Assembly (NCBI GenBank): GCA_947497495.1
Contig: CANMGT010000007.1
Span: 1 to 64,000, forward strand
Direction: 5' to 3'
DNA from: an uncultured Lentibacter sp.
Lineage (GTDB): Bacteria > Pseudomonadota > Alphaproteobacteria > Rhodobacterales > Rhodobacteraceae
Length of the DNA: 64,000 nucleotides
Below are positions 1 through 64,000 of this stretch, piece by piece; positions within the stretch are counted from its first letter, which is position 1, and each line of letters starts with the position of its first letter. The notes beneath the pieces were generated by a model. It saw only the letters and a program-made list of their open reading frames with translations. It did no database searches and was not told the DNA's origin. Both the position numbers and the translations under genes were made by a program.

Positions 1-77
1 TGGCGCGGTTGACGGGGCTCGAACCCGCGACCTCCGGCGTGACAGGCCGGCACTCTAACCAACTGAGCTACAACCGC
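1..77 (-). tRNA. tRNA-Asp (GUC)
   Basis: Read on the minus strand this folds into a complete 77-nt cloverleaf. The anticodon stem CCGGC/GCCGG encloses the loop CTGTCAC with anticodon GTC, the T-loop is GTTCGAACC, and the 3' CCA is genome-encoded as tgg at the window edge. The D-arm carries AGCTCAGTTGGTTAGAG. GUC reads Asp codons GAC and GAU. Whether further tRNAs lie beyond position 1 cannot be seen. Confidence 0.97.
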
Positions 78-317
78 TCACTACCCGCTCTGAAGATGCT
101 CCAAAGCGTGAGGGACGTCTTAGGGGTAGCCCAAGTCCGCGTCAAGCGCCGAAAGGCCAGCATATTGGAAAAAATGGTGCCATTGGGCCACGCTTCCCGC
201 CCCGCCCGATTTTTGCCACATTTCAGGCCCCATTTGGGCACAATCCGCTCGCAGATTTGAAGTGTTAACGTTTTAGTAACCGTCTTTTTTGAAAATCCAG
301 CCCAAGGAGGAAGTCTC

Positions 318-437
318 ATGGCCTCATCCAAGCCGCAAACTCCCGCCCCACAGCCTGCGTCCAAGCAAGCGCAAACACGCAACATGCCGCGTCCTGACCC
401 AAAACAACCGGTCATCACCGACTACGCCTCACTATAA
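318..437 (+). CDS. small Pro/Gln-rich hypothetical protein (39 aa)
   Basis: A 39-residue frame starts at an ATG seven bases after a near-perfect ribosome binding site (AAGGAGG at 303-309) and stops at TAA. The product begins MASSKPQTPAPQPASKQ and ends ITDYASL. It is rich in Pro, Gln, Lys and Ala, has no membrane segment or signal peptide, and is probably disordered. The strong Shine-Dalgarno sequence is the main argument that it is translated. It lies upstream of the TfoX-like gene on the same strand, 36 bases away. I recognise no family. Confidence 0.5.
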   Translation: MASSKPQTPAPQPASKQAQTRNMPRPDPKQPVITDYASL

Positions 438-473
438 GGTGACAGCAGCGTCGCACGCGCCTAAACTGGCCGC

Positions 474-824
474 ATGTCAACGCCCGTCTCCTCAATTCGA
501 AACTTAGGCCCGGCCTATGAGGCCTCGTGCAAACGCGCAGGCATCAACTCGGCTGAAGAGCTGCGCGCACTCGGCCCAGACGAGACATACAGCCGCCTGC
601 TTGCAACGGGCAGCACCCCTCACTTTATCGGCTACTACGTGCTCGTTATGGGCCTGCAAGGGCGTCCGTGGAACGACTGTAAAGGCAAAGAAAAACAAGA
701 ACTTCGACAGCGGTTTGACGCGATCAAAGCGGCAAATTCCAAGGCTCTTGAAAAGACCAAGGGCCGCTCTCAGCTAGAGGCGGCCCTTGATGCGATCGGT
801 GTGATCGAGAAGCGGAAGGCTTAG
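474..824 (+). CDS. TfoX C-terminal domain protein
   Basis: The 116-aa protein matches the TfoX/Sxy C-terminal domain: [17 protein letters not shown] followed by [15 protein letters not shown] is the helix-hairpin-helix-like module of that family, here as a stand-alone protein without the TfoX N-terminal domain. TfoX/Sxy proteins are known as competence regulators in gammaproteobacteria; the role of single-domain versions in alphaproteobacteria is unclear to me. The C-terminus is a charged helix. Its stop overlaps the convergent ndk stop by a few bases. Confidence 0.8.
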
Positions 825-1243
825 CCGACCAGTTCGAGACCCGAGAAGAAAAACGCGATTTCTTCAGCGGCAGTTTCAGGCGCATCCGAGCCGTGAACTG
901 AGTTTTCGCCGATTGAAAGAGCGAACTCTTTGCGGATCGTGCCTTCAGCCGCTTCAGCCGGGTTTGTTGCACCCATAACTTCACGGTTCTTCGCGATCGC
1001 GTCTTCACCTTCCAGAACCTGAACAACAATCGGCTCGGAGATCATGAATTCGCAAAGCTCTCCGAAGAACGGACGCTCTGAGTGCACGCCGTAAAACTGC
1101 TGGGCCTGCGCCAATGTCAGTTGAATGCGCTTTGAGGCGACGATACGCAGACCAGCTTCTTCAAACTTCGCGGCGATCTTGCCGGTCAGGTTGCGCTTGG
1201 TTGCGTCTGGTTTGATGATCGAGAATGTGCGTTGAATGGCCAT
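821..1243 (-). CDS. ndk: nucleoside diphosphate kinase
   Basis: The 140-aa protein is full length for Ndk, which transfers the gamma-phosphate of ATP to NDPs through a phospho-histidine. The catalytic histidine is H117 in the signature [12 protein letters not shown], and K11 in [11 protein letters not shown] is the conserved nucleotide-binding lysine. It is cytoplasmic and maintains NTP pools. The gene is convergent with and slightly overlaps the TfoX-like gene; its upstream neighbour on the same strand is an MFS pump 76 bases away with no evident functional link. Confidence 0.98.
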
Positions 1244-1318
1244 GTTGTCAGGCTCCTATCGGTGTTGCGTGGTTGAATTGGCGCCCTGCTACCACGCGGC
1301 TCAGCGTTTGAAAAGCGC

Positions 1319-2527
1319 CTATTGAGCGCGCTCAAGCGCCTTGATCCACAAGACCGAAGCCAGACTGGCAGCCGAGGTGAGAGCCATCACGCCAAGCAGC
1401 ACATAAGCGCCCCTATCGCCTGAGGCCAAAGCCCCCGTCAGCGCCGCAGCCCCTGCCCCGCCAAGCACACTCAACGCGCCAGACAGGCCCGAAGCGCTGC
1501 CCGCGAGCCTCGGGTTCACAGACATCACCCCCGCATTCGCTCCCGGGAGCGTCAGGCCATTACCAAGGCCGACAAAGATCGCCCCTGCAAACATCACCCA
1601 GACGTTCATGAGGCCAAGCGACATAAGCACCATCGCTGCGAGCGGGCCAAACGTGCCAAACACGCGCCCCAGCAGGATTAGTTTCAACATCCCCAGGCGC
1701 CTTGACAAACGTCCGGTGAGAAAATTGCCAAGCATAAAGCCGCTTGAAATTGACCCCATTCCAATGCCGATCTGCGAGGGAGACAGGCCAAAAACCCCTT
1801 CCCCAACAAGCGCAACACCCCCCAGAAAGGCGTAAAATGCGCCGACCGAAAACACGAGGCAAGCGGTATAGGCCCAGAACAGCCTGTCGCGCACGAGGTC
1901 CGGGTAGGCGCGGAACTGCTCGGTAAAGCTGGCTGTCGGCTGCAAGTTTGTCTCGCTCAGATCGCGCCAACAGATGACAGTCATAACCACGCCCATAAAG
2001 CCGTAGAGCGCGAAGTTGGCTCGCCAACCAAACTGCTCGCCGAGAAGCCCTCCAAGCATCGGCCCAAGAAGCGGCGCCAGCGCCATGGCGGTCCCGATAA
2101 CCCCCAAAAGGCGCGCGGCCTCTTCGGGGCGGGCAATGTCGCGCACAATCGCGCGGCTGAGAACCATGCCGCCGATGACAGCCCCCTGCAGCATGCGAAA
2201 CGTCAGGAAAACCCATATATTTTCAGACAGATAACACCCTAAAGATGCCCCTGTGAAAACAACCAGCCCGATCAGCAACACAGGCCGCCGCCCGTAGACA
2301 TCTGACAGGGGGCCGATCACAAGCTGCAGTGCCGCCGAGACAAGCATGTAGCCGCCCACCGCGAGCGATATCAGCCCGTAGCTGACATCAAAGCCCGTGG
2401 CCATCTGCGCAAGAGAGGGCAAAAACATGTTGAGCGACAGCACGGACAGGCCTGTCAGCAAGATCAGCGTGAGCATTTTGGGCTGGTGACGCTCTGGCGT
2501 GGCCAAAGCTGAAGACTCATGCTGCAT
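1319..2527 (-). CDS. MFS transporter, Bcr/CflA drug-efflux type
   Basis: This 402-aa protein has about twelve hydrophobic segments and the MFS loop signature GPLSDVYGRRPVLLIG between TM2 and TM3, typical of the Bcr/CflA drug:H+ antiporter group. R and D residues in MLQGAVIGGMVLSRAIVRDI (TM4) fit the antiporter pattern. It is an inner-membrane exporter whose substrate cannot be read from sequence. It is divergent from the ABC-F gene, with about 100 bases between them that must hold both promoters. No dedicated regulator is adjacent. Confidence 0.88.
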   Translation of the reverse strand: MQHESSALATPERHQPKMLTLILLTGLSVLSLNMFLPSLAQMATGFDVSYGLISLAVGGYMLVSAALQLVIGPLSDVYGRRPVLLIGLVVFTGASLGCYLSENIWVFLTFRMLQGAVIGGMVLSRAIVRDIARPEEAARLLGVIGTAMALAPLLGPMLGGLLGEQFGWRANFALYGFMGVVMTVICWRDLSETNLQPTASFTEQFRAYPDLVRDRLFWAYTACLVFSVGAFYAFLGGVALVGEGVFGLSPSQIGIGMGSISSGFMLGNFLTGRLSRRLGMLKLILLGRVFGTFGPLAAMVLMSLGLMNVWVMFAGAIFVGLGNGLTLPGANAGVMSVNPRLAGSASGLSGALSVLGGAGAAALTGALASGDRGAYVLLGVMALTSAASLASVLWIKALERAQ

Positions 2528-2629
2528 TCGTTAACCTGTGTTCATTCCCACAAGCCCTACGCCTCATATTCGCCGCGGGCAAGGCTTTGCCCTCTGGCGT
2601 GGCGCGAAACCCTCTGTTAAGTCGCCTCC

Positions 2630-4480
2630 ATGCTCAAGATCCAAAACATATCATATTCGGTCGCTGGCCGCCTGCTCATCGAAGACGCCTCGGTTACCAT
2701 TCCGACAGGCCACAAGGTTGGCATTGTGGGCCGCAACGGCACTGGCAAGACAACGCTCTTCAAGATCATCCGCGGCGAACTTAACCTCGACATGGGCTCG
2801 TTCTCCCTGCCCGCACGCGCCCGCATTGGGGGTGTGGCACAGGAAGTGCCCGGTAATGAAGTCTCGCTGATCGACACGGTTCTGGCCGCCGACACCGAGC
2901 GTGCTGCGCTTCTGGCTGAATCCGAAACCGCAACAGACCCGACCCGCATCGCTGACATCCAGACGCGGCTTGCCGACATTGACGCTTGGTCTGCCGAAGG
3001 CCGCGCCAGCTCGATCCTGCGGGGGCTTGGCTTTACGCCTGAAGAGCAGCTGCAACCCTGCTCTGCCTTCTCCGGCGGCTGGCGCATGCGCGTGGCTTTG
3101 GCGGGGGTTCTGTTCTCTGAGCCTGACCTGCTCCTGCTCGATGAGCCGACAAACTACCTTGATCTGGAAGGCGCGCTCTGGCTTGAGGCCTACCTCGTCA
3201 AATACCCGCACACGGTACTGATCGTCAGCCACGACCGCGGGCTTTTGAACCGCGCTGTGGGCGCTATCTTACACCTAGAAGACAAGAAACTGACGCTCTA
3301 CCAAGGCAACTACGACCGCTTCGCCGAAACCCGCGCAGCCCGTCTTGCTGTGGCCGAATCCGAGAACCGCAAAACAGAGGCCCGCCGCGAGCATTTGCAA
3401 AAGTTCGTAGACCGCTTCCGCGCCAAGGCTTCCAAAGCCGTGCAAGCCCAGTCGCGCCTGAAGGCGATTGCCAAGCTCAAGCCGATCACGACCCCGCAGG
3501 AAGCCGCTCTCAAGCGCTTCACCTTCCCCTCACCGGAAGAGCTGTCGCCGCCGATCGTACACCTTGAAAACGGGTCTGTCGGCTATGATGGCAAAGCTGT
3601 TCTCAGCAAGCTTGACCTGCGGATCGACCAAGACGACCGCATCGCCCTTTTGGGCCGCAACGGTGAGGGAAAGTCTACACTTTCCAAGCTCTTGTCCGGC
3701 AGACTTGATCTGATGGGCGGCAACATGACGACCTCGTCAAAACTACGGGTTGGCTTCTTTGCCCAGCATCAGGTTGATGAGCTTTTCGTTGACGAAACCC
3801 CTGTTGATCACATCCGCCGCGTGCGCCCGGGTGAAACGCCTGCGCGCCACCGTGCCCGCCTTGGCGGCTTCGGCATTGGCGCCGAGCAGGCCGACACATT
3901 GGTAGGGGCGCTCTCGGGCGGCCAGAAAGCCCGCCTGTCGCTGATGCTAGCGACCATTGATGCGCCGCATATGCTGATCCTCGATGAGCCGACAAACCAC
4001 CTTGATATCGAAAGCCGCGAAGGCCTTGTCGAGGCGCTGACAGCCTATACAGGCGCTGTCATTCTTGTCAGCCACGACATGCACCTGCTGTCTCTGGTTG
4101 CCGACAGGCTCTGGCTTGTCAAAGACGGCTCCGTTCAGCCTTATGAGGATGATCTGGAAAGCTACCGCAAGCTGCTGCTTGCCCCTGCCGAGAAGCCTGC
4201 AAGCAAGCCAAAGAAAGAAAAGCCTAAGCCCAAACGCGCCTCACGCGAGCAGATTCTCGCGCTTAAAGCCGAAGTGAGGAAATGCGAAGAACGCATTGGA
4301 AAGCTTGACGAGTTCCGAATGAAGCTCGACAAGCTCCTGGCCGACCCCGCACTTTATGACGAGCGCCGCGCCGAGCTGCCCAGCTTGCAGAAAAAAGACG
4401 CCGAGATCAAACAGGCCTACACCCGCGCTGAAGAGATGTGGGAGAAGGCCTTGCAAAAGCTTGAGAGGGCGCAAGCATGA
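2630..4480 (+). CDS. ABC-F family ATPase (YheS/Uup-like)
   Basis: A 616-aa soluble protein with two ABC ATPase domains in tandem and no membrane segments, the ABC-F arrangement. Domain 1 has Walker A GRNGTGKTT, signature FSGGWRMRVAL and Walker B LLLLDEPTNYLDL; domain 2 has GRNGEGKST, LSGGQKARLSL and LILDEPTNHLD. The linker between them is charged and helical, and the C-terminus (about 515-616) is a lysine-rich coiled coil as in YheS/Uup. ABC-F proteins act on ribosomes, binding near the E site; the specific role here is unknown. The stop overlaps the marC-like start by ATGA, implying translational coupling. Confidence 0.92.
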   Translation: MLKIQNISYSVAGRLLIEDASVTIPTGHKVGIVGRNGTGKTTLFKIIRGELNLDMGSFSLPARARIGGVAQEVPGNEVSLIDTVLAADTERAALLAESETATDPTRIADIQTRLADIDAWSAEGRASSILRGLGFTPEEQLQPCSAFSGGWRMRVALAGVLFSEPDLLLLDEPTNYLDLEGALWLEAYLVKYPHTVLIVSHDRGLLNRAVGAILHLEDKKLTLYQGNYDRFAETRAARLAVAESENRKTEARREHLQKFVDRFRAKASKAVQAQSRLKAIAKLKPITTPQEAALKRFTFPSPEELSPPIVHLENGSVGYDGKAVLSKLDLRIDQDDRIALLGRNGEGKSTLSKLLSGRLDLMGGNMTTSSKLRVGFFAQHQVDELFVDETPVDHIRRVRPGETPARHRARLGGFGIGAEQADTLVGALSGGQKARLSLMLATIDAPHMLILDEPTNHLDIESREGLVEALTAYTGAVILVSHDMHLLSLVADRLWLVKDGSVQPYEDDLESYRKLLLAPAEKPASKPKKEKPKPKRASREQILALKAEVRKCEERIGKLDEFRMKLDKLLADPALYDERRAELPSLQKKDAEIKQAYTRAEEMWEKALQKLERAQA

Positions 4481-5097
4481 TAGATGCCGCCTTTCTCATC
4501 ACCGGCTTTGTCACGCTCTTTGTGGTGATTGACCCGATCGGCCTCACGCCGATGTTTATCGCCCTTACCCAAGGCAACAGCCCGCAAGAGCGTCGCCGCA
4601 TCGCGATCCACACCTGTCTCACGGCTTTCGCGATCCTCGTGGTTTTTGCGCTGTTTGGCGAAGCGGTGCTCGGCTTTATCGGCATCTCAATGCCCGCTTT
4701 CCGCGTCGCTGGCGGGATCCTGCTCTTCCTGACAGCCCTTGAAATGCTGTTTGAGCGCCGCTCAAAACGCCGCGAAGGCCAGGCGCAGGAAGAAGAACTG
4801 CCAGACCCGTCAATCTTCCCCCTTGCGATTCCGCTAACAGCGGGCCCGGGTTCTATCGCCACCGTCATCCTGCTCGCTGGCCAGCAACCCGGCTTCCTCG
4901 GTACGCTGACCATCATCGGCATCGTCGCCGCAGTGCTTGTCTTGGTGCTGAGCTTTTATCTCGCCTCGGGCATCCTTGAACGCGCGCTCGGCAAAACCGG
5001 CATCAACGTCGCCACGCGCTTGTTGGGTATGCTGCTCGCGGCTCTGGCCGTACAATTTGTGCTGGATGGCCTGCGCGACTTTGGTTTCGCCGGTTAA
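4477..5097 (+). CDS. MarC family integral membrane protein
   Basis: The 206-aa protein has about six hydrophobic helices and the MarC signature regions: an N-terminal FVTLFVVIDPIGLTPMFIAL and a central PLAIPLTAGPGSIATVI. MarC proteins are inner-membrane proteins whose transported substrate is unresolved; the old link to multiple antibiotic resistance has not held up. The start codon overlaps the stop of the ABC-F gene, so the two are almost certainly co-transcribed. Confidence 0.9.
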   Translation: MIDAAFLITGFVTLFVVIDPIGLTPMFIALTQGNSPQERRRIAIHTCLTAFAILVVFALFGEAVLGFIGISMPAFRVAGGILLFLTALEMLFERRSKRREGQAQEEELPDPSIFPLAIPLTAGPGSIATVILLAGQQPGFLGTLTIIGIVAAVLVLVLSFYLASGILERALGKTGINVATRLLGMLLAALAVQFVLDGLRDFGFAG

Positions 5098-5129
5098 GCC
5101 ACTATATAGGGGCAAAGACGGAGAGTAAT

Positions 5130-5705
5130 ATGGGCGATCCTGCCAGCCTGACATATATGGTAATCCTTGCTTCGGTGCTCATTTTCGGTGCGCTGGTGCA
5201 AAACCGGAGTTCGCTTGGCAAAATGGCCCAGCAAGCGCTGATCTGGGCACTTATTTTTGTTGGCGGCATCGCCGTTGTTGGCCTTTGGGAAGACATCAAA
5301 GGCACCGTCATGCCTCAGCAATCGGTGATCACCGATCAGGGCCGGATCGAGATCCCCCGCGCCAACGACGGCCACTACTATCTGCAAGCCGAAGTGAACG
5401 GCGCCCCACTGACCTTTATGGTTGACACAGGTGCAAGCTCGATCGCGCTCAGCCAAGCCGATGCGCGCAAGGCGGGCATCGATGTGAACAATCTGGCCTT
5501 TCTCGGCACCGCCAGCACGGCCAATGGCGAAACGCGCATTGCTCATGTGCGGCTGACTTCGCTCAAGATCGGCGGGCTCGAAGACACCAATGTGCGCGCA
5601 TGGGTCAACGAGGGTGAGCTTGAACAGTCCCTCCTCGGGATGACCTACTTGCAACGCTACAGCAAAGTCTCCTTCGAGAATGGCACACTGGTGTTACAAC
5701 GTTAG
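5130..5705 (+). CDS. TIGR02281-type clan AA aspartic protease, membrane anchored
   Basis: This 191-aa protein has two N-terminal hydrophobic segments (about residues 8-26 and 33-53) followed by a retropepsin-like domain. The catalytic motif is VDTGASSIALSQADA, and a C-terminal SLLGMTYLQRYSKVSFENG matches the flap/ILG strand of single-domain aspartic proteases. Members act as homodimers, each supplying one aspartate; here the domain is probably periplasmic. The substrate is unknown. It sits 32 bases after the MarC gene and 57 bases before trmD, all on one strand. Confidence 0.87.
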   Translation: MGDPASLTYMVILASVLIFGALVQNRSSLGKMAQQALIWALIFVGGIAVVGLWEDIKGTVMPQQSVITDQGRIEIPRANDGHYYLQAEVNGAPLTFMVDTGASSIALSQADARKAGIDVNNLAFLGTASTANGETRIAHVRLTSLKIGGLEDTNVRAWVNEGELEQSLLGMTYLQRYSKVSFENGTLVLQR

Positions 5706-5762
5706 TTTGCAACAACGCGCAAACAGGTTTTCAATGCGTTCAGCTTGCCCTAAGACACTCCT

Positions 5763-6578
5763 ATGACAGACAAACTCCGCTCTCACGGCCGCAAAGCCAT
5801 CACCGCTTCGTTCAAGCCACGCGAGCTTATGGCCGACGAGCGGCTCGCCAATGTTTGGACAGCCCAGATCATTACGCTCTTCCCCGACGCTTTTCCCGGT
5901 GTTCTTGGCCAGTCGCTGACGGGCAAGGCACTGAAAGACGGGCTCTGGCAGCTCGAAACCATTGACCTGCGCCCCTTTGGCATCGGTAAGCACCGCAACG
6001 TAGATGACACGCCAGCAGGCGGCGGCGCGGGCATGGTTCTACGAGCCGACGTTGTGAGCGCCGCCATTGAACAGGCCCGCAAGACAGCACAGGCTGACTT
6101 GCCGCTGATCTACCTCAGCCCACGCGGCAAACCATTCACGCAGGCCATGGCCAAAAGCCTTGCCGCTGGTCCGGGTGCCACGCTGCTCTGTGGCCGCTTT
6201 GAGGGCGTCGACCAGCGCGTGCTGGACCACTACAACATCGTCGAAGTCTCCATGGGTGACTACGTTCTGACAGGTGGCGAAATCGCTGCGCAAGCCATGC
6301 TCGACGCTTCGGTTCGCCTCATCCCCGGAGTTCTGGGCAACGCGGAAAGTGCGGTTGAAGAAAGTCACTCAAACGGCCTTCTGGAACACCCGCAGTTCAC
6401 CAAACCCGCCGAGTGGGAAGGCCGCGCAACGCCAGAGGTGCTCATGAGCGGCCACCACGGCAACATCGCCAAATGGCGTCGTGCAGAGGCCGAGAAACTC
6501 ACCCAAGAGCGGCGGCCTGACATGTGGGCCGCCCACCAGGCCCGCCAACCAGCGAAGCCCCCTGTTAAAAAGGGTTGA
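5763..6578 (+). CDS. trmD: tRNA (guanine37-N1)-methyltransferase
   Basis: TrmD methylates G37 next to the anticodon of tRNAs reading CNN codons, using SAM bound in a trefoil knot. The 271-aa protein carries AGGGAGMVLRADV, YLSPRGKPFTQ, LLCGRFEGVDQRVLDHY and the knot segment GDYVLTGGEIAAQAM. The domain proper begins at about residue 32 (VWTAQIITLFPDAFPG); the extra N-terminus containing SHGRK is also typical of Roseobacter TrmD as I remember it, so the first ATG is kept. The alternative start is the ATG at 5829. rpsP and rimM, often its neighbours, are not upstream here; rplS and rpmE follow. Confidence 0.96.
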   Translation: MTDKLRSHGRKAITASFKPRELMADERLANVWTAQIITLFPDAFPGVLGQSLTGKALKDGLWQLETIDLRPFGIGKHRNVDDTPAGGGAGMVLRADVVSAAIEQARKTAQADLPLIYLSPRGKPFTQAMAKSLAAGPGATLLCGRFEGVDQRVLDHYNIVEVSMGDYVLTGGEIAAQAMLDASVRLIPGVLGNAESAVEESHSNGLLEHPQFTKPAEWEGRATPEVLMSGHHGNIAKWRRAEAEKLTQERRPDMWAAHQARQPAKPPVKKG

Positions 6579-6805
6579 TATAGCCCTCCAACAAGCCTAA
6601 ACAGCGCAAGTTCGGAATCACAACTGTGGCTCTGGGCCTTTTGTGCTATTTCGCTTTCTTCGGCGGCTCGACAGCACGGACCATACGACAAGCAATGTCG
6701 GCCTAGCCTCCTGCGGGCGCTTTATGCGGACCCGATCGAAGACAAGGAGCTACAGGACGCGCCAAAACTTCGTGGAAAAACCACGAGCAAAATAGGAGAT
6801 GGTCA

Positions 6806-7183
6806 ATGGACCTTCTGAGAGAAATCGAAGCGGAGCAGATCGCTGCGCTGGGGAAAAAGATCCCCGACTTCAAAGCCGGCGACACAATCCGCGTAGGCTT
6901 TAAAGTAACCGAAGGCACACGCACACGTGTTCAGAACTACGAAGGCGTTTGCATCGCGCGTAAAAACGGCCACGGCATTGACGGCTCGTTCACCGTGCGC
7001 AAAATTAGCTTCGGTGAAGGTGTCGAGCGGGTTTTCCCACTCCACTCAACAAACATCGACGAGATCACAGTGGTTCGCCGCGGTCGCGTTCGTCGTGCCA
7101 AGCTGTACTACCTGCGCGCACGTCGCGGCAAATCTGCGCGTATCGCAGAAGTCACCAACTACAAGCCACGCGCGGAAGCGTAA
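6806..7183 (+). CDS. rplS: 50S ribosomal protein L19
   Basis: The 125-aa protein is bL19, located at the 30S-50S interface. Diagnostic segments are [48 protein letters not shown] and [18 protein letters not shown]. The ATG follows a GGAGAT ribosome binding site. The 227 bases between trmD and this gene are longer than expected for a tight trmD-rplS operon and could hold a promoter, but I see no conserved leader structure in them. Confidence 0.98.
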
Positions 7184-7197
7184 GCGGGAGAGACACC

Positions 7198-7419
7198 ATG
7201 AAAAAAGATATTCACCCCGATTACCACTTCATCGACGTCAAAATGACCGATGGTACAATGCTTAAAATGCGCTCGACATGGGGCAAAGAAGGCGACCAGA
7301 TGTCGCTTGATATTGACCCGACAGCCCACCCGGCCTGGACAGGCGGCAATTCGCGCCTGCTCGACGCTGGCGGCCGCGTGTCGAAGTTTAAAAAGAAATA
7401 CGAAGGCCTTGGCTTCTAA
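7198..7419 (+). CDS. rpmE: 50S ribosomal protein L31, cysteine-free form
   Basis: The 73-aa protein starts [19 protein letters not shown] and contains [19 protein letters not shown] and [15 protein letters not shown], all bL31 landmarks. It lacks the CxxC zinc motif of the zinc-binding L31 type. In many bacteria the Cys-less paralog replaces the Cys form under zinc starvation, but here, beside rplS, it seems to be the housekeeping copy, as is usual in alphaproteobacteria. It is 14 bases after rplS and followed by a clear terminator. Confidence 0.97.
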
Positions 7420-7442
7420 GAAGCTTACAGGTTTACGTGATG

Positions 7443-7473
7443 AAAACGCCGCCTCCCTCGGGGCGGCGTTTTT
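7443..7473 (+). terminator. Rho-independent terminator after rpmE
   Basis: A nine-base-pair stem AACGCCGCC/GGCGGCGTT with an eight-base loop is followed directly by TTT on the plus strand, 24 bases after the rpmE stop. The preceding A-run also pairs with the T-tract. It closes the trmD-rplS-rpmE unit. Confidence 0.9.
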
Positions 7474-7825
7474 CATTGGGCTAACCCAACAGCGACTTGT
7501 CGTTTATGGCGTGACGCTCGAAAACTTTCTTTTGCAAGCTCCCGCACTTATTATCACGGGTTGGCAAGCGGTATTAGCCACCAAGTGAAAGGACGTCATT
7601 TCCATACAAAACAACAACTTAAGTCGCACTTTACTTTGTGCTAAAGCCTTTCCCTTTTCAGCGAAAACTTGCTAACGATAATTTGGCGATAGGAAATAGC
7701 CATCCTACGTTTGCGTGACGCAAAATTGACGTCATATAGAAAATATTTCTATTTTCGAAAATTGGCAGAATAGTAGCACGCTAATGCGGATAGTTTTCCG
7801 CCTGGGCGGAGAAATGAGATTAACG
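7474..7825. other. gene-free, AT-richer stretch upstream of the secreted duplicated-domain protein
   Basis: No gene is supportable in these about 350 bases. They are visibly richer in A/T than the flanking genes. Notable elements are a 7-1-7 palindrome TTTGCGTGACGCAAA at 7710-7724 and two copies of GACGTCAT (near 7592 and 7729). This is the probable promoter/operator region of the gene that follows. Confidence 0.5.
7710..7724. promoter_or_regulatory. palindromic operator candidate
   Basis: TTTGCGTGACGCAAA is a perfect seven-base inverted repeat around one central base, about 100 bases upstream of the next gene in an AT-rich stretch. Its size and symmetry fit a dimeric regulator site. No regulator gene adjoins it and I cannot assign a family. 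Confidence 0.35.
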
Positions 7826-8260
7826 ATGAAAACTACTGCAATGCTTGTCATAGCGTCCTTCTTAGCCGCCCCCCTTGCCGCACAATCTGTGCGTTTCGGC
7901 GACAACGCCAGTGAATGGGCCAATGACGGGGAATGCGACGATAGGCGCTTCACAGGTCGCAAAATGGCGACAAGCCTCGACAACGATGACCTGTTGCACG
8001 ACGCGAACGACTGCAAAAACGCCTATACAGCCGGGCTTATCAAGCTCGTTGACGAAAAGGCTGCCCGCGCGGCTACCGTCTGCTCTCGCATAAAATTCGG
8101 TGACAATTCAAGCGAGTGGGCCAAAGACGGTGAGTGCGACGACTACCGCTTTGAAGGCACGGGAATGACCTCGATCATCGCAGTTGAAGACATCGGCCGC
8201 GATGCTGCCGACTGCAAGCGCCTTTGCGAGACCGGTTCAATTTACTTGCGCGAGTATTAA
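7826..8260 (+). CDS. secreted protein with two copies of a Cys-containing FGDNxSEWxxDGECDD domain
   Basis: With the start at 7826 the 144-aa product begins with a signal peptide (MKTTAMLVIASFLAAPLAAQS); upstream in-frame ATGs at 7784 and 7814 are possible. The mature part has two tandem domains, one starting VRFGDNASEWANDGECDDRRF and a second KFGDNSSEWAKDGECDDYRF, each followed by an aspartate-rich stretch and DA(N/A)DCK. Conserved cysteines suggest disulfides and the acidic clusters may bind divalent metal. I recognise the repeat from alphaproteobacterial hypothetical proteins but know no function. A monocistronic exported protein is the safest description. Confidence 0.78.
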   Translation: MKTTAMLVIASFLAAPLAAQSVRFGDNASEWANDGECDDRRFTGRKMATSLDNDDLLHDANDCKNAYTAGLIKLVDEKAARAATVCSRIKFGDNSSEWAKDGECDDYRFEGTGMTSIIAVEDIGRDAADCKRLCETGSIYLREY

Positions 8261-8300
8261 GGAAAAAGCCCTTCATGGGTCTGCGCTGCAAAAGTGTGAG

Positions 8301-8385
8301 TGGTGCGGGTGAAGGGACTCGAACCCCCACGCCTCGCGGCGCCAGAACCTAAATCTGGTGCGTCTACCAATTCCGCCACACCCGC
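8301..8385 (-). tRNA. tRNA-Leu (UAG)
   Basis: On the minus strand an 85-nt tRNA with a long variable arm: acceptor GCGGGTG/CACCCGC, anticodon stem CCAGA/TCTGG around loop TTTAGGT (anticodon TAG), T-loop GTTCGAGTC, discriminator A and encoded CCA. The long variable arm together with the anticodon identifies leucine (CUN codons). Confidence 0.97.
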
Positions 8386-8447
8386 ATCGGAGTGCGTCTT
8401 AGCAGGGCGCTCAAAAGGAAGCGAGCGAATTCAATCGAATTGAAGAT

Positions 8448-8473
8448 AAAAAAAACCGCGACATTAACGCGGT
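8448..8473 (-). terminator. Rho-independent terminator-like hairpin, minus orientation
   Basis: Read on the minus strand, ACCGCG-TTAATGT-CGCGGT is followed by an eight-T run. It would stop leftward transcription entering from the Hint/nnr side before tRNA-Leu. It lies 55 bases upstream of the Hint gene start, so it is not that gene's own terminator. Confidence 0.6.
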
Positions 8474-8527
8474 ATTGCCGTATTCTCGTGCAAAAAACTG
8501 AGGCAGTAAAAAAAAGCGGGTCATAAA

Positions 8528-9013
8528 ATGAATCCCATTCAAGCGGTGGAGTCCGTTCAGACTCCAGTTCTGTCTGCTGACGACGGCTTCGTCCTAGGCA
8601 GCTCTATTCTCACGCTCGACGGCGAAATGCCGGTTGAGTTTCTCTCCCCCGGTGATCGTATCATCACCCGCGACAGCGGCGTGGCGACACTTGTTGGCAT
8701 CGAATCTGTCGACGTCGAATGCGACATGGTTTGGATCATGGCAGGCTCGCTTGGGCACAGCAAACCCGAAGGTGACACCTTGTTGCCTGCGGGTCAGCAA
8801 ATATTGCTGCGCGACTGGCGTGCAGAAGCGCTTTCAGGCAAGCCGCAAGCTCTCGCCTCTGCTGCGGCGTTGATCGACGGCGAGTTCATCCGCAACGCAG
8901 GCCGCAAGACTGTCACGCTCTATAAGCTGACCTTTGCGACACCTCACATTCTTTACGTTGATGGGCTTGAGCTGGCGAGCGTGCCACAAAGAGCCGTGAA
9001 GGCCGCCGCTTAA
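8528..9013 (+). CDS. Hint (Hedgehog/intein-type) domain protein
   Basis: The 161-aa protein is almost entirely one Hint_2-like domain: GFVLGSSILTLDGEMPVEFL, SPGDRIITRDSG and a C-terminal ATPHILYVDGLELAS in place of the usual HRVYVDGL block. In self-splicing or self-cleaving members a Cys or Ser follows the start of the fold; here the serine of LGSS occupies that place. Roseobacters often carry such domains at the end of large secreted calcium-binding proteins; here it stands alone, so cleavage activity is doubtful. No signal peptide is seen. It is convergent with nnr, overlapping by four bases. Confidence 0.78.
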   Translation: MNPIQAVESVQTPVLSADDGFVLGSSILTLDGEMPVEFLSPGDRIITRDSGVATLVGIESVDVECDMVWIMAGSLGHSKPEGDTLLPAGQQILLRDWRAEALSGKPQALASAAALIDGEFIRNAGRKTVTLYKLTFATPHILYVDGLELASVPQRAVKAAA

Positions 9014-10590
9014 ACGCCAAGCGCCCTGAATACTTTGGGCAGTTCTTCAGGCAAATCCTCCGCGATCAGCCCTGCGCCAAAACTGCGCGCGCACTCAACG
9101 TGCAGCCAAGCGCCCGTTTCCGCCGCCTGCATGGGCGTAAAGCCACGCGCCAGAAGCCCTGTGATAAACCCCGCCAGCACATCCCCCGCGCCCGCCGTTG
9201 CCAACCAAGGTGCTGCGCGCTCATAAAGAGCCGCGTTGATGCTACAGCGCCCGTCTGGCGCCGCGATCACCGTGTCAGCGCCCTTGAAGAGCACAATACA
9301 GCCTGCGCGCGCCGCAGCCTCGCGCGTAGCTTCCACTTTTGAATAGGCTGGGCCTGTCACAGCAGGCGCGTTGAGCTTTTCGGCAATATCCGGAAACAAC
9401 CGCGCAAATTCGCCCCCATGCGGTGTCAAAACGCAGTCTTCATTTAGCATCGCGAACAATGCTTCCGGCGCATCCGCAAAAGCACTCAAAGCATCGGCAT
9501 CAAGTACCACCGCCCGTTTGGCCTTAAGCGCCACAGGCACCAGTTCCCGCGCCCGCTCATGGCCCAACGCAGGCCCTAGGCACAGAGCATTGATCCGCTC
9601 ATCTTCCAGAACCGCGCCAAGCTCCTCTGCCGTCCCTGCCCGTCTGAGCATCACCGCCGTGATCTGGCTTGCCACTTCCATCTGAGCAGACCCCGGCACC
9701 CCCAGCGTCACCAGCCCCGCTCCGATCCGCAAAGCCCCCCGCGCCGCGAGCCGCGCAGCCCCTGTTTTACCCGAGCCACCAGACAGAACAAGCGCATGAC
9801 CGTGCGAGTATTTGTGTTCTCTGTTACCTTTTTGCATACGGTGGCTTGATGGGTCTACAAGTTGCACGACCTCCCTTGATGAGTCCGAATTGCTCTCAAG
9901 CCCGATGTCGGCGACACGAACCTTGCGATTGTATCCCGAGAGTCCGTCAAGGAGATGCCCGATTTTCAACGCATGAAACGTCACCGTAAGATCCGCGAAG
10001 AATTCAAGGTGTAAATCGCCCTCCCATATGTTGGGTCGCAGTAGAGGGAATCCTGAATCCAAGTCAAAACAACTTGGGCAATCTATGGCTACGCGTTTGC
10101 AATAGAATGAGTTTGGCTCCGCAATCGTTCGTGTCGCTGAGAATAGCCCTTCAACCTCACGTTCTGGAGGCCGCTTCAAGCCATCCCCAAAAACTGCATC
10201 AAAGCAAACATCAAACCCGTGTCCCTTAACAGCAACGAAGACAGATTTTGACGTGGCCACCTTCACTGTCCCAATCTTCAACCACCGCTCATAGTTCACT
10301 CGCGCATCGGTTGGCAGCTTGTTCGCGTCCCCGAATAGAAACACCTCAACCTCCCAGCCCCACTCCTTCAAGAGTCGCGCGACGACAAACCCGTCGCCGC
10401 CGTTGTTGCCCGGCCCGCAGAGAACCACGGCTTTGTTCGAGGTTGCGGCCAGTTCGGGCCACTCTTCAAACACTGCCTCAACAACGCCGCGCCCTGCCCG
10501 CTCCATCAGTTCAAGGCCGGTCACTTGCCCCGACTCAATCGCAGCTTGTTCAATCGCCCGCATCTGCGCGGCTGTGAGTAGTTCTGTCAT
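9010..10590 (-). CDS. nnr: bifunctional NAD(P)H-hydrate epimerase / ADP-dependent NAD(P)HX dehydratase
   Basis: The 526-aa protein repairs hydrated NAD(P)H. The N-terminal YjeF_N half has GPGNNGGDGFVVARLL and D131 in FDAVFGDGL; the C-terminal dehydratase half has GGSGKTGAARLAARGALRIG, LDADALSAF, LTPHGGEFARLFP and GAGDVLAGFITGL. I start at the second ATG (MTELLTAAQMRAIEQAA), the usual N-terminus. Codons for about residues 110-255 (9830-10270) look less GC-rich than the rest, and the conserved epimerase block normally D-I-P-S-G-L-D reads DCPSCFD, with Cys174 replacing the glycine. The dehydratase half looks intact. Placement next to glnB-glnA is common in Rhodobacterales. Confidence 0.92.
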   Translation of the reverse strand: MTELLTAAQMRAIEQAAIESGQVTGLELMERAGRGVVEAVFEEWPELAATSNKAVVLCGPGNNGGDGFVVARLLKEWGWEVEVFLFGDANKLPTDARVNYERWLKIGTVKVATSKSVFVAVKGHGFDVCFDAVFGDGLKRPPEREVEGLFSATRTIAEPNSFYCKRVAIDCPSCFDLDSGFPLLRPNIWEGDLHLEFFADLTVTFHALKIGHLLDGLSGYNRKVRVADIGLESNSDSSREVVQLVDPSSHRMQKGNREHKYSHGHALVLSGGSGKTGAARLAARGALRIGAGLVTLGVPGSAQMEVASQITAVMLRRAGTAEELGAVLEDERINALCLGPALGHERARELVPVALKAKRAVVLDADALSAFADAPEALFAMLNEDCVLTPHGGEFARLFPDIAEKLNAPAVTGPAYSKVEATREAAARAGCIVLFKGADTVIAAPDGRCSINAALYERAAPWLATAGAGDVLAGFITGLLARGFTPMQAAETGAWLHVECARSFGAGLIAEDLPEELPKVFRALGV

Positions 10591-10615
10591 CGGGTTGGTC
10601 CTGTCGATTCTAAAC

Positions 10616-10632
10616 TGCACACTTTATGTGCT
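10616..10632. promoter_or_regulatory. NtrC-like binding site upstream of glnB
   Basis: TGCAC-N7-GTGCT matches the enteric NtrC consensus TGCAC-N7-GTGCA at nine of ten arm positions. It lies in the nnr/glnB intergenic region, 128 bases before the glnB ATG. Nitrogen control of glnBA by NtrC is established in related bacteria, though Rhodobacter sites can differ from the enteric consensus. Only one site is seen. Confidence 0.45.
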
Positions 10633-10642
10633 TTTCGCCTAA

Positions 10643-11098
<456 letters not shown>

Positions 11099-11143
11099 CC
11101 CACTAAACTGCAAAGACTTTACCTAAAGAAAAGGACCAAGAGC

Positions 11144-12550
11144 ATGAGTGTAAAAGACGTTCTCAAGACGCTCAAAGACGAAGAAGTCGCTTATGTCGAC
11201 ATTCGCTTTACAGACATCCGCGGCAAACTTCAGCACGTGACAGTTGATGTCGACCTCGTCGACGAAGACTTCCTCGAAGAAGGCTTCATGTTTGACGGCT
11301 CGTCTATCGCTGGCTGGAAATCAATCGAAAACTCCGACATGAAGCTGATCGCCGACACAGAATCTGCTTACATCGACCCGTTCTATGCTGAGAAAACACT
11401 CTGCATCCACTGCTCGATTGTTGAGCCAGACACCGGCGAAGCCTACGACCGTGACCCGCGCGGCACAGCCCAGAAAGCCGAAGCTTACCTGAAGTCTTCA
11501 GGTATCGGTGATGTGGCTTACATGGGTCCGGAAGCTGAGTTCTTCATCTTTGACGATGTTCGCTTTGAGAACAAAATCAACAAGGTATCTTACGAAGTTG
11601 ATGCGATCGACGGCTCATGGAACACCGATACAGAATACGAAATGGGCAACACAGGCCACCGCCCTGGCCTTAAGGGCGGCTATTTCCCAGTGAACCCGAT
11701 CGACGACGCACACGATCTGCGCGGCGAGATGCTGTCGACCATGAAGTCACTCGGCATGAAGACGGACAAGCACCACCACGAGGTTGCCTCTTGCCAGCAT
11801 GAGTTGGGACTGATCTTTGACAGCCTGACCAAACAAGCCGACGAACTGCAAAAGTACAAATACATCATCCACAACGTCGCGCACGCCTACGGCAAATCAG
11901 CGACATTCATGCCAAAGCCGATCTACGGCGACAACGGCACAGGCATGCACGTGAACATGTCGATCTGGAAAGACGGTAAGCCGCTTTTCGCTGGCGACAA
12001 ATACGCTGATCTAAGCCAGGAAGCGCTCTACTTCATCGGCGGTATCCTGAAGCATGCGAAAACGCTCAACGCCTTCACCAACCCGTCAACAAACAGCTAC
12101 AAGCGTTTGATCCCTGGTTTCGAAGCCCCTGTTCTGCGCGCCTACTCAGCCCGCAACCGTTCAGGCTGCGTTCGTATCCCATGGACAGAGTCGCCAAAGG
12201 CCAAGCGCGTCGAAGCTCGCTTCCCTGATCCGTCAGCCAACCCATACCTGTGCTTCGCAGCACTGTTGATGGCCGGCCTTGACGGCATCAAAAACAAGAT
12301 CGACCCTGGCGAAGCCATGGACAAAAACCTTTATGATCTTCCGGCGGAAGAGCTTGAAGGCATCCCAACAGTTTGTGGCTCACTTCGTGAAGCGCTTGAC
12401 TGCCTCGCAGCCGATCACGACTTCCTCTTGGCAGGTGACGTATTCACCAAAAGCCAGATCGAAGGCTACGTAGAGCTTAAGATGGAAGAGGTTCTGCACT
12501 ACGAGCACACGCCTCACCCTGTCGAGTTCGGCATGTACTACAGCTGCTAA
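11144..12550 (+). CDS. glnA: glutamine synthetase type I
   Basis: The 468-aa enzyme makes glutamine from glutamate, ammonia and ATP as a dodecamer. Landmarks are [45 protein letters not shown] and the ATP-binding [11 protein letters not shown]. The adenylylation tyrosine is Y397 in NLYDLP, exactly the position in the E. coli enzyme, so regulation by GlnE is expected. It follows glnB and is closed by a strong terminator. Confidence 0.99.
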
Positions 12551-12568
12551 ACCACTGATAAACAAATC

Positions 12569-12597
12569 AAAGGCGCTCCAATCGGGGCGCCTTTTTC
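12569..12597 (+). terminator. Rho-independent terminator after glnA
   Basis: The stem AAAGGCGC/GCGCCTTT with a short CG-containing loop is followed by CTTTTTCTTTT, beginning 18 bases after the glnA stop. It separates glnBA from the Hsp70-like gene. Confidence 0.9.
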
Positions 12598-12698
12598 TTT
12601 TGGCATCTTACTTGGGTATCAACTGGGTTGACGGGATTGCGCGCTTGGCTATGTTGCGCGGCTTGCCCTTCCCCAAACCCGCACGAAAGCCCAAGCCA

Positions 12699-13931
12699 AT
12701 GCACACCCTCGGGATAGACTTTGGAACCTCTAACTCAGCCGCCGGCGTCAGCGTGAATGGTGCACCTTGGCTGATCGAGATGGAGCCGGGTGAAAACACG
12801 CTTCCCACGGCTGTCTTTTTTGACCCTCACAGCAAGCAAATGCAGATCGGCCACCGCGCCGTTCGAGCGCTGATCAATGGTGAAGAAGGCCGCTTCCTGC
12901 GCGCACTCAAAAGCCTGCTCGGCACCCCGCTTTTACACGAAGAGCGCCGCCTTGGGGGTGAGAGGCTCACATTTGCAACCGTAATCGCCCGTTTTCTTGC
13001 ACAGATCAAACAGCGCGCAGAAGTCTCCACCGGGATGACATTCTCGCAAGCGCTCTCTGGCCGCCCGGTCTACTTTCACTCTGCAGACATGGCCCGCAAC
13101 ACGAAGGCGGAGGAAGACCTGCGCGCCTGCTACCTTGAGGCCGGCTTTGAAAACGTGCGTTTCATGTTCGAGCCCGTCGCAGCCCTGCGCGCCACCGCCA
13201 CAACCGAAGGCTACGGGCTGATCGCCGATATCGGCGGCGGCACCTCTGACTTTACGGTCTTTCACCAAACCGCAACGGGCAAAACCGACATCCTCGCCTC
13301 GCACGGATTGCGCCTTGGCGGAACCGACTTTGACCGCCAGATCAGCATCGACACTGTCATGCCGCTCTTCGGGCGCGGCAGTGAAATTCGCAACAGCTTT
13401 GGCGCCGAGACGCACACAGCCCCCAAGCGCATTTTTAACGAGCTCGCCACATGGCAGCTGATCCCCTTTGTTTACGCGCCCGAAAGCCGCAAACTGGCTG
13501 CCGACTTGGCACAATTCGCAAAAGAACCCGAAAAGCTGGCGCGGTTGGTCAGCGTGCTCGAATACGAGCTTGGCCATGACGTTGCTTTCGCCGTCGAACG
13601 CGGCAAAATCACAGCCAACAGTGCCAACAGTGCCAGCGCTGAGATCAACCTGTCACCCGTCGAGCCGCGCCTCAAAGCCGCTTTGCCCTTAGAAAAGCTG
13701 GTCGCCACGATGGCCCCACTCGCAAGCCAGATCAGCCGGGAGGCCAAAGAAGCCCTCCTACTGGCTGACATCGCGCCAGAGCAGATCAACCGCGTCGTTC
13801 TGGTCGGTGGCAGCGCGTTGATGGGAATCGTCAGTTCCGAGTTGGGCGCGCTTTGCCCCAATGCGCGGCTAGACGCCCAAAACGCGATGACAGCTGTTGC
13901 CTCAGGCCTTGCTCTCGCCGCTGCCGACTAA
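12699..13931 (+). CDS. Hsp70-family protein, YegD-like ATPase
   Basis: From the ATG at 12699 the 410-aa protein starts MHTLGIDFGTSNSAAGVSV, the phosphate-1 loop of the actin/Hsp70 fold; a TTG at 12600 and an ATG at 12651 are weaker alternatives with no homologous N-terminus. Phosphate-2 is LIADIGGGTSDFTVF and the adenosine motif is RVVLVGGSALMGIV. There is no substrate-binding domain or lid, so it is YegD-like rather than DnaK. The function of this group is not well defined. It lies downstream of the glnA terminator and is probably monocistronic. Confidence 0.88.
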   Translation: MHTLGIDFGTSNSAAGVSVNGAPWLIEMEPGENTLPTAVFFDPHSKQMQIGHRAVRALINGEEGRFLRALKSLLGTPLLHEERRLGGERLTFATVIARFLAQIKQRAEVSTGMTFSQALSGRPVYFHSADMARNTKAEEDLRACYLEAGFENVRFMFEPVAALRATATTEGYGLIADIGGGTSDFTVFHQTATGKTDILASHGLRLGGTDFDRQISIDTVMPLFGRGSEIRNSFGAETHTAPKRIFNELATWQLIPFVYAPESRKLAADLAQFAKEPEKLARLVSVLEYELGHDVAFAVERGKITANSANSASAEINLSPVEPRLKAALPLEKLVATMAPLASQISREAKEALLLADIAPEQINRVVLVGGSALMGIVSSELGALCPNARLDAQNAMTAVASGLALAAAD

Positions 13932-13997
13932 AGCGCTGGATATTGCAGACAAAACCGTTAACCTATGGCGTAACTGTGAAACAAACTGGATGCTGCC

Positions 13998-14789
13998 ATG
14001 CGTATTTCTGTAAAAGCCCTTTTTATCAGCGCCCTACTCGCGTCGCCTGCCATAGCCGCGCCTTGCGGCAACACATCGTCAGGCTTCAACGCCTGGAAAG
14101 CTGACTTCGCCCGCACCGCCAAGCAAGCCGGCGTGAAAAAACGCGGCCTCGACGCCCTCGCCGCGACGAGTTACTCCAAAGGCACAATCGCGGCTGACCG
14201 AAACCAGAAAAGCTTCAAATACAGCCTCGACAAATTCATGAAGATACGCGGTGTTCCGACGATTATCGCTCAGGGCAAGAAACGCCTCGCCGCAAACCGC
14301 AATTTCTACGCCGGACTTGAACAGCGCTACGGCGTACCTGCCGGTGTCATCATCGCCATTCACGGCATGGAAACCGGCTTTGGGCGCTTTATGGGCGACA
14401 CGCAGGTTGTCTCGGCCATTGTCACGCTCACCTATGACTGCCGCCGCTCTGCCTTCTTTGAGCCACACGCGATCGGCGCGCTGAAGCTGATCGACCAAGG
14501 CTCGATCACGATGGGCACCAAAGGCGCCAAGCACGGAGAGTTGGGCCACACGCAGTTTCTGCCCGGAAATGCCCGCGCTTTCGGCGTTGACGGCAACGGA
14601 GATGGTCGTGTTGATTTTTACAATCAAGCCGACGCCCTCGCGTCCACAGCCAACTTCCTGCGCGGCAAAGGCTGGCAGCCCGGCAAAGGCTTTCAGGAAG
14701 GCCAGCCCAACTATCGCGTGTTAAAAGAGTGGAACGCGGCAACAGTCTACCAACAATCTCTCGCGATCATGGGCGCAAAGATCAAGTAA
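13998..14789 (+). CDS. lytic murein transglycosylase, MltB/SLT_2 type
   Basis: The 263-aa protein has a cleavable signal peptide (MRISVKALFISALLASPAIAA) and no lipobox. The catalytic glutamate lies in IAIHGMETGFGRFMGD, and GELGHTQFLPGNARAFGVDGNGDGRVDFYN matches the MltB fold, including the D-x-N-x-D calcium loop. It cleaves the glycan strand with 1,6-anhydro-MurNAc formation in the periplasm. The C-terminal peptidoglycan-binding domain seen in some homologs is absent. Confidence 0.9.
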   Translation: MRISVKALFISALLASPAIAAPCGNTSSGFNAWKADFARTAKQAGVKKRGLDALAATSYSKGTIAADRNQKSFKYSLDKFMKIRGVPTIIAQGKKRLAANRNFYAGLEQRYGVPAGVIIAIHGMETGFGRFMGDTQVVSAIVTLTYDCRRSAFFEPHAIGALKLIDQGSITMGTKGAKHGELGHTQFLPGNARAFGVDGNGDGRVDFYNQADALASTANFLRGKGWQPGKGFQEGQPNYRVLKEWNAATVYQQSLAIMGAKIK

Positions 14790-14803
14790 CCCGCCAGACA
14801 AAC

Positions 14804-14822
14804 TGTCGCATTTCATGTCGCA
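14804..14822. promoter_or_regulatory. direct repeat TGTCGCA upstream of dddP
   Basis: TGTCGCA occurs twice with a 12-base period (14804-14810 and 14816-14822), between the transglycosylase and dddP. Closely spaced direct repeats resemble AraC/GlxA-type activator sites. No regulator is adjacent. The assignment is a guess from layout. Confidence 0.3.
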
Positions 14823-14882
14823 ATCCGGCCAGACTGGCAGGGTGTAGCGCATGACACTTGGGCCATAAGGGAGGCCCAAGCC

Positions 14883-16226
14883 ATGAACGAACACTTCCGC
14901 GACACCCGTAAGATTGACCCGACAAAAGGCGCAACATTGGGCGACGGTTCTCCCAATGACAACAACCGCGTCGAGATCGGGCCGACGCAGCTTGCTTTCG
15001 CCGAGTGGGAGGCAGCGGGCCTCACCCTGCCCAATCTTGCCAAGATGCGCAAATTCCGCCTCGACCGCCTCACCAAGGCGGTGCAGGACAGGGGCTATGG
15101 CGGCATCCTGATGTTTGACCCGCTCAACATCCGTTACGCCACCGACAGCACCAATATGCAGCTCTGGAACACGCACAACCCGTTCCGCGCCGTGCTTGTC
15201 TGCGCTGATGGCTATATGGTGATCTGGGACTACAAAAACTCCCCTTTCCTGAGCGAATTCAACCCGTTGGTGCGCGAGCAACGCTCGGGTGCGTCAATGT
15301 TCTACTTCTCATCCGGCGACAAGGGCGCACAAGACGCCGACGCCTTTGTGAGCGAAGTCGCCGAGCTGATCCGCAAGCATGCGGGCGACAACAAACGCCT
15401 CGCCGTCGACAAAATCATGGTTGCAGGGCTGCGCGCGCTTGAAACGGCTGGCTTTGAAGTCATGGAAGGCGAAGAAGTCACTGAAAAAACGCGCGCTATC
15501 AAAGGCCCCGACGAAATTCTGGCGATGCGCTGCGCCAACCACGCCTGCGAAACCTCGGTGCGCGCGATGGAGGATTTCGCCCGAGCAAATGTCCCGCTTG
15601 GCAACACTTCCGAGGATGATATCTGGGCCGTGCTGCACGCAGAAAACATTAAACGCGGCGGCGAGTGGATCGAAACCCGCCTGCTGGCGTCGGGCCAGCG
15701 CACCAACCCTTGGTTTCAGGAATGCGGCCCGCGAATCGTGCAGAACAACGAGATCGTCGCCTTTGATACAGACCTGATCGGCAGCTACGGCATCTGCATC
15801 GACATCTCCCGCACATGGTGGATCGGCGATGAGAAGCCCAGCGATGATATGGTCTACGCCATGCGCCACGCCCATGAGCACATCATGACCAACATGGAAA
15901 TGCTCAAACCCGGCGTTACCATCCCCGAGCTGACAGCCAACTCCCACAGGCTCGACGACAAGTTTCAAGCGCAGAAATATGGCTGCCTCATGCATGGCGT
16001 TGGCCTGTGCGACGAGTGGCCGCTAGTGGCCTACCCCGACAAGGCCGTTCCCGGCGCATTCGACTACGCGCTCGAGCCGGGCATGGTCATCTGCGTTGAA
16101 GCCGCTGTTGGCGAAGTCGGTGGCGCCTTCTCGATCAAACTTGAAGACCAAGTTCTGATCACGGAAGATGGCTACGAGAACCTCTCGACATACCCGTTTG
16201 ACAAGGCGCTGATGGGGGAAGACTAG
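14883..16226 (+). CDS. dddP: DMSP lyase DddP (M24 peptidase-fold)
   Basis: DddP cleaves dimethylsulfoniopropionate to dimethyl sulfide and acrylate, a marine sulfur-cycle step. The 447-aa protein has the creatinase/M24 fold, yet its metal ligands match the DddP pattern I recall from Ruegeria lacuscaerulensis at the same numbers: D295 and D297 (FDTD), D307, H371, E406, E421, plus the catalytic D377 in HGVGLCDEW and Y366. The N-terminus RKIDPTKGATLGDGSPNDNN is also DddP-like. The start follows GGGAGG eight bases upstream. No DMSP transporter or acrylate genes adjoin it, so those would lie elsewhere. An ordinary Xaa-Pro peptidase is the alternative but fits less well. Confidence 0.93.
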   Translation: MNEHFRDTRKIDPTKGATLGDGSPNDNNRVEIGPTQLAFAEWEAAGLTLPNLAKMRKFRLDRLTKAVQDRGYGGILMFDPLNIRYATDSTNMQLWNTHNPFRAVLVCADGYMVIWDYKNSPFLSEFNPLVREQRSGASMFYFSSGDKGAQDADAFVSEVAELIRKHAGDNKRLAVDKIMVAGLRALETAGFEVMEGEEVTEKTRAIKGPDEILAMRCANHACETSVRAMEDFARANVPLGNTSEDDIWAVLHAENIKRGGEWIETRLLASGQRTNPWFQECGPRIVQNNEIVAFDTDLIGSYGICIDISRTWWIGDEKPSDDMVYAMRHAHEHIMTNMEMLKPGVTIPELTANSHRLDDKFQAQKYGCLMHGVGLCDEWPLVAYPDKAVPGAFDYALEPGMVICVEAAVGEVGGAFSIKLEDQVLITEDGYENLSTYPFDKALMGED

Positions 16227-16323
16227 CCCTCACCGCCCCCTCACCTTCGCGTGACTGATGTTTCGCCGCCTTGCGAAACGAGGCGTAAACCCGCAGGTAT
16301 AGGGCAACCCCGAGGAGCCCGAT

Positions 16324-17535
16324 ATGCCCACGCAACGCCTTACCTTTACTGGCCACAACGGCCATCAGCTCGCCGCGCGGCTTGATCTGCCAGCGGGGGC
16401 GCATCTGGCCACGGCTCTGTTTGCGCACTGTTTCACCTGCTCCAAAGACATCCCCGCCGCCAAGCGCATTGCACAGCGGCTGGCTGCGCAGGGCATTGCT
16501 GTGCTGCGGTTTGACTTCACAGGCCTCGGCCACTCGGAAGGCGAGTTCGCCAACACGAATTTCTCGACCAACCTGCAAGACTTGAAGGCTGCGGCACAGG
16601 CGCTTGCGGACAAAGGCATGGCGCCTGACATACTGATCGGCCACTCGCTGGGCGGCGCAGCCGTGATCGCGGCCGCCAAAAACATCGCCTCGGCGCGCGC
16701 CGTCGTGACACTCGCCGCCCCGTTTGACCCAGCCCACGTCGCCGAGCACTTTCAAGCCGCCCATGACACGATCTGCCGTGAAGGCGAAGCCGAGGTGAGC
16801 CTCGGAGGGCGGCCATTCACCATCCGGCGTGACTTCCTTGAAGACGTCTCAAAACAAGAGCTTACAAACTCGCTCAAGTCGCTGCACAAAGCTCTTTTGG
16901 TGCTGCATGCTCCGCTTGACGAAATAGTCAGCATCGACAATGCCGCCGATATCTTCATGACGGCAAAGCACCCCAAAAGCTTTGTCACACTTGATAAGGC
17001 CGATCACCTGATCAGTCGTGCTCAAGACGCTGAATATGCCGCCGAGGTTATCGCCGCTTGGGCGGCACGCTACCTTGACCTGCGCCCGCCTGCCCCGCCC
17101 ATCGGCGCACCAGAGGGCATCACGCGGGTGTCTGAAGTTGATCCGTCAGGTTTCTTACAAGACATCATGGCAGGCCCGCTGCACCATGCGCTCGCTGACG
17201 AGCCTGAGGCCTATGGCGGCACCAACCGCGGGATGAGCCCTTATGGGCTTGTCTCTGCGGGCCTTGGCGCCTGTACCTCGATGACGATCCGCATGTATGC
17301 CCGCCGCAAGGGCTGGCCGCTGGCCCATGTGAGTGTCGATGTGAGCCATAACAAAGTTCACGCCCAAGACGCGGGCGGGGTCGCCGGTGACAAGATCGAC
17401 AGTTTCCGCCGTGAGATCACCCTTGATGGCGCGCTCTCAAGCGAACAACGTGCCAAGCTTCTGGAAATCGCCGACAAATGCCCCGTACACCGAACGCTTG
17501 AGCGCGCCAACCATATCGAGACGGTTCTGGTGTAA
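16324..17535 (+). CDS. alpha/beta hydrolase-OsmC fusion protein
   Basis: The 403-aa protein joins an N-terminal serine hydrolase (about 1-245, nucleophile S in GHSLGGAAVIAAA, acid in LHAPLDEIVSIDNA, His in KADHLI) to a C-terminal OsmC-like domain (about 265-403). In the OsmC part C is found in GLGACTSMTIRMYARRKG and a second cysteine in DKCPVHRTLE, the pair used to reduce organic hydroperoxides. The fusion is a recurrent architecture in proteobacteria. A cytoplasmic role in organic peroxide or acyl-ester detoxification is inference. It starts 97 bases after dddP and might be co-transcribed. Confidence 0.9.
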   Translation: MPTQRLTFTGHNGHQLAARLDLPAGAHLATALFAHCFTCSKDIPAAKRIAQRLAAQGIAVLRFDFTGLGHSEGEFANTNFSTNLQDLKAAAQALADKGMAPDILIGHSLGGAAVIAAAKNIASARAVVTLAAPFDPAHVAEHFQAAHDTICREGEAEVSLGGRPFTIRRDFLEDVSKQELTNSLKSLHKALLVLHAPLDEIVSIDNAADIFMTAKHPKSFVTLDKADHLISRAQDAEYAAEVIAAWAARYLDLRPPAPPIGAPEGITRVSEVDPSGFLQDIMAGPLHHALADEPEAYGGTNRGMSPYGLVSAGLGACTSMTIRMYARRKGWPLAHVSVDVSHNKVHAQDAGGVAGDKIDSFRREITLDGALSSEQRAKLLEIADKCPVHRTLERANHIETVLV

Positions 17536-17549
17536 CTCCGGTGTAAGCC

Positions 17550-18089
17550 TTACTGCCCGCGAGCTTTTTCAATCGCAGGGCGGATCGTGCTGTCAATGAC
17601 CCGCTGGGTGATAGGGCCGGCGTGGCGCAAGATAACGGTGCCATTGCTGTCGATCACATAGGTTTCCGGCACGCCGTAGACGCCCCAGTTCAGCGCCATC
17701 TTGCCCTCTGGGTCAGCGCCAAGCGCTGTATACGGGTCGCCCAAGTCACGCAGGAATTTGAGCGCATTGGCGGGTTTGTCTTTGTAGTTCACCCCGTAGA
17801 GCGGAATGCCTTCAGCGGCAAAAGCCTCCAGATGTGGGTGCTCAACGCGACACGGCGCACACCAGCTGGCCCAGAAGTTGACCAGCTTCACACCTTCCGC
17901 ACGTAGCATCGAGTCGGTGAGCATGGGCTTCTCGCCCAAAGCTGTAGCAACGACAGTCGGCGCTGCACGCCCCTCCATGGTTGAAGGCAAAGCGTTCGGG
18001 TCATCGCGCTGCAAACCGATGAACAACATCACAGCAAGCCCCGCGAAGATGAGCGGCGGAGCCAGCATGAGAGGCGACACTTTAGCCAT
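17550..18089 (-). CDS. ccmG: thiol:disulfide interchange protein CcmG/DsbE
   Basis: A 179-aa thioredoxin-fold protein with an N-terminal anchor (MAKVSPLMLAPPLIFAGLAV) and active site WASWCAPCRVEHP; the cis-proline segment is GVYGVPETYVID. It reduces apocytochrome c cysteines in the periplasm during system I maturation. The start chosen (18089) overlaps the ccmD stop by eight bases; the longer frame has seven more residues in front. Last gene of ccmABCDG, while ccmE, F and H are not in the window. Confidence 0.95.
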   Translation of the reverse strand: MAKVSPLMLAPPLIFAGLAVMLFIGLQRDDPNALPSTMEGRAAPTVVATALGEKPMLTDSMLRAEGVKLVNFWASWCAPCRVEHPHLEAFAAEGIPLYGVNYKDKPANALKFLRDLGDPYTALGADPEGKMALNWGVYGVPETYVIDSNGTVILRHAGPITQRVIDSTIRPAIEKARGQ

Positions 18090-18240
18090 TCTTCTGTCTC
18101 CTGCCTTCAACTTCGGCGAGCTCGGCCTTCACACGGCGCGCGCGCGCAAGGCTAAGCCAGATAAGCCCGAAAATCAGCGCCAAAGACACGCCGTAAGCCG
18201 AGAGAACCTCAGCTGCATATTTCCCCAGATCAGGCATCAT
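18082..18240 (-). CDS. ccmD: heme exporter protein CcmD
   Basis: A 52-aa frame between ccmC and ccmG. It starts MMPDLGKYAAEVLSAYG, continues with one membrane helix (VSLALIFGLIWLSLARARRV) and ends in a charged helix. This is the size and topology of CcmD, which helps release holo-CcmE from the CcmABC complex. The ATG overlaps the ccmC stop (ATGA), and its stop overlaps the ccmG start, so the operon is tightly coupled. Confidence 0.93.
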   Translation of the reverse strand: MMPDLGKYAAEVLSAYGVSLALIFGLIWLSLARARRVKAELAEVEGRRQKNG

Positions 18241-18968
18241 GCTTGACGCTCCCGTGCCATGAGCGCGCGCATGCGACGGGCTCTGATTTCGGTGTTGGTG
18301 CGGATGATCACCAGCGCAACAAACAACAAGACGAAGCCCGCGATACAGACAAGTGCGGGGTACCAGAACACATCTGCGACGTTCTCTTCCTTATCAAGCG
18401 AAAGCGACGCCGCCTGGTGCAATCCCTGATTCCAGAAATTGACAGCGTAGCGGCTGAGCAAGGCAAATACCGAGCCTACGAGGCAAAGCACAGCTGTCAG
18501 GTCGGCGGCTGTGTCGTCGTCGTCAATCGCGGCCCAAAGCGCCATATAGCCGAGGTAAAACAAAAACAGGATCAGGAAAGACGTGAGCCGAGGGTCCCAC
18601 GCCCACCATGTGCCCCACATCGGCTGGCCCCAGATGGCTCCGGTGATCAGCGCGACCAATGTCATCACAGCCCCGATCGGCGCAGCCGCACGGGCTGCCA
18701 AAGCGCTCACGTGGTGGCGGCGCACGATCCAGATAAGTGATGTCACAAGCATCATCACCCAGATGTTGATCGCCATCATCGCGCTTGGCACATGGATGTA
18801 GAAGATTTTCACAGTCGAGCCTTGGCGGTAGTCATCCGGTGTGAAGAAGAACCCCCAGATCAGACCGCCCACAAAGCAGACAACCGCCGCAAATGTAATG
18901 AACGGCAAAACGCGCTCTGTCGTGCGCATAAACTTCAGCGGGTTTGCATATTCCCAGAATGACGCCAT
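18237..18968 (-). CDS. ccmC: heme exporter protein CcmC
   Basis: A six-TM protein of 243 aa from the ATG at 18968, which has a GGGAGAGG ribosome binding site just upstream; the longer frame has no homologous extension. The heme-handling tryptophan-rich motif is GTWWAWDPRLTSFLILF and conserved histidines flank it (YIHVPSAMM). CcmC loads heme onto CcmE in cytochrome c biogenesis. It overlaps ccmD by ATGA. Confidence 0.95.
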   Translation of the reverse strand: MASFWEYANPLKFMRTTERVLPFITFAAVVCFVGGLIWGFFFTPDDYRQGSTVKIFYIHVPSAMMAINIWVMMLVTSLIWIVRRHHVSALAARAAAPIGAVMTLVALITGAIWGQPMWGTWWAWDPRLTSFLILFLFYLGYMALWAAIDDDDTAADLTAVLCLVGSVFALLSRYAVNFWNQGLHQAASLSLDKEENVADVFWYPALVCIAGFVLLFVALVIIRTNTEIRARRMRALMARERQA

Positions 18969-19038
18969 CAAGCCTCTCCCTTTTTCCCACATTCCATTGC
19001 CCGAATTTGAGGGCAAAGGCCAGTGATACCTTGTCACA

Positions 19039-19695
19039 TTATCGCAAGTTCACGCGCAATACCGCCGCACTGGCAAACGGCAAAAGTGCGAGCGCCGCTG
19101 CGCTGATGCCCGCGAGCATCAAAAGCGGTGTCATATAGTCTTGCCCTTCAGCCCCGCGCCGCGCGACTTCAGCACCAAAAATAAGCGTTGGCACGTAGAG
19201 TGGCAGCACCAACAAGCTGAGCAGCAAGCCGCCGCGTTTGATCCCCACAGTCAGCGCTGCGCCGAAGGCTCCGATCACCGAAAGCGCAGGCGTGCCCAGC
19301 AAAAGCGACAGCACGATAGGGCCAAACCCCGCCATAGGCAGGCTCATCAGCAGCCCCAGAACAGGCGCGGCCAAAACAAGCGGCAAGCCCGTTGTCAGCC
19401 AATGCGCGAGCGCCTTTACGGCCGCCACGCCTTCCAGCGGCAAGGGCGATGTGGCCAGCAAATCAAGCGAGCCATCCTCAAAGTCGAGCGCAAAGATACG
19501 ATCAAGCGAGAGCAGACACGCCAGCAGGGCCGCAACCCACAACACGCCCGGAGCGATCTTGCTCAACAGTGCAGTTTCCGGCCCGACACCGAAAGGGATC
19601 AGCACGACGACGATCAGAAAGAACGACAAGCCAAGGCCAAAGCCGCCCCCTGCCCGCATCGCAAGCCGCAAATCGCGTATCAGCAAAGCGCTCAC
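19039..19695 (-). CDS. ccmB: heme exporter protein CcmB
   Basis: The 218-aa membrane protein has six hydrophobic segments and family landmarks including an N-terminal [15 protein letters not shown] and the central [17 protein letters not shown]. It is the permease partner of CcmA. Its start overlaps the ccmA stop by four bases. It is separated from ccmC by 70 bases. Confidence 0.94.
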
Positions 19696-20309
19696 AGGAA
19701 AGCCTCGTCGAAGTCGTCACCCAGCCTTGAGACAGCCTTGAAGGGCGCAAGCTCAAGCTCCTCGGCCTCTTCCAGACCAAGGTCGATATGCGTCGCCAGA
19801 AGTGCCATGCCGCCCGCAGCCAGATGCGCACGCACAACCTCGGCAAACAGCTTAACAGACCACGCATCAAGCGAAACGGTCGGCTCATCCAGGATCCAGA
19901 CAGGCCGCCCGGTGACCAACAAACGTGCAAGCCCCAAGCGGCGCTTTTGCCCGGCTGAAAGGGTGCCGGCCGTGCGCGTGCGCAGCTCATCGAGGTTGAA
20001 ACTGTCAATCGCCGCCTCCACATCGTCTGTGCCAAAGGCCTGTGCCCAGAAGCTGAGGTTTTCCTGCACTGTCAGCGTTGCCTTCAGCCCGTCGGCATGG
20101 GCGCCGTAAGCCATCGCTTCGCGGTCAAGGCTGATCTCGCCAACAGGTGCGGGTTGAAGGCCCGCGACGGTGCGCAAAAGCGTGGTTTTGCCACAGCCGT
20201 TTGGCCCGCGCAAAACAAGCGCACGCCCTGCGCTCAACGCAAAGCTCACACCCTCCAGAACGGGCAAGCCGCCTCTGGCAACAGTAAGGTTGCTCACGCG
20301 AAGCTCCAT
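19692..20309 (-). CDS. ccmA: heme ABC exporter ATP-binding protein CcmA
   Basis: From the ATG at 20309 the protein is 205 aa, the normal CcmA length. Walker A is [15 protein letters not shown], the signature is [15 protein letters not shown] and Walker B is [12 protein letters not shown]. CcmA hydrolyses ATP to release holo-CcmE from CcmC. It is the first of the ccmABCDG genes, four bases after the Mth938-like gene stop, so upstream genes may be co-transcribed. Confidence 0.95.
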
Positions 20310-20313
20310 AGCG

Positions 20314-20667
20314 CTACACCGGAAAGGCGGCCAGCGCCACGCGGCGGCCTTCGTTGACAAGCACATTATAGGTGCGGCAGGCCGCGGGTGAGTTCATCAC
20401 TTCGACGCCCATTCCGGCAGCTTCCACGTCACGACGCAAGGCAGGCGGCAAATGCGCGATTTCGGGGCCAGTGCCAACAAGGATAACATCAATTTCCCCC
20501 GCAAGCGCCAGCAAAGCCGCAGCATCCTCATAGCCGCCCCAAGAGTTGAGGCCCGTTGCGGTGATCAGCATCGCCCCCTCGATCTTTTCGCCCTGCACGC
20601 GGAAAAAGCCCGGCCCGTAAGCGTCAACGGGCTGCGCGCCCTCGAAATGCATTTCTGTTAGTTTCAT
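20314..20667 (-). CDS. Mth938-like domain (DUF498/NDUFAF3) protein
   Basis: A 117-aa protein with the Mth938 fold: [37 protein letters not shown] and [23 protein letters not shown]. The family includes NDUFAF3, a mitochondrial complex I assembly factor. In Rhodobacteraceae it commonly sits beside secDF and ccm genes, as here, and is likely involved in envelope or respiratory complex assembly (inference). It starts three bases after the TauE/SafE gene stop. Confidence 0.85.
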
Positions 20668-20670
20668 CTC

Positions 20671-21423
20671 TTACTCCCAGATCGGCAGGCTGGTGATTGC
20701 AGCGGTAAACACCACGGCATACGCCACCATGCGGTAAACTTTCTCGCGGGTCGGGTCAAATATCGCAGCCCCTGTGATATTGCCCATAACCGCAGGCACA
20801 AGGAAAATGAGGCCCAGCCAGACAGGCACAGCCTCTAGCCGCCCATTGAAGGCAACCCACCCCAGCAACATGATGTCAAAGGCGAACAAATACATCATCG
20901 TATTCGCGCGCATGATGCTGACAGGCTTTGTGCTCGCCGCATAGAGCAGCACAACAGGCGGGCCAGGTAAGCCCGCAGCGCCGCCCGTGATGCCCGCAAG
21001 CGCGCCCGTGCCAAACATAACGGAGGGGCTGAGAGCGCCGCGATAGCGAAACCCTGTGAGCAACAGCATAGGCACTAGAATTGCCAGCCCCGACACAGCG
21101 TAGCGAAAGACTTCAGCAGGCACAGCAAACAGGAGCGCAAGGCCGATGGGCAAACACAACAGCGTCGCAACCCCAAGCCGCGCGACATCCTGCGGCTCGC
21201 CAGCACGCCAGGCTTTGCGCAGCAAGGGAACAGGGCCGAAGATGTCCATAACCGTCAGGCAAATCAGCGCCCAGACCGGCTCCATGAACTTGGCCGCAAC
21301 CGGCAGGAAGATCATCGCAGTGCCAAAGCCTGAAAAGCCCCGAACAATGCCCGCAACGAAAACTGTAGCGATGAGCCAGAGCAGGCCGTCATGGCCGAGC
21401 GCTGCGCTCAGGGCTTCAGGCAT
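20671..21423 (-). CDS. TauE/SafE family membrane permease
   Basis: The 250-aa protein has about eight hydrophobic segments in the duplicated TauE/SafE layout, with FSGFGTAMIFLP in the first half and GALAGITGGAAGLPGPPVVLLY in the second. Members export sulfite, sulfoacetate or other organosulfur anions; the substrate here is unknown. The start overlaps secF by eight bases, so it belongs to the secDF transcription unit. Confidence 0.88.
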   Translation of the reverse strand: MPEALSAALGHDGLLWLIATVFVAGIVRGFSGFGTAMIFLPVAAKFMEPVWALICLTVMDIFGPVPLLRKAWRAGEPQDVARLGVATLLCLPIGLALLFAVPAEVFRYAVSGLAILVPMLLLTGFRYRGALSPSVMFGTGALAGITGGAAGLPGPPVVLLYAASTKPVSIMRANTMMYLFAFDIMLLGWVAFNGRLEAVPVWLGLIFLVPAVMGNITGAAIFDPTREKVYRMVAYAVVFTAAITSLPIWE

Positions 21424-22384
21424 CTACATTGGCGAACTGGTTGCCGGTGGTGGCATCAGGCTTTGACCAGTCGCGCTTCACACCAAGCTTGAGCAGGATC
21501 GCCGAAGCCACAAAGACAGAGGAATAGGTGCCGACAATGACGCCCCAGATCATCGCGAAGACAAAGCCGCGAATGCTGTCGCCGCCAAGCACAAACAGGG
21601 CAATCAGCGCGATAAGCGTGGTAACCGATGTCATCATCGTGCGGCTCAGGGTTTCGTTGATCGACAGGTTGAGAACCTCTTTCAGCGGCTTCTTCTTGAA
21701 GCGCCGCAGGTTTTCGCGCACGCGATCAAACACCACAACTGTGTCGTTGAGCGAGTAGCCGACAATCGTCAGAAGCGCGGCGATAATCGCCAGGTCAAAC
21801 CTGATCTGAAGCTCGCTGAACACCCCGATAGTAAGCAAAACGTCGTGCACAAGTGCAGCCACAGCACCAACAGCAAACTGCCACTCAAAGCGCAACCAAA
21901 TGTAAATCAATACTGCGCCAATCGCGAGAATAACCGCGATAATTGCCGTTTGGATAAGCTCGCCCGAAACCTTCGGACCAACGCTTTCGACCGAGCTGAA
22001 GGTAATGTCAGGTGCGACCGTCGTCAGAGCCGTTTGCACATTCGCGATCACAGTGGCCGTTACAGCTTCTTCGCCGTCTTGGGCTTCAATCCGGATCATC
22101 GAAACGTGCTGATCTGCGCCAAATGAAGGGTCAAACACTTCTGTTACCGTCACCTCACCAAGCCCCAAAGGCTCGATCGCCGCGCGGTAAGCCGCGACAT
22201 CAAGCTCAACAGCGCTATCCGTACGGATCGTCGTGCCGCCTTTGAAGTCGATGCCGTAGTTGAGCCCCTGCACAAGGAAGCTGCCAAGCGCCAGAACCAT
22301 GAGCAGCGCCGAAATGCCAAGCCAGAGCTTGGGGCGAGAGAAGAAATCCCAGTTGGTCTCTTGAGGAACAAGTCTCAGGCGCAT
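21416..22384 (-). CDS. secF: protein translocase subunit SecF
   Basis: The 322-aa protein has six TMs and one periplasmic domain. Landmarks are the first TM followed by YGIDFKGGTTIRTD and the TM4 segment GYSLNDTVVVFDRVRENLRR, part of the proton-conducting path of SecDF. It works with SecD to pull exported proteins across the inner membrane using the proton motive force. It follows secD by three bases. Confidence 0.97.
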   Translation of the reverse strand: MRLRLVPQETNWDFFSRPKLWLGISALLMVLALGSFLVQGLNYGIDFKGGTTIRTDSAVELDVAAYRAAIEPLGLGEVTVTEVFDPSFGADQHVSMIRIEAQDGEEAVTATVIANVQTALTTVAPDITFSSVESVGPKVSGELIQTAIIAVILAIGAVLIYIWLRFEWQFAVGAVAALVHDVLLTIGVFSELQIRFDLAIIAALLTIVGYSLNDTVVVFDRVRENLRRFKKKPLKEVLNLSINETLSRTMMTSVTTLIALIALFVLGGDSIRGFVFAMIWGVIVGTYSSVFVASAILLKLGVKRDWSKPDATTGNQFANVDA

Positions 22385-22387
22385 CGC

Positions 22388-24049
22388 TTACACCTCCAGC
22401 GTTTTGGGTTTGCGGCGTTCAAACCACATAACCACGATAAGGCGTGTGACGAAGATCGCCGTGAAGACAGATGTCATGATGCCAAGGCCAAGCGTAATGG
22501 CAAAGCCGCGCACAGGGCCCGAGCCAACCATGTAAAGGATGACAGCGGTGATGAACGTGGTGATGTTGGCGTCGATAATGGCTGAAAGAGCCTTCTCATA
22601 CCCAAGATCAATCGAGCGCGCAGGCCCTTTGCCAGACCGTGTCTCTTCGCGTATCCGCTCAAAGATCAGCACGTTGGCGTCAACCGCCATGCCGACAGTC
22701 AGCACGATCCCCGCGATGCCCGGAAGCGTCAGCGTGGCGCCCAGCATGCTGAGCAAGCCAAAGATCAGCCCGACATTGATGATAAGCGCTATGTTGGCGA
22801 ACATCCCGAACAGCCCGTAGCTGAGGAACATAAAGATCAGCACCCCTGCGAAGGCCACCAAACAGGCGATCTTGCCAGCGTCGATGTTGTCTGCGCCAAG
22901 CTGCGGGCCAATCGTGCGCTCTTCCAGAAAATCAAGGCCAGCGGGCAAAGCACCCGCCCGCAACAGCACCGCAAGGTTGGTGCTTTCCTCAAGGCCGAAG
23001 TTACCTGTGATGATCCCTGAGCCACCGGGAATATGGCTCTGAATAACTGGCGCCGAGATCACTTCACCGTCCAGCACGATGGCAAAGGGCGAACCGATGT
23101 TCTCGGCGGTGTAGTCGCCAAAGCGGCGCGCGCCTGAGGTGTTAAAGCGGAACGAAACAGCAGGCCGCCCGTTCTGGTCAAAGTCGGGTTGCGCATCGAC
23201 AAGGTCTTCGCCCGTCACAACAGGAGCGGTTTCCAGAATGAAGAACACGCCCTCTTCGTCAAGCGACGGCGCGATGAAATTGCCGGCACCTGCCGGAGCC
23301 CCCGCATCCGTTGCACGGCTCACAACAGGGTGGAACGCCAGCTGCGCCGTCGTCCCGATGATTTCTTTCAGCTCGGCAGCGCTGCCAAGGCCCGGCACCT
23401 GAATGAGAATGCGGTCTGTGCCTTGGCGCTGGATCGTCGGCTCGCGCGTGCCCACTTCGTCAATGCGGCGGCGGATAATCTCAAGGCTTTGGCGCACTGT
23501 GCGCTCGTCCGAGGCAAGCTTCTCGGCGTCTGACAGCGTCACAACGATCAAGCCGTTCTCAACGCGCACGTCGATGTCGTTCGCTCCTGCGCCAGTCAGG
23601 CTTGTCACAGGCCTCGCAAGACCGCGTATAAGGCTGGCGGCGCGCTCAAGTTGCTCGGGGCGGCTGATCTTGACGCGCAGCTCTTCGCCCGCACTCTTTT
23701 GCAAACGCACGGTGCCAATCGTGGCGCGCTCTTCCTTGAGCATATCGCGAATTTCAGGCCACATGCCCTGCACCCGCGCGGCGTAAACGTCCGCAACCTT
23801 CACTTCAGCAAGCAAATGTGCCCCGCCGCGCAGGTCGAGCCCGAGGTTTACAAGGCCAGATGGCAAAAAGCTGGGCCACATATCGACCTGATCTTGCAGA
23901 CTCGCCGCGTTTCCGTCCAACTCAACCGCTTTAACAGCATCATTATGCGCCTCAACGCGGCTGTAAAAACCGTTGGGCAAAGCAAACAAGAGGCCAAAAG
24001 CAACTGTCAGCCAAATCGCCCAGCGTTTCCATGTATTAATCTGAAGCAT
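22388..24049 (-). CDS. secD: protein translocase subunit SecD
   Basis: The 553-aa protein has an N-terminal TM, a P1 region with LGLDLRGGAHLLAEV, a second periplasmic block with IQRQGTDRILIQVPGL, and the C-terminal TMs with VGMAVDANVLIFERIREETR containing the functional Asp. It is separate from secF, as in most proteobacteria. yajC lies 108 bases upstream in the usual yajC-secD-secF order. Confidence 0.97.
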   Translation of the reverse strand: MLQINTWKRWAIWLTVAFGLLFALPNGFYSRVEAHNDAVKAVELDGNAASLQDQVDMWPSFLPSGLVNLGLDLRGGAHLLAEVKVADVYAARVQGMWPEIRDMLKEERATIGTVRLQKSAGEELRVKISRPEQLERAASLIRGLARPVTSLTGAGANDIDVRVENGLIVVTLSDAEKLASDERTVRQSLEIIRRRIDEVGTREPTIQRQGTDRILIQVPGLGSAAELKEIIGTTAQLAFHPVVSRATDAGAPAGAGNFIAPSLDEEGVFFILETAPVVTGEDLVDAQPDFDQNGRPAVSFRFNTSGARRFGDYTAENIGSPFAIVLDGEVISAPVIQSHIPGGSGIITGNFGLEESTNLAVLLRAGALPAGLDFLEERTIGPQLGADNIDAGKIACLVAFAGVLIFMFLSYGLFGMFANIALIINVGLIFGLLSMLGATLTLPGIAGIVLTVGMAVDANVLIFERIREETRSGKGPARSIDLGYEKALSAIIDANITTFITAVILYMVGSGPVRGFAITLGLGIMTSVFTAIFVTRLIVVMWFERRKPKTLEV

Positions 24050-24157
24050 CGTAACCTCTTACGCAGGCAGTTTGCCTGCCACTCGCCCGTTGCAATTACC
24101 CGTTTGAAGGAAGGTCAAAGGAGTGTGGCCAAGCGCAAAGCACCGGCCCACACCAGC

Positions 24158-24442
24158 CTAGCTTGCCGCAGCAGCAGGCTCGGTCTTATTGAGAACCTGA
24201 ACGATCGTCGCCTTGATGACACGCACCTTCACGCCTTCCGCGATCTCGACTTCAAGTTCGCCATCAGCGCGCACTTTGACAACCTTGCCAACAATGCCGC
24301 CCTGCGTGATCACCTGATCACCACGGCTCACCGCATCGATCATCTTCTGATGCTCTTTCATCTTCTTCTGTTGCGGGCGGATCAAAAGGAAATACATAAT
24401 CGCGAAAATCGCGGCCAGCATCAGTAAGTCACCAGGTCTCAT
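24158..24442 (-). CDS. yajC: preprotein translocase subunit YajC
   Basis: A 94-aa protein with one N-terminal TM (LLMLAAIFAIMYFLLIRPQQ) followed by KKMKEHQKMIDAVSRGDQVITQGGIVGKV, the diagnostic YajC signature. It associates with SecDF. The last 20 residues are an alanine-rich tail. It is the first gene of the yajC-secD-secF unit and divergent from serS. Confidence 0.96.
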   Translation of the reverse strand: MRPGDLLMLAAIFAIMYFLLIRPQQKKMKEHQKMIDAVSRGDQVITQGGIVGKVVKVRADGELEVEIAEGVKVRVIKATIVQVLNKTEPAAAAS

Positions 24443-24627
24443 AGCTCGTCCCCATCTCGTTGTTCTGTTGGGCTATTGCCCATAAAATCCAGCCCTACCT
24501 AAGCGTGATGCGCCCTCTTTGCAATGGGCAAAGGCCAATTCAGGCGCGCTCATATTCCCCCGTTTACCTGCGCCTATGAAATAGGCCATAACGCGGCCAG
24601 TCGACTCAAACATGAAGGACAGGAAAG

Positions 24628-25920
24628 ATGCACGATATTCGCGTGATCCGAGACAACCCCGCCGCTTTTGACGCCGCTATGGCGCGCCGTGGGCTTGAGC
24701 CTGTCTCTCCCGAGTTGCTCGCGCTTGACGAAGAGCGTCGCGCCAAAATTTCGGCCGCCGAAACGGCGCAAGCCGCCCAGAACGCTGCAGCCAAAGAAAT
24801 CGGCGCCGCCAAGGCCTCGGGCGACGACGCGCTTTTCAACAAGCTGCGCGAGGAAGTTTCCGCCAAAAAAGCCGAAGTGGCCCAGATGCAGACCGAAGCC
24901 AAAGAGCTTGACGCCAAGCTCTATGATGCGCTCTCCCGCCTGCCCAACTTCCTGCACGACGACGTGCCAAACGGGGCTGATGAAGCCGACAACGTCGAAA
25001 TCCGCCGCTGGGGCACGCCCACCGAGCTAAGCTTTGAAGCCCGCGAGCACTATGACATCGAAGGCGTCAAAAAGGGCATGGACTTTGAGACCGCTGCCAA
25101 ACTCTCTGGCGCGCGCTTTGTTGTGCTCTCTGGCGCCGTGGCGCGCATTCACCGCGCCCTCGCCCAGTTCATGCTCGACACCCACGTTGACGAGCACGGC
25201 CTCACCGAGGCCTGGACGCCCGTGCTGGTGCGCGAAGAAATGATGTTCGGCACAGGGCAACTGCCCAAGTTCGGCGAAGACAGCTATAAGACAACCAATG
25301 GCTGGTGGCTGGTGCCAACTGCCGAAGTCACGCTGACAAACATAGTCAATGGTGCAACGGTTGACGAAAGTTATATGCCGCGGCGCTATGTGGCCCACAC
25401 CCAGTGCTTCCGCTCCGAGGCGGGCTCTGCAGGGCGCGACACATCAGGCATGCTGCGCCAGCACCAGTTTGAAAAAGTCGAGATGGTGACAATCGCCCAC
25501 CCCGACACCTCGATGGACGAGCACGCCGCCATGACGGGCCGTGCCGAAGCCATCCTTGAAGCGCTCGGCCTTGCTTACCGCACGGTTGTATTGTGCGCGG
25601 GAGACATGGGGGCAGGCATGCTCAAAACCCACGACATCGAAGTCTGGCTGCCGGGTCAAAATACCTACCGCGAGATCAGCTCTGTCTCTGTCGCTGGCGA
25701 CTTTCAGGCGCGCCGCATGAACGCCCGCTTCAAGCCCGCTGACGGCGGCAAGCCCGCGTTCGTGCATACGCTTAACGGCTCTGGCCTCGCCGTGGGCCGT
25801 GCGCTGATTGCTGTGCTTGAGAACGGCCAGCAAGAAGACGGCTCGGTTGTGCTGCCAGACGTGCTGCACCGCTACCTTGGCGGCAAATCCACGCTCGCGG
25901 CCGACGGAAATCTGATCTAA
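24628..25920 (+). CDS. serS: seryl-tRNA synthetase
   Basis: The 430-aa class II synthetase has the N-terminal antiparallel coiled-coil arm (about 30-105), motif 2 [24 protein letters not shown] and motif 3 with [17 protein letters not shown]. It charges tRNA-Ser. A GGAAAG ribosome binding site directly precedes the ATG. It is divergent from yajC. Confidence 0.98.
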
Positions 25921-25962
25921 AATCCCGCAGCGCACGTAACCCTCCCGAAACTGGAGACAAAC

Positions 25963-26664
25963 ATGACACGCGCTTTCTCGATCCTCACATTCGTCGCCGC
26001 GCTCTTTTTCGCGGCAGCTCCCTTTGTGAACACGGGCTTCAACGGCTTTGAGGCCAGCCAGTTCCCGATCCCGCAGATCAACGTTCCGGTGCAGCCCGCA
26101 GGCTATGCCTTCTCGATCTGGGGCGTGATCTATCTTTGGCTGATCATTGGCACTGGCTTTGGCCTGCTCAAGCGCGCTGACAGTGACGACTGGGCCGCAG
26201 CCCGCGCGCCCCTGTTCATCTCACTGGCTGTTGGCGTGTCGTGGCTTTCCGTCGCGCAGACATCTGTTGTCTGGGCCACGGTGCTGATCTGGGTGATGCT
26301 CATAACCGCGCTCTCGGCCCTGTTACGCGCAGGCACAAGCGACCGCTGGCTGCAACGCGAAGCGATCGGCATTTACGCGGGCTGGCTCACGGCAGCGTCA
26401 TCCGTTTCCATAGGCCTCATGCTGGCTGGCTACGGCTACACCTCTGAAACCATTGCAGCTTTCATCGGCCTCGCCATTGCCCTCGCTCTCGCTACAGCCA
26501 TCCAGCGCGCACGGCCTGACAGTGTCGCCTACCCCGCCGCTGTCATCTGGGCGCTCGTCGGTGTGATCGTGAGCAACTTCGATCCGCTCAACGCAGCGGT
26601 CATCGGCCTCACGACCGTCGGGATCGGCTACCTCGGGCTTCAGACGTTTCAGAACAACGCCTAA
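25963..26664 (+). CDS. TspO/MBR-related multi-pass membrane protein
   Basis: A 233-aa protein of about seven hydrophobic segments. The segment QPAGYAFSIWGVIYLWLIIG resembles the TspO/MBR motif P-x-x-x-x-W-x-x-W-x-x-L-Y, but the protein is longer than typical TspO (about 160 aa). In Rhodobacter, TspO modulates tetrapyrrole and stress responses; whether this longer relative does is unknown. It is convergent with the sulfotransferase gene and overlaps it by four bases. Confidence 0.65.
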   Translation: MTRAFSILTFVAALFFAAAPFVNTGFNGFEASQFPIPQINVPVQPAGYAFSIWGVIYLWLIIGTGFGLLKRADSDDWAAARAPLFISLAVGVSWLSVAQTSVVWATVLIWVMLITALSALLRAGTSDRWLQREAIGIYAGWLTAASSVSIGLMLAGYGYTSETIAAFIGLAIALALATAIQRARPDSVAYPAAVIWALVGVIVSNFDPLNAAVIGLTTVGIGYLGLQTFQNNA

Positions 26665-27548
26665 GCCGCGCTCAGACCCGCCGCGCCAAATTCCAGCCAA
26701 GCGCGCTCTTTGGGCGCAAGGCTGCTGTCCATCACTGCATTATAGGCGCCCAGTTCCGCCTCCGTCAGCTTGCCAACCCACTTGCCGCTCGTCCCGCTAT
26801 GGAAAAACGCGCTGTCTGACTTCATGAAACCCTTACCGCCCGAAGGCGCAAAACGCTCGGCATGGGCCTTCATATTGTCAAACCGCGCCGCTTGAACGAG
26901 GTGTTCCATGACATCCGGTGCATGCGTGATACCCAATAGTTTGGCCATTCTGGCAAAGGTGCCTGGCAGGTCGCGGATCATATCCGCATAGTGGAACATC
27001 GTGACATTCGGCCTGTCAGCAAGGGCGCAGGCCGCTTGATAATGCCTCAAAATATGCGCCAGCGGCATGGCGTCGCCGTCAAACCCTTCTGCCCCACCGT
27101 CAAGAAATCGGCGAAACGTGACACCCTCCGCATCATCCTGAGGATACCACGCATCAAAGAAGGGCATCGGCAGGTTGCGCAAATGCTCCCGGAACGAGAA
27201 ATGCGCATCAAGCGGGTGGCGAAACACGCAGATATACTGGGCGTGGTCCTCCAGCGGCAAACCGTCCATCGGCGTGTGACTTTTCATGCTGCGCCTCTGT
27301 GTCATCGCCTCCAGCCGCGCGGCGACAGGCGGCATCTCGCGAAAGCGTGCATCGACCCATGGCATCTTGACCATAAGCTCTGTCTCGACATCCGGATCAG
27401 CCGAAAACAGCAAGGCCAAAATCGTCTGCATCCATGTGGTGCCACTTTTGGGGGGCGTCACAACGAACACATCGTCGGTGCGGATGTTGATCATATCCCA
27501 ACGTCGGCTGTCGGTGATCGGGCCAAGGTAGAGTTTGCGGTTGCTCAT
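26661..27548 (-). CDS. PAPS-dependent sulfotransferase-like protein
   Basis: From the ATG at 27548 the protein is 295 aa and begins MSNRKLYLGPITDSRRW. The 5'-phosphosulfate loop is VVTPPKSGTTWMQTIL, and YICVFRHPLDAHFSF is the 3'-phosphate-binding strand with Arg and His. These define the cytosolic-type sulfotransferase_1 domain. The acceptor is unknown. Sixty-seven bases separate it from der, which is upstream on the same strand. The longer 359-aa frame runs into the der coding region and is not used. Confidence 0.87.
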   Translation of the reverse strand: MSNRKLYLGPITDSRRWDMINIRTDDVFVVTPPKSGTTWMQTILALLFSADPDVETELMVKMPWVDARFREMPPVAARLEAMTQRRSMKSHTPMDGLPLEDHAQYICVFRHPLDAHFSFREHLRNLPMPFFDAWYPQDDAEGVTFRRFLDGGAEGFDGDAMPLAHILRHYQAACALADRPNVTMFHYADMIRDLPGTFARMAKLLGITHAPDVMEHLVQAARFDNMKAHAERFAPSGGKGFMKSDSAFFHSGTSGKWVGKLTEAELGAYNAVMDSSLAPKERAWLEFGAAGLSAA

Positions 27549-27615
27549 GCTGACAGCAGACACCGAACGGAGCGTGAATTCAACAAAAGAGGGCGGATTG
27601 CTTCGGCTCAACGCC

Positions 27616-29070
27616 TCAGTCGCGCCGCCCTTCCTTGTGCTTGCGCAGCTTTGAGGGGCCAGCTTTCTTGCGCCCTTTGAAGGGGTTTTGCTCAGACTGG
27701 CCGCGCATATACAGGCGGATCGGCGTGCCGGGCATGTCAAAATCTTCGCGCAGCCCGTTGACCAGATAGCGCGAGTAAGCTGTCGGGATCTTGTCCGCGT
27801 GCGAGCACATCACCACAAAGCCCGGCGGGCGGGTTTTGGCCTGTGTCATGTAGCGCAGTTTGATGCGTTTGCCCTGCGGTGCGGGCGGCGGGTGGGCCTG
27901 CACCATGCCCTCTAGCCAGCGGTTGAGCGCAGCTGTGGGAATGCGGCGGTTCCACACGTCGTGAGCTTTCAAGATAGCCTCGCGTAGCCGCTCAAGGCCA
28001 CGGCCTGTGAGGGCCGAAACTGTAATCAGCGGCGCACCGCGTAGCTGCGGCAGGAGCCGCGCGAACTCTTCCTTGAGTTCCTTAAGCTTGTCTTGCTTGT
28101 CATCTTCGATGTCCCACTTGTTGACAGCAATGACAACAGCCCTGCCCTCGCGCTCGGCCAAATCGGCAATCCGCAGGTCTTGTTGTTCAAACGGGATCGC
28201 GGCATCAAGCAGCACGACAACAACCTCGGCAAATTTCACCGCGCGCAAACCGTCAGAGACAGACAGCTTCTCAAGCTTGTCCTGCACCTTGGCTTTCTTG
28301 CGCATACCTGCCGTGTCAAAAATCCGCACAGGCGTGCCTGTCCAGTCAAGCGTCAGACTGATAGCGTCGCGGGTGATGCCCGCTTCCGGCCCGGTCAGCA
28401 GACGGTCTTCCCCCAAAATTTTGTTGATCAGCGTTGACTTGCCCGCGTTCGGGCGGCCCACAACGGCAATCTGCAGCGGGCGGTTCACGGTTGGCGTGTG
28501 GTCAGGCACATCCTCGCCGTCTTCATCAACGGTCACGTCAACCTGTGGCGCGTCGGCCTCGGCGCGCTCTTTATACGCGTCCACCAGCGGCATGATGGCG
28601 GTGTAAAGCTCCATCATGCCCTCGCCATGTTCGGCAGACATGCGGATCGGATCACCAAGGCCAAGCCCGTAAGCTTCCATAACGCCAGCATCAGCCGCCA
28701 TGCCCTCGGCCTTGTTGGCCCCGACAAACACCGGATGGCCCTTGCGGCGCAGTATGTCGGCGAACATCTCGTCAGACGGCGTGATGCCCATCCGTGCATC
28801 AATGATAAACAGGCAGGCGTCAGCCATATCGACAGCGCGCTCTGTCAGGCGGCGCATACGCCCCTGCAGCGATTCATCCGTTGCGTCTTCAAGCCCCGCC
28901 GTGTCGATCACGGTAAAGCGCAGGTCGGCTAACTTGGCTTCGCCCTCGCGCAAATCACGTGTGACGCCAGGTTGGTCGTCAACCAAAGCAAGCCGCTTGC
29001 CCACCAAACGGTTGAACAAGGTCGATTTGCCCACATTCGGGCGCCCAACAATGGCGAGTGTAAAACTCAT
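27616..29070 (-). CDS. der: GTPase Der (EngA)
   Basis: The 484-aa protein has two tandem GTPase domains. G1 of the first is [16 protein letters not shown] with DTAGLED; the second has [27 protein letters not shown] and NKWD. A C-terminal KH-like domain follows. Der is needed for 50S subunit maturation. The C-terminal tail is lysine- and arginine-rich ([18 protein letters not shown]). Confidence 0.98.
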
Positions 29071-29128
29071 AGCTCTGGCTCCTGCGCGCAGAATGGCACG
29101 AAAGATCGCTGCCTATACGGCTTTAAGG

Positions 29129-30481
29129 TTAGCGGAAAGCGAAAAGTTGGCCCTTGCTGCCGACGACATACATCACGCCGCCTGCAAACACTGGGCTGGT
29201 TGTCGCGCCGCCAGGAATTTCGGCCTGCCCGATCAGGCTGCCATCTCGCGGATCAAACGCGCGAATAACACCGTCGTTCGAGGCCACATAAAGCCGCCCG
29301 CCCGCCATCACAGGGCCGTAATGCGCAAAGACTTCTCTCTGGCGTTTGGGCTTGTCCTTGACGAAGAAGGGCAGTTTCGCCCCCCAAATGCGGTTGCCCG
29401 TTTCGGCACTCAAACGCACCAGCTCGTTGCTGTCAGACACCAAGAAAACTGAGCCTCCCGCAACCCAAACAGGGCTCATCGGGCCCTCTTCCGCCGTCCA
29501 GATACGCTTGCCTGTGCCCGCGTCGAGCGCAACCATGCGGCCTGAATGCGTGCCAGCGTAAAGCTTTGTGCCCACGATGACGGGATCACCCGTGATGTCG
29601 GAAATACGCGAGCGCGCAAAGCCGCGTCGCTGGCCTGAAATGACGGCGTCCCAAAGGCGCAAACCGCCTTGACGGAACGCGGCCTGCATTTCCCCGTTGC
29701 CGAACGAGAATACCACCAACTGGTCGTTCACGGCGGGGGCTGGCCCGCCCATGATGTTGTTTTTGTCTGCGGTTGAGCCGAGCTGCCACAAAATGCGCCC
29801 GCTGTCCGCGTCAACGGCCCAAGCTGTCGCATCGCCAGCCACAAGATAAACGATTCCGTCGCGCACTGTCGGGTTGCCAGAGCCCGTGGCTTCAAGCTTT
29901 TGCTGCCAGATAACCGCGCCGGACTTGGCATCAAGCGCACTCAGCAGGCCAAAGCCCGACGAAACAAACACTTTGCCGTCTGCATAGGCCAAGCCACCGC
30001 CCGTGGCGTCGCGGGACGACTCGCGCTCTGGCACGAGATCGACGCTCCAAACCGTGCCGCCGCCTGTTGATGTGGCGCTCACACGCGCTTCGCTGTCTAG
30101 CGTGAAAACTTTGCCCTGCGCAACGATCGGGTCAGCGGTAACGCGGCCGTGCTTGCTGTCGCCCGCGCCGATATTGGCGCTCCAAAGCATCTGCATACTG
30201 CCGCCAAATGCCGGATGGCTGATGCGCGTATGCGGGCTGCCGTGGCGCTGTGTCCAGCTGGCGTTGTTCGTGGTTTTCGCAAGCGAAACAGCAACCGAGC
30301 TGTTTTCGCCGCTATTCTCAGCAAGGCCTGTCTCGACGTGTTGAGCGCGCAGAGGCTCTCGAACGCCGCCCAAAACGACATCCGGCTCGTCGCAAGCGCT
30401 CAGCAGCATCAGGCACGCAGCGCCAAGCCCGAGTGTGCCCAGTTTTGCCTGCCTGCGAACCCATGTGTGTGAATTGCTCAT
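29129..30481 (-). CDS. bamB: outer-membrane assembly lipoprotein BamB-like (PQQ-repeat beta propeller)
   Basis: The 450-aa protein has a lipoprotein signal with lipobox LLSAC (Cys near residue 29) and a series of PQQ-like blade motifs such as AVWAVDADSGRILWQLG, VALDAGTGKRIWTAEEG and IRAFDPRDGSLIGQAEI, enough for an eight-bladed propeller. BamB scaffolds the BAM complex. Placement upstream of der and next to a YfgM-like gene reproduces the yfgM-bamB-der order found in many proteobacteria, which supports the assignment. Confidence 0.92.
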   Translation of the reverse strand: MSNSHTWVRRQAKLGTLGLGAACLMLLSACDEPDVVLGGVREPLRAQHVETGLAENSGENSSVAVSLAKTTNNASWTQRHGSPHTRISHPAFGGSMQMLWSANIGAGDSKHGRVTADPIVAQGKVFTLDSEARVSATSTGGGTVWSVDLVPERESSRDATGGGLAYADGKVFVSSGFGLLSALDAKSGAVIWQQKLEATGSGNPTVRDGIVYLVAGDATAWAVDADSGRILWQLGSTADKNNIMGGPAPAVNDQLVVFSFGNGEMQAAFRQGGLRLWDAVISGQRRGFARSRISDITGDPVIVGTKLYAGTHSGRMVALDAGTGKRIWTAEEGPMSPVWVAGGSVFLVSDSNELVRLSAETGNRIWGAKLPFFVKDKPKRQREVFAHYGPVMAGGRLYVASNDGVIRAFDPRDGSLIGQAEIPGGATTSPVFAGGVMYVVGSKGQLFAFR

Positions 30482-30516
30482 GTCACCAGCCTTTTTATCA
30501 TTCTGCTTGCCGCGCC

Positions 30517-31218
30517 TTAGTCTGACGCAGCCTCGTCGTCGCCACTTGCAGCGGCCTGCGTATTCGGTGCGTTCAACTCGCCGCCCAGGGACACTATCAG
30601 CTGCGAAGCGCGCCTGCGCAATCCTACAGTGCTTTCCTCGTCCGAGACAATGGCCTGTAGCGTCTGTAGCGCCGCATCGGTTGCACCCTCTTCGATATCA
30701 ATCAGCGCAAGCTGTTCTTCCGCCAGAAGTCGCAACTGCGCATTCTTGCCGATCAGCGTTTGATAGCCTGCCCGGCGCTCTTCAGCAGGCAGAACACCCG
30801 CCTGCAGGCCCAGCAGCTTGAACGTGGCAACCTGACGGTAAGCCATGGGCGTGGCTGAGCTGTCCGCAAGAGCCTGAAGTGTGGCGCGCGCGCCCTCAGC
30901 GTCTCCGGCAGCAAACTGCTCACGCGCATTGAGTAAGCCCACAATAGCGGCTGCACCCGCATTTTCAGGCGCAAGTGCCGCCAATGCAGCCTGACGCATT
31001 TGCGGGTCGTCATCTTCGAGTGCTGCGATGATACTGTCGCCCATTGCCTGCGCGGCCGCCGTTTCGCTGGCCTTGCGGTATTCGTTATATGCCGCACCGC
31101 CGACAATAAGCACCACCAGCGCAATCGCGATCCAACCGTAGCGCTTCATCAGCGCAAACAAGCGGTCTCGGCGAACTTCTTCGCTGACTTCGTCAATAAA
31201 ACTATCCGTGTCGCTCAC
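30517..31218 (-). CDS. YfgM-like tetratricopeptide membrane protein
   Basis: The 233-aa protein has a cytosolic charged N-terminus (SFIDEVSEEVRRDRLFALMKR), one TM (YGWIAIALVVLIVGGAAYN) and a periplasmic helical part with TPR-like repeats. YfgM in E. coli associates with SecYEG and periplasmic chaperones. It lies 35 bases upstream of bamB on the same strand and probably forms an operon with bamB and der. Confidence 0.87.
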   Translation of the reverse strand: MSDTDSFIDEVSEEVRRDRLFALMKRYGWIAIALVVLIVGGAAYNEYRKASETAAAQAMGDSIIAALEDDDPQMRQAALAALAPENAGAAAIVGLLNAREQFAAGDAEGARATLQALADSSATPMAYRQVATFKLLGLQAGVLPAEERRAGYQTLIGKNAQLRLLAEEQLALIDIEEGATDAALQTLQAIVSDEESTVGLRRRASQLIVSLGGELNAPNTQAAASGDDEAASD

Positions 31219-31343
31219 GTGTCGCCCCCATCATTTCCCCCCTCTTACCCCGAAGCAAAGCCCCTGCCAAGGGCTGCTCACATGCTTCACGGTCATGGCC
31301 CTGTTTAAACGCCCCAGAGCAAGGAAACCAAGGCAAAACGCAG

Positions 31344-31366
31344 CTAAACTGAACTAGACAGTTTAG
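31344..31366. promoter_or_regulatory. TetR-type palindromic operator upstream of the RND efflux genes
   Basis: CTAAACTG-AACTAGA-CAGTTTAG is a perfect eight-base inverted repeat with a seven-base spacer, 93 bases before the adaptor gene. Its size and symmetry are like TetR/AcrR operators that control RND pumps. The regulator gene is not in the window, which would make it a trans-acting repressor. Confidence 0.6.
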
Positions 31367-31458
31367 AAAAACTGATCTATTGCTCAAAAGGCCTCGTAAA
31401 TCAGCGAAACAAGACTAAATTTAAGCCTCTAGAGCCGCGCGAACACAAGAGACCAGAT

Positions 31459-32736
31459 ATGCGAATTATCCCGATTTTAACAGCTCTCCTTGTGACGGCT
31501 TTTTTGTTCTTTCTGGTGGTAAAACGCGAAAGTTTGCTCGGGTTTGCAGGCGTGGACACCGCCCAAACAGACACTACTCAACAGGATGAGGCAGAGCCAG
31601 AAGGCGCCGCAAAGCCCCAACGCGCTGTCGGCGTGATCGCGGTGCACTCCCAAGCGCGCGAAATCGACAGCGCCGTGCTGCTGCGCGGGCAGACAGAAGC
31701 CGCCCGTCAAGTTGATGTGCGCGCCGAAACCAGCGGTCAGGTTGTTTCAGAGCCGCTGCGCAAAGGAGCCTTCGTTGAAAAGGGCCAGATCCTCTGCACC
31801 CTTGATCCGGGCACGCGCGCCTCAAGCCTCGCCGAAGCCGAGGCCCGCCTTGCGGAAGCGCGCGCCCGGATACCCGAAACCGAAGCCCAGATACCACGCG
31901 CCGAGGCCCAGCTTGAGCAAGCGCGCGCGCAGCTTGAAGAGGCCCAGATCAACGACAACGCTGCACGCAAACTCTCACGAGGCGGATATGCCTCTGACAC
32001 GCGCGTCGCCCAGACAGCGGCCTCCGTGCGAACAAGTGAAGCTGCGATCAAATCTGCCGAGGCAGGTGTCAAAACAGCCGCGTCAGGCATGCTGACGGTC
32101 GACGCCTCTATCCAGGCAGCAGAAGCAGGCGTTGCCGCCGCGCAAAAAGAGATCAGCCGCCTGACACTGCGCGCGCCGTTCGAGGGCATCCTCGAAAGCG
32201 ACACAGCTGAACTGGGCGCGCTGCTACAGCCCGGGGCCTCTTGCGCCACGGTAATCCAGCTTGACCCGATCAAGCTTGTCGGCTTTGTGCCCGAGACACA
32301 GGTCTCGCGCGTCAAAGTCGGCGCGCTTTCGGGCGCCAAACTCACGACAGGCCAGACGCTGACAGGCAAAGTCAGCTTCCTTGGCCGCTCCGCTGATCCG
32401 CTCACCCGCACCTTCCGCGTCGAGATCGAAGTGCCAAACCCCAACCTGATGATCCGGGATGGCCAAACCACCGAAATCATCATCGGGGCAGAAGGCAGCA
32501 AAGCCCATCTTGTCGCGCAATCCGCCCTGACGCTCAACAACGAGGGGCTTTTGGGCGTGCGCGTGGTCGATGCGCAGAGCCTCGCCCGCTTCATGCCCGT
32601 CACCCTGCTGCGCGACAGCGTCGAAGGCGTCTGGATCGCGGGGCTGCCCGAGCAAGTTGATATCATCATCATCGGTCAGGAGTATGTCGTTGATGGCGTC
32701 CCTGTCGCCGCAAGCTTCGAGGATCCTGCCCAATGA
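31459..32736 (+). CDS. RND efflux periplasmic adaptor (membrane fusion protein)
   Basis: A 425-aa adaptor with an N-terminal anchor (IPILTALLVTAFLFFLVV), then the barrel-sandwich strand VRAETSGQVVSEPLRKGAFV, a long alanine/glutamate-rich coiled-coil hairpin (about 115-215), and RLTLRAPFEGILES closing the lipoyl domain. It would link the inner-membrane permease to an outer-membrane channel that is not in the window. The stop overlaps the permease start by four bases. Confidence 0.92.
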   Translation: MRIIPILTALLVTAFLFFLVVKRESLLGFAGVDTAQTDTTQQDEAEPEGAAKPQRAVGVIAVHSQAREIDSAVLLRGQTEAARQVDVRAETSGQVVSEPLRKGAFVEKGQILCTLDPGTRASSLAEAEARLAEARARIPETEAQIPRAEAQLEQARAQLEEAQINDNAARKLSRGGYASDTRVAQTAASVRTSEAAIKSAEAGVKTAASGMLTVDASIQAAEAGVAAAQKEISRLTLRAPFEGILESDTAELGALLQPGASCATVIQLDPIKLVGFVPETQVSRVKVGALSGAKLTTGQTLTGKVSFLGRSADPLTRTFRVEIEVPNPNLMIRDGQTTEIIIGAEGSKAHLVAQSALTLNNEGLLGVRVVDAQSLARFMPVTLLRDSVEGVWIAGLPEQVDIIIIGQEYVVDGVPVAASFEDPAQ

Positions 32737-35700
32737 CCGGCCTCGTCGATTGGGCCGCTGAACGCGCACGGATGATCATGGCCTTTATCGCCCTCTCGCT
32801 TTTGGTGGGGGGCTTTGCCTATGCCAACCTGCCCAAAGAAGGCGAGCCTGATATCCAGATCCCCGGTCTGTTTATCTCGGTGCCTTTCCCCGGCATTTCC
32901 GCCTCTGACAGCGAGACATTGCTGGTCAAGGTGATGGAAACCGAAATGGCCGACCTTGACGGCCTTAAGAAAATGTCGGCCACAGCGGCCGAAAACTACG
33001 CTGGTATTTTCCTTGAGTTCGAGTTCGGCTGGGACAAATCAGCGATCATGGCCGACGTGCGCAGTGCGATGAACTCGGCAGAGGCCAACTTCCCCGCAGG
33101 GGCCGAGAAGTACACCATCAACGAGATCAACTTCTCTGAGTTTCCGGTTCTGATCATCAATCTCACCGGCGACGTGCCAGAGCGCACCATGAGCCGCGTC
33201 GCGCAAGACTTACAAGACAAGATCGAAAGCCTCGATGCCGTGCTGGAAGCGGGCATTGCAGGCAACCGCGACGAGATGCTGGAAGTGATCATCGACCCGC
33301 TCAAGCTTGAGGCCTACAACGTCACCGCAGGTGAGTTGATCAGTGTTGTGCAAAACAACAACCAGCTCATCGCAGCGGGTGAAGTCGAAACCTCTACAGG
33401 CGCTTTTTCGGTCAAGATCCCGTCAAGCTTTGATGAGCCGCAAGACGTTTACAGCCTGCCAGTCAAGGTGAATGGCAATCGTGTCGTCACGCTGGGCGAC
33501 CTTGCCGAAATCCGCCTCACCTTTCAGGACAGGAAAGGCACCGCGCGCTTTAACGGCGACACAACCGTGGCGCTGCAAGTGGTCAAGCGCAAGGGCTTCA
33601 ACCTTCTGGACATGGACAAGGAAGTGAAGGCCGTCGTCAAACAGGCCGCCGCCGATTGGCCGCCCGAGCTGCAATCAGCCGTCTACCTTGGCACATCCAA
33701 CGAACAGGCCCGCATCGTGGGTTCGATGATTTCACAGCTCGAAGGCTCGGTTCTCACCGCCATCGCGCTGGTGATGATCGTTATCCTCGCTTCCCTCGGC
33801 GTGCGCCCCGCGCTCTTGGTGGGCTTTGCGATCCCGACATCCTTCCTGCTCTGCTTTGCATTGCTCGCGCTAATGGGGATCACGATTTCCAACATCGTCA
33901 TGTTCGGCCTGATCCTCGCGGTGGGCATGTTGGTTGACGGGGCGATTGTTGTGGTTGAATACGCCGACAAGCGCATATCGGAAGGCACAGGCCCGATGCA
34001 CGCCTATGTCGAGGCGGCAAAGCGCATGTTCTGGCCTGTGGTCAGCTCGACAGCGACAACGCTCTGCGCATTCTTGCCAATGCTGTTCTGGCCCGGTGTG
34101 CCAGGGCAATTCATGGGCATGTTGCCTGTCACGCTGATTTTTGTTCTGTCGGCCTCCCTCGTCGTGGCGCTGGTTTACCTGCCCGTTCTGGGCGGCGTTA
34201 CGGGCCGCATGAGCCGCCTGTTTGGCAACACATCCGACGCCCTGCGCGCCGCAACGCCCTGGTGGCTTCGCGCACTGCTGGTGATTCCGTCGCTCTACCT
34301 TGTCTTCCTCGGCGCGATGCAGACTCTCAACCCGAGCTACCTGTTTGAAGCAAACCCGGAAGCCTCGGCCTTGGCCAAACTCTTCCCGGGCGCAACGTTG
34401 TTTTTGCTCGGAGCCTTCGCCTCATCCGTCACCATGGGCGCTGCGCAAATTGAATTCAAACGCAAGCCCGTCAGCGCAGGCCGTAAGCGTACCCTGTTTG
34501 GCCGTGTGATCCGGTTTATCGTTGGCAATCCGATCATGCCGATCGTCTCTGGCGTTGCCGTTATTTTCTTTGTGATGAGCGTGTTCAGTTACTATGGCGC
34601 CAACAACAAAGGCACCGAGTTTTTCGTTGAGAGCGAGCCGGAAATGGCCATCGTCTATGTCCGCGCACGCGGCAACCTGTCGATGGAACAAAAAGACGCG
34701 CTGGTGATGCGCGCCGAACAGATCGTACTCGCGCACCCCGGTGTGGCCAATGCGTTCTCCTTTGCGGGTGAAGGCGGGCTGAACAGCAACACAGGCGGCG
34801 CACAGGCCCCGAAAGACACCATCGGCCAAGTCCAGTTCGAGACGATCCCTTGGGACGACCGTGCAGACAGGCCCGAGCTGGACGGCGATCTGGTGCTTGA
34901 AGAGTTGACCGCCGAGCTGGAGAAACTCCCCGGCATCCAGATCGAGATCCTCGCAGCGTCGCGCGGGCCGGCCTCGGCCAAACCCGTGCACCTGCGCCTC
35001 AAGGGCGACGACTGGGACAGCTTGCTTGAAGCCACAAAGTTGGCCCGTGCACGGTTTGACGAAACCGCAGGCTTGCAGCTGCAAGAAGACACCCGCCCCC
35101 TGCCCGGCATCGACTGGCAGCTTAATGTCGATGTCGAGGAAGCGGGCCGCTACGGCGCGGACGTGGCGACAGTCGGCGGCATGATCCAGTTGGTGACACG
35201 CGGCATCCTGCTCGACACGATGCGCGTTGACAGCTCTGATGAAGAGATCGAAATTCGTGTGCGCCTGCCCGAGGAAGACCGCGTTCTGTCAACGCTCGAC
35301 AGCCTCAAGCTGCGCACCAAGGAAGGGCTCATCCCGCTGAGTAACTTTCTGACACGCCAGCCTGTTGCCAAGCTTGCCGAGATCAACCGCGAAGGCCAGA
35401 CGCGCTACTTTGACGTCAAAGCCGGCGTGGCGAAAGACATTGTCACTTTCACTGCCTACCCGCTTGATGACGACGGCGAAAAAATTGTCGATGAAGGCAT
35501 TCTGCTCGGCTCGGGCGACAAGCTGACCGAGGGAAAAATCGCCGCAGGCGCGCCTGCCAACCTGCGTATCAGCATCGCGCCTAAAGGCTTGTTTGCCTTT
35601 CTGAAGTCTCCTGTTGAAAGCGCTTACAACCTGCCTGATTTAACCTCCGCCGAGAGCCTCGCGAAAGTGAAAGCTTCGGTCGAAGCAGGCACCATGCTGA

Positions 35701-36611
35701 TCGAAGGCACGCCGCTGACGGCCGCCGAACGCATAGAAACGCTCACGCAATGGCTGAGCAAAAATCCCCTCCCTGCAGGTGTCACTTGGGAGTGGACGGG
35801 CGATCAGGAAGACGAAGCCGAAAGCGCGGCGTTCCTGCAAAACGCTTTTGCGGGTGCGCTTGGGCTGATGTTCATCATCCTGCTGGCGCAGTTCAACAGC
35901 TTCTACAACTCGGCCCTCGTGCTGCTGGCGGTTGTGCTGTCAACAGCTGGCGTGTTGATCGGCATGTTGGTGATGGATCAGACGTTCTCAATCATCATGA
36001 CAGGCACGGGCATCGTGGCGCTGGCAGGGATCGTTGTGAACAATAATATCGTTCTGATCGACACCTATCAGGAATACTCTGCCTATATGCCCCGCGTCGA
36101 GGCCATCGTGCGTACGGCGGAAGACAGGATCAGGCCTGTATTGCTGACCACAATCACGACAATGGCAGGCCTTGCTCCGATGATGTTCGGCCTCTCGCTT
36201 GACTTTATCGGCGGTGGCTACACGATTGATAGCCCGACAGCGCTGTGGTGGAAGCAACTGGCGACTGCCGTTGTCTTCGGCCTCGGGATCGCGACGGTTT
36301 TGACGCTGGTGTTCACCCCGTCGATGCTGGCGCTGCGCATCTGGGTGTCGACCTACTTGGGCTGGGCCGCGCGGGCACTGGCCGCCCTTTCGCTTGGTTC
36401 GGCCAGCCGAGTTGCCAAAGACATGGCGCTGCAAAGCGCGGCCCGTCGAGTACAAGCGCCGGAGCTGATCTGGGGCGATGACATGGATGTCGCCGAAAAT
36501 CAGGACGACCTTGACGACGCGCCCGATGCAGACGCCGTGAAAGCCGTGTTAACACGCGCTGGCAAGCTGCCAGATGGCGACGATGATGACAAAGTCAAAG
36601 CAGCCGAGTAG
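32733..36611 (+). CDS. RND-superfamily efflux permease, long form
   Basis: A 1292-aa permease with the AcrB layout of two TM1-large loop-TM2-6 halves but over 200 residues longer. The extra length is mainly between TM6 and the second half (about 490-600), in the second periplasmic loop (about 930-1010) and in an acidic C-terminal tail. TM4 reads GMLVDGAIVVVEY, so the usual double Asp is D402-G403; TM10 reads GIVVNNNIVLID, with no lysine at the AcrB K940 position. It is an inner-membrane proton-driven exporter of unknown substrate, coupled to the adaptor gene. Confidence 0.9.
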   Translation: MTGLVDWAAERARMIMAFIALSLLVGGFAYANLPKEGEPDIQIPGLFISVPFPGISASDSETLLVKVMETEMADLDGLKKMSATAAENYAGIFLEFEFGWDKSAIMADVRSAMNSAEANFPAGAEKYTINEINFSEFPVLIINLTGDVPERTMSRVAQDLQDKIESLDAVLEAGIAGNRDEMLEVIIDPLKLEAYNVTAGELISVVQNNNQLIAAGEVETSTGAFSVKIPSSFDEPQDVYSLPVKVNGNRVVTLGDLAEIRLTFQDRKGTARFNGDTTVALQVVKRKGFNLLDMDKEVKAVVKQAAADWPPELQSAVYLGTSNEQARIVGSMISQLEGSVLTAIALVMIVILASLGVRPALLVGFAIPTSFLLCFALLALMGITISNIVMFGLILAVGMLVDGAIVVVEYADKRISEGTGPMHAYVEAAKRMFWPVVSSTATTLCAFLPMLFWPGVPGQFMGMLPVTLIFVLSASLVVALVYLPVLGGVTGRMSRLFGNTSDALRAATPWWLRALLVIPSLYLVFLGAMQTLNPSYLFEANPEASALAKLFPGATLFLLGAFASSVTMGAAQIEFKRKPVSAGRKRTLFGRVIRFIVGNPIMPIVSGVAVIFFVMSVFSYYGANNKGTEFFVESEPEMAIVYVRARGNLSMEQKDALVMRAEQIVLAHPGVANAFSFAGEGGLNSNTGGAQAPKDTIGQVQFETIPWDDRADRPELDGDLVLEELTAELEKLPGIQIEILAASRGPASAKPVHLRLKGDDWDSLLEATKLARARFDETAGLQLQEDTRPLPGIDWQLNVDVEEAGRYGADVATVGGMIQLVTRGILLDTMRVDSSDEEIEIRVRLPEEDRVLSTLDSLKLRTKEGLIPLSNFLTRQPVAKLAEINREGQTRYFDVKAGVAKDIVTFTAYPLDDDGEKIVDEGILLGSGDKLTEGKIAAGAPANLRISIAPKGLFAFLKSPVESAYNLPDLTSAESLAKVKASVEAGTMLIEGTPLTAAERIETLTQWLSKNPLPAGVTWEWTGDQEDEAESAAFLQNAFAGALGLMFIILLAQFNSFYNSALVLLAVVLSTAGVLIGMLVMDQTFSIIMTGTGIVALAGIVVNNNIVLIDTYQEYSAYMPRVEAIVRTAEDRIRPVLLTTITTMAGLAPMMFGLSLDFIGGGYTIDSPTALWWKQLATAVVFGLGIATVLTLVFTPSMLALRIWVSTYLGWAARALAALSLGSASRVAKDMALQSAARRVQAPELIWGDDMDVAENQDDLDDAPDADAVKAVLTRAGKLPDGDDDDKVKAAE

Positions 36612-36612
36612 C

Positions 36613-36714
36613 CACGCCTGAAGGCGTGTCGCCCCTGCGGGGAGCGGGGTTGGGGGCTTTGCCCCCTCTTGGCCTTAAGGCCAATTCACCCCCAGGATAT
36701 TTGTGCAAGAAGAA
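36613..36714. repeat. cluster of hairpins plus GGATATTT...CAAGAAGAA tail (copy 1)
   Basis: Between the convergent RND permease and ABC exporter genes are CACGCC-TGAA-GGCGTG, a CCCC/GGGG hairpin, GGGGGC-TTT-GCCCCC and the perfect palindrome TTGGCCTTAAGGCCAA (36669-36684), then CCCCCAGGATATTTGTGCAA and GAAGAA. The tail recurs at 55724-55746 and, inverted, at 60904-60923. It probably serves as a bidirectional terminator and belongs to a repeat family common in Rhodobacteraceae. Confidence 0.75.
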
Positions 36715-36719
36715 ATCGC

Positions 36720-38543
36720 CTAGGCCGCGTCTTGCTCGTTGGCTTGGCGCGCCCAGAGGTTGGCGTAGCGGCCTTTGCGTTTGAGAAGCGCCGCATGTTT
36801 GCCCGTCTCAACGATCTCGCCATCTTCCAGAACGACGATCCTGTCAGCGTCGGCGATTGTGGAAAGCCGGTGCGCAATTGTCAGCACCGTGCGGCCTTCA
36901 CCAGCTGCTTTGAGCGCGGTCTGGATGTCTTGCTCCGTTTCCGTGTCGAGCGCCGAAGTGGCCTCGTCGAGCAACAGAATGGGCGGGTCTTTCAGCAAGG
37001 TGCGGGCGATGCCGACACGCTGCTTTTCTCCGCCCGAGAGCTTGAGGCCACGCTCGCCAACGGCAGTGTCATAGCCCTCTGGCAAGCTTTCAATGAACTC
37101 GTGAATCTGTGCAGCTTTGGCAGCGGCGATGATGTCAGCCTCTGTCGCGCCATCGCGACCATAGGCGATATTGTAGCGGATGGTATCGTTGAACAGCACC
37201 GTGTCTTGGGGCACCACGCCGATGACATCGTGCAGGCTCTCTTGAGTAATGTCGCGCACGTCTTGTCCGTCGATCAGAAGCGCACCGCTTTGCACGTCGT
37301 AAAAGCGAAACAGCAGCCGCCCGATGGTTGACTTGCCCGACCCTGACGAGCCGACAATTGCGACGGTTTCACCCGCACCGATGTCAAGGCTGACACCTTT
37401 GAGGATCGGGCGCGCCGCGTCGTATCCGAAGTGAACATTGTCTAGTGTCACAGCCCCGCCTTGAACAGCAATGTCAGGCGCATTCGGCTTGTCTTTTACC
37501 TCGGAAGGTTGGCGCAAAAGCGAGAACATTTGCCCCATGTCCACAAGACTCTGACGGATTTCGCGGTAAACAGAGCCGAGGAAATTGAGCGGCATTGTGA
37601 TCTGGATCATGTAGGCATTGACCATCACGAAGTCCCCGACTGTCAGCCTGCCGGCCTCAACGCCCTGCGCGGCCATCACCATGACAATGACGAGACCTGC
37701 GGTGATCAGCAATGCTTGGCCGAAATTGAGAAAAGAGAGCGAGTAAGCGGTCTTCAAGGCAGCGGCTTGGTAACCCGCCATGGCGGCGTCATAACGGCTG
37801 GCTTCGCGACGTTCGGCGCCGAAATACTTTACCGTCTCGAAGTTGAGCAGTGAGTCGATCGCCTTTTGGTTGGCGTCTGTGTCCTGGTCGTTCATCTCGC
37901 GACGCAGTTTCACGCGCCACTCCGTCACCTTGAAGGTGAACCAGACGTAGATCGCGATGGTGACGGTGACGACGGCGAGATACCAGAAATCGAACAGGTA
38001 AAACAGAATGCCCGCGATAAGGGCCAGCTCCAGAATGAGCGGCCCGATCGAGAACAGCATGAACCGCAGCAGAAACTCGACGCCTTTGACACCGCGCTCG
38101 ATGATCCGGCTGAGCCCGCCGGTTTTGCGCGTGATATGATAGCGCATGGAAAGCTTGTGAATGTGCTGGAACGTTTCAAGTGCAAGGGCGCGCAAGGCGC
38201 GCTGTCCGACGGCCGCAAATATGGCATCGCGAAGCTGCTGAAAACCGTTGCTCATAAGGCGTGCCATGCCATAGGCCACCGTAAGGCCAACAGCTCCGAG
38301 CACAAGCTGGCTGGTGCCGTCAGCGGCCAAGGCATCAACGGCGCGCTTGTAGAGCATGGGGGTGTAAACCGCGATGATCTTGGAGAGTAACAACGCCAGC
38401 ATCGCAAAAACGACGCGGCGTTTGACCCATGGCACATCATCGGGCCAGAGATAAGGGAGAACTCTGCGGATTGTTTGCCAGCCTGAAGCACGTTCTGCCT
38501 GTGCTTCTGCCGTGTCGTCCGTGTTACTGCCAAAGTTGCGCAT
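36720..38543 (-). CDS. Atm1-type ABC exporter (fused permease-ATPase)
   Basis: The 607-aa half-transporter has six TMs in about 45-330 and a C-terminal ATPase with Walker A VGSSGSGKSTIGRLLFRFYD, signature LSGGEKQRVGIARTLL and Walker B ILLLDEATSALD. The TM region with LSMRYHITRKTGGLSRIIERG matches the Atm1/ABCB7 group, which exports glutathione-linked sulfur species or metal-glutathione conjugates. It acts as a homodimer. Convergent with the RND pump genes; upstream is a LysM protein gene on the same strand after a 180-base gap rich in hairpins. Confidence 0.92.
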   Translation of the reverse strand: MRNFGSNTDDTAEAQAERASGWQTIRRVLPYLWPDDVPWVKRRVVFAMLALLLSKIIAVYTPMLYKRAVDALAADGTSQLVLGAVGLTVAYGMARLMSNGFQQLRDAIFAAVGQRALRALALETFQHIHKLSMRYHITRKTGGLSRIIERGVKGVEFLLRFMLFSIGPLILELALIAGILFYLFDFWYLAVVTVTIAIYVWFTFKVTEWRVKLRREMNDQDTDANQKAIDSLLNFETVKYFGAERREASRYDAAMAGYQAAALKTAYSLSFLNFGQALLITAGLVIVMVMAAQGVEAGRLTVGDFVMVNAYMIQITMPLNFLGSVYREIRQSLVDMGQMFSLLRQPSEVKDKPNAPDIAVQGGAVTLDNVHFGYDAARPILKGVSLDIGAGETVAIVGSSGSGKSTIGRLLFRFYDVQSGALLIDGQDVRDITQESLHDVIGVVPQDTVLFNDTIRYNIAYGRDGATEADIIAAAKAAQIHEFIESLPEGYDTAVGERGLKLSGGEKQRVGIARTLLKDPPILLLDEATSALDTETEQDIQTALKAAGEGRTVLTIAHRLSTIADADRIVVLEDGEIVETGKHAALLKRKGRYANLWARQANEQDAA

Positions 38544-38641
38544 ACTGTCCCCGAAGTGCCCTAATTGCCTAAGCTAAGACAGGTAAGCCTCTTTGGGCCC
38601 AGATGCCAGAGGCGCGCTTGATAAGAAGTAAGGATTTGCGC

Positions 38642-38706
38642 CTTGGCTTCGCCAAGTCGCCCGGTGGGTGGCGCTTTTGCAGCTTACTGCAAAAGCGCCA
38701 CCCACC
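38642..38706. repeat. two adjacent perfect hairpins downstream of the LysM gene
   Basis: CTTGGC-TTC-GCCAAG at 38642-38656 is followed by a perfect 20-bp inverted repeat at 38663-38706 (arms GGTGGGTGGCGCTTTTGCAG and its complement) around a CTTA loop. It ends 18 bases from the LysM stop on that gene's 3' side. There is no T-run, so it is either a Rho-assisted terminator, an mRNA 3'-end stabiliser or a REP-like repeat. Confidence 0.8.
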
Positions 38707-38723
38707 AGCCAAAAACCGGAACC

Positions 38724-39830
38724 TTAGCCCGGTATGTCAAACACCTGCCCCGGGTAGATCAGATCGGGATTGCGGATCTGATCCTTGTTGGCCTCATAGA
38801 GTTGCACATACATAAGACCGTTGCCAAAACGCTCGGCAGCGATCGCCCACAGCGTCGTTCCGGGTTGAACTGTGACAGCACTGACCTTGGCCTCTTGCAC
38901 CTTGCCCGCAGGCTCTCGCTTGAAGGGCGTTTCAACACGGCTGGTGACGGCTCCGCTCGCATCAACCTTATCAACACGCAAGGTGTAAATGCCGCTGTCG
39001 ACGTCAGGCAGCTCGGTGCGCCACTGGCCAGACTGCGCCACCGGCTGTGTCGTCACCGGCTTGTTATCGAGGTAGATCCGCACAAAGCCTTCGCTCGGTG
39101 CACGACCTGCAAGTTGCACGTCTCCGACATCAGAATAGCTGATCGCATCCAGCGCGACCTCGCTCATAACTTGAGGCGAGGCACTTTGGACAACTTCAAC
39201 ACCTGCTTTAGATATCTCGACGACGGCTTGCTGCTTTTGCGGCTCCACAGTGTCGGAGCTGGCCACTGCATTGCTTGCAACAACAGCGTCCGGTGCGGCA
39301 GCCTCAGCCGCCCGCAAAGGCGCCACGAGAAACTCGCTCTGCCCCGTCTCGCCACTGTCAGTCATCCGCAGGCTCAAAACGCGCGCAGTCTCGCTGGCAG
39401 GCAAATCACCCAAATGCACAAAGCTGCCATCCGCTCCGGCCAACAGCGTCGCCAAGACGTCGCCATCCAGCAACAACTCGACAGCCTGCCCAGCTGGAGC
39501 TTCACCCGCGATGGTCAAGCGGCCATCAGGATCAACGCGGACAATGTCGAACGCAGGCGCACTCAAAGAGGCCTCCTGAGACGATACGGCAGGGGCAACA
39601 GCGCCGCCTTCTTGAACCGGCATTGCGGCAGACTGCTGATCCGTCTGCACTGACTCCGTTTCCGGCGCTCCGCTCATAGGCGCTTCTGCCTGCGGCACCT
39701 CAGGCGTGCCGATCAGCACATCCTTGAAGTAGACTCCAACACCACCTGCCACCAAAACAGCAGCTGCCCCCAAAGACACGGCTGTGTTTGTGCCCAATAA
39801 ACTTGCGAGTTTGCTCATCGACGTCCCCAA
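38724..39830 (-). CDS. LysM-domain cell envelope protein
   Basis: The 368-aa protein has one N-terminal TM (NTAVSLGAAAVLVAGGVGVY), a long acidic, alanine-rich linker with Ig-like segments (DVQLAGRAPSEGFVRIYLD), and a C-terminal LysM domain: VQPGTTLWAIAAERFG and IRNPDLIYPGQVFDIPG. LysM binds peptidoglycan glycan strands, so the protein likely spans from the inner membrane to the cell wall. Such TM-linker-LysM proteins are standard in Rhodobacteraceae, and I know of no firm function. Confidence 0.88.
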   Translation of the reverse strand: MGTSMSKLASLLGTNTAVSLGAAAVLVAGGVGVYFKDVLIGTPEVPQAEAPMSGAPETESVQTDQQSAAMPVQEGGAVAPAVSSQEASLSAPAFDIVRVDPDGRLTIAGEAPAGQAVELLLDGDVLATLLAGADGSFVHLGDLPASETARVLSLRMTDSGETGQSEFLVAPLRAAEAAAPDAVVASNAVASSDTVEPQKQQAVVEISKAGVEVVQSASPQVMSEVALDAISYSDVGDVQLAGRAPSEGFVRIYLDNKPVTTQPVAQSGQWRTELPDVDSGIYTLRVDKVDASGAVTSRVETPFKREPAGKVQEAKVSAVTVQPGTTLWAIAAERFGNGLMYVQLYEANKDQIRNPDLIYPGQVFDIPG

Positions 39831-39928
39831 TAGCGCCTACATACTTGATGCATGGTTGAGGGAGCATATCAACAAGGCTATGACAAATCAAAACATCATC
39901 TGACCCAGTTACTTTCGGAGCGCTCTCT

Positions 39929-40480
39929 ATGTCAAAACACTCTATCTGCGTTTACTGCGGCTCACGCCCCGGCAAGAGCCCGGCCTATATGCAAGCGGCC
40001 GAGGCCTTCGGGCAAGACATCGCCGCGCAAGGCTGGCGGCTCGTCTATGGCGCGGGGGACGTTGGCCTCATGGGGGCTGTGGCCCGCGCAGCGCAGGCGG
40101 CCGGAGCAGAAACTTTCGGCGTCATTCCCACGCACCTCATGGATATGGAAGTCGGCAAACGTGACCTGACAACATTTGTCGTCACCGAGAACATGCACGA
40201 GCGCAAGAAAGTCATGTATATGAACGCCGATGCTGTGGTCGTCTTGCCTGGGGGGGCCGGCTCGCTTGACGAGTTCTTTGAAGTGCTCACATGGGCGCAG
40301 CTTGGCCTGCACGCAAAGCCGATCGTTGTGCTCAATGTACTGGGCTACTGGGCGCCGTTGCTTGCCTTGGTCGAGCACGCGATTGCCGAAGGCTTTGCCG
40401 ATGCGAGCCTCAAAGAGCTGTTCACGGTGGTCAACACCACGGAGGCCGCCACGGCCTATCTACGCGAGGCCCTCTCCTGA
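39929..40480 (+). CDS. LOG family protein (TIGR00730)
   Basis: The 183-aa Rossmann-like protein has VYCGSRPGKSP, LVYGAGDVGLMGAVARAA, the catalytic MHERKKVMYMNADAVVVLPGG and AGSLDEFFEVLTW, which contain the PGGxGTxxE-type motif (here PGGAGSLDE). Family members are cytokinin riboside 5'-monophosphate phosphoribohydrolases or related nucleotide 5'-monophosphate nucleosidases. It is convergent with rarD and overlaps it by 25 bases. Confidence 0.92.
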   Translation: MSKHSICVYCGSRPGKSPAYMQAAEAFGQDIAAQGWRLVYGAGDVGLMGAVARAAQAAGAETFGVIPTHLMDMEVGKRDLTTFVVTENMHERKKVMYMNADAVVVLPGGAGSLDEFFEVLTWAQLGLHAKPIVVLNVLGYWAPLLALVEHAIAEGFADASLKELFTVVNTTEAATAYLREALS

Positions 40481-41355
40481 GCCAACGATGACAGCGAGTA
40501 AAGCGCAAGACCCGCCCAGATAAGGCCAAACGCGAGCTTGTGCCAAAGCCCGAACGGCTCGCCAAACACAACCACGGCGCAGAAAAACTGTGCTGTCGGG
40601 TTGATGTATTGCAACAGGCCAACTGTCGAAAGCCTCAGGCGCTTGGTGGCATAGGAAAACAACATCAAAGGCGTCGCCGTCAGCACGCCCGAAAACACCA
40701 GCATGCCGCTGTCCCAAACTGCCATGCCAAAGTGCCCCTGCCCTTGGCTGTGCACATACGCCAGCACCCCAAGCGCTACCGGCACCAGCAAGCCAACCTC
40801 GGCTGTCACCGAAACAACAGGGCCAACATCCAGCCTCTTCTTCACCAAGCCGTAGACGCCGAATGTCACAGAGACGACAATGGCGATCCAGGGCGCAACG
40901 CCCAAGCCGTAAGTCAACAGGCTGACAGCCAAAGTTGCCAGCGCGACGGCCAAAACCTGCACCCTAGAAAGCATCTCACCCAAAGCAAAACGCCCGATAA
41001 GCACGGCAACCAGCGGAAAGATATAATACCCGAGCGCCGCCTCCGTGGCACGCCCGACTTGAATCGAAAAGATGAAACTAAACCAGTTCACCGAGATCAT
41101 CAGCGCAGCCACCGCGATGGTCAGCACGGCCTTCGTGTCTTTGAGCGCAGTCTTCAGCGCCCCGATGCGCCCCTGCGCAAGCAGCAAGCCCGCGAAAATC
41201 ACGAAAGACCAAAACGTGCGATGCGCCAGAATTTCGATCGGCGGAATATGGGCCAAAGCCTTGTAATACAGCGCCGAAAACCCCCAAATCAGACAGGCTG
41301 CGACCATGGCAAGAACGCCTCTGAGGCTTTCGTTTTGCATCTGCTCGCTTCCCAC
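40456..41355 (-). CDS. rarD: EamA-family transporter RarD
   Basis: The 299-aa protein has ten hydrophobic segments in two EamA repeats; RGVLAMVAACLIWGFSALYYK, ILAHRTFWSFV and INPTAQFFCAVVVFGEP match the RarD subfamily. The substrate is unknown (chloramphenicol sensitivity phenotype in one homolog). The last 25 bases overlap the convergent LOG gene. Confidence 0.88.
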   Translation of the reverse strand: MGSEQMQNESLRGVLAMVAACLIWGFSALYYKALAHIPPIEILAHRTFWSFVIFAGLLLAQGRIGALKTALKDTKAVLTIAVAALMISVNWFSFIFSIQVGRATEAALGYYIFPLVAVLIGRFALGEMLSRVQVLAVALATLAVSLLTYGLGVAPWIAIVVSVTFGVYGLVKKRLDVGPVVSVTAEVGLLVPVALGVLAYVHSQGQGHFGMAVWDSGMLVFSGVLTATPLMLFSYATKRLRLSTVGLLQYINPTAQFFCAVVVFGEPFGLWHKLAFGLIWAGLALYSLSSLAQERASRR

Positions 41356-41455
41356 ATCCGCCCAAACAGGCTCGGTTAAGACTATTTGAATTCAATTGTT
41401 GGCGAATTCGAAACCTATTGCTATCGTCATGTCTGAAAAAACAGGACATTGGAAG

Positions 41456-42283
41456 ATGCGACATACGCTGCCTCTGGCACCGCAGTTTTACGTGACGGCC
41501 CCGCAGCCCTGCCCCTACCTTGAAGGCAGGCTCGAGCGCAAGCTGTTCACCGCCCTGCAAGGCCAAGGCGCCCAAGAGCTGAACGACGGCCTCTCGCACC
41601 AAGGCTTCCGGCGCTCACAAAACGTGCTCTACCGCCCTTCCTGCACCGACTGTTCGGCCTGCCTGTCCGCGCGGATCGAAATAGAAAACTTCACAGCCTC
41701 CAAAAGCCAGAAGCGCGTGCTGAAGAAAAACGCTAACCTTGAGCGCCGCGTGACCTCGCCCTGGGCGACCGAAGAGCAATACGAGCTGTTTCGCCGCTAC
41801 CTTGACAGCCGCCACGCCGAAGGTGGCATGGCTGACATGGATGTCTTCGAGTTCGCCGCGATGATCGAAGAAACGCCGATCCGCTCGCGTGTGATCGAAT
41901 ACCATGATCGCGACACAGGCGCGCTCGTCGCCGTTTGCCTGACCGATGTTTTGAACGACGGGCTGTCGATGGTCTATTCCTTCTTTGACCCGACCTACGA
42001 AAAACACTCGCTCGGCACCTTCATCATCCTTGATCACATCGCAATCGCCCGTGAAAGCAACATGCCCTTCGTCTATCTGGGCTATTGGGTGCCCGGCTCG
42101 GCGAAAATGGGCTACAAAGCAAAGTTCTCGGCGCTTCAAATCTACAAACACAGCGCGTGGCACCCCCTCGGCGACCCGGCCGATCACGACACCGAGACAC
42201 ACCCGCTCTCAACCGCCCCCATCGCCGAACAAGTCGCCAACATCTCCCTGCCCGACCTGCCCGCGCACCGCAAAACCCGCTGA
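41456..42283 (+). CDS. bpt: leucyl/phenylalanyl-type arginyl-tRNA--protein transferase Bpt
   Basis: From the ATG at 41456 the protein is 275 aa and starts [20 protein letters not shown]. The Cys-rich N-terminal block ([28 protein letters not shown]) and C-terminal [20 protein letters not shown] define the ATE/Bpt fold. Bpt attaches leucine to N-terminal Asp or Glu, marking proteins for ClpS-ClpAP. In-frame ATGs at 41396 and 41429 are less typical. It is the last core gene before the accessory island. Confidence 0.94.
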
Positions 42284-42844
42284 GGGTTTGAGTAGAGCGC
42301 ATCCGCAGGCCATGGTGTGACCCACGACTTCCAAATTTGGGCGGGAAGGAGACATTCGCTGCGCTTTGCACCGAGGTCTCCTGTGCGGGACTTTCCCGAC
42401 ATTGACGTTTTGCCATGTTGCTGACGCAGCATTCGTTTGCATTTGCGGTGCGGGACACGCGGCACCGCAGCAAATGTCGGCAAACCGGTCATTCGCAGGC
42501 ATCGTTTTCGCCAGAACCGAAACTGAACTTTCGCCGCACGTTGCCCGGACACTAGAGCTGCGGGACTTTGCCGCCATTGGTTTTAGGGTCTTCGCTGACG
42601 CAGCATCGCTTCGCGCTTGCAGCATGCTTATCGATGCGTTCCAGATCACATCGCCGATGCGGCCATTTAACCTGGCTCTATGACGTCAAATTCAGACCGC
42701 GCTTTCGCTGCGCGGTGTTAGAAATATCGACGCGCGGGAGGAAGTGTGAATTCACTGTAGTTACAACAATCACCGCTTGTCTGATTCAAGCTATCTGGAT
42801 CGTGGAACACGGCCTTCGGGCAAGACATCGCTATTCTTAGAATT
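42284..42844. other. 561-base non-coding boundary region of the accessory island
   Basis: No convincing gene. Plus-strand open frames here have arginine/cysteine-rich shadow composition and no ribosome binding sites. The stretch holds the imperfect direct repeat described separately and repeated phrases such as GCTGACGCAGCAT and GTCGGCAAACCGGTCATTCGC, similar to decayed repeat sequence that I associate with Roseobacter intergenic islands. Confidence 0.55.
42383..42625. repeat. imperfect direct repeat (two about 66-base units, 176-base offset)
   Basis: Unit 1 (42383-42449) and unit 2 (42559-42625) both begin TGCGGGACTTT, continue CCG-N-CATTG and share GCTGACGCAGCAT at the same relative place. 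Divergence between the units suggests an old duplication or two members of a dispersed non-coding repeat family. Confidence 0.6.
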
Positions 42845-43126
42845 CTAGAAGTCGTCAAATTCTGGAACACTGCCCATCCTTATAAGGAAGCTCGGCGCGC
42901 CAACCTCTCCGCTGTTTGGGTCCTCAATGACCATGTAAGCGTCGGCACCCGCGCAATCCTCTGATAGAGATTCTCGCTCAGCTCTGTTCTGTGCCTCCGA
43001 CGCTGTGGAGTATTCGAATTGCTTGGCAATTTTTAAGCCGGCCTGCCCATCGCGTCCAGCCTTCGTTTTCACATACGTTTGGCAGATGTAATGGATTTTT
43101 TCTGCGGTTTGTTCTGAATTCGTCAT
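42845..43126 (-). CDS. hypothetical protein (93 aa), last gene of island operon
   Basis: A 93-aa soluble protein starting MTNSEQTAEKIHYICQTYV, with GGL-like core AGLKIAKQFEYSTASEAQNRAE and an acidic C-terminus PEFDDF. An AAGGATC ribosome binding site precedes the ATG. The composition (about 14 Glu/Asp in the second half) and absence of a signal suggest a small cytoplasmic protein. It follows the 72-aa gene by 21 bases, so it is co-transcribed with it. No family recognised. Confidence 0.7.
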   Translation of the reverse strand: MTNSEQTAEKIHYICQTYVKTKAGRDGQAGLKIAKQFEYSTASEAQNRAERESLSEDCAGADAYMVIEDPNSGEVGAPSFLIRMGSVPEFDDF

Positions 43127-43147
43127 GGACTGATCCTTTGAGGAAGC

Positions 43148-43366
43148 CTACGAGCGACGCGTTTTACGCGTGGCTGTGGTTGTGGTTTCTGGTGGCGCGC
43201 TTGCTTCTCTTTCAAGACGGGCCTTGCGAAGACGGGTAATCTTAACTTGTCGTTGCTTCTCTTCTTCGTCGATCATGCCTCTGACAACACGCGTTGTCTT
43301 GTCCATCGCGGTTTCCGGTTTGGGAACATACGCTTTGGCGCCATTTGGTTTTTTAATATTCTTCAT
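43148..43366 (-). CDS. hypothetical basic protein (72 aa)
   Basis: A 72-aa strongly charged protein: MKNIKKPNGAKAYVPKPETA, then a Lys/Arg/Glu helix IDEEEKQRQVKITRLRKARL and a basic threonine-rich tail. A GGGAG ribosome binding site lies nine bases upstream of the ATG. It probably forms a single long helix and could bind nucleic acid, but nothing proves this. It is 50 bases downstream of the racemase gene on the same strand. Confidence 0.62.
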   Translation of the reverse strand: MKNIKKPNGAKAYVPKPETAMDKTTRVVRGMIDEEEKQRQVKITRLRKARLEREASAPPETTTTATRKTRRS

Positions 43367-43416
43367 TGGTGTGTCTCCCTTTTTGGTTTCAGGTCGGTTG
43401 GTCTAGGCGAGGTGTT

Positions 43417-44538
43417 TCAAACCAGCGCCAGGTGTTGGGGCTTGTCTTGGGTACGCCGCGGGTGTCTTGGAGGGCGATCATCGAGCAGTTTTACTTTGAT
43501 GTCGGGCGCGGCCATTGCATGCATCAACGCATTGTAGTTCATCTGGAACTTCACTTCAGATCCCACCTTCAAGATGGTTCGGTTCGTCCCAATGACGAGA
43601 TGATCGCTGGTTGCACCGATAAATGTGCTGCCAGCAGGCATTGAAAGCCCCAAAATGTCGGTGTCCTGCTGCCCTATCGCGAGGATATGGCGTTTGGAAA
43701 CCCCACTGACTGGCGCGATACGAAGTCTTGCCAAAGTTGGATCGACCAAGGCGATGGGGAAAGGCGCTGGTTTTGCACTCGCTTCAATAACTTCGGCGAC
43801 AAGCGTGAAGGCGTCCGTGTGCATCCCGTCGATCTGCTCGCCAGACACTGGTTCAACACCCAAAAGGATTGCCTCACCCAGCCTCAGGTTGTTGATGCGG
43901 CCAGTAGATTGTTCGCCAAACGCCCAGGGTAGGTTGGCAGAACCGCCGCCGGATACGATCTTGAGGAATGGGCCGCACGCCCCCTCGATTTCATTCGCCA
44001 GAGCGCCAAAATTGGCCATTTGAGACGTCGTCGGGGCGAGCCCGCTTAAACAAGCAAAGTTTGCGCCAATGCCTTTCAACGCGACCCCCCGCATAGTCAT
44101 AACCTGCAGCGCAACTTCAGCCAGGTTCTCGGGTAAAATACCTTCGCGTCGATCGCCCATCTCGACCATCAGTATGATACCGTGAACCCTTCCTCTGCGG
44201 ATGGCGGCAGATGACAAGGCGGCAATGACAGCAATCTCTGTGTTATAGCTCGCTTCACAGAACTGAACCACTTGATCGGCTTGGCTCATCATCGGCGTCC
44301 GGATCAGAGTGACTGGGCTTGTGATGCCTGCTTGACGTAACCTCTGCACATTGCTGATGCGTGCATCCGCAAGCCCCGCGACACCTCCGTCGAGCAGAGC
44401 TTGAGCGATCGCAGGGTGCCCGCGGACACCCTTGGTAACGCCTGTGACATCAATCCCACGCGCGCCCAACCGCCGAACGACGGTTTGTGTGTTGCGACGT
44501 ATCTTGTTCAGATCTACTTCAATACGCGGGCAGCTCAT
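43417..44538 (-). CDS. PLP-dependent amino-acid racemase, alanine-racemase fold (COG3457-like)
   Basis: The 373-aa protein begins like an alanine racemase barrel: IEVDLNKIRRNTQTVVRR, then VTGVTKGVRGHPAIAQALL, in which K36 is the expected PLP lysine. GVAGLADARISNVQRLRQAG, ILMVEMGDRREGILPENL, FACLSGLAPT and SGGGSANLPW follow the fold III phosphate-binding layout of the COG3457 group, which includes ornithine racemases. The canonical alanine-racemase sequence KADAYGHG is absent, so the substrate is not simply alanine. The start overlaps the stop of the DUF1611 gene by ATGA, showing translational coupling. Confidence 0.85.
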   Translation of the reverse strand: MSCPRIEVDLNKIRRNTQTVVRRLGARGIDVTGVTKGVRGHPAIAQALLDGGVAGLADARISNVQRLRQAGITSPVTLIRTPMMSQADQVVQFCEASYNTEIAVIAALSSAAIRRGRVHGIILMVEMGDRREGILPENLAEVALQVMTMRGVALKGIGANFACLSGLAPTTSQMANFGALANEIEGACGPFLKIVSGGGSANLPWAFGEQSTGRINNLRLGEAILLGVEPVSGEQIDGMHTDAFTLVAEVIEASAKPAPFPIALVDPTLARLRIAPVSGVSKRHILAIGQQDTDILGLSMPAGSTFIGATSDHLVIGTNRTILKVGSEVKFQMNYNALMHAMAAPDIKVKLLDDRPPRHPRRTQDKPQHLALV

Positions 44539-45734
44539 ATCGCGACCATGGGGGGCCTTTTGGACAGGTCGGGGTATGCGGCGACCACCATTGCGAGCAA
44601 ATGTGAGGCCGGTCGCGCCAAGGCATCGGTGACTGGCAACCCGAGTTTTTGAGATTGTGCCGCGATGGTGTCGGTGATTTCAGCTTCGGTCATCCCCTCA
44701 TGATTTAGCGTGACACCTATGACCTTTGTATTGGCAAAGGCCTCAATCAGGGAAATCTCACTTGCAGCGGAAGGCATTGGCATACTGGGAAAATCGCAGC
44801 GATGTGCGCGTTTTGGCGCGTGCTGAAGGATGACAGCATCTGGCTGGCTGCCCCGCAGAATAAATGCCGATGTGCAGAACGCAGGATGGCTCAGCGCGCC
44901 CTGACCTTCGATCAAAATGACATCGGGTTGCTCCGCTTCAGACGCCGCAACAATCGCGCCTTCAAGCTCGCCACAGCAGAACTGGGGCGGCACTGCATCC
45001 ATTGCGATGCCATATTTGGCCCCCTGCATCAAGCCGGTCTGGCCTGTGCCGACAAGCACTGTCTTGATGCCCTTCGCATTCAGGGCGCGCGCCAAAACGG
45101 TCGCCGTTGTCCGCTTGCCGATCGCGCAATCAGTACCAAGAACGGCAATCCGCAGCGCCTTTACACCAGCAACACTGCCATCGAAGAGGCGCATGTCCTT
45201 ACTGGGCTTTGGCTTTCGGATGTCGCGGATCGTGACATTCCGTTCGGATGCTGCGGTGGCTATTTCTCTATCATCGCTCAGATATTCATGCAGCCCGCTC
45301 ACGATGTTCATGCCAAGCTCTATCGCTTTCAGAACAACGCCCCGGTCAGCCTTCGAAAGACGCCCTATTGAGGGGGCCATCCCATAGATCAAAGTATCGG
45401 GAATGACGGCTTCATGGACAATTGCGGCATCCAGATGACCAAAGATCGGTATGTGGTTCATCGCATCGTCGAGGACGGATCCGCTGTCTTGTCCGCCATA
45501 GGTGCTGTCGATGACAGAAAGGATGCGATACGCCTCAGAATGGCGCACAAGGCCATTCGCAGTCTTGCCGTCGATTTGCGCGAAGTTCCCCTCGCAATAG
45601 ACGACTGCCGAGGGTGTTGCTGCGATCTGCATGACCGAAGTCAGATGGGTCGGCTCGTTTGGGGCCATTGGCGGCGCTTGAGCGCCTCTGACAAGGCGGC
45701 GGATTGTGTCGACAGTTTTGGAAGTGGTTTCCAT
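44535..45734 (-). CDS. DUF1611 (COG3367) P-loop protein, DgcN-like
   Basis: A 399-aa protein with an N-terminal Rossmann-like half (VVYCEGNFAQIDGKTANGL, DLDAAIVHEAVI region) and a C-terminal P-loop domain with AVLGTDCAIGKRTTATVLAR, VGTGQTGLMQG, ILIEGQGALSHPA and GVTLNHEGMTEAEI. DUF1611 proteins include DgcN, described as a D-glutamate N-acetyltransferase that works with the enolase-type racemase DgcA in marine bacteria. Here the partner is a PLP-type racemase instead. The substrate is therefore open. An AAGGA ribosome binding site precedes the ATG; the gene is 81 bases after the repeat-protein gene. Confidence 0.85.
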   Translation of the reverse strand: METTSKTVDTIRRLVRGAQAPPMAPNEPTHLTSVMQIAATPSAVVYCEGNFAQIDGKTANGLVRHSEAYRILSVIDSTYGGQDSGSVLDDAMNHIPIFGHLDAAIVHEAVIPDTLIYGMAPSIGRLSKADRGVVLKAIELGMNIVSGLHEYLSDDREIATAASERNVTIRDIRKPKPSKDMRLFDGSVAGVKALRIAVLGTDCAIGKRTTATVLARALNAKGIKTVLVGTGQTGLMQGAKYGIAMDAVPPQFCCGELEGAIVAASEAEQPDVILIEGQGALSHPAFCTSAFILRGSQPDAVILQHAPKRAHRCDFPSMPMPSAASEISLIEAFANTKVIGVTLNHEGMTEAEITDTIAAQSQKLGLPVTDALARPASHLLAMVVAAYPDLSKRPPMVAI

Positions 45735-45815
45735 TGTAATTCCTTTTTTGTTGGCAAGGAGGACAGAGCTGTCATCACCTGCGCATTTTGAAGTCCGAGT
45801 TGCTGTGCTCTGCGC

Positions 45816-46655
45816 CTAGTTGTTCAGCACGCATTGCCCCCTTGATCTTTGGAAGTTCCTGTCGCATGCCCAGCGGTTTCCTGATCGATCCAGATGGGCA
45901 TTGGCCGGGATGTCTATGATATCGCAACTCTGGCCCGAGGCCGCATATCCGCGTTCACAGCGCCAACCGGAGCCATAGCTTGCATCGTCAAAGTATGCAT
46001 TCGCAGGGATCACGACAGCTTCACACAGGCCGGCTTTTTCAAAAAAGCCGCGTTCACACGTCCATGGCTGACCGTATCCTGATCCGTTCAGATAGGCGTT
46101 GGCCGGAATCTTAATGGCAGCACATTGCTCACCAGTCGCTTCAAATCCGCGGTCGCATGTCCAAGCGGAGCCACTTGAGGCATCTGCCAAGTATGCATTC
46201 GCAGGCAGGACGATCTTTTGACATGTTTTATCAACCTTGATGTAGCCGCGCGAACAACGCCAGCGTTCGCCTGACGGGTCTAGAAACCCACCATCTGGCA
46301 CCTCAACTTCAACACAGGCAGTGTCATCGGTTCTGCGAAACCCATGCAGACACTCCCATCCCGAACCGTGGCGCCGGTTCGTTTCATATGCGTTTGCTGG
46401 CACAATCACAGCGACACAGGCATTCTCCTTTAGCCTAAATCCGATGTTACATTCCCATCCATCACCGTAACTTTTGGCACTGGCATTCTCAGGCATCTGC
46501 CGAGCGACGGTTTTTGCAAATGTAGGTAGTGCAAATAGCAAGACTGCAATAATCGACCCAATAAAGAGGGCCATGATTGTTGGTATGTCCGCTGCGATAT
46601 TGGCACTGTTAGATTGCGGGGGTCGCGGCTTTATGAACTGTGATTTAGGATCCAT
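45816..46655 (-). CDS. exported Cys-rich protein with seven PANAY-x-WxCxRGF repeats
   Basis: From the ATG at 46655 the product is 279 aa: a short cytosolic part, one TM or uncleaved signal (MALFIGSIIAVLLFALPTFA) and seven repeats of about 31-34 residues. The consensus is (I/V)PANAYLD..G.GW.C.RGF......C, with two cysteines per repeat (for example IPANAYLNGSGYGQPWTCER). The spacing suggests one disulfide per repeat, outside the cytoplasm. I have seen such repeats in other proteobacterial proteins but know no function. The start lies inside the end of the upstream gene (11-base overlap), so expression is coupled. Confidence 0.8.
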   Translation of the reverse strand: MDPKSQFIKPRPPQSNSANIAADIPTIMALFIGSIIAVLLFALPTFAKTVARQMPENASAKSYGDGWECNIGFRLKENACVAVIVPANAYETNRRHGSGWECLHGFRRTDDTACVEVEVPDGGFLDPSGERWRCSRGYIKVDKTCQKIVLPANAYLADASSGSAWTCDRGFEATGEQCAAIKIPANAYLNGSGYGQPWTCERGFFEKAGLCEAVVIPANAYFDDASYGSGWRCERGYAASGQSCDIIDIPANAHLDRSGNRWACDRNFQRSRGQCVLNN

Positions 46656-46998
46656 CCAACTCAAGCCCCGCGAGACACGCGTCTGCCAAATCCCAGCTTG
46701 GGGCATCAGTGCCCGGCAAAGTGGCCCAGCCTGTTTCCATCATGATTTTGCGCCGTTGAAAGCTTGAAGCGTCTTGAAGTATCGCTAGTTTTGCGGCGCG
46801 TTCGGTATCAACCTGTGAACGTTTCAAACAGACCGGCACCATCGCCAATGTGACTTCTTCTGCTGCAAAGTTCCGAGCCATCTCGCCTGCACTGCCTGCA
46901 GTTGTCCAGCCGCCCCAGTTGAAGCCAAGAATAGAGACAGTAACCGCGCCAACCAAGGCGCCGTAAACACCGGGTTTCGTCCATTCGGGAAAAGTCAT
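46645..46998 (-). CDS. small membrane-anchored hypothetical protein (117 aa)
   Basis: The 117-aa protein has one N-terminal TM (VYGALVGAVTVSILGFNWGG) followed by TAGSAGEMARNFAAEEV, VPVCLKRSQVDTERAA and a C-terminal ASSFQRRKIMMETGWATLPG. This pattern is widespread in alphaproteobacterial hypothetical proteins as I remember it. One or two cysteines in the soluble part. It overlaps the upstream 103-aa gene by ATGA and the downstream repeat-protein gene by 11 bases. Confidence 0.75.
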   Translation of the reverse strand: MTFPEWTKPGVYGALVGAVTVSILGFNWGGWTTAGSAGEMARNFAAEEVTLAMVPVCLKRSQVDTERAAKLAILQDASSFQRRKIMMETGWATLPGTDAPSWDLADACLAGLELDGS

Positions 46999-47306
46999 TT
47001 TCGTTCCTCTGACGGAGAAAGCGCCGCCGCACTATTTTTGATTACGTTAGTGTTTGCCTTGGCCTGATCCTGCGCCAGAGCCAACTCCAGGTCTCGGTGA
47101 TCCACAGCGCGCAGCTCTGATTTTCCTGTGTGCCAATTGATCAATAGAAACGTCGCTGTCCGTCGGTATGCCGCAAAGCTGTCGCTCTGCATGACGTCTT
47201 CGTCTGCCAACACTTCGTAGTCGCCCGCGGGCAGCTCATCCGTATATCCCGCGACCACAAACGGATGAAGAAATGTCACAACTGACGTGGTCGTGCGCGA
47301 TGACAT
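46995..47306 (-). CDS. hypothetical protein (103 aa)
   Basis: Started at 47306 (MSSRTTTSVVTFLHPFVVAG), with AAGG seven bases upstream. The core VVAGYTDELPAGDYEVLADED followed by SFAAYRRTATFLLIN is a pattern I recall from small alphaproteobacterial proteins of unknown function; it looks like a compact beta-rich domain. The C-terminal tail is Ala/Lys/Asn-rich. Its stop overlaps the 117-aa gene start (ATGA). Confidence 0.72.
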   Translation of the reverse strand: MSSRTTTSVVTFLHPFVVAGYTDELPAGDYEVLADEDVMQSDSFAAYRRTATFLLINWHTGKSELRAVDHRDLELALAQDQAKANTNVIKNSAAALSPSEERK

Positions 47307-47324
47307 CGGCAACCTTCCCAAACA

Positions 47325-47602
47325 TCAGATCCCTGCTACAGGACGTGACAGCTGAATTTTCATGATGGATGGTTGTGGTTCGCTATGGCAGGCTGATGCG
47401 CCTATGCCGGAGTAAACCGCAACTTTCGTATCTCTCACATAGTCTCTTAGCGTCGGAAATACAATGTTGGTGATTCCGGCTCCATTTCTCAGACCACCCG
47501 TGCCCTTAAAGAAGTCAAGGTTGGTAAACCCCCAGCGTGAGCATCGGAAGAGCCTTCTCCAGTTATGTCATTCTCTCGATACGCCTGTTCAGAAGCTGAC
47601 AT
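47325..47602 (-). pseudogene. frameshifted small gene at the head of the island operon
   Basis: Two minus-strand frames join at a run of five G (47529-47533). The upstream frame starts ATG at 47602 (MSASEQAYRENDITGEGSSD) and the downstream frame carries FTNLDFFKGTGGLRNGAGIT through QLSRPVAGI to a TGA at 47325. One extra G would fuse them into a protein of about 92 aa. The downstream frame has no start of its own, and its stop is 18 bases from the next gene, as in an operon. It is either a decayed gene, a sequencing error in the homopolymer, or programmed slippage. I do not recognise the product. Confidence 0.45.
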
Positions 47603-47713
47603 CTGCTGCGTTACAGAAGACTGTTTGAGAGGGCGCCTACTTCGTTTTCACCGCTACATTGTCGAAGGCCTCTTCCAAATTGGCGAACGGCTAATGCCGT
47701 CCGCCAACATGGT
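47603..47713. other. short gap with a decayed 3' gene end
   Basis: Between the frameshifted gene and the recombinase one minus-strand frame gives a C-terminal-looking piece (NLEEAFDNVAVKTK, stop TAG near 47639) with a stop codon only 17 codons earlier. It may be the remnant of another gene. Nothing else is supportable. Confidence 0.25.
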
Positions 47714-48346
47714 TTAGATGTCGATACGCTCTGCAATACTTAGAGCATCTTCTAGCTCAACGCCGAGGTAGCGCACCGTGCTATCAACCTTTGTATGGCC
47801 AAGCAGGAGTTGCACCGCGCGGAGGTTGCCTGTTTTGCGGTAGATTTCTGCAGCTTTAGTCCGACGAAGTGAATGGGTACCATAGCCACTGGGCTCCAAT
47901 CCGATCGCTGTCACCCAATCACGAACAAGTCGACCGTATTGTCGCGTCGAGATGTGGGGCCGATCGTGGAAACGGCTCGTGAACATAAAGCGACAACCAA
48001 TCATTTCGGGTGATGTGACCCACGCAATGACAGTATCTCTTGTGTTTTCAGTCAACTCGAATTGGACTGGTCGCTTGGTTTTGCTCTGGATGACCGAAAC
48101 CCGTTCGCGCGCGCGATCATCCTTGACCAAATCGGTCACGGTGAGTTTGACCAGATCACAGCCGCGCAGCTTGCTATCGATCGCTACGTTGAACAGCGCA
48201 AGGTCGCGAAGATAGCCCGCAATTTCGAGCCGCGCACGGATGGCCCAGACCTGCTTTGGCAATAGCGGTCGTTTCTGTCCGATTATCCGGCCCTTATTCC
48301 AAGCTCGGCGTTTCGGGGTGACGGCGGGAAGTTGGACTCTTGGCAT
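47714..48346 (-). CDS. compact tyrosine recombinase/integrase
   Basis: Started at 48346, eight bases after GGAGG, the protein is 210 aa. All catalytic residues of the tyrosine recombinase fold are present: R61 (SKLRGCDLVKL), K89, H158 and R161 (THSLRRTKA), H184 (LLGHTKVDSTVRYLG) and the nucleophile Y193. The N-terminal SAM-like core-binding domain is missing or minimal, as in a Rhodobacterales family of about 210 aa often carried on plasmids and islands. It lies at the edge of the accessory island and is oriented toward it. No matching attachment repeats could be identified by eye. Confidence 0.88.
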   Translation of the reverse strand: MPRVQLPAVTPKRRAWNKGRIIGQKRPLLPKQVWAIRARLEIAGYLRDLALFNVAIDSKLRGCDLVKLTVTDLVKDDRARERVSVIQSKTKRPVQFELTENTRDTVIAWVTSPEMIGCRFMFTSRFHDRPHISTRQYGRLVRDWVTAIGLEPSGYGTHSLRRTKAAEIYRKTGNLRAVQLLLGHTKVDSTVRYLGVELEDALSIAERIDI

Positions 48347-48989
48347 GATTTGCCCTCCATCCAACCCTCCAACCCAAACATCAGCACCGCGCCGACGTCG
48401 AGAGCTTAGCATCGGATTGAATGGCCGTTGCCCGAAGGCTCAATTGCGTAGTATCTCTTCAGGTGCATTGGGCCGCAGCCAGTCCATTTTAACGGATGCT
48501 ACGAAATTCACTAAATTCGGCTTGGTGACGTGGTCCTTGCGATATTTTTCCAAATGTCCGTTTTTTCTCCGATAGCGAGGGTTGTCACCTTTCAGCCGAA
48601 AGGTGAAACGGCGCTCGTTGAAGAGGCTCATTTACGTCCTGACGGTGGCGTCTGTCGTGCTGAGGAATGGCCGCGGCGAACGCCCCGTTTACCTTTGACC
48701 ATGCTGCGTTGCAGCGCAAAAATTGTGCATACGCGTGCTGCACGGATAGCTGCACTGCATTATGCATACCGTAGGCACTTGCGATCCACTCGCAGTTTCT
48801 GCGTTTACACAAGTTACAATTTGGCTAATTTTCCGGCTCAAATTACCAATTCTGAGCTTTGCGGTGGGATTTTCGCAATAAAAATACAAAAAAAGCCACT
48901 CAAACGTTCATTTATTCAGGAATTCGCGGTTGACGCCCCTTTTGAGCGGGCATAGTGTCCTCGCGAACGCAGCATAGAGGGCTTCCGGC
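48347..48989. other. non-coding stretch between recombinase and ilv leader
   Basis: About 640 bases with no gene that I can support. It holds a TGC-rich tract at about 48700-48770 with CTGC-GTT-GCAG (48704-48714) and the 16-mer TGCACTGCATTATGCA (48751-48766), then an AT-rich segment (48790-48910) that may contain the ilv promoter. A 63-codon minus-strand frame at 48440-48631 is possible but weak. Confidence 0.5.
48704..48766. promoter_or_regulatory. TGC-rich inverted-repeat tract (PhaR-like site?)
   Basis: CTGC-N3-GCAG at 48704-48714 resembles the TGC-rich sites bound by the polyhydroxyalkanoate regulator PhaR in Paracoccus and Rhodobacter. More TGC/GCA words follow, including TGCACTGCATTATGCA, whose exact reverse complement recurs at 54106-54121. 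No pha gene is adjacent. Confidence 0.3.
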
Positions 48990-49037
48990 ATGACCGAGCT
49001 AGTGGTGATTGTGAGAAAATGGCGCATGGGCCGGTAA
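48990..49037 (+). CDS. ilv operon leader peptide (15 aa)
   Basis: ATG at 48990 opens a 15-codon frame, MTELVVIVRKWRMGR, ended by TAA, with AGAGGG just upstream as ribosome binding site. Five consecutive branched-chain codons (CTA GTG GTG ATT GTG) are what an attenuation leader for Leu/Val/Ile needs. It lies directly ahead of a terminator hairpin and the acetolactate synthase genes. Ribosome stalling at these codons when charged tRNAs are scarce would control read-through. Confidence 0.82.
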   Translation: MTELVVIVRKWRMGR

Positions 49038-49064
49038 CGGCACCGTAAGGTAACCCCATGCGCC
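49021..49064 (+). promoter_or_regulatory. antiterminator hairpin of the ilv attenuator
   Basis: GGCGCATGGG (49021-49030), the last codons of the leader peptide, is perfectly complementary to CCCATGCGCC (49055-49064). This ten-base pair stem takes the first two C residues of the terminator stem. A ribosome stalled on the Leu-Val-Val-Ile-Val codons leaves it free to form; a ribosome at the leader stop codon covers its 5' arm. Confidence 0.7.
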
Positions 49065-49086
49065 CCCGATGATCGGGGGTTTTTTT
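49063..49086 (+). terminator. Rho-independent attenuator terminator before the acetolactate synthase genes
   Basis: CCCCCGA-TGA-TCGGGGG forms a perfect seven-base-pair stem with a three-base loop, followed by seven T residues. It lies between the leader peptide and the first structural gene, in the correct place for transcription attenuation. Confidence 0.92.
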
Positions 49087-49124
49087 ATGTGCGAATACAA
49101 TGTGTTGAAACGGAGTTTGGAAAT

Positions 49125-50879
49125 ATGACACGTCAGATGACCGGCGCGAAAATGATCGTAGAATGTCTTAAGGACCAAGGCGTAGATACCGTCTTTGGCT
49201 ACCCGGGTGGGGCCGTGCTACCGATCTATGACGAAGTCTTCCAGCAAAACGCCATCCGCCACGTCCTCGTCCGCCACGAACAAGGCGCCGTCCATGCCGC
49301 CGAAGGCTACGCCCGCTCGACAGGCAAACCCGGTGTTGTTTTGGTAACGTCCGGCCCCGGCGCGACCAACGCGGTAACCGGCCTCACAGACGCACTCTTA
49401 GACAGCATTCCGATCGTTGTTCTGACGGGTCAGGTCCCGACGTTCATGATAGGCAATGATGCGTTTCAAGAGGCCGATACTGTAGGTATTACAAGGCCTT
49501 GCACCAAGCACAACTGGCTGGTTCGTGAGACAGAAAGCCTCTCTGCGACGATCCATGAAGCCTTTCACGTCGCCACAACTGGCCGTCCCGGCCCTGTGCT
49601 TATCGACATCCCGAAAGACGTGCAATTCGCATCAGCTGAGTACACGCCCAAGCAAAAAACTAAGGTTAGCCATTACCAACCGCAACTCAAAGGCGACATG
49701 GCCTCCATTGAGGAGCTCGTGGAAGCCATGGAAACGGCCAAAAAACCGATTTTTTACACAGGTGGCGGCGTCATAAACTCAGGCCCCGCTGCAAGTCAGC
49801 TGTTGCGTGAGCTCGTGGAAGCCACTGATTTTCCAATCACATCCACGCTGATGGGTCTTGGCGCCTATCCGGGAACTGGCAAGAACTGGCTTGGCATGCT
49901 GGGCATGCACGGCCTTTACGAAGCCAACATGGCGATGCACGACTGCGACTTGATGATCAACATCGGCGCCCGCTTTGACGACCGCATCACTGGACTCGTG
50001 GAAGCCTTCAGCCCGAAATCAACCAAGGCGCACGTCGATATTGATCCATCCTCGATCAACAAGGTCATCCACGTTGATATACCGATTGTCGGCGACGTCG
50101 GCCATGTCCTTGAAGACATTCTCAAAGTCTGGAAAGCCCGCGGCCGTAAAACCAACCGCGCAGGCCTGCAAGACTGGTGGAAGACAATAGACGCGTGGCG
50201 TGCTGTGAAATGTCTGGGCTTTGAGCAAAAGGGCCAGGTTATTCGCCCACAACATGCGCTCTCACGGCTCGAGGCGCTGACCAAAGACTATGATCGCTAC
50301 GTTTGCACGGAAGTTGGCCAGCATCAAATGTGGGCAGCACAATATCTCACTTTCAATGATCCCAACCGTTGGATGACATCAGGCGGGCTTGGCACAATGG
50401 GATATGGCTTCCCCGCTTCCATCGGCGTTCAGATGGCGCATCCTGAAAGCCTTGTCATCAACGTGGCTGGCGAAGCAAGTTGGCTTATGAACATGCAGGA
50501 AATGGGTACCGCGATGCAGTTTGGCCTGCCCGTTAAGCAGTTCATCCTGAACAACGAACGTCTTGGAATGGTTCGCCAGTGGCAAGAACTTCTGCATGGC
50601 GAGCGCTACTCGCAATCATGGTCGGAAGCCCTGCCCGACTTCGTCAAATTGGCCGAAGCTTTTGGCGCCAAAGGGATCAAAGTTGATCACGCCGATGACC
50701 TTGATGAAGCCATCAAGGAGATGATCGCACATGATGGCCCTGTTATTGTCGACTGCATGGTCACAAAGCACGAAAACTGCTTCCCGATGATCCCGTCTGG
50801 CGCACCGCACAACAAGATGCTCATGGGTGACGCAAACACCCAAGATGCAATCGGTGACTCCGGCGCAGTGCTCGTTTGA
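49125..50879 (+). CDS. ilvI: acetolactate synthase large subunit
   Basis: From the ATG at 49125 the protein is 584 aa ([19 protein letters not shown]); a GTG at 49089 in the same frame lies on the terminator tail and is not used. It is a ThDP enzyme: [15 protein letters not shown] and [17 protein letters not shown] with the catalytic Glu, FAD-binding middle domain, and ThDP/Mg motif [19 protein letters not shown]. It condenses pyruvate with pyruvate or 2-oxobutyrate in valine, leucine and isoleucine synthesis. The small subunit follows 33 bases later. Note the ThDP motif reads GEASWLMN where GDGSFLMN/GDASFQMN is common. Confidence 0.96.
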
Positions 50880-50912
50880 GCGCAGCCCAGTCACAACGAA
50901 AGGAAAAACACT

Positions 50913-51476
50913 ATGTCTCCGCTAAAGATCAAAAAAGGCTCAAACAAGCACTCGGCTTACAACCTGCGGCCAAACTTCAGTGACCAACAGGAAACGCATA
51001 CTCTCGCAGTTGTCGTTGATAACGAAGCCGGTGTGCTTGCGCGTGTTATCGGGTTGTTTTCCGGTCGAGGCTATAACATCGACAGCCTCACAGTCGCCGA
51101 GATCGACCACGAAGGCCGCCGCTCACGTATCACAATCGTAACAACTGGCACGCCTCAGGCCATTGAACAGATCAAGGCTCAGCTGGGCCGGATCGTGCCT
51201 GTACACGAAGTACATGATCTCACAGTAGAAGGCCCCGCCGTTGAGCGCGAGCTTGCGCTATTCAAGGTTGAAGGCACAGGCGACAAGCGCGTCGAAGCCA
51301 TGCGCCTCGCGGACATCTTTCGCGCCAATGTCGTTGACAGTACATTGGCTAGCTTTGTGTTTGAGATAACAGGAACGCCCGAAAAAATTGATGCGTTTGC
51401 TGACCTTATGCGCCCGCTTGGCTTGTCAGAGGTTGCACGCACAGGTGTTGCCGCCCTGTCTCGCGGCATAGTCTAA
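50913..51476 (+). CDS. ilvH: acetolactate synthase small (regulatory) subunit
   Basis: The 187-aa protein has an ACT domain at about 30-105 (TLAVVVDNEAGVLARVIGLF, GYNIDSLTVAEIDHEG) and a C-terminal ACT-like domain (IFRANVVDSTLASFVFEITG). It confers valine feedback inhibition and activates the large subunit. The first 25 residues, basic and polar, are typical of Rhodobacteraceae. A tetraloop hairpin follows the gene. Confidence 0.96.
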   Translation: MSPLKIKKGSNKHSAYNLRPNFSDQQETHTLAVVVDNEAGVLARVIGLFSGRGYNIDSLTVAEIDHEGRRSRITIVTTGTPQAIEQIKAQLGRIVPVHEVHDLTVEGPAVERELALFKVEGTGDKRVEAMRLADIFRANVVDSTLASFVFEITGTPEKIDAFADLMRPLGLSEVARTGVAALSRGIV

Positions 51477-51494
51477 AGTTAAAGAAACACGATT

Positions 51495-51514
51495 GGCCCC
51501 ATTTCGATGGGGCC
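51495..51514 (+). terminator. UUCG tetraloop hairpin after ilvH
   Basis: GGCCCCAT-TTCG-ATGGGGCC is a perfect eight-base-pair stem capped by the very stable UUCG tetraloop, 18 bases after the ilvH stop. There is no T-run, so it may stabilise the 3' end or act as a Rho-assisted terminator, and it could also serve the convergent 114-aa gene. Confidence 0.65.
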
Positions 51515-51539
51515 GAACACAAGCTGCGGCGTTAGTGAC

Positions 51540-51884
51540 TTACGCTGTGCAGGTCAGCTTGAACTGAAGTACGTTTGATTGCTCTTCCGTGCTGGAAGCC
51601 GCGTGTTTGCTTTCCTCAACAAAAGGCTTGGGAGTGTTCATCGCTGCGCGAAGGCGTTCCGCCAGTGCTGGCGCGTGGCTTTCCGCGACCAATTCAGGAT
51701 TGCTCGCCAAACGCATGGGGGCGCCGTCTGTAACTTCAAAATAGACAAGATCACCAGCGTCAAGCGACTGCCCCATGAACGCTGATGATGATCCGCCTCC
51801 ATAGTATGCCAGATCACCATGGTCTTCACACCAGATAACGGCCTTTTCGTCGCTTCTATCACTCCAAAGTACTACGCCGTACAT
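51540..51884 (-). CDS. conserved-looking hypothetical protein (114 aa)
   Basis: From the ATG at 51884 the protein begins MYGVVLWSDRSDEKAVIWCE and continues HGDLAYYGGGSSSA, with a beta-rich first half (about 1-60) and a helical, charged second half ending in a Cys. The start pattern with VVLWSD...AVIWCEDHGDLA is one I recall from Roseobacter genomes, without a known function. It is cytoplasmic, convergent with the ilv operon and divergent from the XRE-type regulator. Confidence 0.72.
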   Translation of the reverse strand: MYGVVLWSDRSDEKAVIWCEDHGDLAYYGGGSSSAFMGQSLDAGDLVYFEVTDGAPMRLASNPELVAESHAPALAERLRAAMNTPKPFVEESKHAASSTEEQSNVLQFKLTCTA

Positions 51885-52166
51885 TTCATTCCCCAAACGT
51901 AATCTTCTATGCACACATTAACTACAATTTAATTGTTAGAATTAAACTCATAAAGCGAAACCCCTGATAGCGTGTCGAGCTTATCATTTATGTGACTCTA
52001 AATCTACAATTTGACGCTATTTAGCGACAACTCAGACGCATAAAAGCGTCAGTATATTGCGATATGTGGTTACTTTTAAACCAAAACCCGCGTAAGAATA
52101 GATTCGGAGGCGCTGACTACCCCTTGAGTTGACTGGCCTGAAACGAACAACGCGGACTTCGAAGAT

Positions 52167-52976
52167 ATGGTGCAAAGCGAAACAGATGCATTAGACCCAG
52201 TGAAGCTGCGCGGCGTGTTCGGAGCGAACCTGCGCAAACTCGCTGATAGCTACCCCTCAATTGCCGGACTGTGCCGTGAACTCGGTATCAACAGAACGCA
52301 ATTCAACCGCTATCTATCAGCAGAGAGCTTCCCGCGCCCTGATGTGCTCCATCGGATTTGCACATTTTTTGACGTCGACGCTCGCATTTTGCTTGAGCCT
52401 GTCGAGGGCCTAAAATCAAACGTTCAGGACATTTTCCACCACCCAGTTGTTGAAGAATTCCTCGGATTGACGGGCAGCAGTGTGCCAGAGAGTGACTTTC
52501 CCAGTGGATTATACCGCTTCAGCAGGCCCAGCTTTGTGAACGAAGAACAGTTCGTCATAGGCCTTCTTTATATATTCCGCCGCGACGGGCAGACGTTTGT
52601 GCGCAGCTTTGAAGCAAAACAGGCCATGCAACAACAAGGCCTCGAAAGCACAATCAAGAACCGCGAAATCCGCGGCATTATCCTCAAGCAAGAGCAAGGC
52701 ATTGCTTTGCTCGCAGCCCGCCGAAACAGCACCACATGCTCGTTCAGTTTCCTCTCCAGAGTGGCCTCGTTCCAAAACAACTTCTGGGAGGGCTACGCTG
52801 CCCGCACGATTGCGGAAAGCCTCAATGGCCAACGCGTTGTGCGCATGGTTTGCGAGCATGTCAGCGGCAACACGGCTGCTATCTTTTCGGCTGCGCGGCA
52901 GGCCGGGCTTTGCGCCAAAGAAGACTTACCCCCCTACCACGCCCGCTTGTTGCGTTTAGGGCAAGCGTTCCAGTAA
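52167..52976 (+). CDS. XRE-type helix-turn-helix transcriptional regulator
   Basis: The 269-aa protein has a lambda-repressor-like HTH near residues 15-70 (LRKLADSYPSIAGLCRELGI then NRTQFNRYLSAESFPRPDVL) and a C-terminal domain of about 170 residues with LYRFSRPSFVNEEQFVIGLL. The HTH is preceded by an acidic N-terminus. The C-terminal part is probably a sensor domain, with no recognisable ligand motif. The 250 bases upstream are AT-rich and hold several short inverted repeats, including GACGC-ATAAAA-GCGTC, that may be autoregulatory sites. Confidence 0.82.
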   Translation: MVQSETDALDPVKLRGVFGANLRKLADSYPSIAGLCRELGINRTQFNRYLSAESFPRPDVLHRICTFFDVDARILLEPVEGLKSNVQDIFHHPVVEEFLGLTGSSVPESDFPSGLYRFSRPSFVNEEQFVIGLLYIFRRDGQTFVRSFEAKQAMQQQGLESTIKNREIRGIILKQEQGIALLAARRNSTTCSFSFLSRVASFQNNFWEGYAARTIAESLNGQRVVRMVCEHVSGNTAAIFSAARQAGLCAKEDLPPYHARLLRLGQAFQ

Positions 52977-53015
52977 GCGCTCACCCTACGCTCTCACCCT
53001 ACACTCACTGTGTCC

Positions 53016-53783
53016 TCACTGTGCGATGGCAAGGCGGTAAAGATGCCAGCTGGCATGGCCAAACAATGGCAGCACTAAAAATAGCCCCAAAAAGCCCGGG
53101 ATCATTGCCACAAACGTGAACCCCGCAATCAGCGCGCCCCAGATCACCATCGGGAAAAAGTTGTTCTGAACGGCGGCAAAGCTGGTGATCATAGCGGTGA
53201 CAAAATCAACCTCGCGATCGAGCAACATCGGCAGTGCAAACACCGTTATCATGAACAAAAGCAGCGAAAAAAGCGCCCCGACAGCGGAGCCGACAGCCAG
53301 CATCGTCAGCCCGTTTCCCGTCAGGTAGACTTCAAATGACGAAGACACATTCGTCATCGTCGACAAGCCTAAAAACAGCGCGAAGATCATATGGGCGATG
53401 AAAAACCAGAACAGGAAAACCATCAGGATGATGACACAGATCGAGGGCAGCTGGCGGCGCGCCTGAAAGAAAACAACCGTGAATATCTCACGCATGTTGA
53501 GCGGCTCGCCCTGCTCGAGCCGATGACTGGCCTCATAGAGCGCGATCGCCGTGAATGGTCCGAACAACGGGAAGCCAACAGCCGCGAACACCAGCCAGTA
53601 GCTTTGGCCCGTGCTGTAGGTGATCCAGGCCATCAACAGGCCGAAGACAACACAGATTCCCGCGACGATCAGCCCGTAGGCAGGCGCGAGACGCATGTCG
53701 CGCCAGCCCTTCAACAAGGCTGTTTTCATGTCTGAAAATCCGATAGCGCCGAACTCTGGCGCGCCAAGCTGCTTTGGTAGCAT
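53016..53783 (-). CDS. DUF2189 family integral membrane protein
   Basis: From the ATG at 53783, preceded by GGGGAGGGGAG, the protein is 255 aa. It has about six TMs; the conserved DUF2189 segments are LLKGWRDMRLAPAYGLIVAG, GFPLFGPFTAIALYEASHRL and AVQNNFFPMVIWGALIAG. The family's function is unknown; it is common in Rhodobacteraceae. The gene is on the minus strand downstream of a 387-base gene-free stretch. Confidence 0.85.
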   Translation of the reverse strand: MLPKQLGAPEFGAIGFSDMKTALLKGWRDMRLAPAYGLIVAGICVVFGLLMAWITYSTGQSYWLVFAAVGFPLFGPFTAIALYEASHRLEQGEPLNMREIFTVVFFQARRQLPSICVIILMVFLFWFFIAHMIFALFLGLSTMTNVSSSFEVYLTGNGLTMLAVGSAVGALFSLLLFMITVFALPMLLDREVDFVTAMITSFAAVQNNFFPMVIWGALIAGFTFVAMIPGFLGLFLVLPLFGHASWHLYRLAIAQ

Positions 53784-54170
53784 ATTTGCTCCCCTCCCCT
53801 TTGCGCCCATGAGACGCAATTGAGCGATCAAAATCAAGCAATGCATTTGTTGAATTCGTATGCACAGATGTTTGGTTCCGGTTGATCAACGGCATGATTG
53901 CCTCTTTCATGCGCCACACCACGCCGCCGTCACGGGTGGCCAGAGCGGCGAGACACTGCGCAATGCGGGGGAAATATGCATTTATTATCAAAAACATACC
54001 ATAACATAGCATGAAATCCTCCATGCCCTGTTAGGGCTGCGCACGGTGGGGTTAATTGGTTAACGCCCTTCAAAATAGGCTGTATGGCTCTCTATGCAGA
54101 ACGCGTGCATAATGCAGTGCATACAATCGCCCGTTAACCTTTGTGCCTCAAAATGGTTAACGCAGCGGCC
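53784..54170. other. gene-free region upstream of the DUF2189 gene
   Basis: No supportable gene in about 390 bases between the DUF2189 start and the amidase stop, both on the minus strand. It should hold the DUF2189 promoter; GGTTAAT-TGGTTAAC-type repeats of the word GTTAAC occur near 54050-54065 and 54135-54162. The 16-mer TGCATAATGCAGTGCA at 54106-54121 is the exact reverse complement of 48751-48766. Confidence 0.5.
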
Positions 54171-55583
54171 CTAGACGCCTGCGGGCGCGTGGTCGGAGTG
54201 TTTGTAAGCCTCATGCCAAGCCTTGCCGATCTGCATCAGCGCGCCGTCTGCGTTGCGCGGCCCGAAGACTTGCAAGCCAGCCGGAAGCCCGTTTGCGCCG
54301 ATGTCGACGGGGATGTTGATACAGGGCAGCCCCAGCAGCCCGATGGGCGTGACGACCTGCATCCAGCGGTGGTAGGTGTCCATCTGCTGGCCAGCAATCT
54401 CTGTCGGGTAGACCCAGTCTTTGGGGAACGGGTAAAGCTGTGTGCTTGGCAAGATCAGCGCGTCATACTGCTCAAACAAGCGCGCGCAAGCTTGGAACCA
54501 CTCCGAACGTATGACGCTGGCGCGGTGCACCTCCATGGCGGAGTAGGACAAGCCACGCTCGATCTCCCAGATTGCCTCTGTCTTGAGCTGACGACGCTGC
54601 GCTGGATTGTCGTAAAACGCCGAGAGCCCCGCTCCGACCTGCCATGAGCGCAGGGTTGTCCAGCTATCCCAGATCGCCTCGGAAGAGAACGGCGGTGCAA
54701 CCTGCTCGACATGCATACCAAGCGCTTCAAGCTGCGCAATGGCCGTTTCGGAATGGGCCAAAAGCCCCGCTTCCATCGGAAAGGCGCCGCCCCAGTCCCC
54801 GAGCCAGCCGATGCGGCGGCCCTTAACCGGAGCGTTGATGCTCGGGAGTGTCGGCGTCATATCAGCGCCGTGCGGCTGGCGCGGATCAAGGCCTGATTGC
54901 GTGTCCAGCAGCGCCGCCAAGTCGCGCGGGTTGCGCGCCATCGGGCCGAGCGTGGCGAGCTGGTGCAAAAAGCTGTCGCCCTTCGGCTCGGAGGGCACGC
55001 GGCCAAATGTCGGCCGAAAGCCATAGACGTTGTTCCAAGCCGCAGGGTTGCGCAGGCTGCCCATCATGTCGGAGCCGTCAGCCACGCTGAGCATACGCGC
55101 TGCCAGTGCTGCTGCAGCCCCACCAGAAGACCCCCCCGCAGAGAGCGAAGTGTCATATGGGTTGCTCGTCGCTCCAAACACTGTGTTAAACGTGTGCGAG
55201 CCCAAGCCAGCTTCGGGCGTATTCGTTTTGCCTATGATGAGTGCGCCAGCCGTGCGCATACGCGAAACCACCAAGTCGTCTTTCTCAGCAATATCGTCTT
55301 TGTGTATCGGACTTCCCATAGTCGTGGGCAGGCCTTTTGCGTTGGCGAGGTCTTTCACTGCCAGCGGGATGCCATGCAGCCAGCCGGTGCTTTCGGCGTT
55401 GTCGGCGGCTTCGGCTTCGGCGAGCAATTCGGCCTCGTCCCGCAGGGAGACAATGGCATTGACGCTTGGGTTGAGCTTGCTGATCTGCGCCAATGTGGCT
55501 TGCATAAGTTCGCGCGCGCTGAGGCGTTTGCTGGCAATCGCTTCGGATTGCTCAAGTGCTGTCATGTTGACGATATCTGGCAT
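54171..55583 (-). CDS. amidase-signature family hydrolase
   Basis: From the ATG at 55583 the protein is 470 aa. The Ser-cisSer-Lys triad is visible: the lysine in GIPLAVKDLANAKGLPTT and the two serines in the AS signature SAGGSSGGAAAALAARM (nucleophile region), continued by DGSDMMGSLRNPAAW. AS enzymes hydrolyse amides or are GatA; this one lacks gatB/gatC neighbours and looks like a catabolic amidase of unknown substrate. The longer frame (from 55634) adds 17 residues without homologous start. Confidence 0.9.
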   Translation of the reverse strand: MPDIVNMTALEQSEAIASKRLSARELMQATLAQISKLNPSVNAIVSLRDEAELLAEAEAADNAESTGWLHGIPLAVKDLANAKGLPTTMGSPIHKDDIAEKDDLVVSRMRTAGALIIGKTNTPEAGLGSHTFNTVFGATSNPYDTSLSAGGSSGGAAAALAARMLSVADGSDMMGSLRNPAAWNNVYGFRPTFGRVPSEPKGDSFLHQLATLGPMARNPRDLAALLDTQSGLDPRQPHGADMTPTLPSINAPVKGRRIGWLGDWGGAFPMEAGLLAHSETAIAQLEALGMHVEQVAPPFSSEAIWDSWTTLRSWQVGAGLSAFYDNPAQRRQLKTEAIWEIERGLSYSAMEVHRASVIRSEWFQACARLFEQYDALILPSTQLYPFPKDWVYPTEIAGQQMDTYHRWMQVVTPIGLLGLPCINIPVDIGANGLPAGLQVFGPRNADGALMQIGKAWHEAYKHSDHAPAGV

Positions 55584-55669
55584 TGTTTGGCTCCCTCTCG
55601 GGGGCATGCTGCCGCGCAGGCCGTTCAAGCGCAAGATTATTTCGCGTTATGCTAGCATAACACGACCGA

Positions 55670-55746
55670 TTTGGGGCTAGTCCCCGGACACAGGCCCAGC
55701 TGGGGGCTAGCCCCCAGACCCCCAAAGTATTTGCATCAAGAAAAAG
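55670..55746. repeat. palindromic repeat with ATTTGCATCAAGAA tail (copy 2)
   Basis: The perfect 18-base palindrome CTGGGGGCTAGCCCCCAG (55700-55717) is followed by ACCCCCAAAGTATTTGCATC and AAGAAAAAG, matching the tail of the element at 36695-36714. It lies between the amidase and prfB, in the opposite direction to both genes. Confidence 0.7.
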
Positions 55747-55756
55747 CCTGAGCTAC

Positions 55757-56884
55757 CTAGCTATCGCCTTGGGCCTGGTCGCGAGATTTTCCGGCAACGC
55801 CGAGTGCCAATGTGGCGGCCATCAGGCCATCCAAGTCTCCGTCGAGCACACCTTTGGTGTCGGATGTCTCGTAGTTTGTGCGCAGGTCTTTGACCATTTG
55901 GTAGGGTTGCAAAACGTAAGAGCGTATCTGGTTGCCCCAGCCCGCGTCGCCCTTGTTTTCGTGCATTTCGTTGACGGCCTCGTTACGGCGGTCAAGTTCC
56001 ATTTGGTAGAGGCGCGATTTCAGCGCTTTCATGGCGATGTCACGGTTCTGGTGTTGCGACTTTTCCGAGCTTGTCACGACAATGCCTGTGGGCGCATGGG
56101 TGATGCGAACGGCGGAGTCTGTTGTGTTTACGTGCTGCCCGCCTGCCCCTGAGGAGCGGTAGGTGTCGATGCGGATGTCGGCCGGGTTGACCTCGATTTC
56201 GATGTTGTCGTCAACCACAGGGTAGACGCCGACCGAGGTAAACGAGGTGTGGCGCTTGGCGGCGCTATCAAACGGCGAGATGCGCACGAGGCGATGAACG
56301 CCTGACTCAGACTTCAGCCAGCCATAAGCGTTGTGGCCCGATATCTTGTAGGTTGCCGATTTGATGCCCGCCTCTTCGCCGCGCGACTCTGACTGGAGCT
56401 CGACTTTGTAGCCGGATTTCTCGGCCCAGCGGACATACATGCGCGCCAGCATTGAGGCCCAGTCGCAGCTTTCGGTACCGCCAGCGCCCGAGTTGATTTC
56501 AAGGAAAGTGTCGTTGCTGTCGGCCTCGCCATCGAGCAGGGCTTCGAGTTCTTTGGCGGCGGCTTTCTTGGCGAGTTTGGTGATCGCGTCTTCCGCGTCT
56601 TTGACGACTTCGGCGTCGTCTTCCATTTCGCCAAGCTCGATCAGTTCGAGATTGTCTTCCAAGTCCTGCTTGATCGTGTCGTGGGTTGCCAGAGCATCAA
56701 CTAGCATCTGGCGATCCCGCATGAGCTTTTGCGCCTTTTCCGGATCGTCCCAAAGCGTGGGGTCTTCCACCCGCGCGTTGAACTCTTCCAGACGGTGCTG
56801 GGCGGTGTCCCAATCCATCCGCTGACGCAGCAGATCAAGTGACTTTTCGATTTCGCCTGTAAGGCTTTGAATTTCGGCGCGCAT
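55757..56884 (-). CDS. prfB: peptide chain release factor 2
   Basis: The 375-aa protein is full length. It has the stop-codon reading motif SPF ([15 protein letters not shown]) and the peptidyl-tRNA hydrolysis motif GGQ ([20 protein letters not shown]). It releases peptides at UGA and UAA codons. Unlike E. coli prfB there is no in-frame UGA and no +1 frameshift: the frame is continuous from codon 1, as in most alphaproteobacteria. Confidence 0.98.
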
Positions 56885-56982
56885 CGGGAGTTCCTAGTGT
56901 TCTTGTTGGTCAGGTGATAGCGCAGCCAAAGGCCAGCGACAAGACTGCTGACAAGGCGACTGGCAAGGCGCGGCGGGCAGGA

Positions 56983-59505
56983 TCAGTAAAGCCCGCCGGA
57001 GCTGAGCGTGCCGAAGCCCGCCTTTGGCCCGACGACGGCTTTCTTGCCCGTTGATGTCGTGACTTGCTTGGCCCCACCCGCTTCCTTGTAAAGCGGAAGG
57101 TTCTCGCCCATTGCGAAGCCACCATCAAAGGTTATGCCGAAAATGCTGTCGTTGATCTCGCCATCGCGGAAACACTCGGAAACGACATGGTCGCCAGAAG
57201 CGCCGTCAGACAGGCGCGCGCCTGTGAACCGATCGATCTTGATGAACACGCAGTTTTCGGGCACGCGGAACTTGCCTGCGCCGTATTTCTTGATGGCTTT
57301 TGACATGAAGCGCTGGAACACGGGGCCGCACATGCCCCCGCCCGAGGCCCCTTTGCCAAGGCTGCGCGGGTTGTCGTAGCCAATGTAGCAGCCCGCCACG
57401 ATGTTGTTTGTAAACCCGATGAACCAGACATCTTTGGCGTCGTTCGTCGTGCCGGTTTTGCCCGCCACAGGCACACCAAGGTTAACGGACTTGCGCGCCG
57501 TGCCGCGTTCGACAACGCCGCGCATCATCGAGGTGAGCTGATAGGCGGTTACCGCGTTCATAACCCGCTCGCGGTTTGACGTGATCCGCGGGCTGCGGGC
57601 GCGCGGCACTGTCGGATCGGCGCATTCGGGGCACAGGCGCACATCGTGGCGATAAACAGTCTTGCCATAGCGGTCTTGCACGCGGTCAATCAGCGTCGGC
57701 TCGACCCGCTCGCCGCCATTGGCAAACATCGCATAGGCCGACACCATCTTGTAAAGCGTCGTCTCTTGCGAGCCGAGCGAGTTGGCCAAAAAGCGGCCCA
57801 TATGGTCATAGACACCAAAACTTTCGGCATAATCGCCGACAACATCCATGCCGACTTCTTCCGCCAGACGAATTGTCATCAGGTTGCGCGACTGCTCGAT
57901 GCCTGTACGCAACGGGGTTGGCCCGTAAAAGCGGTTTGATGAGTTGCGCGGGCGCCACAAGCCCTGCGGTGTGTTGATCTCGATCGGCGCATCCACAACA
58001 ATCGTCGCGGGCGTATAGCCACTGTCGAGTGCCGAGGCATAAACAAAGGGCTTGAACGAAGAGCCCGGCTGGCGGCGGGCTTGCGTGGCGCGGTTAAACA
58101 CCGAGTGCTGGTAGCTGAAGCCGCCCTGCATCGCGAGAACGCGGCCGGTGTTCACGTCCATCGCCATGAAGCCGCCCTGCACTTTAGGCACTTGGCGCAA
58201 TGTCCAGCGGATGAAGTCGCCAGCGCCGTTGTTGCCCGACGTCATCCGCCGCACAAGCACTACATCGCCGCGCTTGAAGTTGTCTGCAAAGCCGCCCTTG
58301 ATCCAGGAAATGTCCTTGCGTGGCACCACATGAGGCTGCGCTTCGGTTTCCGTTACGCCTTCAATGCCGAGACGTAGGCTGTTGTCTTCCACCGCGCGCA
58401 CAACAGCGGGATACCACTGGCTTTCAAGTTTGATATCGCGTGGCACATTGGTGCCAGCCAAAGCCTCGCGCCAGCCCTCTTCGCTTGCAAGCGCTTCAAC
58501 AGCGATGGTTTTGCCGGTGCCGTTCCAGCGGCCAAGCCCCCTGTCGTATTGCTCCAGCTGGCGCTGCAAGGAGGCTGCGGCCAACTCCTGCATTTCAGGT
58601 TCGATCGTCGCGCGCACCGTCATACCGCCGGTAAAAAACTCTTCTTCGCCAAAGTCTTTTGACAGTTGGCGGCGGATCTCGTCGGTGAAGTAGTCGCGCG
58701 GCGGCAAGGCGTCTTTGAACGGCTCGTAGTCCCCGTTCTGGACAGACAGAAGCGGGGCCGCTTTCTCAACTTCATAGACATCATCAGAGATGTAGGCGTT
58801 CTCGTTCATCTCTTTGAGAACAAAGTTGCGGCGGGCCAGCAGCCGCTCTTTGCGGCGCACAGGGTGAAAGCTTGAAGGGGCCTTGGGCAGGGAGGCCAGA
58901 AATGCTGCTTCGTTTGGAGCCAGCTCCCCCAGTGTTTTGTTGAAATAGCTCTGCGCAGCCGCTGTCACACCAAAGGAGTTTTGCCCGAGAAAAATTTCGT
59001 TGAGGTAAAGCTCGAGGATTTTCTCTTTGGGCAGCGCAGTTTCAATGCGCGTCGCAAGGATGATCTCCTGAATCTTGCGCTCGGCTTTGCGATCGGCGGA
59101 CAGGAGGAAGTTCTTCACAACCTGCTGGGTGATCGTTGAGGCACCGCGCAGGCGGCCGCCTTTCAGCGCATCAATCGCGGCAGAGGCGATCCCGCGGGTA
59201 TCGTAGCCTTTGTGCGTATAGAAGTTTTTGTCTTCTGCGCTGACAAACGCATGCTTGATGAGGTCAGGGATCTCGTCAGCGGGCGTAAACAGGCGCCGCT
59301 CTTTGGCGAATTCGTCAAGCATCCGCCCCTCGCCCGAGTAAATCCGGCTGATGGTTGGCGGCTGGTAAGAGGCGAGGCTTTCATGGCTCGGCAAGTCACG
59401 CCCGTAGATGTAGAAAACCGCGCCAATCGAAAGCGCAACGGCCATCATTCCGAGCGTGATAAGGCTGAAAAGAGCCCCGAGTGTCGAGAAGAAGAATCTT
59501 AGCAC
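56983..59505 (-). CDS. mrcA: penicillin-binding protein 1A
   Basis: The 840-aa bifunctional class A PBP has an N-terminal TM (about 5-30), a glycosyltransferase domain (AFVSAEDKNFYTHKGYD with catalytic Glu, GASTITQQVVKNFLL, LYLNEIFLGQNSFGVTAAA), an OB-like insert and a transpeptidase domain with the serine in RRQPGSSFKPFVYASAL, SxN region SRNLMTIRLAEEVG and KTGTTNDAKD. It polymerises and cross-links peptidoglycan. It is downstream of the AmiC-like amidase gene on the same strand, 130 bases away. Confidence 0.97.
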   Translation of the reverse strand: MLRFFFSTLGALFSLITLGMMAVALSIGAVFYIYGRDLPSHESLASYQPPTISRIYSGEGRMLDEFAKERRLFTPADEIPDLIKHAFVSAEDKNFYTHKGYDTRGIASAAIDALKGGRLRGASTITQQVVKNFLLSADRKAERKIQEIILATRIETALPKEKILELYLNEIFLGQNSFGVTAAAQSYFNKTLGELAPNEAAFLASLPKAPSSFHPVRRKERLLARRNFVLKEMNENAYISDDVYEVEKAAPLLSVQNGDYEPFKDALPPRDYFTDEIRRQLSKDFGEEEFFTGGMTVRATIEPEMQELAAASLQRQLEQYDRGLGRWNGTGKTIAVEALASEEGWREALAGTNVPRDIKLESQWYPAVVRAVEDNSLRLGIEGVTETEAQPHVVPRKDISWIKGGFADNFKRGDVVLVRRMTSGNNGAGDFIRWTLRQVPKVQGGFMAMDVNTGRVLAMQGGFSYQHSVFNRATQARRQPGSSFKPFVYASALDSGYTPATIVVDAPIEINTPQGLWRPRNSSNRFYGPTPLRTGIEQSRNLMTIRLAEEVGMDVVGDYAESFGVYDHMGRFLANSLGSQETTLYKMVSAYAMFANGGERVEPTLIDRVQDRYGKTVYRHDVRLCPECADPTVPRARSPRITSNRERVMNAVTAYQLTSMMRGVVERGTARKSVNLGVPVAGKTGTTNDAKDVWFIGFTNNIVAGCYIGYDNPRSLGKGASGGGMCGPVFQRFMSKAIKKYGAGKFRVPENCVFIKIDRFTGARLSDGASGDHVVSECFRDGEINDSIFGITFDGGFAMGENLPLYKEAGGAKQVTTSTGKKAVVGPKAGFGTLSSGGLY

Positions 59506-59635
59506 ATGTGCCCCCTGCTGAGCGTGTTCTGTATATAGGGTGTGCTTGGTGAAACGTCAAAATCACAAAGCGGGGAAGTTGAGCCGTATTTCGCCAGTTT
59601 CGGGCCGCGATTTGCAGCGCTCACTGTGAAGGGAG

Positions 59636-60841
59636 TCATTGTCGCACCACCCGGGAAATGGCTTTATCCTGGATCACCCAAGCGATGATACCATCGCGGA
59701 TGGCGTCTGCCATCTTCTGCCGCCAAGCCACCTCGATGATGTTTGCGAAGTCACGATCGCTTGACAGAAAGCCTATCTCCAGCAGCACAGAGGGGATGTC
59801 GGCCGCCTTGAGCACCGAGAACGCCGCGGAACGGTGCGGGCGGCGGTTGAGTGGTGCTTGACTGGCCCGCAGCCCCTCAATAAGCGCTTTGGCGAGCCTG
59901 TCGGCGCGGGGCTGCGTTTCGGCGCGCGCAAGGTCAAGCAAGACATCGACAACATCGTCGTCCTGCCCTGTCAGATCAACGCCCGAGAGCATGTCATCGC
60001 GATTGTGGCGCTCCGCAAGAAGGGCGCTGGCCTCGTCGCTGGCGTGGTCTGCCAGCGTGTGAACCGTCGCGCCATGGGCATGTCCTTCGCCCAGAGCATC
60101 AGCGTGCAGCGACAGAAACAGGCTTGCCCCCACTTGGTGCGCCATCGCCACGCGCCGCTCAAGCGACACGAAGCTGTCGTCTTCGCGCGTGAGCAGAACT
60201 TCGATGCCTTCAACACGCCCGAGCGCGTCAGCAATTTCACGCGCAAAGGTGAGCATCAGGTCCTTCTCGTTGTGCCCGTCGCGCGAGGCGCCCGGGTCAA
60301 TCCCGCCGTGGCCCGGATCAAGCATGATCAGAACACGCTCGGGGTTGGGCGTGGGCAGTTTGGGTGTCGGCTCGGGCCAATCCGTTGATTTGGGTGCGCC
60401 AGCTTTGGCGGCAAAGCTGACGGCATCAGAGCGGATCAGCTTGACTTTCAGCTGCGCGCGCCCTGTGTCGGACTGCGCGCTGATCTGTGCTGTCGCCAGC
60501 CGCATGGGCTCGCTCAACTCGGCCACAAGCCGCGACCATCCGGGGCGAAACCCGCCAAAGCGCACGGCACTAACTCTATCAGATTGCTCGATTTTATCAA
60601 CATCCGCGCCCTGCCAGTCGACTTCCCGAAAGTCGATCACCAAGCGGCGCGGAGCATCCAGTGTAAACACACGGTAAGGCACTGCCTGGCTCAGGTTGAG
60701 CGTCAATTCAACCGCGCGCCCACGATCACGAATGGCGCTGCCCTCAGGGACAAACCGCGCCAAACCGCTGAGATCCTGACACAGTAGCGAGGTGGCCGAC
60801 ACAGCCAGCCAGAGGGTAAAATATGCAAAAAGCCTGTTCAT
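59636..60841 (-). CDS. N-acetylmuramoyl-L-alanine amidase, AmiC-like
   Basis: From the ATG at 60841 the protein is 401 aa with a signal peptide (MNRLFAYFTLWLAVSATSLL), an AMIN-like domain (about 30-150) and an amidase_3 domain at the C-terminus. Zinc ligands are in MLDPGHGGIDPGASRDGHNE, and FLSLHADALGEGHAHGATVH contains the third His. It splits daughter cells by cutting the stem peptide from MurNAc. The AMIN domain targets it to the septum in relatives. The neighbouring mrcA makes this a peptidoglycan remodelling cluster. Confidence 0.93.
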   Translation of the reverse strand: MNRLFAYFTLWLAVSATSLLCQDLSGLARFVPEGSAIRDRGRAVELTLNLSQAVPYRVFTLDAPRRLVIDFREVDWQGADVDKIEQSDRVSAVRFGGFRPGWSRLVAELSEPMRLATAQISAQSDTGRAQLKVKLIRSDAVSFAAKAGAPKSTDWPEPTPKLPTPNPERVLIMLDPGHGGIDPGASRDGHNEKDLMLTFAREIADALGRVEGIEVLLTREDDSFVSLERRVAMAHQVGASLFLSLHADALGEGHAHGATVHTLADHASDEASALLAERHNRDDMLSGVDLTGQDDDVVDVLLDLARAETQPRADRLAKALIEGLRASQAPLNRRPHRSAAFSVLKAADIPSVLLEIGFLSSDRDFANIIEVAWRQKMADAIRDGIIAWVIQDKAISRVVRQ

Positions 60842-60903
60842 GCGCGCCTGTTTGTTTTGCCCAAGTCTAAACGAACTCGAAAGGCTTGAAAATCGGCGAT
60901 ATG

Positions 60904-60955
60904 TCTTCTTGGCGTAAATATCCAAAAAGCGCGCGAGGGCGCAGCCCGAGCGCGC
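60904..60955 (-). terminator. terminator of the aminotransferase gene with conserved tail (copy 3)
   Basis: On the minus strand GCGCGCTCGGGC-TGC-GCCCTCGCGCGC forms a stem (two mismatches) followed by five T residues, a rho-independent terminator 12 bases after the aminotransferase stop. The tail GGATATTTACGCCAAGAAGA (60904-60923) matches the other two copies of the element. Confidence 0.85.
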
Positions 60956-60967
60956 GAGTCGAGCGCG

Positions 60968-62107
60968 TCAGCGCTCGAAATACCTCTTAAGTCGCCGCAG
61001 CCCCTCCTCGATTTCCTCTGTCGAGCGTGCGTAGGACAAGCGCAGCGTCGTCGCTCCGCGCTTCGGGTCAAAGTCCATCCCCGGCGTCACAGCGACACCT
61101 ACCTCTTTCAAGATGTCACTCGCCAGAGCACGGCTGTCTTGCGTTACGTGGCTAACGTCAACGTAGATGTAAAACGCACCATCCGGCGGGGCGAAGTTGC
61201 CAAGCCCCGCTTTGGGCAGCTCGCGGATCATCAAAGCCCTGTTGGCGCGGTAAACGTCCAGGTTGCCTTCCAGTTCATCAGCGCAGTCCATCGCAGTCAA
61301 AGCCGCGATCTGGCTGGCGTGCGGCGCGCAGATAAACATATTTTGCGCCAATCGTTCGATCAACCGCACATGGTCTTCCGGCACCACCATCCAGCCGATG
61401 CGCCAGCCCGTCATCGAGAAGTATTTCGAGAAGGAGTTGATTACATAGACATCATCGCTCAACTCCAAAGCGCTGACAGCCTCGCCCTCATATTCGATGC
61501 CCTGGTATATCTCGTCGGATATGAAACTGATGTCTTCCGCCGCGCAGGCCTCAAGCAAGGCCTGCATCGCCGTGCGGTCAAGCATCGTGCCGGAGGGGTT
61601 CGCCGGAGAGGCAACAAGCAGCCCGTCAAGCCCCTGCCCTGCAAAGTCGGCAACAACCGGTTGAAAGCGGTTCTCGGCCTGCGTTTGGAGCCCCACAGGT
61701 GTCACATCAAGCGCCTTGAGGATCTGCCGATACGACGGATATCCCGGCTCGCCGACACCCACTTTTGCCCCCGCATCAAAGAGCGCCGTGAACGCCAGAA
61801 TAAACGCGCCAGACGAGCCCGGCGTTATCACAACACGTTCAGGGCTGATCTTCACACCGTGTTTGTCGGCGTAGTGCTGCGCCACCCGTGCGCGCAGCTC
61901 CGGAATGCCAAGCGCTACAGAATACCCAAGCGGGTCATGCTCCATCGCCGCGCTCAATGCCACCCGCGCATCGGCAGGTGCCGCTGTGCTCGGCTGGCCA
62001 ACTTCCATATGGATGATATCGCGCCCACTGGCCTCGGCCTGGCGCGCTTCTTCCATCACGTCCATCACAATAAAGGGATCAACGACACCACGGCTTGAGT
62101 TTCTCAT
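60968..62107 (-). CDS. PLP-dependent aminotransferase, class I/II fold
   Basis: The 379-aa protein has the fold-type I layout: DIIHMEVGQPSTAAPADARV near the N-terminus, VASPANPSGTML before the substrate arginine/Asn region, ISDEIYQGIEYEG with the PLP-pyridine Asp, and the Schiff-base lysine in VINSFSKYFSMTGWRIGW. The C-terminal arginine motif is TTLRLSYARSTEEI. The amino donor is not evident; it is closer to aspartate/valine-pyruvate-type enzymes than to histidinol-phosphate ones. A small gap separates it from the divergent M48 gene. Confidence 0.9.
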   Translation of the reverse strand: MRNSSRGVVDPFIVMDVMEEARQAEASGRDIIHMEVGQPSTAAPADARVALSAAMEHDPLGYSVALGIPELRARVAQHYADKHGVKISPERVVITPGSSGAFILAFTALFDAGAKVGVGEPGYPSYRQILKALDVTPVGLQTQAENRFQPVVADFAGQGLDGLLVASPANPSGTMLDRTAMQALLEACAAEDISFISDEIYQGIEYEGEAVSALELSDDVYVINSFSKYFSMTGWRIGWMVVPEDHVRLIERLAQNMFICAPHASQIAALTAMDCADELEGNLDVYRANRALMIRELPKAGLGNFAPPDGAFYIYVDVSHVTQDSRALASDILKEVGVAVTPGMDFDPKRGATTLRLSYARSTEEIEEGLRRLKRYFER

Positions 62108-62161
62108 AGTTTTATCCCTACTCTCTTGCTCAGAGTGATACGCGAAAGGTTTGCCCCGTCA

Positions 62162-63499
62162 ATGAGACTTGCCCAGAAAATCTTTTCCCTGTTTGCGCTG
62201 GTCTTGATCCTTGCGCAACCAGCGCAGGCTGCCTCATTGGTGCGCGACCCCGATATCGAGAACGCGCTCAGGCAGCTTGCCAAACCGGTGCTCGATGCCG
62301 CCGGCCTGCCCAGTGCGCGTATCAAGATACTTGTGGTCAATGACAATGCCCTGAATGCATTTGTCATCGACAGGCACCACGTCTTTATCCACGCGGGGCT
62401 GATCCTTCGGCTGAAATCGGCCGAAGAGCTTCAGGCCGTGATTGCCCATGAAGCCGCCCATATCGCCAACGGCCATATCGCGCGGCGCACCGTGAATGCC
62501 CGCGCCGCCCAGACAGTTGCCGGATTTGGCATAGCCCTTGCCGTGGCCGCAGCAGCTGCCTCCGGCAAGGGTGAGGCTGGTGCCGCGCTCGGTGTTGGCA
62601 TTTCAAGCGCCGCAACGCGCAGCTTTTACGGCCACACCCGCGCCGAAGAAGCCTCGGCCGACCAGTCCGCCGTGCGCTACATGGCCCGCTCGGGTGTTGA
62701 CCCGCAAGGCGCCGTGCGCGTGATGGAGCTGTTCAGCGGTCAGGAGCTTTTGTCAGCTAACCGCCAAGACCCTTACGCGCGCTCGCACCCGCTGTCGCGC
62801 GACCGCTTGCGCGCCATGAAAGCGGCCGCAGGCGCTCTTGCGGGCACCTCGGGCAACAACAACGCGGCGGCGAACTACTGGTTCCAACGCGCCAAGGGCA
62901 AGCTTTCAGCCTTCACCCGCGCCCCGAAATGGACATTGCGCCGCGCCGGAGACAGCGGCCACAAAGACGTGGCCCTGATGCGCAAAGCCGTTGCTTATCA
63001 CCGCAGCGGCAAGCCCAAACAGGCATTGAGCGCGATCAACAGCCTCATAGCCGCCTCCCCGAAAGACCCTTACCTGCAAGAGCTGAAAGGCCAGATCCTG
63101 CTGGAGCGCCGCCAATACCCCGCCGCAGTGTCGGCCTATAAGCGGGCCGTGTCCCTCGCCCCGCGTGACGCCCTTATTCTGGGGGCCTATGGCCACGCCC
63201 TGCTCGTGTCGGGCAACCCGAAGGCCGCCTTGCCGCAGCTTGAGCGCTCGCTTGAGCGCGACAACCGCGATGCGCGCACGATGCGCGACTTGGGCGGAGC
63301 CTATGCGCGGGTTGGCAACGCGGGCATGGCCAGCCTGCTCACCGCCGAGAGATATGCTCTTTTGGGCCGGCTGAAAGACGCCGGCATTCATGCAAAACGC
63401 GCCGTTGGGCTATTAAGACGCGGCTCCCCCGGTTGGCAAAGGGCGCAAGATGTGCTTGTTGCCGCTCAAACTACTGAAAATTCACGGAGAAAGAAATGA
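62162..63499 (+). CDS. M48 family metalloprotease with TPR repeats (BepA-like)
   Basis: Started at the ATG at 62162 (a signal peptide follows: MRLAQKIFSLFALVLILAQP), 445 aa. The zinc motif is H96-E97-x-x-H100 in QAVIAHEAAHIANGH, and EEASADQSAVRYM supplies the third ligand. The C-terminal third (about 300-440) has TPR-like helices (MRKAVAYHRSGKPKQALSAI, AVSAYKRAVSLAPRDALILG). BepA-type proteases degrade stalled outer-membrane proteins in the periplasm. The alternative start at 62126 adds 12 residues. It overlaps the next gene by ATGA. Confidence 0.93.
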   Translation: MRLAQKIFSLFALVLILAQPAQAASLVRDPDIENALRQLAKPVLDAAGLPSARIKILVVNDNALNAFVIDRHHVFIHAGLILRLKSAEELQAVIAHEAAHIANGHIARRTVNARAAQTVAGFGIALAVAAAAASGKGEAGAALGVGISSAATRSFYGHTRAEEASADQSAVRYMARSGVDPQGAVRVMELFSGQELLSANRQDPYARSHPLSRDRLRAMKAAAGALAGTSGNNNAAANYWFQRAKGKLSAFTRAPKWTLRRAGDSGHKDVALMRKAVAYHRSGKPKQALSAINSLIAASPKDPYLQELKGQILLERRQYPAAVSAYKRAVSLAPRDALILGAYGHALLVSGNPKAALPQLERSLERDNRDARTMRDLGGAYARVGNAGMASLLTAERYALLGRLKDAGIHAKRAVGLLRRGSPGWQRAQDVLVAAQTTENSRRKK

Positions 63500-64000
63500 T
63501 CAGAACACCTGCCGCTCTTGCCCTTGTAACGGCGCTCGCCGCCGCACCTGTTCAAGCGTTTGACCTCACCGCAATGAGCCCTGAAGAGCGCGCTGCTTTC
63601 CAGCTCGAAGTCCGTGCCTACCTTATGGAGAACCCACAGGTTATCATGGACGCTGTCGCCGTGCTTGAACAACGCCAAGCCGAAGCTCAAGTCGCGTCAG
63701 ACGCCGAGTTGGTCAAGGTGAATGCCGAGGCCCTGTTTGAAGACGCGGCCTCATGGGTTGGCGGCAACCCCGACGGTGACATCACCATGGTCGAGTTCGT
63801 TGATTACCGCTGCGGCTATTGCCGTAAAGCGCATGACGAAGTCGCCGCCTTGCTCAAGAGCGACGGCAACATCAAGCTTATCGTCAAGGAATTCCCGATC
63901 CTCGGCGAGGCTTCGACAGTGTCCTCACGCTTTGCCATCGCCACGCGCCTTGTTGCGGGTGACAAGGCCTACAAGACAGTTTCAGACGTTTTGATCACGC
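63496..64000 (+). CDS. DsbA-family thioredoxin-like protein, truncated by the window end
   Basis: The ATG at 63496 overlaps the M48 stop (ATGA). The 168 visible residues start with a signal peptide (MIRTPAALALVTALAAAPVQ), then LTAMSPEERAAFQLEVRAYL, an oxidised-thiol active site CGYC in FVDYRCGYCRKAHDEV and IKLIVKEFPILGE. This is the DsbA/DsbG-like family of alphaproteobacteria, which introduce or isomerise disulfides in the periplasm. The 3' end is missing, and the cis-Pro region cannot be checked. Coupling to the M48 protease suggests joint envelope quality control. Confidence 0.93.
   Translation, partial: MIRTPAALALVTALAAAPVQAFDLTAMSPEERAAFQLEVRAYLMENPQVIMDAVAVLEQRQAEAQVASDAELVKVNAEALFEDAASWVGGNPDGDITMVEFVDYRCGYCRKAHDEVAALLKSDGNIKLIVKEFPILGEASTVSSRFAIATRLVAGDKAYKTVSDVLIT

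Follow-up and report, generated by a model that had tools for sequence, protein, structure and literature searches.

The window, that is the whole stretch of 64,000 nucleotides analysed here, comes from an uncultured Lentibacter sp. and carries on its minus strand a row of seven genes between positions 42845 and 47306 (Table 1). The tight packing that the earlier note had read in them is all present: A103 and B117 share an ATGA at 46995-46998, DUF1611 and RAC another at 44535-44538, B117 and CYS overlap by 11 bases (46645-46655), and the other genes are separated by short gaps. We placed the start of A103 at the ATG at 47306, where the methionine is invariant in 15 sequences; in one clade this gene has decayed to a 3' remnant. 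DUF1611 and RAC alone belong to a curated family, none being found above cutoff for A103, B117, CYS, S72 and S93. A comparison of the S93 fold with the PDB returned nothing at E <= 0.001 (the best match, at 0.078, was a photosystem I chain and was not used). B117 was detected in 24 of 240 Alphaproteobacteria genomes, and S93 in 19 of 249 family genomes, 18 of which have the operon or an operon remnant.

Table 1. Genes and upstream features of the operon, with positions in the window.
Feature	Position	Strand	Basis or remark
A103, 103 aa, no known family	46995..47306	-	invariant start Met; no Pfam/NCBIfam family
B117, 117 aa, hydrophobic segment at N-terminus	46645..46998	-	
CYS, seven two-Cys repeats, exported or membrane-anchored	45816..46655	-	alignment, model, structure search
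DUF1611 protein, CbiA/BioD-like P-loop, distant relative of DgcN	44535..45734	-	PF07755, PF17396
RAC, PLP-dependent racemase, alanine/ornithine racemase family	43417..44538	-	PF01168
S72, small basic protein	43148..43366	-	
S93, 93 aa, predicted beta-beta-alpha-beta-beta	42845..43126	-	
Tyrosine recombinase, upstream neighbour of the operon, probable mobilising enzyme	47714..48412	-	PF00589
Structured RNA leader, conserved	47344..47436 (hairpin stem 47372-47423)	-	pairing, covariation, model searches
Promoter-like element	47440..47464	-	TTG (47464-47462) and CTA (47442-47440) invariant in 16 loci; putative promoter
Possible leader peptide, 12 codons, MKIQLSRPVAGI, between hairpin and A103	47325..47363	-	weak candidate

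As the earlier note had proposed, we looked for conservation of the gene order in other genomes. We observed that the order A-B-CYS-DUF1611-RAC-S72-S93, with the same overlaps, recurs in Rhodobacteraceae on chromosomes as well as on plasmids, at over 30 further loci, and the idea of one unit that is not a known named system holds. In a survey of 249 family genomes, one per genus or nearly so, the DUF1611 subtype of the operon (identity of at least 68%, versus 31-36% for the common DgcN type) was found in 29 genomes: 27 have an intact copy, and the gene is broken in G126 and truncated in G142. Thirty-eight loci were then compared, including named contigs and plasmids from Phaeobacter porticola (pP97_c), Aliiroseovarius and Ruegeria. 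Wherever the genes are present their order is unchanged, with the exception of one locus (L051) that has A, B and CYS elsewhere; the 4-base ATGA overlap of DUF1611 and RAC is retained in 34 of the 38 loci and the 11-base overlap of B117 and CYS in 23.

Each of the seven genes has a median dN/dS between 0.11 and 0.27, which indicates purifying selection. The pairwise distances of the genes are also correlated (DUF1611-RAC, r = 0.94; CYS-RAC, 0.92; B117-CYS, 0.87), to a degree reached by none of 300 permutations, these correlations retaining the shared history of loci related by descent and so not being independent proof of interaction. CYS is missing from three loci (L062, L063 and L071), and two genomes, G142 and G126, have enzyme genes that are broken or partially deleted, the former still having A, B, CYS, S72 and S93. 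Losses such as these, and the decay of A103, show that the remaining genes can do without any single part and that the parts are not strictly interdependent. In the literature, a search for DUF1611 together with a racemase found nothing, and one for DUF1611 alone gave two incidental mentions only; the operon appears to be undescribed so far, and it is widely transferred among marine bacteria of an abundant group.

The CYS protein starts with a hydrophobic segment, followed by seven repeats of about 33 residues, each with two conserved cysteines and a tryptophan. Its model (pLDDT 81, pTM 0.45) shows small beta modules strung one after another, and in the PDB it best matches bead strings of the EGF and TNFR kind, for example NELL, matches that are a shape analogy at low TM-score and not homology. 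Of the earlier description of a seven-repeat disulfide-rich protein, the seven two-Cys repeats and the hydrophobic N-terminus were thus recovered by alignment and model, and the disulfides are presumptive. A search for CYS in phages found none.

CYS occurs in 43 of the 249 family genomes, about twenty of which lack the enzyme pair of the operon. In these cases A-B-CYS lies on plasmid-borne islands, next to genes for Crp/Fnr, transglutaminase-like proteins, GroES/GroEL, HflK/HflC, cold-shock proteins and a fatty-acid desaturase. In Roseovarius indicus and Paracoccus zhejiangensis a transglutaminase gene directly follows CYS, and in Phaeobacter porticola a DUF1611-RAC-S72-S93 cassette sits between the two. 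The operon is therefore a composite of an A-B-CYS module and an enzyme module, and it couples putative D-amino-acid chemistry with an exported protein of EGF-like repeats.

Upstream of A103, the earlier note had considered a possible eighth gene at 47322-47602. We rejected it: in-frame stops are present in four of eight close relatives and changes are spread evenly over the three codon positions (23/25/24). This region is non-coding, and a conserved hairpin, long and imperfect, stands in its place, just downstream of the promoter-like TTG and CTA motifs. In 16 loci, 90.6% of the cells of its 18-pair stem are paired, versus 23-48% when the partners are slid by 1-3 columns, and six stem pairs show double-sided changes among the 16 sequences, a number matched by none of 500 shuffles. 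With 23 loci, in an alignment that had been fitted to the model, both-sided changes were seen in 11 of the 18 pairs. The frequent G-U pairs argue for an RNA leader and not a DNA palindrome. The start codon of the possible leader peptide is found in seven of eight close relatives and is lost in the other clade, which makes this peptide uncertain.

With a covariance model built on the leader, seven more operon loci were found to have it, and an eighth, L043, gave a weak match; the model found one leader in the genome of the window itself, and in 150 family genomes its matches fell at the operon only (7/7). In Rfam 15 the stretch from the window and those from three relatives gave no family match for the leader, a tRNA being the one match. 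Two loci (L051 and L066) lack A-B-CYS at this place, and there DUF1611 immediately follows the leader; the leader therefore belongs to the transcription unit and not to A103. This new structured RNA marks both intact and partial copies of the operon. Where a Crp/Fnr gene adjoins the operon the leader is absent, except at L051, where Crp/Fnr lies in the separate A-B-CYS unit (Fisher p = 0.00025, a value that predates the weak match at L043 and ignores relatedness), which suggests that leader and Crp/Fnr are two alternative modes of control. Like riboswitches and attenuators, the 5' leaders controlled by a ligand or by the ribosome, it is a conserved, operon-specific hairpin just 5' of the first gene; unlike them, it has no Rfam family, and its hairpin is not followed by an obvious intrinsic terminator. 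A simple scan for sigma-70 promoters and terminators gave no clear excess over shuffled sequences.

The operon is horizontally mobile. Copies are also carried by plasmids, the closest DUF1611 copy (88% identity) belongs to another genus, and the copy of a genome of the same genus (G074), located elsewhere, is only 73% identical. In the window the island lies between an arginyl-tRNA transferase-like gene (bpt), which ends at 42283, and ilvB, which starts at 49089. Six genomes of the same genus do not have the island at this site: in three (G758, G759 and G761) the flanking genes are about 0.1-0.5 kb apart, and in the other three (G074, G762 and G763) other inserts of about 2.5-3.6 kb lie between them. 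This makes the site a hotspot for insertions, and the island itself one of about 6.6 kb. A search for att-type direct repeats of at least 10 bp flanking the insert found none, and the exact insertion ends were not located. About nine other loci have a homologue of the recombinase close to the operon or to the enzyme pair, among them a Vibrio europaeus plasmid on which it adjoins the pair. The other inserts at the bpt-ilvB site look metabolic, with transporter-like and P450-like genes, as judged from their sequence only.

The DUF1611 protein combines a Rossmann-like N-domain with a P-loop domain, and its relatives in the PDB are 2g0t, 2obn and 7xrj. As a candidate DgcN it was rejected, its score against the DgcN equivalog being 174.2 bits, far below the cutoff of 480. 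RAC belongs to the broad alanine/ornithine racemase family (PF01168, 90.5 bits, cutoff 24.1); Lys36 and S311-D312-H313 are invariant in 23 sequences and the fold is that of the N-domain of alanine racemase. It could be assigned neither to Orr (277.3 bits, cutoff 480) nor to Alr (TIGR00492, 40.4 bits, cutoff 168). With the clostridial Orr (NF040742) it shares the racemase family and the conserved Lys and SDH motifs, but it is 29-39% identical to the clostridial copies and its gene context differs. It is plausible from these family assignments that DUF1611 and RAC form a D-amino-acid enzyme pair.

The DgcN-DgcA D-glutamate pathway (NF041892 / NF042940) is among the closest known systems. There too, in marine bacteria and haloarchaea, a DUF1611 gene lies directly upstream of an amino-acid racemase gene and the frames overlap; in NCBIfam, DgcN is named as an N-acetyltransferase and DgcA as a racemase of N-acetyl-D-Glu, and the two are described as a route by which D-acidic amino acids are racemised irreversibly (PMC12363236; also PMC10845958). 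However, DgcA is an N-acetyl-Glu racemase of the enolase superfamily, whereas the partner of DUF1611 in the operon is a PF01168 protein that is PLP-dependent and, by family precedent, would act on free amino acids; the operon pair is moreover linked to CYS, B117 and the leader RNA. The genome of the window has, elsewhere and in a row, a DgcN (557.9 bits, cutoff 480), a DgcA (497.7 bits, cutoff 400) and a D-amino-acid transaminase, and a haloarchaeon has DUF1611 next to a dipeptide epimerase. In both of these architectures DUF1611 is paired with a racemase, and with the operon this family of still little-known chemistry gains another racemase partner, its second, which belongs to a different superfamily.

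On Vibrio plasmids, DUF1611-RAC occurs without A-B-CYS and is followed by a gene for a GspS-like pilotin lipoprotein; on some of them HflKC or GroESL-Hsp20 genes are close by, and on pVs58 HflKC comes after DUF1611. It is mainly because the enzyme-free A-B-CYS islands and the Vibrio enzyme pair both recur near proteostasis genes, in two bacterial classes, that we read the operon in terms of stress; this link is an association without a background frequency, among related islands that are not independent. Neighbouring stress genes are found in a minority of the operon loci only, the copy in the window lying between bpt and ilvB. The known heat-resistance islands TLPQC / LHR / tLST are comparable as mobile stress cargo that often duplicates functions of the core genome, and the A-B-CYS relatives likewise accompany GroESL, HflKC and other proteostasis genes. 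The operon differs from them in having none of the dna-shsp20-clpG core (0 of its seven genes) and neither chaperone nor protease; among the annotated relatives we found no ClpG, and Hsp20 at one locus only. These data point to a family of plasmid-borne stress islands in Rhodobacteraceae, with a logic comparable to that of the enterobacterial heat-resistance loci. The cell-envelope or extracellular role suggested by the earlier note fits both the exported CYS protein and these stress-island relatives.

We therefore tentatively favour, with a confidence somewhat short of even, a mobile accessory operon with its own structured leader RNA and a function in envelope or stress fitness in marine Rhodobacteraceae. 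As to its chemistry, substrate, physiological role and regulator, we infer the following scheme. RAC would interconvert the L- and D-forms of a free amino acid, and DUF1611 would N-acylate the D-form, as annotated for DgcN with D-glutamate, which would shift the equilibrium in favour of an N-acyl-D-amino acid. A PLP racemase requires a free amino group, and racemisation would for this reason precede N-acylation, if DUF1611 acylates. The net product would then likely be an N-acyl-D-amino acid made from the L-pool, in a biosynthetic and not a catabolic direction. CYS, exported and disulfide-braced, could act in the envelope alongside the membrane-anchored B117, and the hairpin, which lies close to the 5' end of the mRNA, may tune the expression of all seven genes. 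DUF1611 may also catalyse a reaction other than acyl transfer, being so far from the DgcN cutoff, and its P-loop may serve ATP-dependent chemistry. It is a long shot that the product is a novel N-acyl-D-amino acid or D-amino-acid conjugate protecting or remodelling the envelope, and that the leader represents a new class of riboswitch or regulatory RNA sensing this product or stress.

Other readings were weighed against this one. The pair could serve to scavenge D-amino acids, RAC and DUF1611 salvaging them for growth from seawater or peptidoglycan and CYS acting as an extracytoplasmic binding or scavenging protein. The hosts are marine, DgcN-DgcA is a known marine route of D-Glu utilisation (PMC10845958, PMC12363236), and the host genome has it beside a D-amino-acid transaminase. 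But that pathway is then already provided by the core genome, the operon has no transporter, peptidase or deacylase, a PLP racemase could interconvert D- and L-forms without DUF1611, and the homologous pairs are found close to chaperone and HflKC genes, not transporters; we consider scavenging unlikely. A signalling or stress-regulatory system, in which a signal derived from a D-amino acid is produced by the pair and sensed elsewhere, with CYS or a histidine kinase responding, would be in line with the dedicated leader RNA and with the PAS histidine kinase gene that follows the enzyme pair in two gammaproteobacterial genomes. Since these two are the only such examples and the Rhodobacteraceae operon has neither kinase nor receptor, this reading seems quite improbable.

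The earlier note had also raised defence. Mobility, the integrase link and the patchy distribution are what one might expect of an anti-phage or toxin-type island, but PADLOC gave no match for the eight proteins submitted, PHROG matched the integrase only, and the island has no nuclease, toxin or NTPase effector, apart from the P-loop of DUF1611. Its recurrent neighbours belong to proteostasis and membrane stress, not to defence, and the other bpt-ilvB inserts have the metabolic look described above; a defence role is not supported and we give it very little credence. Finally, the operon might be a chance run of hitch-hiking genes, an unrelated cargo held together only by moving together, given that its parts also occur apart: A-B-CYS alone, the enzyme pair alone, and S93 alone on Pseudosulfitobacter plasmids. 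This is hard to reconcile with the overlapping starts and stops, the single shared leader, the purifying selection on all genes and the order kept in more than 30 loci, and it appears distinctly unlikely beside the mobile envelope or stress-fitness operon that we prefer.

We observed that the genome carries, in its core part, a complete operon of DgcN, DgcA and a D-amino-acid transaminase, in which both DgcN and DgcA exceed the curated cutoffs of their family models, and relative to which the DUF1611-racemase pair of the window is accessory, a second pair of this kind. A DUF1611 gene is also present in jumbo phages of Erwinia and Dickeya; in Dickeya phage AD1 it adjoins a putative asparagine synthase gene and a methyltransferase gene, a partner set that differs from the racemase pairing. 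In two gammaproteobacterial genomes, a gene for a PAS histidine kinase lies downstream of DUF1611 and the racemase.

A natural experiment telling which parts of the operon are dispensable is provided by genome G142 (locus L074), where DUF1611 and the racemase both bear large internal deletions, whereas A103, B117, the Cys-rich protein CYS, S72, S93 and the leader are retained. Islands with A-B-CYS and without the racemase pair (L076, L077, L107-L125) occur on plasmids and chromosomes of Rhodobacteraceae, with genes for Crp/Fnr, transglutaminases, GroESL, HflKC, desaturase and cold-shock proteins; they may be an equivalent, in Alphaproteobacteria, of the tLST/LHR stress islands.

Between bpt and ilvB lies an insertion hotspot of the genus; in relatives, this intergenic region or the ilvB flank holds transporter-like, P450-like and RTX-like genes, as assigned by sequence alone. 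The segment between hairpin and A103 possibly encodes a leader peptide; the candidate frame is kept in close relatives, but its start codon is missing from others. Outside the operon, a close S93 copy (80-90% identity) was found in 38 Pseudosulfitobacter plasmid records, and a solitary S93 adjoins an IS3 element on a conjugative plasmid of this genus.

Coordinates of the features discussed
Feature	Location	Strand
Candidate leader peptide MKIQLSRPVAGI, 12 codons	window 47325-47363	minus
bpt-ilvB hotspot	window 42283-49089; L196-L200	
Core DgcN-DgcA-transaminase operon	G000:C1 ~1036757-1039638 (= L075:9258-12139)	
Solitary S93	L201 8001-8282	
Phage AD1 DUF1611 region	L081 4872-6789	
DUF1611-racemase-kinase	L136 1873-5811; L137 8421-11648
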